Assembly (NCBI RefSeq): GCF_900111195.1
Contig: NZ_FOGL01000012.1
Coordinates: 1 to 60,621, forward strand
Source: Gracilibacillus ureilyticus
Lineage (GTDB): Bacteria; Bacillota; Bacilli; Bacillales; Amphibacillaceae
Direction: 5' to 3'
Length of the DNA: 60,621 nt
The position numbers and the translations under genes are program-made. The stretch's first letter is position 1, and each line of letters opens with the position of its first letter. The notes below the pieces were generated by a model. The model had not been told where the DNA came from and ran no database searches. It worked only from the letters and a program-made list of their open reading frames with translations. This document shows, piece after piece, positions 1-60,621 of this stretch.

Positions 1-240
1 TTTGCCCCGACAAGCATAAGCGGAACCATGACGTGTCGGTCTTTGACACACCATGGGATCGCTTATGACCTCGAGGGGCAGGTCCACTGAGCTGGACAAC
101 AAAGAAAAGCGAAGTGGTCCGTTTTGCCCCGACAAGCATAAGCGGAACCATGACGTGTCGGTCTTTGACACACCATGGGATCGCTTATGACCTCGAGGGG
201 CAGGTCCACTGAGCTAGACAATAAGAAAAGCGAAGTGGAC
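1..240. repeat. Tandem repeat array 1, 122-bp unit (2 copies, open to the left)
   Basis: Two near-identical copies of a 122-bp unit begin at 1 and 123; the second has a one-base deletion and a few substitutions. Each unit can fold: in copy 1 GCCCC (4-8) pairs with GGGGC (75-79), CATAAGCG (15-22) with CGCTTATG (60-67), CCATG (26-30) with CATGG (52-56) and GTGTC (33-37) with GACAC (45-49), giving a long interrupted hairpin. A second small arm follows (CCACT 84-88 with AGTGG 113-117). The array lies just 3' of the leftward kinase-like gene. The first copy lacks only its leading bases, so the array probably continues beyond the window. No convincing protein is encoded. Confidence 0.93.
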
Positions 241-252
241 TGATGTGATGAT

Positions 253-840
253 TTATCTGTTAATAAATGACACAAGGCTTGCTACTTTTTCTTCTGTCAG
301 CTCACCTGAATTATCGAAAACAAGTATATCATCCTGGGCAATATCCCAATTAATTGTCGGCACAAAGTCAACTCGTGTTTCATACTGGTCCCAGTTCTCC
401 AGTTTCCAAGTATCTCTCACCGTACCTCGTTCCTCAATTCTCTCACGCTGCTGTTCAATATCCTGTAATGTAACAACAACCACTTTCACATCAACTTCAG
501 CTTTTGATTTTCCGCTTGCCTCAATTACTTCCTCGATCCATTCTTTGTTCTTCAATTCTGCTGTAAATGGAGAGATCATAAAAACATTCTGTCCAACCCG
601 CAAGTTTTCAATACAAATATCTTTCGTTGTATCATACTCTAAGTCACGTAAATTTTCTTTATAAAATGCCGAATCACGGTCATTAGGGTCCAGATTATTC
701 ATCTCAAGAAAACGCTCTACAAAACGGCCTCCCACTGTATCACGGTCAAGAAAAGCGCATGGAATCTGTGCTGCCACTTTCTCCGCAACGGTTGTCTTTC
801 CCGTTCCTGCTACACCAACATAAAATACTAACTTTTGCAT
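253..840 (-). CDS. P-loop kinase-like ATP-binding protein
   Basis: This 195-residue protein opens with a Walker A motif (GVAGTGKT, residues 9-16) directly after the first beta strand. An LDRDT segment (31-35) follows, in the position where small-molecule kinases of the zeta-toxin/chloramphenicol-phosphotransferase/shikimate-kinase type hold an acidic residue that contacts the substrate. That predicts a cytoplasmic ATP- or GTP-dependent kinase, substrate unknown. The start is supported by GAGGTGG four bases upstream of ATG. It stands alone: a diverging PLD gene lies on one side and repeat array 1 on the other. No antitoxin-like partner is visible, so I do not call it a toxin. The fold class is fairly certain; the reaction is not. 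Confidence 0.75.
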   Translation of the reverse strand: MQKLVFYVGVAGTGKTTVAEKVAAQIPCAFLDRDTVGGRFVERFLEMNNLDPNDRDSAFYKENLRDLEYDTTKDICIENLRVGQNVFMISPFTAELKNKEWIEEVIEASGKSKAEVDVKVVVVTLQDIEQQRERIEERGTVRDTWKLENWDQYETRVDFVPTINWDIAQDDILVFDNSGELTEEKVASLVSFINR

Positions 841-982
841 TCTACCACCTCAAATTTACTATTATGTATTCTTTCCTATGTTAACCGATTCCAGAAAAAA
901 ACGCACGGAAAAATAATCAATCTGCCAATTATAGATTCCCCTCATTTCGGGCAAGTTAATAGTACAGAAATGAGGAATGACT

Positions 983-2137
983 ATGTTATATATTTTCGGA
1001 CTGCTTATTGTCATTATCGTCATCATACTCGATTATCAGCTTGGTAAGCAAATAGCTAAAAAGAAGAATCAAAGCAAAAAATGGACCACATCATCCGATA
1101 ACGTGGATGTTTTTGCTGATGGCCAGCAGCTATTTGACCAAATGTTCGAAGATATCCAGCAGGCGAGACAATCCATTGACATACAATTCTATATCATCCG
1201 CAATGACAAGATCAGCAACCAGCTGTATTCACTGCTCATCAAGAAGCAGGCAGAAGGTGTGAAAGTAAGATTACTGACAGATTGGGCTGGAAGTATACTT
1301 TTTAAGAAAAAGTGGATGAAACAACAGTTTGAACTAAAAAAAACGAATGTGCCTAAATTCCCTTTCTTTTATCACCTTCAGCAGAGAAATCACCGGAAGG
1401 TGATGATCATTGATGAGAAAATCGCCTATGCAGGTGGATTTAATCTTGGTGATGAATATGTAGGAAAAGACATAAAGCTCGGAAAATGGCGGGATTATCA
1501 TGTGAGAATAACGGGAGCAGTTGTCGGCATATTACATCATACATTTTTAAATGACTGGAATGGCAGCAGAACTGTATTGAAAACGGAGATGATCGACGGT
1601 GATCGTGTAGATGTGTATACAACAGAGGCTGGGGTTCTGGAAGGCAATATTATCGAAATGTTCAATAGTGCCTCTCATTCCATTGAGATTGGTTCCCCTT
1701 ATTTTATTCCGACAAGGAAGGTGCTCTCTGCATTACTTGAGGCACGAAAGCGCGGGGTCAGTATAACTTTTCTGCTGCCGGAGAAAGGGGATCACTTACT
1801 GACAAAGGCTGGTGCTATGCCCTTTCTGGAGATCATTCACCATCATGGTGTGGATATATACTTGTATATGGATGGCTTTTTCCATGGTAAAGTCTTTTTT
1901 ATTGATCAGAAAATTTGTGATGTTGGTACAAGTAATTTTGATCAGCGCAGTTTTTTGCTGAATCAGGAAATAAATCTGGTTATCGATAACAGTCATCCTC
2001 TCTACAGTAAAATGAGAAGTCTGTATGAGAAGGATCTCGCTGAAAGCAAAGAGTTCACCTTACAATGGAAGAGGCAGCAGCCGCTCTGGATGAAAATGAT
2101 TACCTTTTTCACAACATTCATAAGGCCGTTTCTTTAA
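983..2137 (+). CDS. Phospholipase D-family protein, cardiolipin synthase-like
   Basis: Two HKD motifs (HxKxxxxD) mark this as a phospholipase D-superfamily enzyme: H137/K139/D144 and H301/K303/D308. Each is followed by the Gly/Asn-rich segment typical of cardiolipin synthases (GGFNLGDEY after the first, GTSNFDQRS after the second). Only one N-terminal membrane segment is visible, within residues 1-18, where canonical Cls has two, and the protein (384 residues) is about 100 residues shorter than the Cls at 46.7-48.2 kb. It probably transfers phosphatidyl groups between lipids at the membrane, but could be a related phosphodiesterase. ATG at 983 is preferred over ATG at 977, because GAGGA at 972-976 is correctly spaced only for the former. 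Confidence 0.82.
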   Translation: MLYIFGLLIVIIVIILDYQLGKQIAKKKNQSKKWTTSSDNVDVFADGQQLFDQMFEDIQQARQSIDIQFYIIRNDKISNQLYSLLIKKQAEGVKVRLLTDWAGSILFKKKWMKQQFELKKTNVPKFPFFYHLQQRNHRKVMIIDEKIAYAGGFNLGDEYVGKDIKLGKWRDYHVRITGAVVGILHHTFLNDWNGSRTVLKTEMIDGDRVDVYTTEAGVLEGNIIEMFNSASHSIEIGSPYFIPTRKVLSALLEARKRGVSITFLLPEKGDHLLTKAGAMPFLEIIHHHGVDIYLYMDGFFHGKVFFIDQKICDVGTSNFDQRSFLLNQEINLVIDNSHPLYSKMRSLYEKDLAESKEFTLQWKRQQPLWMKMITFFTTFIRPFL

Positions 2138-2152
2138 TACCATTTTTCCATT

Positions 2153-2185
2153 AAAAAAAGCCAGTGACATTGCACTAGCTTGTTT
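2153..2185. terminator. Terminator shared by two convergent genes
   Basis: AAGC-c-AGTG and CACT-a-GCTT form a short stem around acattg. An A-run on the left acts as a U-run for leftward transcripts, and a weaker T-rich tail lies to the right. It overlaps the last codons of the leftward GNAT gene. Confidence 0.6.
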
Positions 2186-2972
2186 CATATGTGTACATCA
2201 TCCAGTAGCCGATTTGTTCAAATCCAAGCCGGGCATAGATACTGCCTGCTTCCGGGTTTTCATAAAAAAGGCATAATTCTTTGCCCTCTTGTAATAGGTC
2301 AGCACAAAGTTTACTGAGGCAAGCAGTGGCATAGCCTTTTCTCTTGTAATTACTGTCTGTTCCGACTGCGACTATCATTGCGGAAGAAGTGTTCTCAGCA
2401 CTTGTCGAAGCTGTTGAGACCATTAAGCCGTCCTCCTCGATGTAATAACATCTTGCTGCACCTAATTCCATATTGCGTCTTTTTATCTCCAGATTAAATG
2501 GTTTGTCCTGGAATTCCGGAATTTGCTGCAGCAAGTGTTTCAGACGGTTAATTTCTTCGGTCTTTAATTCTTTCACACCCACATTATCTGATAACTTCAA
2601 ACGTTCGGAGGAGGTAAGTTTCACATAGAAAAGCTTCCGTTTCGTTGACAGTTTACGTATCAGATATGGCTCGATCGCTTTCGTAAAAGGTTCCAATCCT
2701 GAAAGCATGGAAAATTCGGGATCTTCATTGATAATGGCAGCAAATCCTTCTGCATTAAACGAGTCTGCTGCATAAGGGATATAATTTTTTTCATATTTTA
2801 ACAAGACTGCCTTCAACTTTCCTGATTCATCAAAATCGCCCCACAGTTTCTGAAAATCCTGCTCATATCCATATGACTCAATATCTCCAATAATAAAAAG
2901 ATTTTCTGCAGGCTTTGTTTGAATCAGTTTCTGGCATTGCAGGTCGTCTTCCATTGTCAGTTGTCTAATCAA
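2175..2972 (-). CDS. GNAT-family N-acetyltransferase
   Basis: The C-terminal half carries the acetyl-CoA binding motif of GNAT enzymes, with a VGTD strand followed by the RKGYA pyrophosphate loop (R-x-x-G-x-A type) near residue 213, and then a YARLGFEQIG segment typical of motif B. The N-terminal ~130 residues are an additional region, making the protein (265 residues) longer than a minimal GNAT. The acceptor is unknown. The start is a TTG, supported by GGGGTGAT six bases upstream; no in-frame ATG with a ribosome site is present. It lies downstream of argS, separated from it by a strong hairpin, so it is probably transcribed on its own. Confidence 0.8.
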   Translation of the reverse strand: MIRQLTMEDDLQCQKLIQTKPAENLFIIGDIESYGYEQDFQKLWGDFDESGKLKAVLLKYEKNYIPYAADSFNAEGFAAIINEDPEFSMLSGLEPFTKAIEPYLIRKLSTKRKLFYVKLTSSERLKLSDNVGVKELKTEEINRLKHLLQQIPEFQDKPFNLEIKRRNMELGAARCYYIEEDGLMVSTASTSAENTSSAMIVAVGTDSNYKRKGYATACLSKLCADLLQEGKELCLFYENPEAGSIYARLGFEQIGYWMMYTYETS

Positions 2973-3001
2973 GGTTCCATCACCCCACTGTTACAAACGA
3001 T

Positions 3002-3056
3002 AAAAAAAGATAGAGCAGTTACAGGAAATTTGTCTCCTTGTAACTCACTCTATATG
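3002..3056 (-). terminator. argS transcription terminator
   Basis: Read leftward, a long stem (AGTTACA with TGTAACT, extended by flanking AGAG/CTCT and AGGA/TCC pairs) is followed by a run of seven T residues, immediately after the argS stop codon. Confidence 0.8.
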
Positions 3057-3063
3057 TTTATCT

Positions 3064-4731
3064 TTACATGCTTTCAGGTGCTTGCACTCCGATTAGCTGT
3101 AATCCATTAGCCAATGTAATCCGGACTGCTTCCATTAGTGCAAGTCTCGCTTTTGTTTCTTCAAGATTATCTTCATTGATCACTTTCTCTGCGTTGTAAA
3201 AGCTGTGCAGGCTTGAAGCGAGATCAAAGATATATTGCGGAATGCGGTGCGGCATACGGTTTACTGCCGCATCTGCTACTACCTGTGTAAACTCACCGAG
3301 CTTCTTCAGCAAGTCTTCTGCTTTTTCCGATTGGAGCAGGCTTGCATCATAGTCCGCATAATCTATGTTCTTCTCCTTTGCCTGTTTCAGCATTGTACAA
3401 ATCCGTGCATGGGCATACTGTACATAATAAACAGGGTTATCATTCGATTGTGATCTCGCAAGGTCCATATCGAAGTCTAAATGGGAGTCTGCTGATCGCA
3501 TCACAAAGAAATATCTGATCGCATCAATGCCGACTTCCTCCATTAATTCCCGTAAGGTGACAGCTTTACCTGTCCGTTTGCTCATTTTCACCTTTTCCCC
3601 ATTTTCGAAAAGGTTGACCATTTGAATAATTTCCACTTCCAGCGTATCCGCATCATATCCCAACGCCTGGATTGCTGCGCGCATACGCGGAATATAACCA
3701 TGATGGTCTGCACCCCAAATGTTAATCAATTTATCGAATCCGCGGTCTAATTTATTTTTATGATAAGCAATATCTGGTGACAAATAAGTATAGGAACCGT
3801 CCTGTTTTACAAGTACCCGATCTTTATCATCATCAAAGTCAGTTGTGCGGAACCATGTGGCACCATCTTTTTCATAAATATAGCCTTTCTCACGCAATAA
3901 TTCGATGGCAGGGACAATTCTTTCTTCTTCATATAAAGAAGTCTCAGAGAACCAGTTATCAAAAGTAACACGGAACTGCTTTAAATCTTCAGCAAGCTTA
4001 TCTAGCTCATACTTCAGCCCGTATTCACGGAAAAATGCATGCTGCTCTGTCTGCGACTTATTAAGCAGTTCTTCACCATGCTCCTCTGCTAACTTTTTCC
4101 CGATTCCGATAATATCTGCACCGTGATAGCCATCTTCCGGCATCTGGAAATCTTTCCCTAGCGCCTGATTGTAGCGCGCCTCCACAGATAATGCTAAATT
4201 ATTAATTTGGTTTCCGGCATCATTAATATAATATTCGCGAGATACGACAAAGCCTGCTTTCTGAAGAATATTACATAAACTGTCACCAACAGATGCCCCG
4301 CGCGCATGTCCGAGGTGAAGGTCACCGGTTGGATTCGCTGAAACGAATTCCACCTGGATTTTCTCTCCATTGCCAGTATTAGATGAACCATATGCTTCCT
4401 GCTGCTCCAAAATGGTTGGAATGAGGTTTGTTAAATACTGGTTATTCATAAAGAAGTTAATGAAACCAGGACCGGCAATGTCGACACTTTTAATGGATGC
4501 TTTGGAATGATCAAGGCTTGCCACAATCTCATCCGCAATTTGACGGGGCGCTTTTTTTGCCACACGTGCTAACTGCATCGCAACATTTGTTGCATAATCT
4601 CCATGTGCTTTATCTTTCGGCTGTTCCAGAATTATGGCAGGAATTTCGTCTTCTGAAGCTAATTTGGCATCAAGCACAGCCTGTTTAATTGCCTGCTTCA
4701 GATTTTCCTGCATCTCTTGCATGACATTCAT
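3064..4731 (-). CDS. argS: Arginyl-tRNA synthetase
   Basis: Class I aminoacyl-tRNA synthetase of 555 residues, the usual bacterial ArgRS length. It shows an N-terminal Add1-type tRNA-binding domain, the HIGH-type signature HLGH inside [15 protein letters not shown] near residue 138, the KMSK signature ([11 protein letters not shown]), and an alpha-helical DALR anticodon-binding domain at the C-terminus (HSFYNAEKV, ending in GVQAPESM). It charges tRNA-Arg with arginine in the cytoplasm. The ATG is preceded by GGAGG at good spacing. It follows ywiB by 13 bp, as in B. subtilis, and ends at a strong terminator. No T-box leader is visible upstream. Confidence 0.97.
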
Positions 4732-4744
4732 ATAAATACCTCCG

Positions 4745-5176
4745 TTATGGTTGTTTTTTCAGAACAATAGTTAAACTGTGCCTTCTTGGCTTATCTCCAT
4801 TGAGGCTTGTCGAATAACTGATAAACAATTTGCCTTGTTTCTGATTCTCAGGCGGCTGATAAATAATCTGATCCGTCGTTGTCTCCATATGTATTGTACC
4901 GAATTCATGACGATATACATTTTCGGTTATTTGTTTCTTAATAAATTTCTGAAGCATGGATACCGCTCCAGACCGTTTCACACTTACACTGTCTGGCTTA
5001 ATCGTAATAAATGAGTGGATCTGTTCCTCATTTTCGTTAGATTCACTAAATGTCAGGATGGAAGTCGTTTCTTTTTCAAGAAGCTGCCCCTGCTCTTCTA
5101 CTATGGTGACATCTTTTTTGCCAAGATCATTGATTTCCATCGTCATTTTTATGGAAACAGGGCTTTTTTCTGTCAT
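4745..5176 (-). CDS. ywiB: YwiB family (DUF1934) beta-barrel protein
   Basis: This 143-residue protein resembles B. subtilis YwiB, the conserved partner directly upstream of argS. It is predicted to be a small lipocalin-like beta-barrel (alternating short strands, for example [12 protein letters not shown] and [10 protein letters not shown]), with no signal peptide or catalytic motif; its function is unknown. I chose ATG at 5176 (MTEKSPVS): AGAGGA lies about ten bases upstream, and longer readings would overlap the end of the upstream AimR-like gene. It is presumably co-transcribed with argS. Confidence 0.88.
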
Positions 5177-5192
5177 CTTGTCATCATCCTCT

Positions 5193-6242
5193 TTATTGGT
5201 CAAGTGCATTTAATACATGTAGCGGTAAGCGTGCATAAAAATAATCGTCCCGCTCATCAATAAAACGTCTGTATGCCGTTTGAAGTAATTGTTTATCTTT
5301 CCTTGCTGCACCTAAATAATATTGCTGGAACGGTGTCAGTTTTGGAAAGTCCTCCAATATTCTGATACATTCCTCATACTCACCATTTGCCAGAGCCTGA
5401 TGAGCTATTTCTGCCTTATCCTCTGTACAAATTCCATCAGTTATCTGATAGTGGGATGAAATAAATGGAACTGTGTAGTTTTTCAATCCGTAAATTGCGC
5501 GCTCGTCCTGGATATTGTGGGCAATTTCGATGGCAAAATATGCATGTTGAATGGCCTGGTCATAGCTTTCAAATAAATAGGTTTGGGCCAATATATTGTG
5601 GAGATCTATTTTCTTTCTTTTATTATCCGTATCTGCAAGCAGTCTGTAGCCATACTTGCGGGCGAGAATCACTTCATTCCGTTTCCAATGGTAGATGAGA
5701 AGAGACTCTGTTAATCTTTCTTCAAATAATTGCTGTAATAACGGGTCCTGTAAATGTTCGATCCGCTGCTTTACACGCTCCGTAAACGTTCCGATTTTTC
5801 CATACTGGTGCATATCAAAGTAACAGTAAATATGCAGTAAATCCTTTAATATTAGAAAAGCATCATCCTCAGATGAAGACTTGATACGATTTATTTCTTT
5901 CAGATAATGTACCGGCGCATCAGGTTTTAATTGCTTTTTCGGCAATGTTTTTCTCTCATACATTAATTGATAGACAATTGCCCTGCTTCGGTTAGATATA
6001 TTAATGGACGTACGGTTTTTTTCTATTAACCGGGATAACTCATTGAATAGCCCGTTCGTATATAAAAATTCCATTGCCACCCGCTGGTTCTCTTCACTTT
6101 TGCAATAAAGCGACAGCTGGCGCAGTGATTCCAGTTCATCCGGTCTGCCTTTTAAATGCTGATAAACAACGTACAGCGGCAGCTCTGCTTCACTTTCAAA
6201 AAACAGTTTAACGATATGATTGCATGCCCGTTCTTGTCCCAT
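5193..6242 (-). CDS. AimR-like TPR protein (arbitrium receptor family), chromosomal
   Basis: A 349-residue all-helical repeat protein. As I recall phage AimR sequences, the body follows them segment by segment: a YCKSEENQRVAMEFL stretch, ARKYGYRLL followed by YLFESYDQAI, and a C-terminal ALANGEYEECIRIL then YYLGA-type helices. AimR proteins bind a short peptide through TPR repeats and DNA through an N-terminal helix-turn-helix. Here the part before the YCK segment is roughly 20 residues shorter than in phage AimR, so the DNA-binding domain is reduced or altered. No AimP-like peptide gene lies next to it, and there are no phage genes; its neighbours are speB and ywiB-argS. The start is at MGQERACN, with AGGGGA eight bases upstream. 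Family placement is by eye and moderately sure; the role is unknown. Confidence 0.62.
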   Translation of the reverse strand: MGQERACNHIVKLFFESEAELPLYVVYQHLKGRPDELESLRQLSLYCKSEENQRVAMEFLYTNGLFNELSRLIEKNRTSINISNRSRAIVYQLMYERKTLPKKQLKPDAPVHYLKEINRIKSSSEDDAFLILKDLLHIYCYFDMHQYGKIGTFTERVKQRIEHLQDPLLQQLFEERLTESLLIYHWKRNEVILARKYGYRLLADTDNKRKKIDLHNILAQTYLFESYDQAIQHAYFAIEIAHNIQDERAIYGLKNYTVPFISSHYQITDGICTEDKAEIAHQALANGEYEECIRILEDFPKLTPFQQYYLGAARKDKQLLQTAYRRFIDERDDYFYARLPLHVLNALDQ

Positions 6243-6359
6243 ACTGTAATATCCCCTATTTTCTTTTTCTTTGAACATATTCTATCATAATTTATGACAG
6301 AGTTGCACAGATACATGAGAAAACAGGGGAATATTCATGATATAGCTTGTATAACAGGA

Positions 6360-7235
6360 TTATTTTTTAACCCATCCCAATAAAATTTCACGAACAAATT
6401 TACTCGCTGCAATGGGTGTTTTCTCCGTTGGGTCGTAAACTGGTGCTACTTCCACGATGTCTGCTCCAACTACTTTTACATCAGACCCTGCAATTAAGTG
6501 GATTGCCTCAAGCAATTCCTTGGAAGATATGCCTCCCGCTTCTGCTGTCCCTGTACCAGGTGCAAAAGCCGGGTCGAGTACATCGATATCAATCGTTACA
6601 TATACTGGACGGCCTGCTAATTTCGGCAGGACTTCTGCTAATGGTTTAGCCACTTCATATCTCGCCATATACATTCCGCTGTCTTTGGCATACTGAAATT
6701 CCTCCCGCATCCCTGACCGAATTCCAAAAGAAAAGACATTTTCTGCACCGTAATTCTCACAAACTTTTCGAATTGGTGTCGAGTGGGACAGGACCTCACC
6801 TTCATATTCCACACGCAAGTCTGCATGTGCATCAATATGAATGACAGCCATATCCGGGTATTTTTCAAACATTACTTCTAATACCGGCCAGCTTACAAGA
6901 TGTTCACCACCTAAACCTAATGGAAACTTGTCCTTTGCAACAATCTGGCGGATATAGTCGCGAATCATCTCTAAGCTGCGTTCAGCATTACCAAAAGGCA
7001 ATGGGATATCCCCTGCATCAAAATAGTTCACTTCCTCTAAATGACGGTCAAGGTATGGACTATATTCTTCTAACCCAATCGAAGCTTCACGTATCCTGTT
7101 CGGTCCAAAACGGGAACCAGGACGGAAACTAACCGTCCAATCCATCGGCATGCCGTAAATAATTGCATCAGCATCCTCATAGGCAGGACGTGACATGATA
7201 AATACTTTTCCAGAATAAGCTTCATCAAATCTCAT
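6360..7235 (-). CDS. speB: Agmatinase
   Basis: Ureohydrolase of 291 residues with the binuclear Mn-binding motifs of the arginase/agmatinase family: GGEH, DAHADL, and SIDIDVLDPAFAPG-type residues split across VTIDIDVLDP and FAPGTGTAEAGG. It hydrolyses agmatine to putrescine and urea. It sits 12 bp behind speE in the same direction, giving the usual spermidine synthase-agmatinase operon of Bacillus, so the two probably act in one pathway from arginine via agmatine to spermidine. The ATG is preceded by GGAGGGG. Confidence 0.95.
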   Translation of the reverse strand: MRFDEAYSGKVFIMSRPAYEDADAIIYGMPMDWTVSFRPGSRFGPNRIREASIGLEEYSPYLDRHLEEVNYFDAGDIPLPFGNAERSLEMIRDYIRQIVAKDKFPLGLGGEHLVSWPVLEVMFEKYPDMAVIHIDAHADLRVEYEGEVLSHSTPIRKVCENYGAENVFSFGIRSGMREEFQYAKDSGMYMARYEVAKPLAEVLPKLAGRPVYVTIDIDVLDPAFAPGTGTAEAGGISSKELLEAIHLIAGSDVKVVGADIVEVAPVYDPTEKTPIAASKFVREILLGWVKK

Positions 7236-7247
7236 GCCATTCCCCTC

Positions 7248-8078
7248 CTATTTCTTCGTTAAATCTTCGACAAATTTAGGTAATACAAAACTGGCAAAAT
7301 GTAATGAACTCGTATAATATTTTGTATCTAATTCAAAAAAGCGTTCCTCTTTAACCTTCAGCGGGTCGTGAATTTTACTTCCTAATGTAAATGTCCATAA
7401 ACCACTTGGATATGTCGGAATGTTTGCAGTATACAGTTTTGTAACAGGGAAAATTTCCGCAACATCTTTGTAAACCTGACGAATCAAGTCTGACTTAAAC
7501 CAGGGATTGTCTGTCTGCGCAACAAAAATACCGTCATCTTTCAATGCTTTTGCTATCCCTGAATAGAATCCTCTTGTAAACAAGTTTACGGCAGGTCCTA
7601 CAGGTTCTGTGGAGTCAACCATTATTACATCATACGCTTTTTCACTTTCCGCAATATGCATGAAACCATCTGCTACACGCACCTCTACTCGCGGATTATC
7701 CAGCTCTCCGGCAATTGATGGTAAGTATTTTTTCGAATACTCAATTACCTTCCCATCAATTTCCACCAACACTGCTTTTTCGACCGATTTGTGTTTTAAC
7801 ACTTCCCTGATAACTCCGCCATCTCCTCCACCAACGACAAGGACATGTTTCGGATTAGGATGGGTAAATAATGGGACATGTGCCACCATTTCGTGGTATA
7901 CAAATTCATCCTTTTCTGTTGTCATCACCATATCATCGAGTAACAGCATATTGCCCCACTCAGCTGTTTCCACCATATCCAGTTTCTGAAAGTCCGTCTG
8001 TTCTGTGTGATATGTACGATTTACTTTTGCTGTAATACCAAAATTTTCTGTCTGTTTTTCTGTGAACCATAATCCCAT
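7248..8078 (-). CDS. speE: Spermidine synthase (polyamine aminopropyltransferase)
   Basis: Rossmann-fold aminopropyltransferase that moves the aminopropyl group of decarboxylated S-adenosylmethionine to putrescine. The signature [18 protein letters not shown] and the catalytic region [11 protein letters not shown] are present. ATG at 8078 ([14 protein letters not shown]) gives 276 residues, the B. subtilis SpeE length, and has GGGAGA about ten bases upstream; a longer reading to 8096 would place the start inside that ribosome site. It is the first gene of the speE-speB operon, divergent from pbpG as in B. subtilis. No SAM decarboxylase gene is visible in this window. Confidence 0.95.
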
Positions 8079-8302
8079 TTTTTTATCTTCTCCCATCTGT
8101 CTTCAATATTTATAGTACATGCATTATTTTTTATTTTATATAGTGTAAACAATACTATTCTAGAGATTTTTTACAAAAAATCAAGTATTTCTTTTCCACA
8201 TGTTTATTATGCCAAGTTTTTTCCCATAATACGAATAAAGTGAGACTTTTGATCAATTGATCATTATTTCCTGGATAAAGCAAAAAACGGGAGGAAACAA
8301 GC

Positions 8303-10447
8303 ATGCAAAGAAGGAGACGTAGAAGAAGGAAAAAGATAGGGAGAATTATCAAAGTAACGCTTTTTCTTATTTTTTTAAGCGGATCTTTTGTTGTTTTCTT
8401 ACTTGGTGCGAGTTTTGTCTTAGGCCCACCTTCTCTGGAACGGGAGCAGAATACCATCTATTACAGTGCAGGCGGAAATATTATTGGCGAAGAGTACGGG
8501 AAAGAAAGACGATACTGGGTAACCCTTGATCATATTGACGATAAATTGGAAAAGGCGACGATCTGGACAGAAGATCAGAAATTTTATGATCATTTCGGTT
8601 TTGATTTTAAGCGTCTGGCAGGAGCTATTGTGAAAGATATCCAGACAATGTCGTTAAAAGAAGGTGCTAGTACCATCACCCAACAATATGCGAGAAATCT
8701 TTATCTCTCCCATGAAAAAACATGGAAACGGAAAATATATGAAGCATTTTATACGATAAGGCTTGAGATGTTTTATGACAAGGAAGATTTGCTGGAAGGC
8801 TATTTGAATACGATCTATTACGGGCATGGCGCATATGGCATTGAAGCTGCGAGCAAATATTACTTTAACAAGTCTGCCTCCGAATTGTCATGGGCCGAGG
8901 CAAGTATGCTAGCCGGAATTCCGAAAGGACCATCGATTTATTCTCCTTTTCACAACTTAGAAAAAGCGAAAGAGCGTCAAACGCTTATTTTGAATAACTT
9001 ATACGAAAAAAATGTGATTGATGAATCAACTTATCAGGCGGCATTAGATGAAGAACTGAACTTTTCTGATGAAAGAATGATCGTTAAAAACAGTATGGCA
9101 CCATATTTTCTTGATATGGTGGAACAGGAACTGCAAGATATACTGGATACAGATGTAGAGACAATAAAGGCTGGCGGGTATCAGGTTTACACTACATTAA
9201 ATGAAGCACAGCAGCTTGCCCTGCAGACCTCTGCTGAATCCACGATTACGAATGGTGAAATCCAGGTAAGTGCTATGGCGATGGACCCTGCGTCAGGTGC
9301 AATTACTGCATTAATTGGCGGTCAGAACTATGAAGAATCGCCATTCAACAGGGCGGTTCAGGCTAAACGTATGCCCGGTTCCTCATTTAAACCATTTCTC
9401 TATTATGCCGCACTGGAAAATGGAATGACATCTGCTACCACTTTAATGAGTAAACCGACGACATTCGCTCTCGAAAACGGGGACAGCTACCAGCCTAGCA
9501 ACTTCAATAATTATTATGCAAATGAGCCTATCACCATGACACAGGCAATGGCGCTGTCTGACAATGTATTCGCAGTAAAAACCAATTTATATGTAACACC
9601 AGAACGGTTTGTACGCACAGCTAAAGAAAAATTTGGCATCGACAGCGAACTGGAACCTGTTGCTTCCCTGGCATTAGGGACAGAGGTCGTCAGTATGAAG
9701 GAAATGGTTTCTGCTTACAGTATGATTGCGAATGGCGGGAAAACTGTTGAAGAATATACGATTAATAAAGTGACAGATTCACAGGGAAATGTGCTTTATG
9801 ACAGAGCTGCTGAAGAAAAGAAAGAAGAGAATAATGGTTTTCTCTTTTTTTCTAACAAAACGGATTCTGATCAGAGATTGCGAGCTGATCTCACTTATAT
9901 TCTGGCAGATATGATGAAGGGCATGTTTAAGCAGGAATTAAATGGCTACATGAGTGTAACTGGTGCCTCCATTTCCAATCAATTAACACATGAATATGCC
10001 GGCAAATCCGGAACTACAAATTCGGACAGCTGGATGATCGGGTTCTCCCCTGCGGTAACAGCTGGCGTCTGGATAGGTTATGATGATAACAGGGAAATGG
10101 TCAAAACGGCCGAACACGAATTTGCCAAAAACATATGGGCAGGTTTTATGGAAAAAGCACACGAAGACATCCCTGTCACTCATATGGTCCGGCCTGACAA
10201 TATTGTTGAAGTACCGATTGATTTGAATACTGGCTTACTAGCAGCAGATGGCTGTGAACATACGTACCCGATGCTTTTCGTAAAAGGTACCGAACCGAAA
10301 AAACAATGTACTTCCCATCTAGAAGACAATGTAAATCAAGATGAAGAAATCATCCAAGCAGAAGAAGTAAACACAGATGATCCATTTATCGAAAAGTGGT
10401 GGCAATGGCTGTGGCTTGGTGAAGAACCGCCATCTGATATCGAATAA
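8303..10447 (+). CDS. pbpG: Class A penicillin-binding protein (PBP2d-like)
   Basis: Bifunctional peptidoglycan synthase of 714 residues. A very basic start (QRRRRRRRKK) precedes one membrane anchor (about 18-42). The glycosyltransferase domain has catalytic E90 in EDQKFYDHFG and the GASTITQQ motif. The transpeptidase domain has S360xxK (SSFK), S419-D-N and K568-S-G-T. All active-site residues are intact. It polymerises and crosslinks glycan strands outside the membrane. Location beside speE matches B. subtilis pbpG (ywhE), which is forespore-expressed and contributes to spore wall synthesis; sporulation control here is inferred from that synteny. Start supported by GGGAGG. The C-terminus is acidic. 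Confidence 0.93.
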   Translation: MQRRRRRRRKKIGRIIKVTLFLIFLSGSFVVFLLGASFVLGPPSLEREQNTIYYSAGGNIIGEEYGKERRYWVTLDHIDDKLEKATIWTEDQKFYDHFGFDFKRLAGAIVKDIQTMSLKEGASTITQQYARNLYLSHEKTWKRKIYEAFYTIRLEMFYDKEDLLEGYLNTIYYGHGAYGIEAASKYYFNKSASELSWAEASMLAGIPKGPSIYSPFHNLEKAKERQTLILNNLYEKNVIDESTYQAALDEELNFSDERMIVKNSMAPYFLDMVEQELQDILDTDVETIKAGGYQVYTTLNEAQQLALQTSAESTITNGEIQVSAMAMDPASGAITALIGGQNYEESPFNRAVQAKRMPGSSFKPFLYYAALENGMTSATTLMSKPTTFALENGDSYQPSNFNNYYANEPITMTQAMALSDNVFAVKTNLYVTPERFVRTAKEKFGIDSELEPVASLALGTEVVSMKEMVSAYSMIANGGKTVEEYTINKVTDSQGNVLYDRAAEEKKEENNGFLFFSNKTDSDQRLRADLTYILADMMKGMFKQELNGYMSVTGASISNQLTHEYAGKSGTTNSDSWMIGFSPAVTAGVWIGYDDNREMVKTAEHEFAKNIWAGFMEKAHEDIPVTHMVRPDNIVEVPIDLNTGLLAADGCEHTYPMLFVKGTEPKKQCTSHLEDNVNQDEEIIQAEEVNTDDPFIEKWWQWLWLGEEPPSDIE

Positions 10448-10455
10448 CGAATGCA

Positions 10456-10489
10456 TGAAAAAAGGCTGGGCAAATGCCCAGCCTTTTTC
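10456..10489. terminator. pbpG terminator
   Basis: AAAAAGGCTGGGC, loop AAAT, GCCCAGCCTTTTT: a strong symmetric hairpin able to stop transcription from both sides, just after pbpG and facing the convergent ywhD. Confidence 0.9.
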
Positions 10490-10594
10490 CAGTCCTAGCA
10501 ACATAAGAGTTACCATGTGAGTTTATTTTATAAATAATTAGCATATTGGACAAGTAAAATGAACAATTGTCAGAAATTGTTCACAGAATGTTCA

Positions 10595-11110
10595 TCACTC
10601 TGGTAAAACCTGTTTAAGTTCGTCTGGAGAGTTTTCCCAAAATTCCGGCTTATACTTCCTGAGAAAGTCTCCTAACAGCTTTCTTGACTTTTCATCCATA
10701 TGGTCAACAATAAAATGTCCTTTCATTGATTTATCCATATGATTCACATGCTCAGGCATCGACTTATATGCACGTTTGATCGAACGGTCCACGCGGATCT
10801 CGCTTCCTGCCACCCCGTGATAATATGGCCCGTTCTCACCACGTTCCACTGTCACCCACACAATCCAGTACAATTTACCGTTTGGAACTTCCTCTTTATG
10901 TGGCAGAAATTTCACACGTCTCTCGACTTCACTTCTTGCATGCATTGCACCCATATCAACGAATGCCCTGTCTTCATTCGGGTCAATGATAACCGGAGAG
11001 ATATTTTCCAGACTAATGGAACCTACGCCATAACCGCCATGTCCGTCTGTTGAATCATCTTTCATTATCGTAAAAGGATTTGATTTCTTCTTTTTATCTT
11101 GTTCACTCAT
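10595..11110 (-). CDS. ywhD: YwhD family protein
   Basis: A 171-residue soluble protein recognisable as YwhD, a family restricted to Bacillaceae, with the conserved SNPFTIMKDDSTDGHGGYG opening and AFVDMGAMHARSEVE segment. There are no membrane segments or known catalytic motifs; function unknown. It retains its place between pbpG and ywhB as in B. subtilis, although ywhC and ywhA are absent here. ATG is preceded by GAGGTTTT. Confidence 0.88.
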   Translation of the reverse strand: MSEQDKKKKSNPFTIMKDDSTDGHGGYGVGSISLENISPVIIDPNEDRAFVDMGAMHARSEVERRVKFLPHKEEVPNGKLYWIVWVTVERGENGPYYHGVAGSEIRVDRSIKRAYKSMPEHVNHMDKSMKGHFIVDHMDEKSRKLLGDFLRKYKPEFWENSPDELKQVLPE

Positions 11111-11219
11111 GAGAAAACCTCCTGCTCATATACTGTTGTCACTATTGTAGCATTTTGTTTTCTTAATTTCACATTTGCAGGTACAATAAAAGATATATTC
11201 CCAAAAAGGAGAGATACAT

Positions 11220-11402
11220 ATGCCTTATGTAACCATTCAAATGCTAGAAGGACGGACAGACGAACAAAGAAAAGCTCTAATTGAAAAAGTAACCGATGCG
11301 GTGGTTGAGACAACAGGTGCCACCCGTGAAAAAGTAGTCGTCTTCGTCGAAGATATCGATAAACGCAATTACGGAGTTGGCGGAAAAAGATTAGTTGATT
11401 AA
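11220..11402 (+). CDS. ywhB: 4-Oxalocrotonate tautomerase-family enzyme
   Basis: A 60-residue tautomerase-superfamily subunit. After removal of the initiator Met the N-terminus is Pro (PYVTIQMLEG), the catalytic base of the family, and the conserved second-half segment KVVVFVEDIDKRNYGVGG is present. B. subtilis YwhB is a hexameric tautomerase of unknown physiological substrate. Ribosome site AAAGGAGAG is at good distance. It is divergent from ywhD and directly upstream of repeat array 2. Confidence 0.92.
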   Translation: MPYVTIQMLEGRTDEQRKALIEKVTDAVVETTGATREKVVVFVEDIDKRNYGVGGKRLVD

Positions 11403-11448
11403 TGAAAGAATCAGGGTGATAGAGTTCACATCTTATGTGGTTGGAGCG

Positions 11449-11858
11449 GGGCTGAAGGCCTTCGCTCTTTTTTTCTTTCACGCCATGGGGTTCGGACACC
11501 GGCTGAAGCTCTTCGCTCTCCTTTTCTTTCACGCCATGATGTTCGGAGACCGGCTGAAGCTCTTCGCTCTCCTTTCCTTTCGAGCCATGGGGTTCGGAGA
11601 CCGGCTGAAGCTCTTCGCTCTCCTTTTCTTTCGAGCCATGGGGTTCGGACGCTGGCTGAAGCTCTTCGCTCTCCTTTCCTTTCGAGCCATGGGGTTCGGA
11701 CGCTGGCTGAAGCTCTTCGCTCTCCTTTCCTTTCAAGCCATGATGTTCGGACGCTGGCTGAAGCTCTTCGCTCTCCTTTCCTTTCGAGCCATGGGGTTCG
11801 GACACCGGCTGAAGCTCTTCGCTCTTCTTTTCTTTCACGCTATGGTTTTCAGAACCAC
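11449..11858. repeat. Tandem repeat array 2, 51-bp unit, 8 copies
   Basis: The TTCGCT core recurs exactly every 51 bp, at 11461, 11512, 11563, 11614, 11665, 11716, 11767 and 11818. Each unit runs CTTCGCTC, 14 bases, GCCATGG or GCCATGA, then TTCGG and a GCTGAAG link. Two subtypes alternate irregularly (CCATGGGG and CCATGATG). Because 51 is a multiple of three and no stops occur, the array is open in frames on both strands, but the apparent starts have no ribosome sites. It fills the gap between ywhB and a small membrane-protein gene. The same period and core recur in the array at 60.4 kb. Confidence 0.95.
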
Positions 11859-11912
11859 CATTTTATATTTTTCCCATTTATGATAAAATATTGGTAAAAG
11901 GATGTGACGTTA

Positions 11913-12110
11913 ATGATTCTGACAATATTTGCTTCCATCGGCGGGTTCCGGATTGGGGATATGCTGTTTGCTTTACTTAGCTTTTTCGGATTTCTCACTT
12001 TACTTGCTATTATCATTATCTTCGCTCTCAAGCGAAGCAGCGGAAAAAGAGACCAATTGCAGCGTATGGAAGAAAAGCTTGATCAATTATTGGATGAAAA
12101 AAGGCGATAG
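11913..12110 (+). CDS. Small single-span membrane protein
   Basis: A 65-residue protein with a hydrophobic stretch at about 13-40 followed by a basic, coiled-coil-prone tail (QRMEEKLDQLLDEKRR). This arrangement fits small DUF4083-type proteins of Bacillaceae, but I do not recognise it with certainty. ATG at 11913 is chosen over GTG at 11904 because AAAAGGA ends at 11902. It lies immediately after repeat array 2, so its promoter must lie within about 50 bp or inside the array. Function unknown. Confidence 0.65.
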   Translation: MILTIFASIGGFRIGDMLFALLSFFGFLTLLAIIIIFALKRSSGKRDQLQRMEEKLDQLLDEKRR

Positions 12111-12149
12111 CACCCCAAGTAATTGCGCGGGGGACTATCACCTTTTTCA
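12097..12149. terminator. Bidirectional terminator between two convergent genes
   Basis: AAAAAGGcGATAG with inner CCCC pairs with GGGG and CTATCaCCTTTTT. It overlaps the last codons of the small membrane-protein gene and serves the convergent ywgA on the other strand. Confidence 0.82.
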
Positions 12150-12150
12150 T

Positions 12151-12654
12151 TTATTGCTTTAATCTGTGAATATAATGCCATGCCTCTTGCATATCATCTT
12201 GTGTATAGTTTGATTTCTTTTTCACTTCCTGCACTTTCGCTTCCACTTCTTCTTTAGTCAAGTCATCAAAATAAAGCATTGTTGCGACTAATTCAAGGAA
12301 ACGCGAACTTTTCTCTTTTAACTGGTTAACGACGTCTTCCACTTCCGGTATATCTACTGGGGAATGTGTCAGAAAATCCTCCCCCTGCTCTGTTACCTGA
12401 TAACGATATTGGTAATAATTGCTCTTTTGCTCTTTCACCTCTGAGACGAATCCTAAGTTTGTCAGTTCTTCCATCCGTAAAGTCAGCTCTTCTGAATATG
12501 GACCATAGAAGTGAAACGTATACTTCTCTTCAAAAGGGTAGCCAAGCTTTTTCATAATATAAATGATCTTCTGCAGCTTTTTTCGTCCTACAATCCCGGC
12601 AGATGAAGCAATCACTTTGACGAGTTTCGCATGATTGTCTAACAATGATAACAC
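12151..12654 (-). CDS. ywgA: YwgA family protein
   Basis: A 167-residue helical protein matching B. subtilis YwgA: a winged-helix-like N-terminal half (RKKLQKIIYIMKKLGYPFEEKY, then FYGPYSEEL), and an acidic helical C-terminal half. The YGPYS segment resembles the Panacea/YwgA group of HTH-like domains. No DNA target is known. It is separated by nine bases from the end of ywfO, the same pair as in B. subtilis, so the two are likely co-transcribed. Confidence 0.87.
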   Translation of the reverse strand: MLSLLDNHAKLVKVIASSAGIVGRKKLQKIIYIMKKLGYPFEEKYTFHFYGPYSEELTLRMEELTNLGFVSEVKEQKSNYYQYRYQVTEQGEDFLTHSPVDIPEVEDVVNQLKEKSSRFLELVATMLYFDDLTKEEVEAKVQEVKKKSNYTQDDMQEAWHYIHRLKQ

Positions 12655-12663
12655 CCCTATTTT

Positions 12664-13965
12664 CTATTCTGATTGATATAATAATTCAAATATTCTCTTT
12701 TTCTCTAGTCGATCATCGCTTAATTGTAATATGGTATCCCGTGGATAATATAATTTATGATCAGTACGTTTTTTTCCGGAAATTGCTTCCACGATTTCGG
12801 ACTGACGAGACAATTCACGCAATTCCCTGTTTGGCATTAATAAATGGATCGGGAGTCTCTCTTCCTCTTCCCCCGGCCGGTAAAAATCATACGGTAAATC
12901 GGAAGAAGAATCTACAACTAAATAATAATCAGGATCTAATCCCACCTGTTGAAACAATCGGTATAATTCCATCCATTCCTTCATTTGCAAGTTCGGATTA
13001 AATTCTACGTATTTAAAAAGTTTCCTGTTAATAAAGCGGTAAGCCAGATCGCGTAATACCGAATCATCTTCTTCTGCCCACATTTGAAAATAATAGTACA
13101 CCACTGCCTCATCCAAACGTATATAATCAGATAAGGAAACATCCTCCTCAAAGAATGAAATAAAATGGGCTGGCTCCATTTTAAAAGTATAGCCTTCATC
13201 ATATAGTGCCTTCACCCTGTGGAGAATCTTTGTTAAAATAACTTCCGCACTCCTTGTTACAGGATGGAAATACACTTGCCAGTACATCTGATAACGGCTC
13301 ATAATATAATCTTCCACTGCATGCATCCCCGATTCTTTTACTACGACCTGATCTTCATAAGGCCGCATTACACGCAAGATCCGCTCCATATCAAAATGTC
13401 CGTAGCTTACCCCTGTAAAATAAGCATCCCGCTGCAGATAATCCATCCGGTCGGCATCGATCTGGCTGGAAATAAGGCTGACAACAAGCTTGTCCTTGTA
13501 TGTTTTATTAATGACATCAGCCACCTTCTGCGGAAAGTCTTTTCCCACTCTCAGCAATACCTCGTTGACTTCCGTATCTCCCAAGATAATAGCTTTTGTA
13601 AAATCTTCGTGATCCAGTTTAAACACCTTCTCAAACGAGTGTGAAAAGGGACCATGGCCTAAGTCATGCAGTAATGCAGCACAGAGACATAATAACCGTT
13701 CTTCCTTATTCCAGTTCGGTCTGTCCGCAAAATTAATCAGAATTCTTCTCACAATCTCATAAACACCCAGCGAATGATTGAAACGGCTGTGCTCGGCGCC
13801 ATGAAAGGTCAGATTACTTGTCCCAAGTTGCTTAATCCGTCTTAGCCTTTGAAACTCTTTTGTACCAATCAAGTCCCATATCACACGATCTCTTACATGT
13901 ACATAACGATGGACAGGATCTTTGAATACTTTTTCTTCATGCAACTTTTCGTCTTTATATGCCAT
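12664..13965 (-). CDS. ywfO: HD-domain phosphohydrolase YwfO (dNTPase-like)
   Basis: HD-superfamily metal-dependent phosphohydrolase of 433 residues. The metal-binding set is visible: H64 in RFNHSLG, H100-D101 in HDLGHGPFSH, and a later Asp in the QIDADRMDYL segment. This is the pattern of SAMHD1/dGTPase-like enzymes, and firmicute homologues are reported to hydrolyse dNTPs; the substrate here is inferred. ATG at 13965 (MAYKDEKLHEEK) matches the B. subtilis length and has GAGGAAGG upstream; an extended reading to 14073 would overlap lipL on the opposite strand. Cytoplasmic. Confidence 0.92.
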   Translation of the reverse strand: MAYKDEKLHEEKVFKDPVHRYVHVRDRVIWDLIGTKEFQRLRRIKQLGTSNLTFHGAEHSRFNHSLGVYEIVRRILINFADRPNWNKEERLLCLCAALLHDLGHGPFSHSFEKVFKLDHEDFTKAIILGDTEVNEVLLRVGKDFPQKVADVINKTYKDKLVVSLISSQIDADRMDYLQRDAYFTGVSYGHFDMERILRVMRPYEDQVVVKESGMHAVEDYIMSRYQMYWQVYFHPVTRSAEVILTKILHRVKALYDEGYTFKMEPAHFISFFEEDVSLSDYIRLDEAVVYYYFQMWAEEDDSVLRDLAYRFINRKLFKYVEFNPNLQMKEWMELYRLFQQVGLDPDYYLVVDSSSDLPYDFYRPGEEEERLPIHLLMPNRELRELSRQSEIVEAISGKKRTDHKLYYPRDTILQLSDDRLEKKRIFELLYQSE

Positions 13966-14041
13966 GACAAATACCTTCCTCTTTTTTCTTAGTATTAGTA
14001 TAATATAAATCTGAGGGAAAGAAAATGGACGGGGGAGCAAA

Positions 14042-14863
14042 ATGAAAGAATGGCAGAAATTTTTTGGCGGCAAGTCAGTACGGATTATTGATCACAGTGA
14101 TCCAGCAGTACTCGGAACGGCGATGGCATCTTTTGCGGTCGATGATACGTTGTGTGAAAGTGCCGGCCGAACGAAAGATACTGCAGCGTGCAGGTTCTGG
14201 GTGCATGACAATACGGTTGTACTCGGTATTCTAGACAGTCGCCTGCCGAATATCGCGGAGGCTGTCGCTTTTTTAAAAAATGAAGGGTTTGATGTGGTAG
14301 TCCGGAATTCCGGCGGGCTTGCGGTTGTGCTTGATCGTGGTGTGTTGAATTTCTCGCTGATTCTGCCAGATTCAGGTATAATGGGCATTCATTCGGGATA
14401 TGAATTGATGACGGCTTTTGTCAGGGAGATGTATGTTGATGTGACGGATCGGATTGAGGCGTTTGAAGTGACTGGTTCTTATTGTCCTGGTGATTATGAT
14501 TTGAGTATTGGCGGGAAAAAATTCGCCGGGATATCACAGCGGCGGGTGAAGAACGGGATTGCTGTGCAAATTTATTTGTGCATCGAAGGGAATGGACAGG
14601 CCCGTGCTGATTTAGTGAGGCAATTTTATTTAAAAGGTGAGGCAATTCGCGATAAACGGTTTGACTATCCTGTAGTAGAGCCTGATACGATGCGCTCGTT
14701 ATCTGATTTAGCAGGCATGGCGCTTACGGTGGAGGATGCGAAAGTGCGAGTGCTGCAGCAGTTTGGGAAATGGTATGAACAGGACCTTACGGAAGACGAG
14801 CTGCCTGTTTTTGAGAAAAGGATGAAACAGATGGTGGACCGGAATGAAAAAGCATTCAAATAA
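14042..14863 (+). CDS. lipL: Octanoyl-[GcvH]:protein N-octanoyltransferase
   Basis: Biotin/lipoate ligase-fold protein of 273 residues. The conserved Arg-Asn-Ser-Gly-Gly lipoyl-site motif (VVRNSGGLAVV) and acyl-accepting Cys148 in GSYCPGDYDLS, followed by the Lys in IGGKKFAG, identify the LipL type rather than a true ligase. In B. subtilis this enzyme transfers octanoate from GcvH to E2 subunits, in the LipM-LipL-LipA route. ATG lies just behind GGGGGAG. It is divergent from ywfO and convergent with the menC-like gene, whose stop codon it overlaps by eight bases. Confidence 0.92.
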   Translation: MKEWQKFFGGKSVRIIDHSDPAVLGTAMASFAVDDTLCESAGRTKDTAACRFWVHDNTVVLGILDSRLPNIAEAVAFLKNEGFDVVVRNSGGLAVVLDRGVLNFSLILPDSGIMGIHSGYELMTAFVREMYVDVTDRIEAFEVTGSYCPGDYDLSIGGKKFAGISQRRVKNGIAVQIYLCIEGNGQARADLVRQFYLKGEAIRDKRFDYPVVEPDTMRSLSDLAGMALTVEDAKVRVLQQFGKWYEQDLTEDELPVFEKRMKQMVDRNEKAFK

Positions 14864-14878
14864 CAGGAATGCTTTTTC
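14847..14878. terminator. Terminator embedded in the overlapping ends of lipL and menC
   Basis: AAAAAGCATTC (14847-14857), a nine-base loop, then GAATGCTTTTT (14867-14877). It is perfectly symmetric and spans both stop codons, so one hairpin serves both convergent genes. Confidence 0.88.
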
Positions 14879-15968
14879 TTTCTGTCCGGTAAAATTGGAG
14901 GGCTTCTTCATCTATTTCATATCCGATTCCCGGTTTGTCGGGTAATGTGATAATGCCGTTGCTCGCTGTAATGGCTGGTGTAATAATATCCCGTTTCCAA
15001 TACCTGTCTGAACCTGCCTGATCTGCAGGTAAAGAGAAATTCGGCAATGTCGCTAACGCGAGGCTTTGTGCTCTTCCCACACCCGCTTCCAGCATTCCCC
15101 CACTCCATACAGGGATATGATGTCTTTCACATAACTGATGAATCGCAAGGGCCTGACTAAATCCCCCAACTCTGCCCAGTTTTATACTCATAATCTGGCA
15201 GCTGTTTAATGCAATTGCAGTTCTGGCATCCGCAAACGAGTGGATACTTTCATCTAAACAGATTGGTGTGTTGATTGCCTGCACCAATTTGGCATGGTCC
15301 ACGAAATCATCATAAGCAAATGGCTGTTCAATCATCATTAAGTTATATTGATCAAACTTTTTTATATGGGCAAGATCATCGATTGTATAAGCAGAGTTCG
15401 CATCAACCATTAATGGAACATCAGGATATTTGGAACGGACAGCATCCAGCACAGCAAGATCCTCATCTCTGTTTATCTTCAGCTTTATTCTTCTGTAACC
15501 ATTGTCAACGGCTGTTTGAATTGCCTGAAGTAATATTGAAATATTCTGCTTTCGTCCAATCGCCACACCGACCTTGACCTGATTATTATCACTGCCTATC
15601 GCCCGATACAGCGGTTTGTTCTCCCTTTTCGCAAATAGGTCCCATAATGCACCTTCTACTGCGGCTTTCGCCATATGATGCCGTCTGACCGTTTCTGCCC
15701 TTTTCATGAATGTTCCGGGCTGGTCCATTGGTTCCGCTAAATATGATACTAGTTCATGCTCGATGATAGATCTAGCTGTATTTGTCGTTTCCTCCGTATA
15801 CCAAGGAGAATCAAATGCAACTGTTTCTCCATACCCTTTAAAGCCATCCTGATCGATTAGTTCAATTAGGTAAAAATCTTTTTCGTTAACTGTATGCCTG
15901 CTGTTAGCAAAAGGCTGGAGGAGCGGCATGCTGATTCGGTGAAAAATAAGATATTTTATTTGGATCAC
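14856..15968 (-). CDS. menC: o-Succinylbenzoate synthase / N-acylamino acid racemase-type enzyme
   Basis: Enolase-superfamily enzyme of 370 residues, close to B. subtilis MenC in length and in the capping-domain SPWYTEET segment. Barrel catalytic residues are in place: K162 and K164 in IKLKI, metal ligands D189, E214 and D239, and K263 in SIKLG. MenC dehydrates SHCHC to o-succinylbenzoate in menaquinone synthesis, and many firmicute members also racemise N-acylamino acids. No other men gene is near, so the racemase role cannot be excluded. Upstream lie about 110 bases with no clear signal and then repeat array 3. Confidence 0.85.
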   Translation of the reverse strand: MIQIKYLIFHRISMPLLQPFANSRHTVNEKDFYLIELIDQDGFKGYGETVAFDSPWYTEETTNTARSIIEHELVSYLAEPMDQPGTFMKRAETVRRHHMAKAAVEGALWDLFAKRENKPLYRAIGSDNNQVKVGVAIGRKQNISILLQAIQTAVDNGYRRIKLKINRDEDLAVLDAVRSKYPDVPLMVDANSAYTIDDLAHIKKFDQYNLMMIEQPFAYDDFVDHAKLVQAINTPICLDESIHSFADARTAIALNSCQIMSIKLGRVGGFSQALAIHQLCERHHIPVWSGGMLEAGVGRAQSLALATLPNFSLPADQAGSDRYWKRDIITPAITASNGIITLPDKPGIGYEIDEEALQFYRTERKSIPVI

Positions 15969-16080
15969 GGAAATAAGCCTCCTGACATCAATGAAGTATT
16001 ATTCATATAGTAGCATAACAATCCTTTATGGAGAAAATTAATAAATGAGGTAAAGTTTTTTAAGTGAAAGTGAATGCTAG

Positions 16081-16365
16081 ATCCCCGTTGTGAGGATCAA
16101 ATATCTTTTCATCATCAATCTAAGGCTCAACGACCCCCGTCGTGATGAATAAATACCTTTTCATCGTCAACCAACAGCTCCTTCATCCCCGTTGTGATGA
16201 TCAAATACCTTTTCATCATCAATCTAAGGCTCAACGATCCCAATTGTGATGAACACATACCATTTCACCATCAATCACAGGATCAACCACCCCGGTTGTG
16301 ATGAATAAATACCTTTTCATCATCAACCAACAGCTCCTTCATCCCGGTTATGAGGATCAAATACC
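16081..16365. repeat. Tandem repeat array 3, 52-bp unit, about 5.5 copies
   Basis: Units begin at about 16081, 16133, 16185, 16237, 16289 and 16341, with an exact 52-bp step. Each starts ATCCC(C/G)GTTGTGATGA, continues with AAATACCTTTTC and ATCATCAA, and ends in one of two alternative tails (AAGGCTCAACG or CAGCTCCTTC). Within each unit TTGTGATGA and TCATCATCAA are imperfect inverted repeats. The tail types alternate except in the fourth copy, suggesting past duplication of a two-unit block. The array fills most of the 508-bp gap between pta (3' end) and the menC-like gene (5' side). The last copy is partial. Confidence 0.94.
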
Positions 16366-16454
16366 CTCCATAATCTCTGCTCTCATGCAGTTTCATCTCC
16401 TATTAAGAGCAATGAGATCTTTCCAGCAAACGCTCCGCTAAAATAACTCACACT

Positions 16455-16485
16455 AAAAAACACAGCGAGAAAAATCTCACTGTGC
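16455..16485 (-). terminator. pta terminator
   Basis: CACAGcGAGA, loop AAAA, TCTCaCTGTG, followed leftward by a run of six T residues. The stem includes the pta stop codon. Confidence 0.85.
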
Positions 16486-17448
16486 TTGTGCTGCTGTAAT
16501 TAAAGCTAATTTATAGGCATCATCTGCACTGCATCCGCGTGACAAATCATTCACAGGCTTATTCAAACCTTGAAGGATCGGGCCGACAGCTGCAAATCCG
16601 CCTAAACGCTGAGCGATTTTATAACCGATATTTCCTGCTTCGAGACTAGGGAACACAAAGACATTCGCATCACCTTTAATAACAGAACCAGGCGCTTTTT
16701 TCTCTGCAACAGATGGAACAAACGCTGCATCAAACTGAAACTCACCGTCCAACACAAGATCTGGAGCCATTTCTTTCGCAACATTGACTGCTTCTGCCAC
16801 TTTTTCTGTTTCCGGTGACTTCGCAGAACCTTTTGTTGAAAAACTGAGCATTGCCACACGTGGGTCAATGTTAAATAATTGAGCTGTTTCCGCACTAGCT
16901 ACCGCAATTTCAGCTAAGTCCTGACTATCTGGTGAAATGTTAATCGCACAATCGGCAAAAACATACTTTTCCTCTTCACGTACCATAATGAAAACACCCG
17001 ATGTCTTCTTCACGCCTTGCTTAGTTTTGATAATCTGCAATGCTGGCCTTACTGTGTCTGCCGTTGAGTGTGCAGCGCCACTTACCAGCCCATCCGCTTT
17101 ATCCATATAGACAAGCATTGTTCCGAAATAGTTTTCATCAAGTAAATATTTGCGCGCTTCCTCTTCTGTCGCCTTGCCGTTACGGCGCTCCACAAACGCT
17201 GTTACCATCTGATCGAATTCACTGTAAGTACTTGGATCAATAATCGTAACACCTGATATGTTTACACCTAATTCTTTCGCCTTCTGTTCTATTTTTTCAT
17301 TAATTCCGACTAATACAGGTTGTACTAATCCTTCCTCAGACAAACGGCTTGCAGCTTCGAGAATTCTTTCATCTTCACCCTCAGGAAATACGATTTTTCT
17401 TACATTTCCAGCCAAACTGTTTTTAACATCAGTAAATAAATCGCTCAT
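16477..17448 (-). CDS. pta: Phosphate acetyltransferase
   Basis: A 323-residue short-form Pta, the usual length of the Bacillus EutD/Pta type without the N-terminal regulatory domain. It interconverts acetyl-CoA plus phosphate with acetyl phosphate plus CoA for acetate overflow. Conserved segments include KIVFPEGEDERIL at the start, SGAAHSTADTVRPALQII in the middle, and FVFPSLEAGNIGYKIAQR with GGFAAVGPILQGLNKPVNDLSRG split near the C-terminus. The ATG is preceded by GGAGGG. It is divergent from hemQ, as in B. subtilis ywfJ-ywfI. Confidence 0.96.
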   Translation of the reverse strand: MSDLFTDVKNSLAGNVRKIVFPEGEDERILEAASRLSEEGLVQPVLVGINEKIEQKAKELGVNISGVTIIDPSTYSEFDQMVTAFVERRNGKATEEEARKYLLDENYFGTMLVYMDKADGLVSGAAHSTADTVRPALQIIKTKQGVKKTSGVFIMVREEEKYVFADCAINISPDSQDLAEIAVASAETAQLFNIDPRVAMLSFSTKGSAKSPETEKVAEAVNVAKEMAPDLVLDGEFQFDAAFVPSVAEKKAPGSVIKGDANVFVFPSLEAGNIGYKIAQRLGGFAAVGPILQGLNKPVNDLSRGCSADDAYKLALITAAQAQ

Positions 17449-17622
17449 TCATAAACCCTCCAAATTCTTCATCTGTATTATATGATACGCCTTTTCGTGT
17501 AATAATAAAAGCAAAAGCTATAATGAATGCGTTTTTACATGAAAAGTTTTTTGTTTGTTCAAAATTATGTCAAAATTTAGCACCCATCCTCAGCCTATCT
17601 TGTGCTTATTTTTCCCGAAATA

Positions 17623-17631
17623 TGTTATATT
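17623..17631 (+). promoter_or_regulatory. Probable hemQ promoter (extended -10)
   Basis: TG-T-TATATT forms an extended -10 element about 35 bases before the hemQ start. A weak TTGTGC lies upstream at non-optimal spacing. Sequence-only inference. Confidence 0.4.
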
Positions 17632-17666
17632 AAAACAAGAGATGCATGGAAAAGGAGAGATGAATC

Positions 17667-18413
17667 ATGCCAGAAGCAGTAGAAACAATGGATGGCTGGT
17701 ATTGCTTGCATGACCTTCGCACAATTGACTGGACGAAATGGAAACAGGCAACTGAGCAGGAACGCGAGCAAGCAGTCAAAGAACTTCAGGATATGCTGAC
17801 ATCATGGGAAGAAGTGGCTGAAGCCCGTGAAGGAAGTCACGCTTTTTATTCCATTATGGGACAGAAAGCAGACATTCTGTTAATGATCTTAAGACCAACA
17901 ATGCAGGAACTTGGTGAAATTGAGCTCCGTTTTAATAAATCCAAGTTTGCTGAGTTCACCAAACCAAGCTATTCATACGTATCTGTAGTCGAACTATCCA
18001 AATATATGTCCAAAGAAGGCGAAAATCCGGAAGAGAACCCTGGTGTCCGCGCACGTCTGAAACCGAAATTACCAAACTGGGAGCACATCTGTTTTTACCC
18101 GATGGACAAGCGCCGTGAAGGAAATGACAACTGGTACATGCTCCCATTCGAGGAACGCCGCCAGTTAATGTATGAACACAGTTTTACAGGACGCAAATAC
18201 GCCGGCCAGGTAAAACAGATAATCACAGGATCCATGGGCTTTGACGATTGGGAATGGAGCGTTACCTTGTTCGCCAAAGACGTTCTTCAATTGAAAAAAA
18301 TCGTCTATGAAATGCGCTTCGATGTCGTAAGTGCCCGCTACGGTGAATTCGGACCATTCTATGTCGGCAACATTTTACCAACCGATAAGATCCCGGCATT
18401 TTTAGCCATTTAA
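17667..18413 (+). CDS. hemQ: Coproheme decarboxylase HemQ
   Basis: Chlorite-dismutase-family protein of 248 residues. It shows the Tyr and His expected for the firmicute enzyme: Y144 in ICFYPMDK (radical Tyr) and H171 in [12 protein letters not shown] (proximal heme ligand), separated by 27 residues as in characterised HemQ proteins. It converts coproheme III to heme b with peroxide in the coproporphyrin-dependent pathway of Gram-positive bacteria. AAAAGGAGAG precedes the ATG. It is divergent from pta and followed by its own terminator. Confidence 0.95.
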
Positions 18414-18425
18414 AAAAAATACCAG

Positions 18426-18458
18426 CAAAAGCACACGTTATCTGCGTGTGCTTTTTTT
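18426..18458 (+). terminator. hemQ terminator
   Basis: AAAAGCACACG, loop TTATCT, GCGTGTGCTTTTTTT right after hemQ. Confidence 0.9.
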
Positions 18459-18618
18459 ATTTCTTTAAAACCTATCCCGCTCTCTTCATCCCCGCACACA
18501 TCAATAATCCGTACACTCCGCTCATTTTTCATGCATGTTTGTTTAAGTACGTGCATAAATATGGCTAGTAGGAAAATGGAATAGCACGATTTTTTGAACA
18601 TGAGAGGAGATGGATAGA

Positions 18619-19092
18619 ATGAGTCAAGATTCAAACCAATCGAGAAATCAGCAAGGATATAATCCACAAAGCTACTATGGAATGCAAGGCGGGTATCAGC
18701 AGCCGTACTATCCGTACCAGCAGCAATTCCCGACACAGGCTCAGGCACAAGCACAGCTGCAGCCGCAAATGCAAACACAACCAAATATATCCGATATTCC
18801 CGGTATGTTACCTGTCGAGCAGTCTTATATTGAGAACATCCTCCGCCTGAATAAAGGTAAGCGCGCAACCGTTTATATGACATTTGAAAACAATGAGCGC
18901 TGGAATGCAAAAGTGTTTAAAGGAATTATTGAAGCGGCAGGAAGAGATCATATTGTACTTAGTGATCCGGAGACAAACAAACGCTATCTTTTATTGATGG
19001 TCTACTTGGATTATATTACTTTCGATGAAGAAATTGAGTATGATTATCCATTTAATCAACAGCAGCAGTTGGCGACATTTTCACCAAGATAA
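18619..19092 (+). CDS. gerQ: Spore coat protein GerQ
   Basis: A 157-residue protein with a Gln/Tyr/Pro-rich, low-complexity N-terminal ~60 residues (YYGMQGGYQQPYYPYQQQ, then QAQAQAQLQPQ) and a conserved C-terminal domain beginning near LPVEQSYIENILRLNKGK. GerQ is an inner coat protein crosslinked by transglutaminase and needed to localise the cortex hydrolase CwlJ; the Gln-rich region supplies crosslink sites. ATG at 18619 is chosen because GAGGAG at 18603-18610 would overlap the alternative ATG at 18610. Its presence implies an endospore former. CwlJ itself is not in this window. Confidence 0.93.
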   Translation: MSQDSNQSRNQQGYNPQSYYGMQGGYQQPYYPYQQQFPTQAQAQAQLQPQMQTQPNISDIPGMLPVEQSYIENILRLNKGKRATVYMTFENNERWNAKVFKGIIEAAGRDHIVLSDPETNKRYLLLMVYLDYITFDEEIEYDYPFNQQQQLATFSPR

Positions 19093-19118
19093 ATATATAA
19101 GTCAAATAACATCAATTG

Positions 19119-19150
19119 GAAAAAGCACAAGCTCTCACTTGTGCTTTTAT
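19119..19150 (+). terminator. gerQ terminator
   Basis: AAAAGCACAAG, loop CTCTCA, CTTGTGCTTTTATTT, 30 bases after gerQ. It lies directly in front of the ribosome site of the next small gene. Confidence 0.85.
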
Positions 19151-19170
19151 TTATTGGAGGCGAAAAGCTA

Positions 19171-19416
19171 TTGAAACAAAAGGCAACAATCAGTGATATA
19201 GAAACTTCACTATTTATCATAGCACTTGCAGCACTTTTCTTCGGATGGAAAATCCAGTCAGCACCGCTCATGTATAGCTCGTTTCTTTTTATTTCCGTCA
19301 TTCTCCTATTAGAAGCTGTTCAGGCATATTTGAAAAAAGATCAATACTCTTTTTCCCAGCAAACATTACGGGCAGCAGGAATTATTTTAATTACCGCCTT
19401 CTTTATTTTTAAATAA
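19171..19416 (+). CDS. Small three-span membrane protein
   Basis: An 81-residue hydrophobic protein with about three membrane segments (roughly 11-28, 33-50 and 64-80) and little else. The start is TTG at 19171, supported by TTGGAGG ten bases upstream. It lies directly after the gerQ terminator with no room for a clear promoter, so it may depend on readthrough. It overlaps the end of the convergent ywdK by eight bases. I do not recognise the family. Confidence 0.6.
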   Translation: MKQKATISDIETSLFIIALAALFFGWKIQSAPLMYSSFLFISVILLLEAVQAYLKKDQYSFSQQTLRAAGIILITAFFIFK

Positions 19417-19777
19417 ATTTCACCACAGCGTATCCTAATAATATCCACCCAATAAGGAAAGCCAAACCACCGATCGGTGTAATCATTGCAAATGTTTTGA
19501 TACCTGTTGTTGAATAGATATAGAGACTGCCTGAGAATAACAGAATACCGGCAAAGAAGAACCAGCCTGCAGAAGTAATACTTGCTGCAGTTATTTTTTG
19601 CATAAGCAGCCCTGCAGCGAGTAATGCTACAGTATGAAACATTTGATACTGAACCGCTTTTTCCCATGTTGCCAGCATCTTTTCTGAAAGTCTGCTTTCA
19701 AGGCCATGTGCCCCGAAGGCGCCTAATGCGACTGCCAAAAACCCGTTAATAATACCAAGTAATAAAAATATTTTCAT
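19409..19777 (-). CDS. ywdK: DUF423 membrane protein YwdK
   Basis: A 122-residue four-span membrane protein of the DUF423 family, with the conserved GAFGAHGLE loop after the first helix and a QYQMFHTVALL second helix. Function unknown. It retains the B. subtilis gene order near gerQ and lies 14 bp behind ywdI, so the two form an operon. AGGGGGAAG precedes the ATG. Confidence 0.9.
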   Translation of the reverse strand: MKIFLLLGIINGFLAVALGAFGAHGLESRLSEKMLATWEKAVQYQMFHTVALLAAGLLMQKITAASITSAGWFFFAGILLFSGSLYIYSTTGIKTFAMITPIGGLAFLIGWILLGYAVVKFI

Positions 19778-19791
19778 AACAAGCTTCCCCC

Positions 19792-20058
19792 TTAGAAATC
19801 GAGTAATGAACCTCCATTATCCTCGTCCAACTCCACTTTCTCCGTTTTCCTTACCGGTTTCTCTCCAACCATCTGGCGCCATTCTTTCTCTGTAATCTGT
19901 TCCACACTATTTATACTGGAATGCTGTTCTTCACTGTCTAACAATAAATCAGCCAATGTCTGCACAGCTTTTGCATGTTCTCTTGTTTTTCCATTTTGCA
20001 ATGCCTGTTCACACTCATGTATGATCTTTTTTAAAATTTGCTTGTCTGTAATCGCCAT
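19792..20058 (-). CDS. ywdI: YwdI family protein
   Basis: An 88-residue hydrophilic protein matching YwdI: a helical N-terminus (ITDKQILKKIIHECEQAL) and a short acidic C-terminus ending in LLDF. Unknown function. Co-directional with, and closely upstream of, ywdK; GGGAGGA precedes the ATG. Confidence 0.83.
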   Translation of the reverse strand: MAITDKQILKKIIHECEQALQNGKTREHAKAVQTLADLLLDSEEQHSSINSVEQITEKEWRQMVGEKPVRKTEKVELDEDNGGSLLDF

Positions 20059-20088
20059 TCTCCATTCCTCCCGATTATTTACTATCCA

Positions 20089-21426
20089 TTATACATTTAC
20101 TATTTCATTTAAGAAAATAATTAGGATAAGGATTGGGGCAATAAACTTAATAAGCAGATACCACGTTCCGCCAATTTGGTTATTATTTAAATCAGATGCA
20201 TGCAGTGCTTCCTTCCTGTTAAAATACCAGCCAACAAGCAGTGCCATCGAAAGTCCGCATATCGGCATAAGCACGTTTGAGGCAATGTAATCCATGGAAT
20301 CCAGAATATTCCTGTTGCCAATCGGTGTCACGCCGCTCCATCTGCCCATTCCGAGTGATACGGTCACACCAGAAATAAATACACCAATACTTACAAGCAA
20401 TGAAGCTGCCTTACGCGACATTTTAGCTGCCCTCATTAAATACGCAACCGGAACTTCCAATAAAGAAATCGAAGAAGAAATAGCCGCAAAGCTCAATGCC
20501 ATAAAGAAAATAACTGCAATCACATTTCCGAAGCTCATTTGATAAAATATTTCCGGTAATGTGATGAAAACAAGTGTCGGACCAGAGCTTGGGTCAATCC
20601 CGAATGCAAACACTGCAGGGAAAATAACGATCCCGGAAATTACCGCAAACAGTGTATCCATCACGCCAATACCGACAACCGCACCTGGAAGTTTCTGCGA
20701 CTTCGATAGATAACTTCCATATGTCATCATTGTTCCAATTCCGAGACTAAGCGAGAAAAACGCCTGTCCCATTGCCGAGAAATAAACTGCAGGATCCTTT
20801 AATACAGACCAGTCGGGCTGAAATAAGAATGCTAACCCTTCCCCTGACCCAGGAAGTGTGACCGAATAAACAGCCAATCCAATCATCAGCAAAGCTAATA
20901 CCGGCATTAAGATTTTATTGGCAAGCTCTATACCATTTTTCACACCGACTAATACGATTACCATAGTAAAGATCATAAATAATCCGTGCCAGAATACCGG
21001 TGCGTAATCCCGGCTTATAAATGTATCGAATGTGGCACCATAGCCGTCCAAAGGCATTTGCGCCATATCCCCTGTAATGTAGCCCCACAAATAATAGAGC
21101 GACCACCCTGCAACTACACTGTAAAAACTCAAAATTAATAATGTTGCAAGCACACCAAGGTATCCAACCATAAACCAGGGCTTATCTGGTACAAGCTTTT
21201 TATAGGAACCGACAATGTCCCGCTGTGCCTTTCTCCCAATACTTACCTCCACTAGCAATAGTGGAATTCCAATAATAAGAACACTAACCATATATAAAAC
21301 AAGGAATGCTCCTCCTCCGTTTTCACCAGCTACATAGGAAAAGCGCCAGATGTTGCCTAAACCTACTGCAGACCCCATTGCAGCCAACATAAAACCGAGC
21401 CGGGAAGCCCAATGTTCTCTTTGCAT
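20089..21426 (-). CDS. Sodium-dependent amino acid symporter (NSS/SNF family)
   Basis: LeuT-fold transporter of 445 residues with about 11-12 membrane segments. The unwound first helix (AMGSAVGLGNIWRFSYVAGENGG region) holds the Na+ and amino-acid sites typical of the neurotransmitter:sodium symporter family, to which Bacillus MhsT belongs. It probably imports hydrophobic amino acids with Na+; the substrate is inferred. The start is ATG at 21426 (MQREHWASRLG), preceded by AAAGGTG; a longer reading lacks a ribosome site. Divergent from the fructosamine kinase gene. Confidence 0.9.
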   Translation of the reverse strand: MQREHWASRLGFMLAAMGSAVGLGNIWRFSYVAGENGGGAFLVLYMVSVLIIGIPLLLVEVSIGRKAQRDIVGSYKKLVPDKPWFMVGYLGVLATLLILSFYSVVAGWSLYYLWGYITGDMAQMPLDGYGATFDTFISRDYAPVFWHGLFMIFTMVIVLVGVKNGIELANKILMPVLALLMIGLAVYSVTLPGSGEGLAFLFQPDWSVLKDPAVYFSAMGQAFFSLSLGIGTMMTYGSYLSKSQKLPGAVVGIGVMDTLFAVISGIVIFPAVFAFGIDPSSGPTLVFITLPEIFYQMSFGNVIAVIFFMALSFAAISSSISLLEVPVAYLMRAAKMSRKAASLLVSIGVFISGVTVSLGMGRWSGVTPIGNRNILDSMDYIASNVLMPICGLSMALLVGWYFNRKEALHASDLNNNQIGGTWYLLIKFIAPILILIIFLNEIVNV

Positions 21427-21514
21427 ATTTACACCTCTTTCTATCAAACGTTGCCTATTATACATGAAAATATAATGTACGTCATGCTATACTTTGTGCA
21501 AAGGAGGAAAAACA

Positions 21515-22372
21515 ATGCAGGACAAACTAAAGCAGATTGGTGATACATCCAACATCATTAAAATACAATCCATTTCCGGCGGCGATATAAATAACGCCTA
21601 CTATGTCAGAACAGAAGCAAGAGAATATTTTATCAAAACAAACAAGCAAGTCCCCGCAACCTTTTTCCAAGCAGAAGCAGAAGGACTCGAACAAATCCGG
21701 AAGACAAAAACGATCCGAGTTCCAGATGTTTACCACTACGAGATAGCATCATCCAATGAAGAAATCTGTTTAATGATGGAATGGATTGAACCGGGAAAAA
21801 GCAAGACTTCCGGGCAGCTGCTGGGCGAGCAGTTAGCCAGACTCCACTTAGCCGAAGCAGGCTCTCAATATGGCATGCACGGGACAACATTTGTCGGTGA
21901 AATAACGCAAGAGAATGCCTTGTATGATAACTGGCTCATTTATTACCGTGAGAAACGGTTACGAGCTCAACTGGAGATCGGGATTAATAGAGGAACCATC
22001 CCGATCAACCGCCGCAAATTACTGGAACAGCTGTTAGATAAGCTTGACCGCTTTATCCCGGAACACCCAGGTGTTTCTTTACTTCACGGGGATTTGTGGG
22101 GCGGGAATTGGCTGACAGGCCCACAGGGGAAACCTTACTTAATCGATCCATCTGTTGTATATGGTGACAATGCATTTGAGATTGCTTTTACCGAAGTGTT
22201 TGGAGGATTTCCTGACACCTTTTATGAAAGCTATCAATATTATTATCCATTGCCGGACTATTATGAGGAAATTAAGCCGCTTTATCAATTATTCTATTTG
22301 CTTGTCCATTTGAATCTGTTTGGCGAGGGATATGGTCCATCTGTTGACCGCATTTTAAGCAGATACAACTGA
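21515..22372 (+). CDS. Fructosamine kinase family protein
   Basis: A 285-residue aminoglycoside-phosphotransferase-fold kinase. The catalytic loop LLHGDLWGGNWL and the metal-binding IDPSVVYGDNAFEIAF segment (Asp-Pro in place of Asp-Phe) are the signature of fructosamine-3-kinases. It phosphorylates glycated amines so that the sugar can be removed (protein repair). AAAGGAGG precedes the ATG. It shares a terminator with the convergent acyltransferase. Confidence 0.9.
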   Translation: MQDKLKQIGDTSNIIKIQSISGGDINNAYYVRTEAREYFIKTNKQVPATFFQAEAEGLEQIRKTKTIRVPDVYHYEIASSNEEICLMMEWIEPGKSKTSGQLLGEQLARLHLAEAGSQYGMHGTTFVGEITQENALYDNWLIYYREKRLRAQLEIGINRGTIPINRRKLLEQLLDKLDRFIPEHPGVSLLHGDLWGGNWLTGPQGKPYLIDPSVVYGDNAFEIAFTEVFGGFPDTFYESYQYYYPLPDYYEEIKPLYQLFYLLVHLNLFGEGYGPSVDRILSRYN

Positions 22373-22408
22373 AGAAAAGCCATCTGCTTAAGATGACTTT
22401 TCTTCATA
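22371..22408. terminator. Terminator between fructosamine kinase and acyltransferase genes
   Basis: GAAGAAAAGcCATCT, loop GCTTA, AGATGaCTTTTCTTC. It overlaps the last codons of the convergent acyltransferase. Confidence 0.8.
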
Positions 22409-23410
22409 GGTATACCGTTTCTGTTTTCTTTGCAGCCATATCTGTAATTGATCTGTTTTCCCTTCAACAATTGGCTGGGTAAAGGTCACGACCCAGCTCG
22501 ATGATAAGAACCAGACAATTGCCGCTGATATAACAGCTAGCCCGATTGTATCCAGATTATGATCAAGCTGCAGAAGATTCGCCTGACGCCCATACTGAAT
22601 GATAATACCGTGAAGTAAATAGACGTACATTGTCTGTCTTCCGAGATGTGTGAATGAATAGCTTTTTCTTGGCACTAATATTAGTAACGAAAAGACCATC
22701 ACGGACGCTGTTCCGTAAAGTGCCAATCTTACCAGTCCTCCGTACACCGCCATATTTAATCCTTCATATGAAACGGATCCAAATAACCAGTTTGCTGATA
22801 TTTCAGGAGTTACATAGCTTACTAGAAAGACTGCTGCAAGAATGGATGCAGGAATCCACAAGGATATTCGCCTTTGCAAGAAGAATATTTTTTCCTTAGA
22901 TAACCAGTAGCCTATCAGGAAAAACGGAAAAAAAACAAATGTCCTTGAGAGACTGAATGATTCCCCAATAAATGGAAGGTATCCAATAATGATTCCAACA
23001 GCAAATGCAACAGGAATTCCAATCCGCGGCGGAATTTTCTTATAAACAATTAATAATAAGTGCCAACTGAATAAACTTAGTAAAAACCAAAGTCCCCAGT
23101 GAGGGTCATAAAGACTTGAATCCCAATCACTTCTACCAATCATTAAAAAATAAATAGAATAGAAGATATGAAACAGGAAATAAGGAAACAGAATTCTCTT
23201 GATTAATTTCATTAAATAACCTTTGTCACTGGCTCCTTTTGCAAAGAAACCGCTAATCAATATAAAAACAGGCATATGCACAAGATAAATCGTTTGATAA
23301 AGTGCACTAATTACATCGATTTCCTGTTTCAGCGGCTGAATTAAATGACCAAACACGACAAGAAAAATGAAAAGGAGCTTGGCATTGTCAAAATACGCTT
23401 CTCGTTGCAT
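22388..23410 (-). CDS. Membrane acyltransferase family 3 protein
   Basis: A 340-residue protein with about ten membrane segments. It opens with the acyltransferase-3 signature (FDNAKLLFIFLVVFGH: DNAK plus a His at the end of the first helix), as in fucose 4-O-acetylase/NolL-like enzymes that acetylate sugars of envelope polymers. The acceptor is unknown. The ribosome site GGGAGAGCGAAG overlaps a stretch resembling half of the array 2 repeat unit. It is followed upstream by about 260 bases in which I see nothing definite. Confidence 0.83.
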   Translation of the reverse strand: MQREAYFDNAKLLFIFLVVFGHLIQPLKQEIDVISALYQTIYLVHMPVFILISGFFAKGASDKGYLMKLIKRILFPYFLFHIFYSIYFLMIGRSDWDSSLYDPHWGLWFLLSLFSWHLLLIVYKKIPPRIGIPVAFAVGIIIGYLPFIGESFSLSRTFVFFPFFLIGYWLSKEKIFFLQRRISLWIPASILAAVFLVSYVTPEISANWLFGSVSYEGLNMAVYGGLVRLALYGTASVMVFSLLILVPRKSYSFTHLGRQTMYVYLLHGIIIQYGRQANLLQLDHNLDTIGLAVISAAIVWFLSSSWVVTFTQPIVEGKTDQLQIWLQRKQKRYTYEEKSS

Positions 23411-23669
23411 CTTCTTCGCTCTCCCTTTTTCTCAAGGATGTCCCCATCCTGATCTGTTTATTTACAGTAACGTTTCCTTCATAATACCCGGAATCATTAG
23501 AGATAAAAACATTATCAGGAGATTGTTATTGGATTGTAAGCGCTGCGTAAACCATTTGAAATAAAGTAAAATTTCGTCCATGGCAGCCTTTGATCCATTA
23601 ACAAAACTTTTCAGGAAGCTTAACATATGCCAATATAACTGCCTTTTGCATTTTCCTGTGTATTTGCGT

Positions 23670-24902
23670 TTACAGCTTTACTGCCCATGTACCATTACGG
23701 AAAATTGCTTCCCGTTCGCCAGAGGCTGTCACTCCATCAATGTTCATATTTTCTGACCCAATCATAAAATCTTCGTGAACAATACTGTCATTTACCCCAT
23801 TCGCATCCATTGATGCCTCATCCATGTCAGAACCGCCTTTAATGTTCGTCGGATAAGCTTTTCCAAGTGCAATATGACAGGACGCATTCTCATCAAATAA
23901 TGTATTGAAGAAAATAATTCCCGCCTGGGAGACAGGAGACTCATGTGGTACAATAGCGACTTCGCCTAAGCGTGCCGCACCGTCTTCATCTGCTTCTAAC
24001 AGATGTTTGAGTGCTTCTTCACCTTTTTCACATGTGTAATCCGCCACTTTTCCATCTTCAAATGTCAGTGTGAAGTTCTCGATTAACTGTCCCTGGAAAC
24101 TTAACGGTTTCGTGCTTGTCACCTTGCCATTCACCTGATATTTATGCGGCATTGTAAAAACTTCTTCTGTAGGAATGTTCGGATTGAATGTAACCCCATC
24201 TACCGCAGTTGCCGCACCACCGTGCCAAATATGCCCATCTGGCAACCCGATCGTTAAATCTGTTCCTTCTGCTGTAAAATGGAGTTGCTTATATTTCTTT
24301 TCATTGAGATATTCTCTTGCATTTTTTAAAGTCTGATTATGTTTTTCCCATGCTCTAATCGGATCTTCCTGATCAATCCGGGCAATTCGGAATATTTCCT
24401 GCCACAGCTTATCTTTTGCTTCATCCGGGTTTAGTTCGGGATATATCTTAACTGCCCAGTCTTTCGTCGGGTAACCGACAATTGACCAGCGAGCCCTGTC
24501 GTTCATCATAAAATCACGATATTCCTTTAGAGCGGTTGAACTGGCTTTTGTCACTGCAGCCATTCTTTTTCCATCAATATCCTGTAACAGATCCGGATTT
24601 TCCCCATATATGTTCAGGACAGCATATCCGTCTTTGACCATACTTGTCATTGCATCCTTACGCCATTCCGGAAATGTCTCCAACACGTCCATTGGGGCAT
24701 GTTTCATTTTTAAATAGGTAAGTTCATCATCCTTCCATTCCACATGTACATTCTTCGCCCCAGCTTCGTATGCCTTTTTTACAACAATACGTACAAATTC
24801 GATTGCTTCTATCGGAGCCTGTACGAGAAGGCCCTGCCCTCTTTGCAAATTTACGCCTGTCTGCAATGCTAAACTCGCATATTTTTCTAATTGTTCATTC
24901 AT
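23670..24902 (-). CDS. M29-family aminopeptidase (paralogue 1)
   Basis: Thermophilic-type M29 aminopeptidase (AmpS/PepS/aminopeptidase T family), 410 residues. Metal-binding and active-site segments are intact: NIPTEEVFTMPH, ARLGEVAIVPHESPVS, and the FNTLFDENASCHIALGKAYP block near the C-terminus. It is a cytoplasmic dinuclear-metal exopeptidase. A second copy with the same landmarks lies at 43.6-44.8 kb and the two look roughly two-thirds identical by eye. AGGAGG precedes the ATG. It is a single gene. Confidence 0.93.
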   Translation of the reverse strand: MNEQLEKYASLALQTGVNLQRGQGLLVQAPIEAIEFVRIVVKKAYEAGAKNVHVEWKDDELTYLKMKHAPMDVLETFPEWRKDAMTSMVKDGYAVLNIYGENPDLLQDIDGKRMAAVTKASSTALKEYRDFMMNDRARWSIVGYPTKDWAVKIYPELNPDEAKDKLWQEIFRIARIDQEDPIRAWEKHNQTLKNAREYLNEKKYKQLHFTAEGTDLTIGLPDGHIWHGGAATAVDGVTFNPNIPTEEVFTMPHKYQVNGKVTSTKPLSFQGQLIENFTLTFEDGKVADYTCEKGEEALKHLLEADEDGAARLGEVAIVPHESPVSQAGIIFFNTLFDENASCHIALGKAYPTNIKGGSDMDEASMDANGVNDSIVHEDFMIGSENMNIDGVTASGEREAIFRNGTWAVKL

Positions 24903-25049
24903 TGTCTATTCCTCCTTCTGTATCCAGAATAGTTTTTCTAAAACAGATGTCAAGGCTAATGCTTATTTTCAGGTTTGCCTGCATATTCATTGCTTAAAAG
25001 GGTATAGAAGAACATAATTATATATAAATGATGTGAAAGAGGTGTGTGA

Positions 25050-28000
25050 ATGGAAACACTGCTTAAGTATAAGAAAATAATCTGGATCTTTCTTCTCTTA
25101 CTCATTACGATTGGAATATTTACATACATACAGTTACCGAAACGTGACATTCCTGAAATCAGCCAGAATATCGCATCAGTGACCACCGTCTACCCTGGTG
25201 CCAATCCTGAAGTTGTAGAGAAAATCATTACACAGCCGATAGAAGAAAAATTGATAAACATGGATGGAGTAGATCAGGTCACATCTGCATCCACAAATGG
25301 TTTCTCCACTGTCACGATAACTTTAGATGACAGTAAAGATTCAGATGCTGTTTATTCGTCAATAAGGCAAAGTGTCCAAACTTTGCAATCAACCTTTCCC
25401 GATGATGTGATGACACCTGAAGTCACAACAGACCTGGTAACATCAAGTGTAGCTACATATCATCTTCTGAGTGAGGAGCGCTCCAGCCTTTTCTCATTAC
25501 GTGAAGAAATGACCAGGTGGGAAGAAGAAATTACAGATATTAATGGTGTAGACAGTGTGGAAATTAAAGGGCTTCCTGAACAGAAAGTAGTGATTTCTCT
25601 CGACCAGGAGAGACTGGAAGAAGAAAAAATTCAACCAAATCAGGTGATCGAAGCTGTTTCTGCAGCCTTTCAACCGGTAGCACTTGGAACAGATACAACG
25701 AATGACCACAACTTCCTGCTCAACCTTTCCGAACCAGAGGATATGGAAAAAATCAACAGCCTTTTCATAACAAAAAATGATAACAATGAATCGATTTATT
25801 TAACTGACATTGGTTCAGTAAATGTGGAGGCAGAACCTGTCACAGATATTATTACATATGAAGAAATGGCTGCTTTATCAATTACTGTTTATGCAGCTGA
25901 CGGTGTAAATATAACGAGCTTGCAGAAGCAAATTGACGAAAACATTGAAACACTTTCTGAAAATTTGCCAGAAGAAGTGACAGTCGATCCGTTTTATTCA
26001 CAGAGCACTATTATTAACGAGGTTTATACGAGTTTACTCGTTTCACTGGCTATTTCTTTCTTTGCAGTCATTGTGATTATGATCCTTGGATTGCCAATGT
26101 CCTCGGCAATTGTAGTCGGCCTTGCCATTCCTGTATCAATTATTATAGGATTAATCCCATTACCATACACTGGTGTGGATTTAAATCAAATATCCATTAT
26201 CGGTATTATTGTGGCGATAGGTATTCTTGTCGATGATGCCATTGTTGTAAATGATAATATCACAAGGCGCTACCAGCTTGGAGATAACGCGCTGGAAGGT
26301 GCAAAACGGGGAGTAAAAGAAGTGGGAATATCTATCATAACTTCCACCCTGCTCATTGTTTTCAGTTTTTTTCCATTAACATTTTTATCAGGGAGCAATG
26401 GCGAGTTTATCCGGGCACTTCCCATCGCATTAATGGGTACAATTATCGCTTCTACTATTATTGCTTTAACTGTCATACCATCCATTCAATATACTAGGCA
26501 ACTGAAAATGCAACGGACGAGAAAACGCAGGGTCGGGCTGTTAACAGGTGTATTCCGGTGGATGGAAGGATTCTATTCTGAACGTGTTATTCCCCGAATG
26601 ATTAAAAGGCCTTGGCTTACAGCGATTAGCGGTACGATTGTATGTTTCTTATTACTATCTCTGGCAATAAAAGTGCCATTTGAATTTTTCCCTGCAGCAG
26701 ACAGGGAAGAAGTTACATTATCTCTGACATTAGATGAAGGGACATCGATAGAAGATACAGATGAACAGCTTCAGGCAATTGAATCATTTATATTAGAGCA
26801 GGAGGAGTATGTAACAGAAACAGCTCGCTATACAGGCGGCGGGTTACCAAACATCTTTAATTCCAGCTTATCCAGATCTGGTGAGAATACCGGACAGATA
26901 GTTTTCCGTGTCGACAGAGATAATTACTCCTCATCCCAATTTATTGAAGATTATGAATCAACACTCAGAAATGAATTTACTGATGGAGAGATTTTTCTGG
27001 AGACAATTGTTTCAGGTCCTCCACCATCACCTGCTTTAGAAGTGAAAATTCAGGGGCCAGAACTTGAGGTGTTGCTGGAATCTACGACAAATTTACTTGA
27101 GAAAATGAACAATTTGGAATCAGTGGAACTGGCAACAGCCAATACAGGTTCCAGTCAGCCTGTTCAAACATATGAGATAGACAGAGATTTCCTGGCAGAT
27201 CACGGCATTCCGATTAGTCAGGTGAAGAACACATTACAACTAGCCAATACAGGTATCCCTCTTGAAGAGATTGATTACGGGGAAGAACGCCTGCCATTAG
27301 AAATAACACTAGATGAAGGGACAGATAATGGCATAGGATTGGAACAGTTATCAACAGTTGTTGTTTCAGATGAAGGAAGACCGGCCATTTACCGTTTTGA
27401 TCAGTTTATTACAATTGATACAGAAGAACAGATTGCTGCAATCACTCATCTTGATGGAAAGCGTACCATTACCATCTCTGTATATGAAAAAGAGGGGAAT
27501 GCGAACTTCGCAAATGAAACAGCTGATGTGTTATCTGAATTAGAAGAAGAACTTCCAGCAAACTATCAATTAATTGAAGACGGGGAAGCAAGTGCAGAAT
27601 CAGAATTTTTCGTCGAAGTTGCTAAACTTTTTATTATTGTACTGTTTTTGATTTATCTGACTTTAGCTGTACAATTCAATTCATTATTAACACCATTACT
27701 TATAACAGGAACAATTTTCCTTGCTGTGACAGGGGCAATTGTTGGATTATTCGTGAGCGGTCAGCCGTTAAGCTTTTTAGCAGTGCTTGGTATTGTGTCA
27801 TTGTCAGGGATTGTAGTTCGTAACTCCATACTGATTATCGAATTTATCGAGCAAAATAAACAAAAAAGTCCGAATACAATTGAATCAGCTATTATTGCTG
27901 CAGGCAAGGCAAGATTGCGGCCAATTATTTTAACGACATTAACGTCAATAGCAGCACTTGCACCAATAATCTTTACAGGTGACGTGTTATTTAAACCATT

Positions 28001-28100
28001 AGCTGTATCCATTGTGGCAGGACTCCTGTTCTCCACAACATTAACACTGCTCCTGTTGCCAGCATTTTATTTAACAATAGAAAAGATTAAAAGGTCCTAG
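25050..28100 (+). CDS. RND-family efflux permease
   Basis: A 1016-residue exporter with the RND layout: one N-terminal membrane helix (12-28), a large extracellular porter domain, a block of membrane helices (about 335-480), a second porter domain and a final helix block. The conserved acidic pair in the fourth helix is present (GILVDDAIVVNDNI), so proton coupling should be intact. No membrane-fusion or outer-membrane partner is encoded nearby, as with B. subtilis SwrC, which exports surfactin-like molecules. Substrate unknown. The ATG is preceded by AAAGAGGTGTG. The 506-bp region after it holds an unusual element and two hairpins. Confidence 0.93.
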   Translation: METLLKYKKIIWIFLLLLITIGIFTYIQLPKRDIPEISQNIASVTTVYPGANPEVVEKIITQPIEEKLINMDGVDQVTSASTNGFSTVTITLDDSKDSDAVYSSIRQSVQTLQSTFPDDVMTPEVTTDLVTSSVATYHLLSEERSSLFSLREEMTRWEEEITDINGVDSVEIKGLPEQKVVISLDQERLEEEKIQPNQVIEAVSAAFQPVALGTDTTNDHNFLLNLSEPEDMEKINSLFITKNDNNESIYLTDIGSVNVEAEPVTDIITYEEMAALSITVYAADGVNITSLQKQIDENIETLSENLPEEVTVDPFYSQSTIINEVYTSLLVSLAISFFAVIVIMILGLPMSSAIVVGLAIPVSIIIGLIPLPYTGVDLNQISIIGIIVAIGILVDDAIVVNDNITRRYQLGDNALEGAKRGVKEVGISIITSTLLIVFSFFPLTFLSGSNGEFIRALPIALMGTIIASTIIALTVIPSIQYTRQLKMQRTRKRRVGLLTGVFRWMEGFYSERVIPRMIKRPWLTAISGTIVCFLLLSLAIKVPFEFFPAADREEVTLSLTLDEGTSIEDTDEQLQAIESFILEQEEYVTETARYTGGGLPNIFNSSLSRSGENTGQIVFRVDRDNYSSSQFIEDYESTLRNEFTDGEIFLETIVSGPPPSPALEVKIQGPELEVLLESTTNLLEKMNNLESVELATANTGSSQPVQTYEIDRDFLADHGIPISQVKNTLQLANTGIPLEEIDYGEERLPLEITLDEGTDNGIGLEQLSTVVVSDEGRPAIYRFDQFITIDTEEQIAAITHLDGKRTITISVYEKEGNANFANETADVLSELEEELPANYQLIEDGEASAESEFFVEVAKLFIIVLFLIYLTLAVQFNSLLTPLLITGTIFLAVTGAIVGLFVSGQPLSFLAVLGIVSLSGIVVRNSILIIEFIEQNKQKSPNTIESAIIAAGKARLRPIILTTLTSIAALAPIIFTGDVLFKPLAVSIVAGLLFSTTLTLLLLPAFYLTIEKIKRS

Positions 28101-28183
28101 AAGAACACCCTCAAAAAGCAAATGAGTGAATACTCTTAGTAAAAAGTAGATCTGAAAAATATATAATCTGGAGTATGTGTACT

Positions 28184-28360
28184 AAAAATAAACCCTTTTC
28201 AGTGGGCAAAGCTGACGCTACGTCCGATTGTTTCGCTTTCACCCAAGGGCATAAGTGCGACATCTACTCAAGCAAAATGCGCTTTCGCAGTGTCTTCTTT
28301 ACCGTAGGGAGGGGTTCAGCTCGTCCTGTTCCCACTCAGCTGAAATGGTGCTTTACATTT
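28184..28360. other. Structured intergenic element of unknown type
   Basis: This GC-richer block, between the convergent RND and tcyP genes, has nested inverted repeats: TTTCAGTGGG at its left pairs with CCCACT and CTGAAA at its right, and GCGA with TTCGC inside. It contains a GCATAAG(T)GCGACAT stretch that resembles GACAAGCATAAGCG of repeat array 1. There are no terminal direct repeats, and no protein with a ribosome site. It could be a small dispersed repeat or a transcribed RNA; sequence alone does not decide. Confidence 0.5.
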
Positions 28361-28395
28361 TTTTATAGGGAGTAGCAGATTGATTTGATAATAAT

Positions 28396-28446
28396 AAAAT
28401 TCTCATGAACATTCAAAGTATAGATTGTTCATGAGAATTTTTATTT
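28396..28446. terminator. Strong bidirectional terminator
   Basis: AAATTCTCATGAACA and TGTTCATGAGAATTT form a perfect 15-bp stem with T-rich tails on both strands. It probably ends transcription from both the RND gene and tcyP. Confidence 0.88.
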
Positions 28447-28511
28447 TTTCGTATTCACCATTTTACAAATACCGAACGGAAGCTGAATCAATTCTTCACT
28501 AATTGTAGAGG

Positions 28512-28568
28512 AACACTAAAGCGGCAATCGGGCGTAGCTTTACCTAGCTTAACCTATTAGTGTTTTTG
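28512..28568 (+). other. Hairpin with T-run, possible second terminator
   Basis: AACACTAA pairs with TTAGTGTT, followed by TTTTGT on the plus strand; the long loop contains a repeated TAGCTT. This is weaker than the hairpin at 28396, and its role is unclear. Confidence 0.4.
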
Positions 28569-28606
28569 TACATAATCAGTATTTGCGTTTCCTCATTTTG
28601 ATGATT

Positions 28607-30001
28607 TTACAGTGCGATGTCTTTATTTACCGCTTCTTTATCATTGTATGTGTTAATGTTTAGTTTTTTCATAATTCTGGATGTTACTGTTCCTGACAGG
28701 ATAGAGTCATTGACATTTAAAGCTGTACGACCCATATCAATTAAAGGCTCTACTGTTATTAAAAGCCCTGCTAATGCAACTGGCAGATTCATTGACGAAA
28801 GTACAATCAATGCAGCGAATGTTGCGCCACCACCTACACCGGCAACTCCAAATGAGCTAATACCGATAATTAACACTAGTGAAAGTAAAAATCCTGGTGA
28901 CAGTGGGTCAATACCCTGAGTTGGTGCAATCATGACAGCCAGCATTGCCGGATAGATACCAGCACAGCCATTTTGGCCGATAGTTGCCCCGAAAGATGCT
29001 GCCATATTTGCAGTACCTGTATGAACACCTAAGCTTTCCTTCTGTACTTGAATTGTCAGCGGAATAGTACCTGCACTTGATCTTGACGTAAAGGCAAAGC
29101 TTAATACTGGCAACACTTTACGAGTATACGTGATAGGATTTAAGCCAAACAACGCAAGAATAATCAGATGAATAATAAACATTGTAATCAGTGCCACATA
29201 GGAAGCTCCGACAAATTTACCTAACTCGATAATACCGGCAATATTTGTCTGTGCGACTGTATTTGCCATTAGACCAAGGATACCATATGGTGTTAATCGT
29301 AAAATAATTGTAACGATTCGCATTACAACGGCATAAAGAGCGTTGATCATCTCAACAAATTTAGCAGCCTGCTCTGGTTGTTTCCTTCTTAAACCTAATA
29401 CCGCTATCCCGACTATAATGGAGAAAATAACAACAGCGATTGTTGATGTTGCACGTTGTCCAGTCATATCCAAAAACGGATTCGATGGAATAAATTCAAG
29501 TATTTTTTGCGGTGTGGACATTCCTTCTACAGAACCTAAAGTCTCTTCCAGAGCTAATCCCCGTTCTTCTTCTGCTTCCCCTATTTCAATTTGATCTGCA
29601 TTCAAATCAAAGATAGATGCACTGGTTACACCAACTAAAGCAGCGATCATGGCAGTTGCCACAAGTGTACCGATTATCCATGCGGACATTTTCCCTAATT
29701 CAGAAGATTTCTCTAAATTAATAATTGACTGAATAATTGATACAAGAATTAACGGAATAACGATCATCATAAGCAATCGAACATAACCGCGCCCCAAAAT
29801 GTTATACCAATCTGATGTTACAGCAACAATATTAGAGTCTGCTGAAAATGCAATTTGCAAAAATGCACCTAGTAAAATACCAAGCCCTAGCCCTGCAAAG
29901 ACTCTTTTACTAAATGAAACATATTTTTTTTGCATATAAAATAATATACCAATAAAAGCTAGTAAAATAGCAATATTAACAAGTATCCATACCGTTTCCA
30001 T
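28607..30001 (-). CDS. tcyP: L-cystine sodium symporter TcyP
   Basis: Dicarboxylate/amino acid:cation symporter-family protein of 464 residues, following B. subtilis TcyP almost throughout: MQKKYVSFSKRVFAGLGLG at the start, the serine-rich loop FAFTSRSSAGTIPL, the Na+/substrate segment IGQNGCAGIYPAMLAVMIAPT and VAGVGGGATFAAL. It imports cystine and supplies cysteine. It is a single gene with its own promoter; control by the CymR sulfur regulator, as in B. subtilis, is possible but not shown. The ATG is preceded by GGAGGG. Confidence 0.94.
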   Translation of the reverse strand: METVWILVNIAILLAFIGILFYMQKKYVSFSKRVFAGLGLGILLGAFLQIAFSADSNIVAVTSDWYNILGRGYVRLLMMIVIPLILVSIIQSIINLEKSSELGKMSAWIIGTLVATAMIAALVGVTSASIFDLNADQIEIGEAEEERGLALEETLGSVEGMSTPQKILEFIPSNPFLDMTGQRATSTIAVVIFSIIVGIAVLGLRRKQPEQAAKFVEMINALYAVVMRIVTIILRLTPYGILGLMANTVAQTNIAGIIELGKFVGASYVALITMFIIHLIILALFGLNPITYTRKVLPVLSFAFTSRSSAGTIPLTIQVQKESLGVHTGTANMAASFGATIGQNGCAGIYPAMLAVMIAPTQGIDPLSPGFLLSLVLIIGISSFGVAGVGGGATFAALIVLSSMNLPVALAGLLITVEPLIDMGRTALNVNDSILSGTVTSRIMKKLNINTYNDKEAVNKDIAL

Positions 30002-30044
30002 GTTATATCCCTCCTGTAATTAATCCGATAAAAATACTTTGAAT

Positions 30045-30073
30045 ATATTACATTCATTCTATGCATTTGTCAA
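30045..30073 (-). promoter_or_regulatory. tcyP SigA promoter
   Basis: Read leftward, TTGACA, a 17-base spacer and TAATAT, about 45 bases upstream of the tcyP start. The match to the vegetative consensus is strong. Confidence 0.8.
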
Positions 30074-30129
30074 CAACGCTGTTTATCTTTTTCATTAAAC
30101 AAGTATTAGATTACTGAATTTACCAATAT

Positions 30130-30163
30130 AAAAAGCTTGGGTAGTTATCTTTACCCAAGCCTT
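30130..30163 (-). terminator. Terminator after the OsmC-family gene
   Basis: AGCTTGGGTA, loop GTTATCTT, TACCCAAGC, with a T/A-rich tail leftward, directly after the OsmC gene stop. Confidence 0.78.
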
Positions 30164-30166
30164 CAT

Positions 30167-30613
30167 TTATTCAAACGATAGATCTTCTTCCAGTTCAATT
30201 GCAACATTTCCTTTTACTGCTCTTGAAATCATACAGGAGGATTCAGCTGCATGAACAATTTTCTTCAGTTGCTGCATATCCTTTTCCGTTGCATCAGCCT
30301 TCAACTTTACAAAAGGCTTATGAATAATTTTGAGATAGGTGTAAATACCATTTGTCACATCTACTTTACCTTCTGATTGAAGGGAAATGCGGGATAACGG
30401 CAAATTCGCCCTTTCAATCATTGCTGCAACTGTTATTAAATAACAGGTAGCTGCAGCTCCAAGAAGCATTTCATCCGGGTTCGTCCCAATCCCTGGACCA
30501 TCCATTTCCGGTGGTATTGAAATTTCTGTTTTCAGGTTACCTGCCTCCATTACACCAACTTCATTTCTGCCCCCTGGCCAGGATGCATCTAAATGAAAAG
30601 TATGAACTGTCAT
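30167..30613 (-). CDS. OsmC-family peroxiredoxin-like protein
   Basis: A 148-residue OsmC/Ohr-superfamily protein with two redox cysteines in the expected positions: one in LGAAATCYLITV (after the first long helix begins) and one in AESSCMISRAVKGN. The Glu/Arg pattern is closer to the OsmC/YmaD-type group than to Ohr. It probably reduces organic hydroperoxides. It is a single gene between tcyP and the TerC gene. Confidence 0.87.
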   Translation of the reverse strand: MTVHTFHLDASWPGGRNEVGVMEAGNLKTEISIPPEMDGPGIGTNPDEMLLGAAATCYLITVAAMIERANLPLSRISLQSEGKVDVTNGIYTYLKIIHKPFVKLKADATEKDMQQLKKIVHAAESSCMISRAVKGNVAIELEEDLSFE

Positions 30614-30673
30614 CTTATCACCCTTTCAGCATCTTATTGTAAATAAGATATGGGAAGGAAGCAAACACCTGGC

Positions 30674-31444
30674 TTACGAAGCATTTGCTTCTTCTTTTTT
30701 GGGACCAGAAAGAAACCATCCAGCTAAAGCAATTCCGACTAATACGATATAAAATGTTAACTTCCATCCTAATGAGTGAGCAAAATGATGTGGCAGGATG
30801 TGTAAATCATCATGTGCTAATACACTAACAGCTAATTTCACACCTACCCAACCAACAATGACGAACGCTGCAATTTCCAGACCTGGACGATCATGCAGCA
30901 ATTTAACAAAAACATTTGCTGCAAATCGCATAATAATCAGACCAATTAGCCCACCAGCAAATACAACGATAAATTGTCCGGTATCCAGACTTCCAATATG
31001 TCCAAGTCCTGTTGACGGCAATGCTACCGCTAAAGCAACAGCTGCAAGAATAGAGTCAACAGCAAACGCTAAATCTGCCAGTTCTACCTTAAGCACTGTC
31101 ATCCAGAAGCTGCTGCCGGATTTTGCTCCAGCTTCTTCAGCCACATCTTCCTCTTTCTTTTTCTTCAAAACCTTATCATATAAATGCTTTCCTGAGATAA
31201 ATAATAAATACAGTGCACCAATCGCCTGTACTTGCCAAACGTCAACAAGAAATGAAATGATAAATAAAGAGCCAAAACGAAGAACAAATGCACCTGCTAA
31301 ACCATAAAATAATGCCTTTTTCCGTTGATCATCCGGAAGGTGTTTTACCATAATTGCTAATACGAGCGCATTATCTGCAGCTAATATCCCTTCCAAACCA
31401 ATTAACACTAATAAAACCCAACCATACTCCAAAAGCAATTCCAC
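30674..31444 (-). CDS. TerC-family (probable Mn2+ exporter)
   Basis: A 256-residue membrane protein of the TerC/Alx family with about seven to eight membrane segments and the two conserved acidic membrane motifs, EGILAADNALVLA near the start and ELADLAFAVDSILAAVAL in the middle. Bacillus relatives (YkoY/MeeF type) export Mn2+, in part to metallate secreted enzymes. I start at GTG 31444 (VELLLEYGW), which has AAAGGAG upstream; any longer reading would run into the riboswitch terminator. The Mn2+-sensing yybP-ykoY leader in front is independent support for the substrate. Confidence 0.93.
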   Translation of the reverse strand: MELLLEYGWVLLVLIGLEGILAADNALVLAIMVKHLPDDQRKKALFYGLAGAFVLRFGSLFIISFLVDVWQVQAIGALYLLFISGKHLYDKVLKKKKEEDVAEEAGAKSGSSFWMTVLKVELADLAFAVDSILAAVALAVALPSTGLGHIGSLDTGQFIVVFAGGLIGLIIMRFAANVFVKLLHDRPGLEIAAFVIVGWVGVKLAVSVLAHDDLHILPHHFAHSLGWKLTFYIVLVGIALAGWFLSGPKKEEANAS

Positions 31445-31499
31445 GCTACTTACATCTCCTTTTATGTTGCAAAATGATCCATCAAGTGATAAAAGTCCA

Positions 31500-31622
31500 C
31501 AAAAAAGCGAGACCCTTACCACTTGTGGTAAAGGTCTCGCTAACAACGCCTAAGTTGCCAATTATGCCGGAGGGAAATCCCTCGAATTGACGACATAAAT
31601 TGTACAGCTACTCCCCTTTATG
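31500..31622 (-). promoter_or_regulatory. yybP-ykoY manganese riboswitch with terminator
   Basis: Read leftward from 31622, the leader begins AAAGGGGAGTAGCTG, the hallmark of yybP-ykoY. It continues through the CGTCAA segment, a small GAGGGATTTCCCTC hairpin and CCGGCATAATTGGCAAC. It is followed by a strong hairpin with T-run (AGCGAGACCTTTACCAC, complement GTGGTAAGGGTCTCGCT, then TTTTTT; 31501-31541). Mn2+ binding is known to favour expression in this class by preventing termination. It lies about 55 bases before the TerC start. Confidence 0.92.
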
Positions 31623-31631
31623 TATGTTCTA

Positions 31632-31660
31632 ACTATAAGCTTTTCTGATTAGTTTGTCAA
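31632..31660 (-). promoter_or_regulatory. Promoter of the TerC riboswitch transcript
   Basis: Leftward TTGACA, a 17-base spacer and TATAGT, ending about ten bases before the GGGGAGTAG start of the aptamer. Confidence 0.82.
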
Positions 31661-31728
31661 TAAGCAGAAAAGAACCTTTGCCACATGTGTAACAATAGGT
31701 TCTTCCGAGTTTCTGCTCTTTATACCAA

Positions 31729-33447
31729 TTATCTCAATACCTCTTCTATTCGATGTTCTACTTCATCCTGAATGGTACTAAGCAGTTTTTTACTTTCTGC
31801 CGCACTCACAGTTTTCACTCCGAAATAACTTTTAATTTTCGGTTCTGTACCTGATGGCCGGAAACAAACCCATGCATCATCTTCTAAAATAAACTTCATT
31901 ACATTCTCTTTTGGAAGGAGGATGTCTTCTGTTAAATCTTCGGAAAACAACTGTCTGACGCTTAATTGGTAGTCTTCTACTGCCTTCACCTCAAGACCTC
32001 CGAGCGAAGTAAAAGGCTGCTCCCTGATATTTTTCATAATTTTTTCAATTTGCTCTGCTCCATCTTTACCTTTTAATGTTAAAGACTTCATTCCTTCTAA
32101 ATAATACCCATGCTTATCATATAAAGCCGTTAAAGCCTCCCACAGTGTCTTGCCTTGCTTTTTCCAGTAATTAGCCATTTCACATGCTGCTAAAGCTGCC
32201 TGTACAGCATCCTTATCCCGCACAAATGAGCCAATTAAATATCCGTAGCTTTCTTCATAACCAAATAAAAACTGCTCATCAGATGCTTCAAAGTTCTTTA
32301 TTTTTTCACCAATGAATTTAAAACCTGTCAGTGTATCAATTGTATTAATGCCATAATGGCTAGCAACTGTACGTCCCATTTCGGTTGTTACGATTGTTTT
32401 TATAACCTGGCCGTTCTTCCGTTCCTGTTCATCCAAGTGAGACAAAGTGTAATCCAATAACAGTGTTCCTAATTGATTACCTGTCAGTACTTGATAGGAT
32501 CCATCAGCATCTTTGGCAGCAACACCTAATCTGTCTGCGTCGGGATCTGTACCTATTAAAATATCAGCATTTTCTCTTTCACCTAGTTCTATCGCCATTT
32601 CAAAAGCCTGGTGTTCTTCCGGATTAGGTGAGGAGACAGTTGAAAACTCAGGATCTGGAACAGCTTGTTCTTCCACAACAGATACTTTGTCAAAGCCTGC
32701 CTGCACAAGCCCTTTGGATACCAGTTCAAGTGCCGTTCCATGTAATGGCGTGAAAACAATCTTTAAATCATTGTCACTGTTATCCTGTTTTTGAATTGTC
32801 TTTAATGCATTGAGATAAGCCCTGTCTATCTTTTCTCCAACCCATTCCAGTAAATTACTATTCTCAAGTTCTGTCTGCTCTTTTACATCAACTGACAGTT
32901 CATCTTCTACCGTATTTACCATATCTATGATTGCTCCAGCTTCTTTCAATGACACTTGCCCGCCATCTTCATTATATACCTTAAAACCATTGTATTCTGG
33001 CGGATTATGACTTGCCGTAATCATTATCCCTGCAGCAGCGTGTAAGTACCTGACTGAAAAAGAAAGCAACGGTGTTGGACGCAATGATTCAAAAACATAT
33101 GCTCTAATCTCATGGGCTCCTAATACTTTTGCAGCCTCCACAGCGAATTCCTTTGACATATAACGAGAATCATACGCTATCACAACACCGCGTTCTTTTG
33201 CATGTACTATATTTTCCTCTATGTATCTGCTTAAACCTTCTACCGCTTTTCGAATCGTGTAAATATTCATCCTGTTTGTTCCGGGACCTAGTACACCTCT
33301 CATCCCGCCAGTGCCAAAGGTGAGATTCTTATAAAAAGAATCCTCTAGTTCTCTCTCATCATCGCTCACCTTTTTTAATTGATCTAATAGTTTTTCATCT
33401 AATGTCGCAAAAGATGTCCACTTTTTTAATGTATCTTGCCATGACAT
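31729..33447 (-). CDS. pgcA: Alpha-phosphoglucomutase / phosphosugar mutase
   Basis: Phosphohexomutase of 572 residues. It shows the phosphoserine loop TASHNP with S146, the Mg2+ loop DPDADRLG, the sugar-binding loop GYEESYGY, and the phosphate-binding loop RPSGTEPKIKSY at the C-terminus. It interconverts glucose 6-phosphate and glucose 1-phosphate, feeding UDP-glucose for glycolipid and wall teichoic acid synthesis. ATG at 33447 (MSWQDTLKK) has GGAGGG upstream; the longer reading does not. Single gene. Confidence 0.94.
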   Translation of the reverse strand: MSWQDTLKKWTSFATLDEKLLDQLKKVSDDERELEDSFYKNLTFGTGGMRGVLGPGTNRMNIYTIRKAVEGLSRYIEENIVHAKERGVVIAYDSRYMSKEFAVEAAKVLGAHEIRAYVFESLRPTPLLSFSVRYLHAAAGIMITASHNPPEYNGFKVYNEDGGQVSLKEAGAIIDMVNTVEDELSVDVKEQTELENSNLLEWVGEKIDRAYLNALKTIQKQDNSDNDLKIVFTPLHGTALELVSKGLVQAGFDKVSVVEEQAVPDPEFSTVSSPNPEEHQAFEMAIELGERENADILIGTDPDADRLGVAAKDADGSYQVLTGNQLGTLLLDYTLSHLDEQERKNGQVIKTIVTTEMGRTVASHYGINTIDTLTGFKFIGEKIKNFEASDEQFLFGYEESYGYLIGSFVRDKDAVQAALAACEMANYWKKQGKTLWEALTALYDKHGYYLEGMKSLTLKGKDGAEQIEKIMKNIREQPFTSLGGLEVKAVEDYQLSVRQLFSEDLTEDILLPKENVMKFILEDDAWVCFRPSGTEPKIKSYFGVKTVSAAESKKLLSTIQDEVEHRIEEVLR

Positions 33448-33583
33448 GTTACGATCCCTCCACAACTTAATTAAATAATCTTATTAACTATTTTAGCATA
33501 ATGTAACTGCTGGTTCATAGCTTATTCTCTTATTCTTATGGTAATATATAAATAATAATACATAGAAAAAGGTGTGATAGTGG

Positions 33584-34666
33584 TTGTTTGAGAAAAAAGG
33601 TGTCCGGTTCTTAGTAACATCTATACTGATTTTTACACTTATCTATTTAATACATAAAACCCGATTTATTTTTGAGCCAGTCGGCGCATATTTAGGAGCG
33701 ATAGCTGTTCCGATTATTGGAGCAGGAGTTATATTTTATATCACAAACCCTGTGGTCAACTGGTTGGAGAAAAAGAAAGTTCCTCGATTAATTGGAACAT
33801 TTATCGCTTTTCTATTATTAGTTGTCGTTATTACGCTAGTAGTACTCTTCGTTGCACCAATTGTTCAACAGCAATTTGCAAATTTATATGAGAGTATTCC
33901 TAAAATGGTAAAGAGCGCTGAACAGTTAATAGAAATCTGGCAGGATAACCAAAATATTATTCCACCGCAATTTGAAGGGACTATCCAGAACATCATTGAT
34001 AATTTAAGCACATATGCTGAAGCTGTGACAACAGGGATAATTGGAGTCATTGGACAGATATTCAGTTTTGTCTTTGCTTTCTTCTTAATACCATTCTTCC
34101 TGTTTTTTATGTTGAAAGATGGTCATAAATTCGTTCCTTTTATTTCTCAGTTTCTAAGTCCTGCGAAAGCAAGCAGTTTTCGTCAATTAGCGATAAGTAT
34201 TAATCACACATTAGCTTCCTTTATACAGGGACAATTTATTGTAAGTGTTTGTGTCGGAGTCATGCTGTATATCGGATATATAATCATCGGGCTGGAATAC
34301 TCTTTATCCCTTGCGCTATTTGCTGTTGTGATGAACTTTATCCCGTTTTTAGGGCCCTTTTTGTCCGCTATTCCTGCAGTAATCGTCGGGTTATTCCAGG
34401 ACCCGCTGATCGGAGTCTGGGCAGCTGTTGTCATGTTTATTGCACAGCAAATTGAGAGTAACTTTATTTCGCCGAATGTAATGGGACGCGCTTTATCTTT
34501 GCATCCACTCACTGTAATTACATTAATTTTGGCAGCAGGGGGAATTGCAGGGTTTTTAGGATTACTGTTTATCATACCCGCATATGCAGTCATTAAAACA
34601 ATCATTGGACATTTTTACCAACAGTGGAAAAAGAAACAACCTGAAGAAGATCCTGATTTGATTTAG
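33584..34666 (+). CDS. AI-2E family (YdiK/TqsA-type) membrane protein
   Basis: A 360-residue protein with about seven to eight membrane segments and the AI-2E-family landmarks: the FYITNPVVNWLEKKKVPR loop after the second helix, an amphipathic helical region (about 95-150), and the MNFIPFLGPFLSAIPAV helix. Members export small molecules or act as Na+(Li+)/H+ antiporters, so the substrate should be left open. The start is TTG at 33584, with AAAGGTGTG upstream. It is divergent from pgcA and ends at a shared terminator. Confidence 0.88.
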   Translation: MFEKKGVRFLVTSILIFTLIYLIHKTRFIFEPVGAYLGAIAVPIIGAGVIFYITNPVVNWLEKKKVPRLIGTFIAFLLLVVVITLVVLFVAPIVQQQFANLYESIPKMVKSAEQLIEIWQDNQNIIPPQFEGTIQNIIDNLSTYAEAVTTGIIGVIGQIFSFVFAFFLIPFFLFFMLKDGHKFVPFISQFLSPAKASSFRQLAISINHTLASFIQGQFIVSVCVGVMLYIGYIIIGLEYSLSLALFAVVMNFIPFLGPFLSAIPAVIVGLFQDPLIGVWAAVVMFIAQQIESNFISPNVMGRALSLHPLTVITLILAAGGIAGFLGLLFIIPAYAVIKTIIGHFYQQWKKKQPEEDPDLI

Positions 34667-34690
34667 AGGAAAACGGAATACTATTAACCT

Positions 34691-34728
34691 GAAATAAGAA
34701 TCCACTTTCATTGATGGATTCTTATTTG
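34691..34728. terminator. Bidirectional terminator
   Basis: AAATAAGAATCCA and TGGATTCTTATTT form a perfect 13-bp stem between the AI-2E family gene and the convergent paiA. Confidence 0.88.
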
Positions 34729-34740
34729 GTTAATAACCGT

Positions 34741-35256
34741 TTAAAGTGTTTTAACCATAATAGAGTTTTCCTGTTCTTCATCACCAATAAAGTAGGAATA
34801 CTTGCCTCTCGTTTCAAAGCCCATATTTTTGTGGAAATCGATCGCATTTTTATTCTTTTGCCATACCCCAAGCCATACTTCTTTTTTATTCATTTCCTTC
34901 GCAAGATTTATCCCTGTCTGGAGAAGCATTTTTCCTAACCCTTTGTCTTGAAAGACATGTTTAACGTAGATTCGTTCAATTTCAAGGGCATCATCACTTA
35001 CATGGTATGTTTGTGCATCATTCACATTCACTTTTAAATACCCAGCTAGTACCTGATTTACATACAAAAATAGAAAAGTCGAATTATCATTCGATAACTC
35101 TGTTTTCAGCTGATCTAAATTAAAAGCTGACTCTAAGTATTCATTCATATTCTCAGGAGTATTCAAATGGCTGTATGTTTCGCTATACGTTTCTGTACCT
35201 ATTACTTGTAATGCATGTAAATCTTCCAACGTACATTTTTTTATTTCTGTTTTCAT
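34741..35256 (-). CDS. paiA: Spermidine/spermine N-acetyltransferase PaiA
   Basis: GNAT enzyme of 171 residues, close to B. subtilis PaiA throughout. It has the NTPENMNEYLESAFN region, the acetyl-CoA motif in LEIERIYVKHVFQDKGLGKMLL, and the VWLGVWQKNKNAIDFHKNMGF motif B. It acetylates polyamines to detoxify excess, and so links functionally to the speE-speB genes at 6.4-8.1 kb. paiB is not adjacent. It has its own SigA-type promoter. Confidence 0.92.
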   Translation of the reverse strand: MKTEIKKCTLEDLHALQVIGTETYSETYSHLNTPENMNEYLESAFNLDQLKTELSNDNSTFLFLYVNQVLAGYLKVNVNDAQTYHVSDDALEIERIYVKHVFQDKGLGKMLLQTGINLAKEMNKKEVWLGVWQKNKNAIDFHKNMGFETRGKYSYFIGDEEQENSIMVKTL

Positions 35257-35361
35257 TATATCCTCTCCCTACTGAAATGATTAGAAAATCCGCCAATAAC
35301 ATCAACGGACAAAGCAATGGAATCATCGCACGTTACCATATACTTACACCCATATATTATA

Positions 35362-35390
35362 AGTATATTTTTTCAAAGCAAAAGAGTCAA
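35362..35390 (-). promoter_or_regulatory. Probable paiA promoter
   Basis: Leftward TTGACT, a 17-base spacer and TATACT. It lies about 105 bases before the paiA start, implying an untranslated leader in which I see no known riboswitch. The rest of this 318-bp gap holds only the dctP terminator. Confidence 0.65.
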
Positions 35391-35518
35391 TGAAAACGAA
35401 TTCAAGATATTTTGGTATTTTTGTGGAAATTTATCTATTAATCTATTATTTTGTCGCAATTTTTGAAGATGATACTAATGATGATAGTTCATTTAATTGA
35501 ATACTTTATATTTGCAAC

Positions 35519-35558
35519 GAAAAAACCGGACTAATTCAATTTTAGTCCGGTTTTTTCT
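35519..35558 (-). terminator. TRAP operon terminator
   Basis: AAAAAACCGGACTAA, loop of eight bases, TTAGTCCGGTTTTTT: a strong symmetric hairpin downstream of dctP. Confidence 0.92.
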
Positions 35559-35574
35559 TATAATGTTATAATGA

Positions 35575-36729
35575 TTACTCGCCTGTTACTTCAGCGATTT
35601 CTTCTTTTAGTTTATCATAAATAGCAGAATCTACACCTTCAGTTAATTCCCCATTTCTGAACTGTTCGTGAACTGGTTCCGCTACTTCTTTAAATGCAGC
35701 AATTTGTTCTTCTGTTAATTCAATAATTTCTGTTGGATTTTCAATGTCTTCCTTGATTGCCGCTAGACCTGCTTCATTTTGCGCTTTCTGTTCTTCAAAG
35801 ATCCAGTCCTGCATTTCAGCAACTGTTTCATCAATTAGCTGCTTTTCGTTTTCCGGTAAACCATTGTACCAGTCTGTATTAGCCGTTGTCATTGCAACAT
35901 AGTTATTATGATTGGAAATAGTTAACGTATCCTGTACTTCATAAAAACTTGCTGAGTTAATAAAGAATACAGGGTTTTCCTGAGCATCTACTGTCTCACG
36001 GTCTAAAGCTGTGTACAACTCACCCCAGCTGATTGACTGAACAGTTGCACCATATGCAGCATAAGTTTCGCGCATTAACGGTGACTCCTGTACACGCATG
36101 TTTAAACCTTCCCAGTCAGATGGTTCGTCAATACCTACATTACTAGTCCAAGCCATTGCACCTTCTGTCCAGTAAGAAAGTGGTGTAATATTATGTTCCT
36201 CATATTTTGCACGAAGATCCGTGTTCAATGCTTCACTGTTTGTTAATACTTCCTGCGTCTGAGCTGGGTCAGCAGGGAAGAAATAGTGTAATGAGAAAAT
36301 TTGTCCATCCGGTACCTGACCGCCTGTAAAACCTGGTGACATTACCGCTAGCTGTACTCCACCCTGTTGCAGTAATTGAGCCTGGTCAACCTCACTGCCT
36401 AATGCACCATATTCATACGGTACTACAGTGATAGCTCCGCCTGTTTTCTCTTCAATACGTTTACCAAATTCTTCTGCATACTCATACTGAACTTCACCGT
36501 CCAGCTCTTCCGTAACGAAGCTCCATTCCGCTTCTTCAAAATCTCCGGAAGCTTCTTCGCCACCTTCTTCACCTTCTGTATTTTCATTATTTTCTTCTGA
36601 ACCTGTGTCTTCACCTTCATTGCCGCCTGTACCTTCTTCACTATCTCCACCACCGCAAGCTACTAGTAAAAAGCTAAGTGTTAAGATAGAGATCAACATA
36701 AGTAAATACTTTTTGTTAAAAATGATCAT
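35575..36729 (-). CDS. dctP: TRAP transporter solute-binding lipoprotein
   Basis: A 384-residue extracytoplasmic binding protein of the DctP family. It has a lipoprotein signal peptide with lipobox LLVAC (Cys25), then a low-complexity acidic Gly/Glu linker (about 26-65) before the globular domain. The conserved arginine segment (LNMRVQESPLMRETYAAYGATVQSI) and the EVYTAL-like GELYTALDRETVDAQENP motif bind a carboxylate ligand. It delivers substrate to DctQM. It is encoded last in the operon, 61 bp after dctM. The ligand is probably a C4-dicarboxylate or similar organic acid, not determined. Confidence 0.92.
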   Translation of the reverse strand: MIIFNKKYLLMLISILTLSFLLVACGGGDSEEGTGGNEGEDTGSEENNENTEGEEGGEEASGDFEEAEWSFVTEELDGEVQYEYAEEFGKRIEEKTGGAITVVPYEYGALGSEVDQAQLLQQGGVQLAVMSPGFTGGQVPDGQIFSLHYFFPADPAQTQEVLTNSEALNTDLRAKYEEHNITPLSYWTEGAMAWTSNVGIDEPSDWEGLNMRVQESPLMRETYAAYGATVQSISWGELYTALDRETVDAQENPVFFINSASFYEVQDTLTISNHNNYVAMTTANTDWYNGLPENEKQLIDETVAEMQDWIFEEQKAQNEAGLAAIKEDIENPTEIIELTEEQIAAFKEVAEPVHEQFRNGELTEGVDSAIYDKLKEEIAEVTGE

Positions 36730-36790
36730 TACCCCCTAAAATTTTTTATAAAAAATATATGTTAAGTGACCGTTAGCCACTTAAATAACG

Positions 36791-38065
36791 TTATGGAACC
36801 AGAACTAAAGATAACTCTGGGAAAAGCACGAGTGCCACACCAATAAGCAGTAACATTACAATAAATGGCGGGGTACTCTTAATTACCTCTAAGTATGGTT
36901 TCTTGAACACCGCACTCGCCGTAAATATATCGACACCAAACGGCGGAGTTGCAGAACCTAATGCTGCCTGGAATGTAATAATAATTCCTAAGTGAATCAA
37001 ATCAACATCTGCTGCCTCAGCTGCTGGTGCGAAGATTGGTGTCAGAATTAATATAACAACAATCGGATCAACAAACATACAGCCTACAAAGAAGAAAATA
37101 CTTACCATTAACAGTACATAGACCGCACTTGGATCTGTACCTAAGACTGCTTCAGTAATTTGCTGCGGAATTCTGGCAAAACCTAATACCCATGTAAACA
37201 ATTGACCACCAGCAACAAGAATAAATACAGCTGATGTAACTAACCCTGTTGACAGTGCGATACCAGGAAGCTTCTTCCACGGAATAGTTTTAAAAATCAG
37301 CACTTCCAGAATAATAGCATACAAGACGGAAATACCAGATGCTTCTACAGGAGTGAAATACCCTAAATAGATACCGCCGATAATAATAATTGGAAAACCT
37401 AACGGTAACAATGCTTTTCTGAAATATACCAATCTCTCTTTCCAGCTGATTCGATCAGCTAAAGGAATATCTTTTATCTTTGCATAAATTACACTATATA
37501 AAGCAAAAGATAGAAATACGATTAACCCAGGAATAATACCAGCAATAAACAAATCACCAACAGATACACCTGAACCTGCAGCCAGCGCATATATAATCAT
37601 ACCGATACTTGGCGGTATAAGTAAGGCGACATCACTGGAATTAATGATGAGAGCCATCGCACTGGAATCTTTGTATCCAATTTTCAATAACCGCTCACGC
37701 ATCGGACGCCCGATCGCTACAACAGTTGCTTGTGTGGAACCAGATATTGCTCCAAACAGTGTACACGCTGCTGCTGTTGTAACTGCGTAACCACCACGAA
37801 TATGCCCAACGAATGAGCCAATAAAATCTAATAAGCGATTGGATGTTTTCCCTGATGTCATAATATCTGCAGCGAAAATAAATAGTGGTACACATAATAA
37901 TACTGGTGATTCGATCCCTGTCAGTAACTGCCCCATCAATAGATCCATATTAACTGCTGGATTGAAAATGATCATAATTACAACGGGAGCTAATATTAGT
38001 GGGATCATCATGGGGAAATTTAATAAAAGTAACACAACCATAATGGCTAATAATGTTGTCAACAT
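36791..38065 (-). CDS. dctM: TRAP transporter large permease
   Basis: A 424-residue protein with about 12 membrane segments; the conserved DctM segments are visible: SGSTQATVVAIGRPM, LIIPPSIGMIIYA-like LLIPPSIGMIIYALAAG, and the C-terminal GSATPPFGVDIF loop. It is the Na+-coupled transport subunit that pairs with DctQ and DctP. 35 bp separate it from dctQ. Confidence 0.93.
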   Translation of the reverse strand: MLTTLLAIMVVLLLLNFPMMIPLILAPVVIMIIFNPAVNMDLLMGQLLTGIESPVLLCVPLFIFAADIMTSGKTSNRLLDFIGSFVGHIRGGYAVTTAAACTLFGAISGSTQATVVAIGRPMRERLLKIGYKDSSAMALIINSSDVALLIPPSIGMIIYALAAGSGVSVGDLFIAGIIPGLIVFLSFALYSVIYAKIKDIPLADRISWKERLVYFRKALLPLGFPIIIIGGIYLGYFTPVEASGISVLYAIILEVLIFKTIPWKKLPGIALSTGLVTSAVFILVAGGQLFTWVLGFARIPQQITEAVLGTDPSAVYVLLMVSIFFFVGCMFVDPIVVILILTPIFAPAAEAADVDLIHLGIIITFQAALGSATPPFGVDIFTASAVFKKPYLEVIKSTPPFIVMLLLIGVALVLFPELSLVLVP

Positions 38066-38100
38066 ATTATTTTTACCTCTCTACAATTTGATCATTTCGA

Positions 38101-38670
38101 TTAAACGGATAAATCTTCTAACTTCACTTCTTTATCTTTTGTGTCATTGTAATCTACCGCATCAATACCTAAATAAACTTTGTCTTTTGCCTTTGATGAA
38201 AAATTCACTAAGGTATTGCGGATAAATTGAATTCCTGCCATAAAGAAGCCGATAGGAATAAACACAGACATTAAGTATCTTGGCACTTGAAGTGATGTAG
38301 TAACTGCACCTGTGCCATACTCAAACATCACGTAGCTGTATGTATAATAAGCCATAATAAACATGAAAATTGCTGTCACAAAATTAATAATAATCATCAT
38401 GACTTTTCTCACTTTAAATGGTGCAAAATCATAGAAAGCAGACATACTGATATGACGTCCCTTTCTTGCTGCATAGCCAATTCCCATAAATGTTGCGATA
38501 ACAATTGCAAATTTACTAACTTCATACGCAAAGAAAAAGGCACCAGAGTTAAATATTTCACGAGCAATTACATTCCCGACAATCATGATAGATATCAGAA
38601 TAATGGAAAAACTTAAGATAAACTCTTCTAATCTCATAATAGCTTTATCAATCCATCTAAATACTTTCAA
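38101..38670 (-). CDS. dctQ: TRAP transporter small permease
   Basis: A 189-residue four-span membrane protein of the DctQ family, with the typical ARKGRHISMSAFYDFAP loop between helices two and three. It is the first gene of the dctQ-dctM-dctP operon, with GGGGGAGAG before its ATG. Upstream lie about 300 bases without a gene. There I see only an imperfect SigA-like site (TTGAAA, 15 bases, TATAAT) for this operon, and A/T-rich sequence. Confidence 0.9.
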   Translation of the reverse strand: MKVFRWIDKAIMRLEEFILSFSIILISIMIVGNVIAREIFNSGAFFFAYEVSKFAIVIATFMGIGYAARKGRHISMSAFYDFAPFKVRKVMMIIINFVTAIFMFIMAYYTYSYVMFEYGTGAVTTSLQVPRYLMSVFIPIGFFMAGIQFIRNTLVNFSSKAKDKVYLGIDAVDYNDTKDKEVKLEDLSV

Positions 38671-38987
38671 TCTTTTCTCTCCCCCTTCTAAGAAAATTCA
38701 TGCCGCTCGAAAATTTTTGTTATTATAAATGTTACAGAATTGTTTCAAGCATCACAAATTTACTATACCCCGATTTGTTTGAATTAAACGACATATAATC
38801 GGCTGATTAAAAAATGCGGGCAGATGATGGATATATCTTAGCAAATGCTTACAAATAATCGATAATCCTCAAAATATGCTTAATTGCACCCTGATTCAGC
38901 AAAAACTGTTTCTTCTCCATTCATTTATTTAGTTGCGCATTCAGGTGTTTTTCGCTAGTCTTTATGGTAGGAAAAGGAGTGAAAAAA

Positions 38988-39167
38988 ATGACTCGTAAAG
39001 AAATGGAAGATAAAATTGAAGAACTGAAGTCTGATCATATGAGACTTTCTGCAGATATGGAGAAACTGGTTTATGTGAAAGGAAAAACAGAATTTACTGA
39101 TAAAGAGTTAGAACGGATTGAAAAGGAAATCGCGAAGTTAAGACAGCAGTTAAGTCAAATGCAATAA
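38988..39167 (+). CDS. Small coiled-coil protein
   Basis: A 59-residue, highly charged, almost entirely helical protein. Heptad-like spacing (MEDKIEELKSD, then ELERIEKEIAKLRQQLSQ) suggests a coiled coil. There is no signal peptide or membrane segment. I do not recognise the family. AAAGGAG directly before ATG at 38988 supports this start over the upstream in-frame codon. It is followed by a terminator shared with the convergent antiporter. Confidence 0.68.
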   Translation: MTRKEMEDKIEELKSDHMRLSADMEKLVYVKGKTEFTDKELERIEKEIAKLRQQLSQMQ

Positions 39168-39176
39168 TTTCCCAGC

Positions 39177-39217
39177 AAAAAAGCTAGCAATTGAAATTAA
39201 TTGCTAGCTTCTTTATT
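39177..39217. terminator. Terminator between the coiled-coil gene and the antiporter
   Basis: AAAAAGCTAGCAATT, short loop, AATTGCTAGCTTCTTT. The stem includes the antiporter stop codon and works in both directions. Confidence 0.82.
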
Positions 39218-41044
39218 TCCTTTTATTTTTTCTCTAATTTTACTAAATTCTTTACTTGGCGGCATTAAACTTACTATGGTATCACCAGCCGATGCTGTTG
39301 TTTCTGTATCCTCTGCGAAAAATTCTATTTGTTTTGATTGTTTTAAGACAAATAGCAATACAGTTTCTTCATGTTTGTCCTGTAGATAATCTTCCCACTT
39401 ATACTGTTCCGTAATAGAGGTTTTTCTAAACACATAACCTGCTTTTAATTTATATTTTAACTCTTCAATTCCTTCTGCCGGCTTAAAGAGTTCTTTTCCG
39501 CCAATGGTATGACCGATATCTTCTAAGTGATCCCCGCTGTTCGTCTGGCGCGGCAGCCTGAATACACTTTTCCGCCCGAACTCCGGAACAAATGTTGAAC
39601 AGACAAGCGCATTATAAGAGTCATATTCTGTTGCACTGATCAGATAATCATATGGTGTGAAATCAATCGTATATTCCATTTGCTCTGACAAAATTTCACC
39701 GTGCGTATGATTAATTCCCGCTCTTCTTGCCTGATGAAGCCTGTCCCATGAGGAATCTACAATGATTACGGGTATTTTCAGTTCATCCATCACTTTTGCT
39801 AAAGATATGGAGAAACGGTTGGATCCAACAATAATGGCACCAGGCTTCCCCTCTGAAGAAAGATTCAGTTTCTTCGCTAACCAACCAATGGTAAAGCCGT
39901 GAACACATACTGTAGAAAATACTAAGGCAAATGTAAGGGATGTTACGAGTGATGCTCCTTCAAACCCTTCATCCTCCAGTACACTTGCAAAGTAACTCGC
40001 AACTGTAAGTGCCACAATACCCCTCGGCGCTATCCAGCCGACTAAAGTTTTCTCCTGCAGTGACAAACCTGAACCAATAGTTGAGATGAAAATAGACAAT
40101 GGGCGTACAACAAATAACATTAATAATACATATCCAATAATTTCCGGACGGAATATATCTTTCAATGTGTCCATCGTTAAAGATGATGTCAGTAAAATAA
40201 AGACAGTTGAGATTAGTAATATCGAAATATTTTCTTTAAAGTGGCGCATATCTTTTATAGACGAGATCCCTATATTGGCCAGAGTCATTCCCATTGCTGT
40301 CACTGCCAGCAAACCTGTTTCATGCTTAACTTCATCAGCGATAGTGAAACAGGCAATAACTGCACCAAACATTGCAGGTGATTTAAGATATTCCGGCATG
40401 TGCCCGGATTCAAACATCCAGCCGATTACTTTTCCGAAAACGTAACCCAATACAATTGCAAAAAATGAAGCAAGTAAGAATAAAAGTAAAGCTGATGCAT
40501 CTCTGGAATCTGCTGACAGAAATAAAATAGTTTCAAAAGCGAACACAGCTAACAGTGCACCAAACGGGTCTACAACAATCCCTTCCCATTTCAATATCTT
40601 CGCTGGTGTCGGTTTTAATCTGGATTGTCTGAGCAGTGGCAATATAACAGTAGGACCAGTGACAATAAATATACCACCAATAACAAAAGCGACTGCCCAG
40701 GATAGTCCTGCCACATAATGTGCTGTTAAGGAACCCAGAATCCATGCCAAAACCGCTCCCCATGTAACGATTCGAAATACCGGCTTTCCCAAACCTTTTA
40801 CCTCTTTGAAATTGAGGTTTAAACTACCTTCAAATAATATAATAGCAACAGCAATTGAAATAAACGGGCGAAATAAGTCCCCAAAATCTTCCTGCGGATT
40901 TATAATTCCCAGAATTGGTCCAGCTAATAAACCTGCGATAGACATGACCACAATTGCTGGTAACCGGAATTTCCATGCAATCCACTGCGAGCCTATCCCT
41001 AATACACCAACAATCATAATAACTAGTAATAAAGAATCCACCAT
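39197..41044 (-). CDS. CPA1-type Na+/H+ antiporter with TrkA-like C-terminal domains
   Basis: A 615-residue protein. Residues about 1-385 hold roughly 12 membrane segments with the CPA1 ion-site region (GIVVDPFGALLAV, Asp in the membrane) and GWIAPRGIVALTVAS. The rest is cytoplasmic: a TrkA-N-like Rossmann domain beginning AIIVGSNRFSISLAKV, though with a degenerate Gly motif, then a TrkA-C-like region. Such tails gate transport by nucleotides. It probably exchanges Na+ or K+ for H+. ATG at 41044 (MVDSLLL) has AAGGAGGG upstream, which the longer reading would place inside the gene. Confidence 0.9.
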   Translation of the reverse strand: MVDSLLLVIMIVGVLGIGSQWIAWKFRLPAIVVMSIAGLLAGPILGIINPQEDFGDLFRPFISIAVAIILFEGSLNLNFKEVKGLGKPVFRIVTWGAVLAWILGSLTAHYVAGLSWAVAFVIGGIFIVTGPTVILPLLRQSRLKPTPAKILKWEGIVVDPFGALLAVFAFETILFLSADSRDASALLLFLLASFFAIVLGYVFGKVIGWMFESGHMPEYLKSPAMFGAVIACFTIADEVKHETGLLAVTAMGMTLANIGISSIKDMRHFKENISILLISTVFILLTSSLTMDTLKDIFRPEIIGYVLLMLFVVRPLSIFISTIGSGLSLQEKTLVGWIAPRGIVALTVASYFASVLEDEGFEGASLVTSLTFALVFSTVCVHGFTIGWLAKKLNLSSEGKPGAIIVGSNRFSISLAKVMDELKIPVIIVDSSWDRLHQARRAGINHTHGEILSEQMEYTIDFTPYDYLISATEYDSYNALVCSTFVPEFGRKSVFRLPRQTNSGDHLEDIGHTIGGKELFKPAEGIEELKYKLKAGYVFRKTSITEQYKWEDYLQDKHEETVLLFVLKQSKQIEFFAEDTETTASAGDTIVSLMPPSKEFSKIREKIKGNKEASN

Positions 41045-41240
41045 ATAAATGAATCCCTCCTTTATCATTAAGTTTATCTATAAACAGAGCAATTTTTGTT
41101 CCTGTATTACGTTTTTATAGATTAAAGGTTTTTGTCCTTATATGCAATAATAATGTTATGATAGGAACAACTCTAAAATAGTTAGCCCGGCATACTTATG
41201 ATCGGTTAAAAAAATCAGATTTATATAAAGGAAGAGATAA

Positions 41241-43328
41241 ATGTTACAAGAAGCAAGAAATGTTTTAAAAACCTATTTTGGTTATGACGATTTCAGGAAA
41301 GGACAGGTAACCGTTATTGAACAAACGATCGAAGAGAAAAATTCGCTCGCTATTATGCCAACAGGCGGAGGTAAGTCGATTTGCTACCAGGTCCCCGGCC
41401 TGGTTACTTCTGGTACTACTTTAGTTATTTCACCATTAATCTCATTAATGAAAGACCAGGTTGATGCACTGACTTCCCTCGGGATTGCCGCCACGTATAT
41501 TAACAGCTCCTTATCAAATGAAGAACAGCGGGAAAGATTAAATGCTCTTCGTCAGGGAAGGTATAAATTTATCTATGTCGCGCCTGAACGATTCGACTCA
41601 GAGGGGTTTCTGAGAACATTGGATTCGATCACCCTTTCTACGATCGCCTTCGATGAAGCACATTGTATCTCCCAATGGGGACATGATTTCAGACCAAGTT
41701 ACCGGACCGTTGTTGAGCGGGTCAAACAATTGAGTAACTTGCCAACCCTAATAGGTCTGACGGCAACAGCGACAGATGAAGTGATTCGAGATCTTCAGCA
41801 GTTACTGAATGTGAATGATGCACAGGTAGTTAAAACAGGTTTTGCCAGAGATAATTTAACATTCCAAATCGTGAAGGGCCAAAGTCGTTCGGCATACATT
41901 GAAGACTATGTGCGTCTTCGCAAGGACGAACCTGGGATAATCTATGCCATCACCCGGAAACAGGTCGACCAGTTACATTTTTCCTTGAAAGAAAAGGGCT
42001 TGAACGTTAGTAAATATCATGCAGGGATGAGTGAACTTGCACGTAAAGAAGCTCAAAATGCTTTCATTCAGGATGATACGACGGTGATGGTTGCGACAAA
42101 TGCATTCGGTATGGGGATTGATAAGTCGAATGTCAGGTATGTGATTCATTATGCGTTACCGAAAAACCTGGAGAGTTATTATCAGGAGGCAGGGCGAGCA
42201 GGCAGGGATGGTGCGCCTAGTGATTGTATCCTGCTTTTCTCCGGTCAGGATATTCATACACAGAAGTATTTAATTGAGCAGTCGGAGATGGTGGAGGATA
42301 AGAAGCGTCAGGAATATGGAAAGTTGCAGGCGATGATTAATTACTGCCATACGGATCAGTGCCTGCAGCAATATATTCTGGACTATTTTGATGATGAGAC
42401 AGATGCTGAAGATTGCGGAAAATGTTCGAATTGTAAAGATGATACAGATAAAGTGGATCGTACGAAGGAAGCACAAATGGTTCTCTCCTGTGTGAAACGG
42501 ATGGGGGAAAGGTTTGGTGCAAGTATTACAGCTAAAGTGCTGAAAGGATCCAGTGACAGGAAGGTTAAGCAGTTCGGATTTGACCGTTTGTCTACTTACG
42601 GTTTGTTATCAGGGTACACCGAAAAAGAATTGGTTCAGTTTATTCATTTTTTAGTTGCTGAAAATTTCCTCGTATCGGAAGAAGGACGTTTTCCTGTTTT
42701 GCGGTTGGGTAAACGTGCGGTTGACGTGCTGAAGGGAACGGCACCTGTTATGATGCAGGTGGCGAAGGTGGAGAAAAAGAAAAGTACTGATTATGATGGG
42801 ACTTTGTTTGAAAAGCTGCGGACATTGCGTAAAGAGTTAGCAGATTCCCATGGTGTCCCGCCATATGTTGTTTTTAGTGATAAATCTTTAACAGAGATGG
42901 CGAGCATGATGCCCCAATCAAAAAGTGCCATGCTTCTGATTCATGGTGTTGGTGAGAAAAAGTTTGAACAATTCGGGGAACAATTTCTTGAAGTAATCGA
43001 AGAATATGTTGATGGAAAAAATGATAAACGCCCCAGCTATCTAATAAGCTATGAACTGTTTATTGAGCAGAAACTTGAGATTAAGGAAATTTCAGATAAA
43101 CGGGGAATAGCAGAGACTACTGTTTTTCAACATCTTATGCAAGCTGTGAAGGAAGGCCATGAGCTGGACTGGTCACGCCTGATATCAGAAGAGTTAGAAA
43201 ATGAAGTGCTCTCCGCCTATGAGCAGGCTGAAGAGCCGGGATTGAAACTATTAAAAGAAACACTGCCTGAGGAATATACTTATGAAGAAATTCGTGCCGC
43301 TTTAATTAAAAATGGCAAATGGAATTAA
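41241..43328 (+). CDS. recQ: ATP-dependent DNA helicase RecQ
   Basis: A 695-residue RecQ. It has Walker A PTGGGKS near residue 40, DEAH at 139 followed by the RecQ aromatic loop CISQWGHDFRPSY, motif VI QEAGRAGRDG, and a zinc site from C-x4-C (CHTDQC) and C-x2-C (CGKCSNC). A winged helix follows, then an HRDC domain (about 510-585) and a C-terminal helix-turn-helix-like region (IKEISDKRGIAETTVFQHL). It unwinds 3'-tailed DNA in recombinational repair. The length exceeds E. coli RecQ because of this extra C-terminal HTH part. Repeat array 4 follows. Confidence 0.95.
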   Translation: MLQEARNVLKTYFGYDDFRKGQVTVIEQTIEEKNSLAIMPTGGGKSICYQVPGLVTSGTTLVISPLISLMKDQVDALTSLGIAATYINSSLSNEEQRERLNALRQGRYKFIYVAPERFDSEGFLRTLDSITLSTIAFDEAHCISQWGHDFRPSYRTVVERVKQLSNLPTLIGLTATATDEVIRDLQQLLNVNDAQVVKTGFARDNLTFQIVKGQSRSAYIEDYVRLRKDEPGIIYAITRKQVDQLHFSLKEKGLNVSKYHAGMSELARKEAQNAFIQDDTTVMVATNAFGMGIDKSNVRYVIHYALPKNLESYYQEAGRAGRDGAPSDCILLFSGQDIHTQKYLIEQSEMVEDKKRQEYGKLQAMINYCHTDQCLQQYILDYFDDETDAEDCGKCSNCKDDTDKVDRTKEAQMVLSCVKRMGERFGASITAKVLKGSSDRKVKQFGFDRLSTYGLLSGYTEKELVQFIHFLVAENFLVSEEGRFPVLRLGKRAVDVLKGTAPVMMQVAKVEKKKSTDYDGTLFEKLRTLRKELADSHGVPPYVVFSDKSLTEMASMMPQSKSAMLLIHGVGEKKFEQFGEQFLEVIEEYVDGKNDKRPSYLISYELFIEQKLEIKEISDKRGIAETTVFQHLMQAVKEGHELDWSRLISEELENEVLSAYEQAEEPGLKLLKETLPEEYTYEEIRAALIKNGKWN

Positions 43329-43400
43329 AAGGCGGAGTCCTTGCACGGGGGAGGCTCAGATCCCCGCGGATGGGAGTAGGAGTTTGCTCCTTCTCGGAGT

Positions 43401-43520
43401 TCCCGCTCTTCTTGCAGATTTCAGCGCTCTTTTTGCAACTTTCGCTCTCTTCTTGCAGATTTGGCGCTCTTTTTGCAACTTTCGCTCTCTTCTTGCAGAT
43501 TCAGCGTTCTTTTTGCATCT
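43401..43520. repeat. Tandem repeat array 4, 20-bp half-units in a 40-bp period
   Basis: CGCTCTTTTTGCAACTTT-like and CGCTCTTCTTGCAGATTT-like half-units alternate; TTTTGCA recurs at 43431, 43471 and 43511, exactly 40 bp apart, giving three 40-bp periods or six 20-bp half-units. On the minus strand it reads as TGCAAAAAGAGCG and TGCAAGAAGAGAGCG. Directly upstream is a short inverted-repeat stretch (GGAGTAGGAGTTTGCTCC). It lies between the convergent recQ and aminopeptidase genes. Confidence 0.88.
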
Positions 43521-43553
43521 AAAAAGTCCAGCACCTCTGCTGGACTTTCCCTA
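43521..43553. terminator. Terminator between recQ and aminopeptidase
   Basis: AAAGTCCAGCA, loop CCTC, TGCTGGACTTT, directly after array 4 and before the convergent aminopeptidase stop. Confidence 0.87.
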
Positions 43554-43557
43554 TTTA

Positions 43558-44799
43558 TTATTCATTAAAATCGATTGCCCATGCTCCTTGTCTGAATACA
43601 GGTTCAAGATTTCCATCAGCTGTCTCTCCATCGATGTCCAACTCTGCTGACCCGATCATAAAGTCAACATGTGTCAGGCTGTCATTAATACCATGCTTAT
43701 CAAGTTCCGCTTCATTCATATCTGATCCACCTTCAACATTTGTTGGATAGGCTTTACCTAATGCGATATGACAGGAAGCATTCTCATCAAATAATGTGTT
43801 ATAAAAAATCAACCCGGACTGGGAAATTGGTGAAGCATGTGGTACAAGTGCTAATTCACCTAAGCGACTCGCTCCTTCATCAGTATCTAATAAATGCTTT
43901 AACGTGTCGTAGCCTTTTTCTGCTTCAAAGTCAACTACTTTCCCATCTTTAAAAGTCAGACTGAAGCCGTCAATCATATTCCCGCCATAGACAAGCGGTT
44001 TTTTAGCTGTCACTTTGCCATTCACCCCATATTTATGTGGAACGGTGAATACTTCTTCTGTAGGCATGTTTGGATTAAATGTCACACCACCCGTTGTTTC
44101 AGCAGATCCGCCTTTCCATATATGGCCTTCTGGTAATTCAAAGCGGATGTCTGTGCCTTCTGACTTGAATACTAAGGCACGGTATGCTTTTTTATTTAAA
44201 TATGTTCTTGCCTGATGTAATAACTGGTTATGTTTCTCCCATGCTGCCACAGGATCTTCTTTATCTACACGGACAATTTTGAAAATGGAATCCCATAAGC
44301 TCTCTATTGCATCTTCCCTGGATTTTTCAGGGAAAATTTTCTGTGCCCAGTCCCCTGTAGGGATCGAGATGATCGACCATGCAATCCGGTCATTCATCGT
44401 ATATTGACGGAATTCCTTCATCGCTTCCCCGCTTGCTTTATTGGCCTTTGCTACTTTAGCAGGATCAATATCTTTCAGCAAGTCTGGATTTGTGGAACGA
44501 ATAGCCAGTAAAGCCGCCCCGTCTTTTGCAAAGTCCAAATGTTTTTCTACTTGCCATGAAGGAATGTTTGTCAGTACTTCTTCAGGTGCATGCTCAAACT
44601 TCAGCAAAGTCAGTTCATCATCTGTCCAGTTAATATGAACATTCTTCGCACCTAATTCATAAGCTTTTCTTGCAACAATTCTAGTAAAATCTGCTCCTTC
44701 GATAGATGAGTTAATCACAAGTGCCTGGTCTTTTTGCAGATTGACCCCTGTTTTTAATGCTAATTCTGCGTATTTTTCCAACAACTGCTGTTCTGCCAT
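43558..44799 (-). CDS. M29-family aminopeptidase (paralogue 2)
   Basis: A 413-residue M29 aminopeptidase with the same landmarks as the copy at 23.7-24.9 kb: NMPTEEVFTVPHKYG, ASRLGELALVPHASPIS and the FYNTLFDENASCHIALGKAYP block. Key residues are intact in both copies, so both should be active. It is three bases downstream of the ABC-F gene and may share its transcript. AGGAGG precedes the ATG. Confidence 0.93.
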   Translation of the reverse strand: MAEQQLLEKYAELALKTGVNLQKDQALVINSSIEGADFTRIVARKAYELGAKNVHINWTDDELTLLKFEHAPEEVLTNIPSWQVEKHLDFAKDGAALLAIRSTNPDLLKDIDPAKVAKANKASGEAMKEFRQYTMNDRIAWSIISIPTGDWAQKIFPEKSREDAIESLWDSIFKIVRVDKEDPVAAWEKHNQLLHQARTYLNKKAYRALVFKSEGTDIRFELPEGHIWKGGSAETTGGVTFNPNMPTEEVFTVPHKYGVNGKVTAKKPLVYGGNMIDGFSLTFKDGKVVDFEAEKGYDTLKHLLDTDEGASRLGELALVPHASPISQSGLIFYNTLFDENASCHIALGKAYPTNVEGGSDMNEAELDKHGINDSLTHVDFMIGSAELDIDGETADGNLEPVFRQGAWAIDFNE

Positions 44800-44802
44800 T
44801 GT

Positions 44803-46686
44803 TTATTCCTCCTCTAACTGTTCAACTAATAAAGATAACTCTTCCCATCTTTCCATTTTTGCCTCTAACTGCTGTTCTAAATCATTCTGTTTTTCAAATA
44901 GCGGGTTAATCTTCCCGATATCACTGCCGGCAGCTTCAATTTCTGATTGAATAAGCTCCAGTTCTTCCTCCAGTGAAGTGATCACTTCTTCAATTGTTTC
45001 CCACTCCTGCTGGTCATGGTAAGAAAGTCGTTTTCTTTTACGGCGAGGTTGCTGCTTATTCACTTTATCTGCTTTCTGCTTTGCCTCTTTCACATTTAAT
45101 TGTTCCCTGAATTCTGTATAACTACCATAAAAGTGAGTTAATTTCTCTTCCTCTGTAAAAGCGATTACCTGATCAATTGTCTTGTCGAGAAAATAGCGGT
45201 CATGGGATACGGTGAGCATGACACCTGGAAAACTGTCTAAGTAATCTTCCAGTACAGCTAATGTTTCTGTATCCAGATCATTTGTCGGTTCGTCGAGAAA
45301 TAACACATTCGGTTCCTGCATTAATACAGTCAGCAAGTACAATCTTCGCCGCTCACCACCGGATAGCTTCCGTACATAGGTCCATTGCTGTGACCTTGGA
45401 AAAAGAAATCTTTCAAGCATTTGTTCTGCTGTAATAACATCACCATTCACAGTGTGGACAACCTCAGCGACTTCTCTCACTAAATCAATTACTTTGACTG
45501 TTTCGTCCAATGGCAGATGGTCCTGGGTATAGTAACCAATCTTAACAGTTTCCCCCACTTCCATTGTACCACTATCAGGCATTATGTTTCCTGCAAGAAT
45601 ATTTAACAAGGTCGTTTTCCCGCTGCCATTAGGTCCAACGATGCCGATTCTGTCACCGGGTTTTATTAAAAAGCTGAAATCACGAAATAATATCTTCTCT
45701 TGAAAACTTTTCGATAACCCCTCTACTTCGATAACTTTTTTGCCAAGTCGTGCTGAACCTACTTGAAAGTCAACCTCATCTTTATTCGTTTGGAAGCTAA
45801 CCTCTTTTAATTGCTCTGCCCTGTCAATTCTTGCTTTTTGTTTCGTTGTCCTTGCTTTTACTCCACTGCGGAGCCAGGCAATTTCTTTCTTTAACAGGTT
45901 CTGATGTTTTTTCTCTGCCTGCAATTCCTGTTCTTCCCTAAGCGCTTTTTGTTCAAGGAATATTTCATAATTCCCCTGGTATGTATATAAGTTTCCTTTA
46001 TCTAGCTCAAAAATGCGGTTCGTGATACGATTTAAAAAATACCGGTCGTGGGTAACAAGCAAAATTGCTCCTTTATATTGTGGTACATATTCCTCCAGCC
46101 ACTCGATGGTATGGTTATCTAAATGGTTGGTCGGTTCATCCAGGATCAGTAAGTCTGCAGGCTGGATCAGAGCTTTCGCAATTGCCACTCTCTTTTTTTG
46201 TCCGCCGGAAAGCTCCTCAACCTTCTGGTCCATATTCTTTATCCCTAATTTAGTAAGGATCGTTTTCGCTACGGTCATCGCATCCCAGGCGTCTAAACGA
46301 TCCATCTCTTCTTGCATCTGAAGTAACCTTTTCTGTATGGATGTATCCTCTGGTGCCCGCTCTAATTCTATGACTGCACGCTCATAATTTCGTAATGTTA
46401 CAATTGTTTTCGCATCTCCGTAATAGATTTGATCAAGTACAGATAGATGTGTATCCAGTTTCGGATCCTGATCTAAATATTCGATCTGGTAGTCATTCGG
46501 ATGGTCGAGAACTCCCGCTTCTGCTGTGTCTGTTTTTGCCAGTACTTTCAGCAGCGTTGACTTCCCTGTTCCATTTACACCGATTAAGCCAATCCGGTCA
46601 TTTTCACTAATTGAGAAAGAAATATCTTCAAAAAGCACTTTTTCTCCGTATGTTTTCGTTAATCCCTCTACTTTCAAGCCTCGCAA
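44803..46686 (-). CDS. ABC-F family ATPase (Uup/YfmR-like)
   Basis: A 627-residue protein with two ABC ATPase domains and no membrane segments: Walker A GVNGTGKST and GPNGSGKTT, signatures LSGGQKKR and LSGGERRR, and Walker B plus switch DEPTNHLD and DEPTNDLD. A linker lies between the domains, and a charged coiled-coil tail (about 530-627) typical of the Uup/YfmR group follows. These proteins act on the ribosome to relieve stalling. The best start is TTG at 46686 (reads MRGLKVEGLTKTYG), with AAAGGA nine bases upstream. It is probably co-transcribed with the following aminopeptidase. Confidence 0.87.
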   Translation of the reverse strand: MRGLKVEGLTKTYGEKVLFEDISFSISENDRIGLIGVNGTGKSTLLKVLAKTDTAEAGVLDHPNDYQIEYLDQDPKLDTHLSVLDQIYYGDAKTIVTLRNYERAVIELERAPEDTSIQKRLLQMQEEMDRLDAWDAMTVAKTILTKLGIKNMDQKVEELSGGQKKRVAIAKALIQPADLLILDEPTNHLDNHTIEWLEEYVPQYKGAILLVTHDRYFLNRITNRIFELDKGNLYTYQGNYEIFLEQKALREEQELQAEKKHQNLLKKEIAWLRSGVKARTTKQKARIDRAEQLKEVSFQTNKDEVDFQVGSARLGKKVIEVEGLSKSFQEKILFRDFSFLIKPGDRIGIVGPNGSGKTTLLNILAGNIMPDSGTMEVGETVKIGYYTQDHLPLDETVKVIDLVREVAEVVHTVNGDVITAEQMLERFLFPRSQQWTYVRKLSGGERRRLYLLTVLMQEPNVLFLDEPTNDLDTETLAVLEDYLDSFPGVMLTVSHDRYFLDKTIDQVIAFTEEEKLTHFYGSYTEFREQLNVKEAKQKADKVNKQQPRRKRKRLSYHDQQEWETIEEVITSLEEELELIQSEIEAAGSDIGKINPLFEKQNDLEQQLEAKMERWEELSLLVEQLEEE

Positions 46687-46722
46687 TATAGTCAATCCTT
46701 TCTTTACTTGCCTGTTCACTGT

Positions 46723-48165
46723 TTATAAAATAGGTGAAATCAGCCGGGATACCGATTCTTTAAACCGGATCCACAGCGGTCTTTTTTGGTATAAAGCATA
46801 CGTGAGCTGTGTTACATGTTCCATATCTTTCTGAAACTCATCTACCAGTATTTCTGCAAGTGTCTCATTATACAAAAATGCGTTCACTTCGAAATTCAGA
46901 CGGAAACTTCTCACATCTATATTCGCTGTTCCGACCGAAGCTATTTTTCCGTCTACTATTATCATCTTAGCATGCAAAAATCCTTTTTGATAAATATAAA
47001 CGGTTGCTCCTGCTCTAAGCAATTCGCCAATGTATGAATAAGTAGCCCAGTAAACAAACGGGTGATCGGGCTTGTTCGGTATCATTATCCTAACATCAAC
47101 ACCTGACAAACAAGCAATTTTCAATGCATCTAACAGACTGTCATCAGGAATAAAATATGGTGTCTGAATAAACACATATTCCTTCGCGGACATAATCATC
47201 TTCATATATCCGTGCTTTATTTGTTCCCAGTCAGAATCGGGGCCGCTTGAGACAATCTGCATACCAATTCTCCCGGCAGGTCTTGTAGTGTAATAGCGTT
47301 CATGATAGTCGATGTCATTCCGTGAGGCCTGATTCCAATCAAGAATAAAACGGGTCTGCATGTTACTAACTGCACTTCCCACAACCCTGAGATGAGTGTC
47401 ACGCCAATAACCAAACCGCTCATTTACACCCAAATATTCATCCCCAATATTAAATCCTCCGATATAACCAATTTCTCCATCAATAATAGCTAATTTGCGG
47501 TGATTCCTGTGATTAATCTTTAAATTTACTTTTGGAATTAATGGCGGGAAAAATCCTTCCACTTCCGCACCCGCCATACGCATTTTTCGAATCAATTTAC
47601 GGCTTAGCTTTCTTGATCCCATATCATCATAGAGAAATCTTACCTTTACACCTTCCTGCGCTTTTCTCATTAAAACTTCTGCAAGCCGATTTCCCAAATG
47701 GTCAGACCTAACAATATAATAAACTAAATGGATGTGATCTTTTGCATTCTCCATATCTTCTATCAGTGAATTGAATTTCCGGTTCCCGTCAGTAAACACT
47801 TTCACATCATTATCCTGTGAGAAGATCGCATCATTGTTTCTTAAATGTAAGTAAAACAAATCTTCATATGAATGCATTCTTTCATCATTTACTTGAAACG
47901 TTTTTGACTCAATCTCTCTCAATTGATGCTGAACTGCAGTTTTTACACCAAGTTTACTCTTTGTATCCCATGTAAAAATTGTTTTATTGCTCAGTTTGCG
48001 GCCAAAAATCAAATATAAAATAAACCCAAAGACAGGGATGAAAGTGAGGACCATAATCCATGCCCAAGTTGAGGTTGCATTCTTTCTCTCTAAAAAAATG
48101 ATCGCGAAAGATAAAATAATATTAAAAATTAAAATAAGGCTGATTACAAGCTGAAAGACCCCCAT
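46723..48165 (-). CDS. cls: Cardiolipin synthase
   Basis: A canonical 480-residue Cls with two N-terminal membrane helices (about 5-25 and 35-53) and two HKD motifs, H222/K224/D229 and H398/K400/D405. Each is followed by the usual GGFNIGDEYLG or GTANIDVRSF. It condenses two phosphatidylglycerols to cardiolipin and glycerol at the membrane. With the shorter PLD protein at 983-2137 this gives two cardiolipin synthase-type genes in the window. GGGGGC precedes the ATG. Confidence 0.94.
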   Translation of the reverse strand: MGVFQLVISLILIFNIILSFAIIFLERKNATSTWAWIMVLTFIPVFGFILYLIFGRKLSNKTIFTWDTKSKLGVKTAVQHQLREIESKTFQVNDERMHSYEDLFYLHLRNNDAIFSQDNDVKVFTDGNRKFNSLIEDMENAKDHIHLVYYIVRSDHLGNRLAEVLMRKAQEGVKVRFLYDDMGSRKLSRKLIRKMRMAGAEVEGFFPPLIPKVNLKINHRNHRKLAIIDGEIGYIGGFNIGDEYLGVNERFGYWRDTHLRVVGSAVSNMQTRFILDWNQASRNDIDYHERYYTTRPAGRIGMQIVSSGPDSDWEQIKHGYMKMIMSAKEYVFIQTPYFIPDDSLLDALKIACLSGVDVRIMIPNKPDHPFVYWATYSYIGELLRAGATVYIYQKGFLHAKMIIVDGKIASVGTANIDVRSFRLNFEVNAFLYNETLAEILVDEFQKDMEHVTQLTYALYQKRPLWIRFKESVSRLISPIL

Positions 48166-48231
48166 AAATTGCCCCCTTTCTCTCGTTTAAATATAGCACA
48201 TTTTTCTCTATTATGAGCGATTAACAGCTTA

Positions 48232-48705
48232 TTACTCGATAGACATAAAATTTTTGTCCTGTTTATTTTTTGGACACTTAATCTGTAACAGACCGTTATC
48301 AAATTTTGCTTTAGCCATATCCCTGTCAATAGTAAACGGCAATGTAACCGTCCGTTCCTTATTATGTGCCTTTCTTTCCTTTCTGTAATAATGATACGTC
48401 TGATCATACTGTTCGGTTTCCTCTTTATGTGTAACACTTATTGTTATTACATTCCCTAAAATAGCTAACTTAATTTGTTCTTTTTTGATTCCTGGCAGAT
48501 CAAAGCTTATTATCCACTCATCATCTGTTTCTGCAATGTCAACTGGAATCCGTTCATATCCGCCTTTCGCATTGTCAAAAAACTGATCAATTGTTTCCAT
48601 TATATTTCGTGCTGGCTTCTCATATAAAAAAGCATCAAGCTTTCTGATGAAATCCTCCCCCCAGCCTGATAAATGTTCCTTTCTCCTGTCTTCTTTGTTA
48701 TTCAT
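48232..48705 (-). CDS. Hsp20/alpha-crystallin small heat-shock protein
   Basis: A 157-residue protein whose C-terminal ~100 residues form an alpha-crystallin domain (DEWIISFDLPGIKKEQIKLAI at its start, then an ERTVTLPFTID and DNGLLQIKCPKN strand pair, the last being the conserved G-x-L motif). The N-terminal ~45 residues are divergent. It is an ATP-independent holdase chaperone. It lacks a clear C-terminal I-x-I motif. ATG at 48705 is preferred, because AGAGGG is adjacent to the alternative GTG and eight bases before the ATG. Confidence 0.88.
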   Translation of the reverse strand: MNNKEDRRKEHLSGWGEDFIRKLDAFLYEKPARNIMETIDQFFDNAKGGYERIPVDIAETDDEWIISFDLPGIKKEQIKLAILGNVITISVTHKEETEQYDQTYHYYRKERKAHNKERTVTLPFTIDRDMAKAKFDNGLLQIKCPKNKQDKNFMSIE

Positions 48706-48823
48706 TTCTTCCACCCTCTTCTATTCATTTTTCTATAGTAGTCTATGCACCTGGAAAAAAGAATGGAATAGGTATTTTTCTATAGAGCAAATGGAACAAA
48801 AATGAATAGTTTCATAATTTTGA

Positions 48824-48852
48824 TTGACGGACTATATATTTTCACTTATAAT
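48824..48852 (+). promoter_or_regulatory. Promoter of the SAM riboswitch/metY transcript
   Basis: TTGACG, a 17-base spacer and a perfect TATAAT, about 20 bases before the S-box. Confidence 0.85.
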
Positions 48853-48871
48853 TATACTAATTTAATCGATA

Positions 48872-50783
<1,912 letters not shown>

Positions 50784-50833
50784 CCTCCTTTCATCATTAT
50801 GTTATTTATCTCCCCAAGATAAATATATAGAAC

Positions 50834-50866
50834 TACCGTGAACCATTTGATGGTTCACGGTTTTTC
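50834..50866 (+). terminator. metY terminator
   Basis: ACCGTGAACCA, short loop, TGGTTCACGGTTTTT. The rest of the roughly 300-bp gap to ypmR holds an ACAGG/CCTGT mini-hairpin (about 50928-50940) and no other visible signal. Confidence 0.9.
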
Positions 50867-51080
50867 ATATTTACGCCAGCTAGAGACTGTGATACAATAC
50901 ATATCATTTAAAAAACAGAGGAACACAGGTTTTCTCCTGTCGTGAAGATTACAATATAACATGTTTCCCCTCTTTATTGCATAGATTATAACATTATCGT
51001 AACGTGTGAATAATAAAGAAGAAGGGTATAGTTTTTACAGAGAAACAACCTCGGTTAGACTACAAATGAAGGTGTGGACA

Positions 51081-52007
51081 ATGAACAAAAAAATTATCAT
51101 CACTATTTTTATTTTACTTATTGTATGTGGAGCAATTTTTCTTACCATAAATTTTAATAAGCAGGATAACCAGAACAGCAGGCAAACAACATCAGTGGAT
51201 AATCCTCCAGAAACTAGTGAACAGGAACTTAATATAGAAGAGAAAACTACGAATGAAGAAACCGTTTCAGAAGAGCAGACTGAAACAGCTGACGACGAAA
51301 TAGATAACATTGGTGAAACAGTGAAAGATGTGGTGATTGATGCATTAACATTTTTCAAAAAGGATACACATATTGTGGCAATTGGAGATTCATTGACTCA
51401 GGGTGTCGGTGATGAGACAGAAAGCGGCGGATATGTAGGCGTCCTTGAAGAACATTTTGACAATGAAGATGTTAAGGTGACGATAGACAATTTTGGAAAA
51501 CGCGGTAATCGAACAGATCAATTGCTAAAACGTCTGGAGAATGAAGAGATTGTTTCATCCATTCAGGATGCTGATATTGTGCTTATAACAATTGGGGCAA
51601 ATGATATAATGAAAATTCTAAAAGATAATTTTATGGATCTAACAGAAGAACCATTTATAGAAGAAAGAGGCCCATATAAAGAACGTATTGACCAAATCCT
51701 CTCAAGAATATTGGAGATACAACCTGAAACAGATATCTACCTGCTCGGTTTTTATAATCCATTTGAAAAATACTTTAGTGATATTGAAGCATTGGACAAT
51801 ATTCTAACGAGATGGAACAATGAAAGCCAAAATGTTGCAGGCACTTATGACCAAGTAACTTTCATACCAATGCAGGATATCTATGAAAACAGATCTGAAA
51901 ACATGTATGCGGAAGATAATTTCCATCCGAACAGACGGGGTTATGAAGAAATGGCAAAGCGAGTCTGGTCCTATTTGCAAAATAATGAAGACTTAGTGAC
52001 TAACTAG
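51081..52007 (+). CDS. ypmR: SGNH/GDSL-family lipase-like protein YpmR
   Basis: A 308-residue protein with an N-terminal membrane anchor or signal (KKIIITIFILLIVCGAIFL) and a low-complexity acidic linker (about 35-80) before an SGNH hydrolase domain. The domain has S104 in AIGDSLTQG, Gly and Asn in ITIGANDIM, and D279/H282 in DNFHPN. It is probably an extracytoplasmic esterase acting on envelope lipids or sugars; substrate unknown. ATG at 51081 is preferred, with GAAGGTG upstream. It is followed after 12 bases by ypmS, as in B. subtilis. Confidence 0.88.
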   Translation: MNKKIIITIFILLIVCGAIFLTINFNKQDNQNSRQTTSVDNPPETSEQELNIEEKTTNEETVSEEQTETADDEIDNIGETVKDVVIDALTFFKKDTHIVAIGDSLTQGVGDETESGGYVGVLEEHFDNEDVKVTIDNFGKRGNRTDQLLKRLENEEIVSSIQDADIVLITIGANDIMKILKDNFMDLTEEPFIEERGPYKERIDQILSRILEIQPETDIYLLGFYNPFEKYFSDIEALDNILTRWNNESQNVAGTYDQVTFIPMQDIYENRSENMYAEDNFHPNRRGYEEMAKRVWSYLQNNEDLVTN

Positions 52008-52019
52008 AAGGTGATTCAG

Positions 52020-52628
52020 ATGAAGGAGACACGTCGAAAAAACTGGAAGAGAATGTTTGTCATATTAGCCACAATAAATGTTACGATTGTTTTGGCAATA
52101 ATATTATTAATCATCTGGCCAGTTTCCAGTGAGGAATATCCAGACAAGCAATATATTGAAGAAGAAGCAGGGGCAGAATTCGTAGTACAATCGAGCAAGG
52201 AAAACCTGACCCAATTAGTAAATGAATATATTGATAAACTGTTAAAAGATAAAAATGACCAATATGCGATAAGTCTTGACGAAGCAGTTCATCTCATGGG
52301 AACAATTGAAGCATTTGATACAGAAGTGCCTGTAAATATCACCTTTGAGCCTGTTGTTCAGCAGAATGGGGATGTCCTTCTAGAATCAACAGAAATGTCA
52401 TTAGGCCTGCTGAGACTGCCGAAAGATAAAATATTAAAATATGTGGACGATAAGATAAATACCCCTGATTGGGTAGTCATTAACCCGAAAGAAGAAAGTA
52501 TTTATATCGCACTGACACAAATGGAATTAAAGAGTAACTTTAAGGTGAAAGTTCAACAGTTTAATTTAGCTGAAGATCAACTGAGTTTTCGCATTAAGAT
52601 TCCTAATGAAACTTTGGGACTTGATTAA
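52020..52628 (+). CDS. ypmS: YpmS family membrane-anchored protein
   Basis: A 202-residue protein with a basic start (KETRRKNWKR), one membrane anchor (about 13-32) and an extracytoplasmic region rich in beta strands. Together these match YpmS (DUF2140). Function unknown; constant pairing with YpmR suggests the two cooperate at the envelope. AGAAGGTG precedes ATG at 52020. Confidence 0.86.
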   Translation: MKETRRKNWKRMFVILATINVTIVLAIILLIIWPVSSEEYPDKQYIEEEAGAEFVVQSSKENLTQLVNEYIDKLLKDKNDQYAISLDEAVHLMGTIEAFDTEVPVNITFEPVVQQNGDVLLESTEMSLGLLRLPKDKILKYVDDKINTPDWVVINPKEESIYIALTQMELKSNFKVKVQQFNLAEDQLSFRIKIPNETLGLD

Positions 52629-52635
52629 TGAACGC

Positions 52636-52670
52636 TAATGAAGGAGGTATCCTTTTTCCCTCCTTCTCTT
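52636..52670 (+). terminator. ypmRS terminator
   Basis: GAAGGAGG, loop, CCTCCTTC followed by TCTTCTTTTTTC; shared region with the convergent liaR. Confidence 0.72.
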
Positions 52671-52680
52671 CTTTTTTCTG

Positions 52681-53313
52681 TTATTTTATAATCCCCTGCT
52701 GATACGCGTAAACGGCAGCCTGTGTTCTGTCTTGTACCTGCAGTTTGCTCAATATGTTACTAACATGTACTTTCGCTGTCTTTAACGCGATAAAAAGTTC
52801 ATCGGCAATTTCCTGATTTGTCTTTCCTTGAGCAATTAACAGAAGGATTTCCATTTCCCGGTTTGTCAATGTATCATGTAACGTCGTTTCATTTGACTTC
52901 CGGAAATTTTTCATCACTTTAGCTGTTACTTCTTTTTCCAAAACAGATTCCCCTCCGTATGTATCCCTTATAGCTTGTGCAATCACATCTGCTTTAGATG
53001 TTTTTAAAATATAGCTGGTAGCACCTGCTTCCAATGCGGGATACACTTTATCGTCATCAATAAAACTCGTAACGATTAATATCTTTGCTTCCGGCCATTT
53101 CTCAGTAATCCTTTTTGTTGCTTCGATTCCATCCATTTCTTCCATAACAAGATCCATCAATATAATGTCTGGACGGAGATCCAGTGCTAAATCTACCGCT
53201 TCTTTTCCATTTTCTGCTTCTGCAATTACATCGATATCGTTCTGTGTTGACAGAAATGCACTTACGCCAATTCGAACCATTTCATGGTCATCTACGAAAA
53301 GAACTTTTATCAT
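52681..53313 (-). CDS. liaR: LiaR-type response regulator
   Basis: NarL/LuxR-family response regulator of 210 residues. The receiver domain has the acidic pair DDHE near the start, the phosphoacceptor Asp in PDIILMDLVMEEMDG and Lys in SYILKTSKAD. The C-terminal LuxR-type HTH begins LTNREMEILLLIAQGKTNQEIA. It is the last gene of the lia operon and overlaps the end of liaS by 26 bases, so translation is coupled. In B. subtilis LiaR activates the liaI promoter on cell-wall stress. Confidence 0.94.
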   Translation of the reverse strand: MIKVLFVDDHEMVRIGVSAFLSTQNDIDVIAEAENGKEAVDLALDLRPDIILMDLVMEEMDGIEATKRITEKWPEAKILIVTSFIDDDKVYPALEAGATSYILKTSKADVIAQAIRDTYGGESVLEKEVTAKVMKNFRKSNETTLHDTLTNREMEILLLIAQGKTNQEIADELFIALKTAKVHVSNILSKLQVQDRTQAAVYAYQQGIIK

Positions 53314-54340
53314 CTTCTTCCTCCTCTATCATTGGCACACGGACTTCGAGGCGTGTTCCTTCTTTAGGGATACTTACTAAATGGATGTGTGCTCCTATTT
53401 CTGCTGCTCGCTCATACATATTGGATATTCCGTAAGATCCTGCTTTTTTCTCATTTAATTCAAATCCCCTGCCGTCATCCTTCACACGTAAAATAACAAA
53501 CCCGTCACGTTCAATCAGAATAGTATCAATTGTCTCCGCCCTAGCATGGCGCAGCGCATTTGACAAAGCTTCCTGTAATATACGGAACAAATGATCTTCA
53601 ATCCCTTTATTCACAATTACATCCTCTACATTCCAAGTTATATGAACAGATACTTTTGCTTTTAGTTCCTGCAGTAAATTTTCCATTCCTTCTTTTAACG
53701 TATTATCTTTCAGCGGTACTGGTCTTAGATGAAGCAGCAATGCACGCATCTCTAACTGTGCCTGCTGAATCATTGACTCAATTTGTCCCAATTGCTTTGT
53801 CATCATTTCATTTCCATCTATGTTGCTTGCATTTACTGCAGAAACCAGCATGGACGCTGCAAATAATTCCTGGCTGACAGAATCATGCAGTTCTCTGGCA
53901 AGCCGATTTCTTTCTTCTGAAATCACCTTATTTAATTTATTTTCCTGGTCTTGTGTCCGTTCATCAATCAGCTTCTGGGTCCGTTTAGTCTGCTGCTGAA
54001 TATAGTCACGTACCTCTTTCAGCTTCTGGTTGATTACATCAATCTCGTCAAAACCCGGATTTTCCATAAATGTTTGATTTTTCATCAGCATTGTTAAACT
54101 TTGTTCAAGAAAAATGATTCGTTTTCGTACAACATGAGAGCAGATTAAACCAATCATCAATCCAAACAATAACGCCATTGTCGGTACCATAAAAATAAAT
54201 GGTACTTCCAGCACTTTAACCTGCCAAAGTAATTTCCAGTCACTGATAGGAAAAGCCAGATAAAAGAGCAAACAAATCATTAAAAGAAAGATAAATGTTA
54301 ACAAAATGCTGGCAAAAAATAAACGTTTGCCTATTTTCAT
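53288..54340 (-). CDS. liaS: LiaS-type sensor histidine kinase
   Basis: A 350-residue kinase with two N-terminal membrane helices (about 8-28 and 45-68) and a very short extracytoplasmic loop (intramembrane-sensing type). It has a cytoplasmic coiled coil, the HisKA_3 phosphoacceptor box in RNRLARELHDSVSQELFA, and an HATPase domain with LSNALRHARA (N box) and VKDDGRGF (G1). The start overlaps the liaF stop codon. Together with LiaF it senses interference with the lipid II cycle. Confidence 0.94.
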   Translation of the reverse strand: MKIGKRLFFASILLTFIFLLMICLLFYLAFPISDWKLLWQVKVLEVPFIFMVPTMALLFGLMIGLICSHVVRKRIIFLEQSLTMLMKNQTFMENPGFDEIDVINQKLKEVRDYIQQQTKRTQKLIDERTQDQENKLNKVISEERNRLARELHDSVSQELFAASMLVSAVNASNIDGNEMMTKQLGQIESMIQQAQLEMRALLLHLRPVPLKDNTLKEGMENLLQELKAKVSVHITWNVEDVIVNKGIEDHLFRILQEALSNALRHARAETIDTILIERDGFVILRVKDDGRGFELNEKKAGSYGISNMYERAAEIGAHIHLVSIPKEGTRLEVRVPMIEEEEDDKSSFRR

Positions 54341-55056
54341 CCCCTTCTCACCTCAAGCTTTCCTATCAGCACCTGAGTGAAAATCTTAACTTTTTGCGGA
54401 GAGTCTTTATATCCTTCTGATTTAAAATTAATACTTTTATTGAACGCATTTGGCTCCTGGTAATGCATAATCGAAACATCACCATATAATACCGAATGCT
54501 CTACAGCAATTTCAATATCATATGGAACGATAATCGTAATATTTCCGATTAGCTGCCTTATTACTATTACTGATTCTTCCTCTGGTAAAACTGTATTATT
54601 CAAATCAATTGTAATGTCACTGACAACTTTCTGCAGATTCATATCATGCCATGCAAAAGGTTCATCGCTGCCCTTATTCAACGTGCCAAACCAGTTATTT
54701 TTATACGCAGTGCCTTCCTGCCCAAAATTACTGGAAAATTGCGGAATAATTACTTTTTCACTTCGCTTTGGTTTAGACTGGTACCATTTCCATCCTAAAT
54801 ATATAATGACTGCTAATAATAAAAACCTGACAGCAATTGTATCAATAACTATGATAAAAAGGGAGAACATACTTCCCCAGAAAATGGACTTCCCGCTTGT
54901 TTTATAATAATTTTTCCTGCCGTAGAATATAGCGATAAGTGCTAATAAAACAATAAACAGGAGGCCTGTATCAATAAAAATAAATTCAATAACAAATAAA
55001 ATACATCCAACTATTAGCAAAAGACGTATGATATCTGTAGTTTCAAACTTAGACAT
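54337..55056 (-). CDS. liaF: LiaF-type negative regulator
   Basis: A 239-residue membrane protein with about four helices in the first ~100 residues and a C-terminal beta-rich domain typical of LiaF/VraT (MNLQKVVSDITIDLNNTVL, then IRQLIGNITIIVPYDIEIAVEHSVLYGD split across the repeat). It holds LiaS inactive without stress. ATG at 55056 (MSKFETTD) has AGGGGG upstream and is preferred over the longer reading. It overlaps liaS by four bases. Confidence 0.92.
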   Translation of the reverse strand: MSKFETTDIIRLLLIVGCILFVIEFIFIDTGLLFIVLLALIAIFYGRKNYYKTSGKSIFWGSMFSLFIIVIDTIAVRFLLLAVIIYLGWKWYQSKPKRSEKVIIPQFSSNFGQEGTAYKNNWFGTLNKGSDEPFAWHDMNLQKVVSDITIDLNNTVLPEEESVIVIRQLIGNITIIVPYDIEIAVEHSVLYGDVSIMHYQEPNAFNKSINFKSEGYKDSPQKVKIFTQVLIGKLEVRRG

Positions 55057-55125
55057 TAACTTAAACCCCCTGTAACTGAACTCTCGCATAATTTTCAAAC
55101 GGCTGGCATTAATAAGTAATCAATT

Positions 55126-55152
55126 AAGGTGCAGTTTTTTTACCTGCACCCT
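55126..55152 (-). other. Hairpin between liaH and liaF
   Basis: GGTGCAG, an A-rich loop, CTGCACC, with no U-run after it. It may act as a partial stop or an RNA stabiliser that lets liaI-liaH transcripts exceed liaFSR, as seen in B. subtilis. Role inferred. Confidence 0.55.
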
Positions 55153-55169
55153 TTTAGAATATCACGTTT

Positions 55170-55799
55170 TCAGTTTAAGTTAGAAGCTTTTTTTTCCAAA
55201 TCAGCAAATCTTGCATCAAGTGTGTGTAAGCGATATTCTGAATGAACACGCTGTTCAATTCTTTCTATATAACTTTCCAGTTCCGCGAATTTGGAGGCAC
55301 TTTTAGAGATCAATTCTGTTTCCAGCACTTTATTCATACCTCGCTTCGTTCTGGCTATATTCTCACGGCTTTTAAGTTCAAGACGTTTTACATATAGATC
55401 TTTCAGCTTCTGCTTCATTTGAACATACTTTGTTTCTAATGTTTCCAGATCTTTTATCGATTGACTTTCCATAACTTCCAGTTTATTCACTCTTGCTTCA
55501 AACTGGTCCAGTTCAGATTTCGCTTCACTTGCCAAATCGTGTTCTTCCATTGATGTAGCCAGTTCTAATTGCTTTTTGCGTTTTTCTACCATTAATCTTG
55601 CTTGTGCTAATTCCCTTGAAACATCGTATTTTATTTCATATTGTTTTTCCACTAAGTGCTTTATTTTGTTTACCTCATGCTCACATTCGCGAATATACTG
55701 GTTAACATGTGCAATTGGATTCTTTTCTTCCTTCTGGTCCATAATCTCATGCAAATCTGCCATTACTGAATCTTTAATACGTGTAAATAAATTTGTCAT
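55170..55799 (-). CDS. liaH: PspA/IM30-family protein LiaH
   Basis: A 209-residue, almost wholly helical coiled-coil protein of the phage-shock-protein A family (start FTRIKDSVMADLHEIMD; long charged helices up to about 190). It forms large oligomers that bind stressed membrane. It is the major effector of the Lia response. It lies 20 bases behind liaI and about 110 before liaF; GGAGAGGAT precedes the ATG. Confidence 0.93.
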   Translation of the reverse strand: MTNLFTRIKDSVMADLHEIMDQKEEKNPIAHVNQYIRECEHEVNKIKHLVEKQYEIKYDVSRELAQARLMVEKRKKQLELATSMEEHDLASEAKSELDQFEARVNKLEVMESQSIKDLETLETKYVQMKQKLKDLYVKRLELKSRENIARTKRGMNKVLETELISKSASKFAELESYIERIEQRVHSEYRLHTLDARFADLEKKASNLN

Positions 55800-55818
55800 T
55801 TAGATCCTCTCCTTCAAA

Positions 55819-56139
55819 TTAAAGTTTTTCCCAAGTTAATTCACTTTGTGTATAGTAATTGCTTTCTTTTTCCTGTTTCCACTTTTTATATGTGTAATAA
55901 AGTACCACTAAAGCTGCAACACCAACTAATGCAGGCAAATTGGATAATGAAATTGAGATACCAAACAGGATAACAATCGCCCACCAGACTCTTGACCCGG
56001 TTGTTTCTGCAAGGATAAATTTCTTCACACCGTAGTACGCAATTGCCACACTAATTACCAGCATGATCATTGGTCCTACATTTGCCAGCAGAGTGATCCC
56101 TGCTATTACTGTTAAACAAATGAGTAAGAATGTTTTCAT
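55819..56139 (-). CDS. liaI: LiaI-like small membrane protein
   Basis: A 106-residue protein with about three to four membrane helices filling residues 3-87 and a basic, then polar C-terminal tail (YYTYKKWKQEKESN). By position and topology it is the LiaI-type anchor that recruits LiaH to the membrane, although its sequence is closer to small LiaI/phage-shock-like membrane proteins in general. It is the first gene of the operon. A weak SigA-like site (TTATGA, 17 bases, TATCAT) lies just upstream; I cannot identify a LiaR box with confidence. GGAGGG precedes the ATG. Confidence 0.78.
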   Translation of the reverse strand: MKTFLLICLTVIAGITLLANVGPMIMLVISVAIAYYGVKKFILAETTGSRVWWAIVILFGISISLSNLPALVGVAALVVLYYTYKKWKQEKESNYYTQSELTWEKL

Positions 56140-56270
56140 TTATGTTCCCTCCTTCCATAACTCTATGATATCTCGTCTTCAGAGATTTCATAACAGGCTG
56201 GAGATTTAACTTTCGCTAAGACTTTAGGCTTATATGTGTAAATATTTCTTGTGAAAATTGCTTTTTCCAT

Positions 56271-56307
56271 AAAAAACGTGGATCTCTTGTCGTGAGATCC
56301 ACGTTCC
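56271..56307 (-). terminator. Terminator of the decayed TRAP operon
   Basis: AACGTGGATCTC, short loop, GAGATCCACGTT followed leftward by TTTTTT. It lies just after the remnant's stop codon. Confidence 0.87.
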
Positions 56308-56311
56308 TTAA

Positions 56312-56525
56312 CTATTCAAATAATGAAGGTAAAAATAAGGATACTTCCGGAACATAGGCTACAAGCAGAACAACGACAATCATTGCACCGTAAAACGGCA
56401 GCATCCCTTTCGAAGCTTTTTCGATCGATATCCTCCCAATGGCGGAGCCGACAAAGAGAACAGATCCTACTGGTGGTGTAACTAAACCAACAGCTAAACA
56501 AATAATCAGTAATACACCCCTAATT
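56312..56525 (-). pseudogene. 3' remnant of a TRAP transporter dctM gene
   Basis: Reading leftward in one frame from about 56525 to the TAG at 56312 gives about 70 residues with no start codon or ribosome site. They include LAVGLVTPPVGSVLFVGSA and AYVPEVSLFLPSLFE as separate stretches. This is the conserved C-terminal end of TRAP large permeases (the TPPVG loop plus final helix). The downstream terminator is intact, while everything upstream is missing and replaced by the terminator of the next gene, so a deletion removed the rest. It is not a copy of the intact dctM at 36.8-38.1 kb, whose tail is clearly different. Confidence 0.85.
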
Positions 56526-56527
56526 AA

Positions 56528-56555
56528 AAAAGAGTACTAATGTAAGTACTCTTCC
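56528..56555 (-). terminator. Terminator after the papain-like protein gene
   Basis: AAGAGTACT, loop, AGTACTCTT followed leftward by six T residues. It abuts the start of the TRAP remnant. Confidence 0.85.
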
Positions 56556-56558
56556 AGT

Positions 56559-57143
56559 TTAACTGTATAATCTTTTCCAAGGTGTAACAGTTACTTCACA
56601 TACACCTTGCTTTTGCAGATAGTGGGCTAAGTCTCCATGATATATTAAAGTTAACTGTTGCCACTCTTTCAGATCCTGCGGTTTCGTTAAACATGCCGGC
56701 TTTGCGTCTGTATACACTCCTGCTTCTCTCAACATTGTTGCAACAAACTCTGAACAAAAGAAAGCTCGTTCTCTCTGCCATTCCAAGTTTAGTAATACAC
56801 CCACCAGTCCAAGGAGATTATATCTGTATTGGTCTGTTTCAGTTTCCATTTTCTTGACCCGTTCCATTAGGAGATGATAAGTATCTTCTGTTATGGAAAG
56901 CTGGTAGATGGCACATGTTGCTTTACTAAAGAAAGGTGCACGAACGTCTTCCTTTACAAACCCTCCACTTAACGGATTATACGGCTGCCTCCGCCCGAAA
57001 CTGTAGACTTCTGTCAATTCCTCATTAAAGCTGATGGAAGCATGATTCAGCTTGGATTTCGTAAATAAATTGATCATCCTCGAAAAAACAGTTCCTGTAT
57101 CGGTGAAAAGAAGATAAACTTTTCTAATTTTCACTCTCGCCAC
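56559..57143 (-). CDS. Papain-like/NlpC-P60 superfamily protein
   Basis: A 194-residue protein with the circularly permuted NlpC/P60 (YiiX/YaeF-like) pattern: His34 in KLNHASISF near the start and Cys130 in RAFFCSEFVATML, followed by PxD-type segments. These are candidate catalytic residues of an amidase, thioesterase or lipid-acting hydrolase. There is no signal peptide, so it is likely cytoplasmic. It is a single gene between the TRAP remnant and the mpfA-like gene. Substrate unknown. Confidence 0.75.
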   Translation of the reverse strand: MARVKIRKVYLLFTDTGTVFSRMINLFTKSKLNHASISFNEELTEVYSFGRRQPYNPLSGGFVKEDVRAPFFSKATCAIYQLSITEDTYHLLMERVKKMETETDQYRYNLLGLVGVLLNLEWQRERAFFCSEFVATMLREAGVYTDAKPACLTKPQDLKEWQQLTLIYHGDLAHYLQKQGVCEVTVTPWKRLYS

Positions 57144-57331
57144 CCCTTGTATTCATATCTAACCATTCCAATTTTTCAGCATCTTTACCACTAATGAACA
57201 AGGATGACTGAGATATCGGGTTTTATATACATTTATATTTGGGAAAAAATGCAATAAATAGTGTATTTTAAATATAGTATACTTTTTGTGCAAGCGCAAG
57301 GTAGTATTGAACCTTTTTATTGATAACACAA

Positions 57332-57356
57332 AAAAAAGCACCCTGAAAGGATGCTA
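57332..57356 (-). terminator. Terminator of the mpfA-like gene
   Basis: Leftward AGCATCCT, loop, AGGGTGCT and a run of eight T residues, overlapping the last codon of the gene. The 210 bases between this and the papain-like gene start are A/T-rich, with nothing else visible. Confidence 0.82.
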
Positions 57357-58658
57357 TTGCACTTTTTCAATATAATTATTTTCAAATTGTCTGCTACTTT
57401 TTGGAACTTCTTCCTTCTGTATTTCCACTTTCACCTTTTTAACCCGGCGATTTGTAACTTCATCTACACTTACTTTAAGAGGACCATAGTGGAATGTATC
57501 TCCATTTGTCGGAATAGCCTCAAAATTCTCAATAACCCAGCCTCCAAGCGTATGATAGGAACTGTCAGGGGCAGGTACGTTCATTTTCTCAGCAAAATCA
57601 TCTAATTGATACTGTGCATCAAATTTATAGACATTTTCATTAATCTGGGAAATGGAAATTGTTTTTTCATCTTGTTCATCCCATATTTCACCAACGATTT
57701 CTTCCAGTACATCTTCTAATGTAAGTAATCCTGATGTACCGCCAAATTCATCCACTACAATTGCCATATGCACTTTTTCTTTTTGCAGCTGTGGCAGTAG
57801 TGTTGATATTTTCATTGATTCCACAACAAACAGAGGATCTCTTAATAGTTCACGAACATTTACATCTCCGTATTTAATTACATGAGTCAAGAATTCTTTT
57901 TCTGATAGAATACCGATAATATTATCAACACTGTCTTCATATACCGGAATCCTCGAAAACCTTTCTTCAAAGAAGATATTCTTAATCTCATCAATTGGCT
58001 GTTCGATATTAATTGCAATCATATCTATTCTTGGTGTCAATATTTCACCAGCAATGGTATCATCAAAATCCATTGATCGATGTATTAACTGACGTTCCTC
58101 TTTATCAATAACGCCCTCTTCTTCACTAATATCAAGCATTACCTTAATTTCCTCCTCCGTCACAGATGGAAGCGGCTCATTTTTCGCAAAAAGTTTAGAT
58201 GCTAATATTTTTAGTTTAACGAAAAGGAAGTTAATTGGTGTCAGCAATTTAATTAGTATGAAAAGAATGCCGGATATAGTTAAAGTGTAGGATTCAGCAT
58301 GCTCCTTAGCCAGTGACTTTGGAAGTATTTCACCAAAAATCAGTATCAATATTGTCATAATTACGGTACTGATAACCAGCGCCATATTCCCGCCAAATAA
58401 CTCATTCGCTAATGTAGCAGAAATACTTGATGCAGCAATGTTAACAATATTATTACCAATTAAGATGGTTGATAATGTGTTATCAAAATGTTCGGCCATA
58501 TGAAGCGCATTTTTACTGCCCCTCCTGCCCTCATCTACCAGATTCTTTAACCTGATTTTATTGACACTCGAAAAAGCAGTTTCAGCTGATGAAAAGAAAG
58601 CTGACAAAAAGATTAATGTTGCTAAAATAATAATCGAACTCAGAGGTATATCGTCCAA
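57354..58658 (-). CDS. mpfA: CNNM/CorC-type transporter (MpfA-like), CBS domains
   Basis: A 434-residue protein with a DUF21 membrane domain (residues 1 to about 185, four helices, SAFFSSAETAFSSVNKIRL signature), a CBS-pair (about 205-330) and a C-terminal CorC/HlyC domain (about 345-420). B. subtilis YhdP/MpfA of this type exports Mg2+. The neighbouring MerR-type and aldo/keto reductase genes echo the B. subtilis yhdN-yhdP-yhdQ neighbourhood, though the regulator is not an obvious CueR. Ion specificity is inferred from family. Confidence 0.86.
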   Translation of the reverse strand: MDDIPLSSIIILATLIFLSAFFSSAETAFSSVNKIRLKNLVDEGRRGSKNALHMAEHFDNTLSTILIGNNIVNIAASSISATLANELFGGNMALVISTVIMTILILIFGEILPKSLAKEHAESYTLTISGILFILIKLLTPINFLFVKLKILASKLFAKNEPLPSVTEEEIKVMLDISEEEGVIDKEERQLIHRSMDFDDTIAGEILTPRIDMIAINIEQPIDEIKNIFFEERFSRIPVYEDSVDNIIGILSEKEFLTHVIKYGDVNVRELLRDPLFVVESMKISTLLPQLQKEKVHMAIVVDEFGGTSGLLTLEDVLEEIVGEIWDEQDEKTISISQINENVYKFDAQYQLDDFAEKMNVPAPDSSYHTLGGWVIENFEAIPTNGDTFHYGPLKVSVDEVTNRRVKKVKVEIQKEEVPKSSRQFENNYIEKVQ

Positions 58659-58714
58659 AAAAGTTCACTCTCCTAAATAATTGTTTTATTTTTACAGGTA
58701 CCGTTTACAAATAC

Positions 58715-59134
58715 CTAACTAGAGAATAGCACTAGAGTTTTTATTAAGTCAATGGAATGTGAATGGAGGCGTTTCTTCATTTCCGCTTTTTCATCCTGAT
58801 CAATTTTTTCCATCCAGTCATATATTTCCACAAGCTCATCTCTTAATACATTCATTTGCGAAGTAATTTGTTCGGTTTGTTTTGATATATTATCTATATC
58901 TAATTTATTTGCTTTCATTAATTCTATTTTTTGTTTAATCTGTTCTAAAGGTAAATGCATTTGCTTGCACTTTTCGATAAATTTCAAATCCTCTATCACT
59001 TCTTCCGGATACAATCGATAATTAGAAGCAGATCTGACACAATCTAACAGACCTATTTTTGTATAATAATCTATTGTCCGTTTAGACAGCTTTGTTTTTT
59101 TTGCTAACTCTCCTATTTTATATGCCTTCCCAAT
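58715..59134 (-). CDS. MerR-family transcriptional regulator, apparent ATT start
   Basis: A 139-residue regulator. The N-terminal winged HTH is unmistakable (YKIGELAKKTKLSKRT, IDYYTKIGLL, NYRLYPEEVIEDL), followed by a long dimerisation coiled coil (about 55-115). The frame has no ATG, GTG or TTG before the HTH: an in-frame stop lies 18 bases upstream of ATT at 59134, and AGAGGTG sits five bases before that ATT. Starting later, at a TTG inside the domain, would delete the HTH. So initiation at ATT is the best reading. No metal-binding Cys pair is seen, unlike CueR. It lies 56 bp before the mpfA-like gene and may control it or itself. Confidence 0.8.
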   Translation of the reverse strand: MGKAYKIGELAKKTKLSKRTIDYYTKIGLLDCVRSASNYRLYPEEVIEDLKFIEKCKQMHLPLEQIKQKIELMKANKLDIDNISKQTEQITSQMNVLRDELVEIYDWMEKIDQDEKAEMKKRLHSHSIDLIKTLVLFSS

Positions 59135-59298
59135 GTTATCACCTCTATGTCATTATAATTGATTAATCGGAAACTGTACAGTATAACGTTATGCTTTTCA
59201 TTCGAATATTATGAGCATATTTTTTCCATGGTCATTATTTTATTTGTTACAATTTTCCTGTATTATAAATTAAAATACGATGGAGGGTGCAGATCTTT

Positions 59299-60231
59299 AT
59301 GAAGAATCACGTCCAATTAGGGAAATCCGGTCTTTATGTCAATCCGGTTGGCTTAGGGGCTAATGCAGTTGGCGGCCACAATCTTTATCCTAATTTAGAT
59401 GAAGAACAGGGCATGAATGTTGTTAGACAAGCATTAGAAAATGGCATCAATTTTATTGATACTGCCTACATTTATGGACCTGAGCGTTCTGAAGAATTAG
59501 TAGGAAAAGTAGTGAAGGAAAGCGGTTCGAGAGATAACGTCATTATCGCTACAAAGGCTGCACATAAAATTGCAAATAATGAAACCATCATTGATAATTC
59601 ACCGCAATTTTTGAAAAAATCTGTTGAGCAGGCACTGCAGCGTCTCCAAACAGATTATATCGATTTGTTCTATATCCACTTCCCTGATGAAGATACACCA
59701 AAGGATGAAGCGGTTGGGGCTCTCAAAGAATTAAAAGATCAAGGTAAAATCAGGAGTATCGGTGTTTCCAATTTCTCGCTGGACCAGTTAAAAGAAGCAA
59801 ACAAAGATGGCTATGTTGACGTGATTCAGTCTGAGTACAATTTATTTAAACGTCAAGCGGAAAAAGACTTACTTCCGTATACGGCTGATAATAATATTTC
59901 TTTTGTACCATATTTCCCGCTTGCATCAGGCTTATTGGCTGGTAAATATGATGAGAACACGACATTTGATGATCTTCGTGCCAATGATCCGCTGTTCCAG
60001 GGAGAAACATTTAAGCAAAACCTGAAAAAAGTGGAGCAATTAAGACCGATCGCCAAACAAAAGAATGTCGAGCTTGTCCACCTTGTACTAGCCTGGTATT
60101 TGACCCGTGACAGTATTGATGCAATTATTCCTGGCGCGAAACATGCAGACCAGGTCATAGACAACTTAAAAACATTAGATGTTCATTTAACAGAAGATGA
60201 GATAGATCAAATAGATGATATCTTTAAATAA
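59299..60231 (+). CDS. Aldo/keto reductase
   Basis: A 310-residue (beta/alpha)8 NADPH-dependent reductase. The catalytic tetrad is visible: D54 and Y59 in [16 protein letters not shown]86 in IIATKAAHK and H127 in LFYIHFPD. The C-terminal [15 protein letters not shown]-binding segment is present. It is similar in type to B. subtilis IolS/YhdN stress reductases; substrate unknown. ATG at 59299 is preferred, because GGAGGGTG overlaps the alternative GTG. Divergent from the merR gene. Confidence 0.92.
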
Positions 60232-60258
60232 GACATAAGAGGCTGAAACTGGAAAATT

Positions 60259-60308
60259 AAAAAAAAAATGGTTCCGAGCAATAAAAATCGCTTGGGACCA
60301 TTTTTTTG
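60259..60308 (+). terminator. Aldo/keto reductase terminator
   Basis: AAAAAATGGTtCCgAGC, loop, GCTtGGgACCATTTTTTT: a long stem directly after the gene and just before repeat array 5. Confidence 0.9.
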
Positions 60309-60369
60309 TTGTTGTATTTCCTTTTTTCATTATCATTTTGCACTATCCTCGGCGGTATAATACCTCTAG

Positions 60370-60621
60370 ACCACCTCCGAACGACTTCGCTCAAATTTTT
60401 CCGGGCGCCATGACTTTCAGACCACCTCCGAACGACTTCGCTCACACTTTTCCTGACGCCATGGCTTTCAGCGACCCTCCGAACCACTTCGCTCAAATTT
60501 TTCCGGGAGCCATGGCTTTCAGCGGCCCTCCGAACCACTTCGCTCAAATTTTTCCGGGCGCCATGGCTTTCAGACCTCCTCTGAACCACTTCGCTCACAC
60601 TTTTTCAGGCGCCATGACTTT
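60370..60621. repeat. Tandem repeat array 5, 51-bp unit, 5 copies (open to the right)
   Basis: CTTCGCTC recurs at 60385, 60436, 60487, 60538 and 60589, exactly 51 bp apart. Each unit has CTTCGCTC, 14 bases, GCCATGG or GCCATGA, then CTTTCAG and a CTCCGAAC link. The period, the core words and the 14-base spacing equal those of array 2 at 11.4 kb, but the linker words differ. It runs off the window end. The minus-strand frame is open without stops but has no ribosome site. Confidence 0.95.

Follow-up and report, generated by a model that had tools for sequence, protein, structure and literature searches.

The 51-bp tandem repeats of Gracilibacillus ureilyticus form one dispersed intergenic family with a near-exact step, a palindromic skeleton, linkers that change faster than this skeleton, and a placement after genes. 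Both arrays found in the window (the whole analysed stretch of 60,621 nt) belong to it, and 66 complete N-free units were identified at 15 sites of the 4.07-Mb draft genome by a scoring matrix at 34 bits or more, with weaker, partial and single copies existing besides. At least two complete units were present at 10 of the 15 sites. We are confident of the family and of its mode of change, in which units would be gained and lost inside each locus by replication slippage or unequal recombination; such a process, acting within each locus, would make neighbouring units alike. As a whole, the arrays are probably best explained as a species-restricted (one genome per species), dispersed intergenic VNTR of STAR/MIRU-like kind with an action at DNA level, and in our reading they act, if at all, at that level. 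The features concerned, in window coordinates unless the contig is named, were the following.

11450..11845, + (CTTCGCTC orientation): first 51-bp tandem array, with eight CTTCGCTC starts at 11460, 11511, ... 11817
60368..60621, +: second 51-bp array, same family; 5.0 copies lie inside the window and more follow past an N gap
11443..11468, +: hairpin followed by a T-run, in the first-array unit after the tautomerase gene, intrinsic-terminator-like
11220..11402, +: tautomerase gene (4-OT type; PF01361, E 4.6e-23), ending about 48 bp before the first array
11913..12110, +: small open frame of 65 aa downstream of the first array, no Pfam match
12151..12654, -: gene facing the 65-aa frame, sole match Replic_Relax, below the curated cut-off
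10595..11110, -: YwhD-family gene (PF08741, E 4.9e-81), on the far side of the tautomerase gene
59287..60231, +: aldo/keto reductase gene, 3' end toward the second array
61274-63454 of the contig, -: type IA topoisomerase gene, beyond the second array
16083..16365, strand not assigned: 52-bp array of the same length class and other sequence, 5.4 copies
43400..43517, strand not assigned: array of the second length class (20/40 bp, CTTCTTGC type; Tandem Repeats Finder)

An earlier note on this DNA had described eight units stepping exactly 51 bp at 11449-11858, and this array was confirmed by Tandem Repeats Finder (11450-11845, period 51, 7.8 copies, 91% matches, 0% indels). The core that two arrays about 49 kb apart were said to share across a 14-base gap was also recovered, with 13 matches of CTTCGCTC-N14-GCCATG at up to one mismatch in the window, 8 of them from the first array and 5 from the second, where shuffles expect 0.00. 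The final G of GCCATGG was not the constant letter it had been taken for, being present in only 5 of 8 units of the first array and 3 of 5 of the second; two units of each array read GCCATGA, and the last unit of the first array reads GCTATGG. For the second array, placed earlier at 60370-60621, the 51-bp step stood (60368-60621, period 51, 5.0 copies in the window, 85% matches, 1% indels by Tandem Repeats Finder) and the 252-bp extent did not, as an N gap in the assembly lies directly past the window end and the array then continues to about 61,170 of the contig. This array is located between convergent genes, since the aldo/keto reductase gene on the + strand and the type IA topoisomerase gene on the - strand face each other. 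The gene at 12151..12654, beyond the first array, has a relative in 17 of 17 genus genomes searched.

Other elements were also observed in the window. The array at 16083-16365 carries the hairpin TGATGAA/TTCATCA and a higher-order step of 156 bp, and is homologous to an array of contig C34 (L119:4775-5019, z 12.7). A 122-bp element in two copies (97% matches), hairpin-like by eye, occupies positions 1-238 at the window edge.

The skeleton of the window family was CTTCGCTC-N14-GCCATG-N3-TTCRG-N7-CYGAA-N3, and the genome-wide consensus of the family was CTTCGCTC-N14-GCSAWG-N3-TTCRG-N7-CYGAA-N3. The core named in the earlier note thus held as a part of the skeleton but not as the whole of it, a second conserved block (TTCRG-N7-CYGAA) being also present. 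The exact core occurred 27 times in the 4.07-Mb draft, and its letter-reversed control did not occur. A start-to-start step of 51 bp was found in 54 of 56 successive same-strand matches, a count in which one array was scored on both strands, the remaining two steps being 48 and 50. Searching with an inner gap of any length from 4 to 30 bases gave exactly 14 in 22 of 23 CTTCGCTC...GCSATGG matches and 15 in one; this is the least biased figure on spacing, because the other searches and the ungapped matrix favour a fixed value. Indels came to 0-2% across arrays in Tandem Repeats Finder, which allows them. Fixed spacing of conserved blocks is a feature expected of a helically phased protein-binding array, and it was found here with the free gap (22/23) as well as with the matrix, where the result is partly ascertained.

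Three other arrays surveyed in the same genome have 52-bp units that lack the skeleton of the 51-bp family, which shows that such arrays can do without it. N gaps were present in 10 of the 19 own stretches with unit matches and three of the 19 reach contig ends, thus the assembly tends to break at arrays. Plasmid and phage collections searched with the first array gave no match, and an exact-pattern scan of named genome contigs gave six matches, all in unrelated phyla or classes and near the estimated chance level.

The 51-bp unit is an imperfect palindrome having two dyads, CTTCGC...GCSAWG and TTCRG...CYGAA (dyad B), with centres 25.5 bp apart. Reflection symmetry about one centre was 0.456, against a mean of 0.241 and sd of 0.050 (51 reflections, 68 units); the second centre half a period away must follow, since a periodic array with one such centre always has another. 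Whole-unit palindromicity of single consensuses was mostly inside the shuffle range, and the symmetry of the family became visible only across many units. At positions 35 and 45 of dyad B, the 15 site consensuses carried A..C (8), G..T (5), G..C (1), T..C (1) and A..T (0), an association with Fisher p 0.003 when the T..C row is excluded. Single units (n=68) carried A..C 31, G..T 20, A..T 10, G..C 6 and T..C 1 times, so Watson-Crick pairs do occur at these positions (A..T and G..C). TTCAG-N7-CCGAA and TTCGG-N7-CTGAA are reverse complements of each other, and dyad B therefore looks like one asymmetric site in two orientations, not a compensated base pair, which would favour A..T and G..C.

Units within a site were more alike than units of different sites (83.8% against 64.8% identity), as the earlier note had seen for the arrays of the window. 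Between sites, skeleton columns were 85.7% identical and linkers 46.2%; within sites the values were 92.4% and 76.2%, a contrast less affected by circularity. A simple tree of the 15 site consensuses contained 129 substitutions, giving 0.88 changes per skeleton column and 4.00 per linker column (partly circular). Per-column change between site consensuses was over-dispersed, with a variance/mean of 2.16; none of 400 homogeneous simulations with a comparable total of change exceeded 1.29. The between-site conservation and the constant consensus length are partly circular, because the sites were found via the skeleton, the skeleton columns were picked by conservation, and all consensuses are 51 long by construction of the ungapped matrix. 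Local homogenisation around a constrained skeleton, also proposed earlier, appears supported by these values with some circularity.

Gene context was determined for the own sites with genes called on both sides (16 of 19 stretches), giving 10 convergent, 6 tandem and 0 divergent, and all 16 sites stand after at least one gene. Of these contexts, one depends on a low-scoring unit (C38, 15.4 bits) and a second on a frame of 67 aa at the end of a contig; small frames overlapping an array were ignored, and the tautomerase gene was used for the first array. Background gene gaps of 150 bp or more in this genome were 16 convergent, 70 tandem and 33 divergent, which makes the convergent count (10/16) significant at p 7e-6 and the divergent count (0/16) at p 0.006. 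Sites remained more often convergent when compared with non-divergent background gaps (10/16 against 16/86). Genes were called by open-frame length only, with at least 50 aa around arrays and at least 100 aa in the background. A 17th site, a single copy in contig C12, has a tandem context. In relatives, the 51/52-bp arrays with both flanks called were 7 convergent, 8 tandem and 0 divergent, a count that omits three one-flank arrays and one divergent 50-bp array of 2.3 copies in G011.

The earlier note had expected the pattern to recur in relatives and to be non-random in period and position across the genome. The second expectation held, and the first failed for the exact tandem skeleton, which was absent from 16 congeners. 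It was also absent from 60 other genomes of an order-wide draw, which includes one congener and one family member. With one mismatch allowed, it was absent from the congeners and gave single matches in 2 of 142 other family genomes. The nearest congener, G011, has 89-90% identity in three flanking proteins and carries a diverged homologous family with a 52-bp step; its L098 array scored 40, and 60 shuffles reached no more than 20 (z 11.9), the homology resting on consensus-to-consensus alignment with 60 shuffles per pair. By nhmmer with the 51-bp profile, nothing better than E 0.18-0.83 was obtained in the G011 samples, and there was no match at E up to 1 in another congener, G013.

Two own sites were compared across the genus, with 16 congener loci each, several of which are incomplete or lack a found neighbouring gene. 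At the site of the first array, a 52-bp array unlike it lies in G011 between the small open frame and the next gene, and another is present nearby in G003. At the site of the second array none was found in G011; downstream of this topoisomerase gene G012 and G002 carry 52-bp arrays that differ in sequence. Congeners compared at two further own sites, one congener for one site and six for the other, showed no 51/52-bp array. Arrays have thus turned over between species at the sites compared. In G008, adjoining arrays with a 20-bp and a 20/40-bp step (L203:945-1440) were observed beside a relative of the gene that flanks the own array of contig C25.

Sampled stretches were surveyed for tandem arrays lying outside long open frames. 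The periods were 20, 20, 20, 51, 51, 51, 52, 52, 52, 60 and 122 in 458 kb of the own genome; 8, 21 (seven times), 27, 41, 50, 51 (four times) and 52 (ten times) in 783 kb of congeners; and 20, 21, 27, 28, 33, 33, 34, 42, 42, 51, 52 (six times), 66, 66, 67, 68, 120, 127 and 216 in 733 kb of other genera of the family, where the entries 66, 66, 67 and 68 come from a single locus in G139 whose repeat makes it look CRISPR-like. A thin part of the survey, with 20 stretches and 366 kb, covered the other families of the order and gave 20, 20, 52, 85, 124, 130 and 213. A period of 51 or 52 was found in 21 of 34 newly found arrays of 30-100 bp; the raw count of 28 of 41, from a sample that was not blind, includes the second window array twice and five arrays known beforehand (two in the window, one in C18 and one each in G011 and G003). 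The genus of G031 was sampled further after two such arrays in its first stretch, and without this follow-up the count is 19 of 31. By reading of the comparison and of the consensuses, some of them outside the comparison, the 51/52-bp class comprises about 18 families of sequence. E. coli K-12, sampled over 250 kb, had a single array outside annotated genes, with a period of 98 between fre and fadA, and 150 kb from two Bacillales plasmid records had no 51/52 array.

All eight 51/52-bp arrays of G011 (L097-L100) lie on one 63-kb contig, C21, so array density varies; 120 kb from six other contigs contained only a 50-bp array, and the arrays may cluster. Single arrays of the class were also seen with perfect stems, one of 18.5 copies and a 7-bp stem in another genus of the family (L229:7216-8177, G043) and one of 6.0 copies and a 10-bp stem in another family of the order (L244:6590-6903, G168). 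Members of a 20-bp unit class (CTTCTTGC...GCTC), with up to 20.9 copies, are found at window 43400-43517, L126:13751-14167 and L109:7324-7436, and similar 21-bp arrays were observed in G011 (L098:10529 and L105:76).

A length of 20-21 bp is about two helical turns of DNA and 51-52 bp is five. The idea of five helical turns, put forward in the earlier note, is indirectly supported by the 51/52-bp step common to unrelated arrays in relatives. A wider proposal, which we regard as rather doubtful, would be an order-wide rule of length and not of sequence, with steps of 51-52 bp or 20-21 bp and little between, at gene ends; DNA geometry would be selected or imposed by array-making (one face of the helix, a supercoil sink between convergent genes, or duplication by a fixed step), and the species-specific sequence would be filler. 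Were such a rule to hold across whole genomes, the geometry of the DNA would be conserved where its sequence is not, which is rarely seen. In a set of relatives step and position are kept and the sequence is replaced, so step and sequence are separable, which bears on what STAR-like repeats do. No recognised description of these arrays or of a 51/52-bp rule was found in the open-licence literature; heptamer tandem repeats are named elsewhere as the most abundant intergenic ones (PMC6344855).

As to what maintains the arrays, selection might act on the double-stranded DNA (skeleton, spacing and five-turn step) and not on an RNA hairpin, most likely via a putative DNA-binding or architectural protein, or via gyrase, where transcription ends, which we put forward tentatively. 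The putative architectural protein or gyrase might bind the arrays between converging polymerases. A role at DNA level fits, because convergent ends are preferred, asymmetric dyads are retained and the step is fixed. A serious rival, which could well be true though we do not favour it, is a neutral or selfish minisatellite that arises by slippage at quasi-palindromes and is purged from promoters and genes, its skeleton being shared by recent descent. Restriction of the family to one species with divergence in the nearest relative agrees with this, and so do the other sequences that other species carry elsewhere or at the same places. The lack of sites in divergent gaps (0/16), where harm would be greatest, is likewise what purging predicts, but the convergent preference exceeds the effect of purging divergent gaps. 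The slower change of skeleton than of linker columns (partly circular) and the 51/52-bp step of unrelated arrays in relatives also speak against neutrality.

It is unlikely that the element acts as RNA, with the arrays transcribed as 3' untranslated hairpins or terminators of preceding genes. All 16 sites with both flanks stand after a gene, and in the first unit that follows the tautomerase gene a hairpin precedes a T-run (11443-11468), so the first array may have developed out of a terminator or beside one. The two overlapping terminator-like matches at this place are not significant by count alone, since shuffles give a mean of 1.2 (sd 1.1), and no interior unit of the first array was flagged as terminator-like. 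Of 32 unit consensuses in the 51/52-bp class, 11 had significant perfect stems (combined p 5.5e-7, with homologous arrays treated as independent), but none of the 6 from the 51-bp window family did, and the pair 35/45 leans away from Watson-Crick. Folded as RNA, the first array was no more stable than its shuffles (z -0.26 on one strand and +0.70 on the other), and single units ranged from z -0.93 to +1.63. Rfam at gathering scores found in the whole window only a SAM riboswitch (S box, 84.2 bits) at 48874-48988 and nothing at the arrays, and its covariance models gave no match on 11300-12000 at E up to 1. The G.T/A.C strand signal, by reading, pointed along the gene in about 4 of the 6 tandem contexts. 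Mobilisation of a REP/BIME-like palindrome by a RAYT (Y1 transposase) is highly improbable: dispersed single and tandem palindromic units after genes and two Y1_Tnp matches in the genome would suit it, but no family unit of at least 14 bits was found in the 5.0 and 4.5 kb around these matches (L067, L068). Of the two, the second is incomplete and has next to it a long open frame which we take to be TnpB-like, and the first (IS200-type, C18:9367-9723) has an unrelated 52-bp array about 220 bp downstream (L107:9943-10215). Coding repeats of 17 residues can practically be set aside. The unit length is a multiple of three and long open frames traverse the first array (11107-11838 on the - strand and 11395-11883 on the + strand), which an annotation would likely mistake for genes; these + and - frames overlap each other, sister arrays in the own and other genomes have 52-bp units, and conserved columns come in whole blocks and not by codon position.

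Among known systems, the REP/BIME sequences of enterobacteria are palindromic, stand after genes singly or in arrays, and in the case of BIMEs are associated with gyrase. The 51-bp unit resembles them in being an (imperfect) palindrome placed after genes singly or in arrays, and differs in its step, 51 bp against 98 in the E. coli K-12 array between fre and fadA, which is presumably a BIME, and in having no family unit near either Y1 transposase match. Regular spacing of repeats is shared with CRISPR, whereas here the whole 51-bp unit repeats and no unique spacers exist. MIRU of mycobacteria are dispersed intergenic tandem repeats with units of similar size, and the present family is like them by description, being dispersed, intergenic and tandem.

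The closest known kind would be, in our reading, the STAR elements of staphylococci, and the arrays may be regarded as a STAR-like, locally homogenised intergenic repeat. By Purves et al. (2012), STAR elements of Staphylococcus are described as intergenic and dispersed, with a short constant motif and a longer locus-specific spacer, as tandem repeats of about 50 nt in which copies of one locus are alike, loci are distinct and each species has other loci, and as not known to have a function or a mode of spread (PMC3532100). The 51-bp family agrees in being intergenic, in tandem units of about 50 nt and in a constant motif with locus-specific spacer, and also in differing genomic positions per species, at the own sites compared with congeners. 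It differs from that description in its near-exact unit length, in a skeleton that is palindromic and spread through the unit, and in that most sites with known flanks lie between convergent genes. The GC-rich STAR core TGTTGNGGCCC had no match in the window at up to one mismatch and no exact match in the fetched loci of the own genome; it was found exactly in 1 of 265 fetched loci (L091, of the congener G013), which is not one of these arrays. The arrays are therefore not STAR elements, though alike in look and change, because the defining motif TGTTGNGGCCC is absent.
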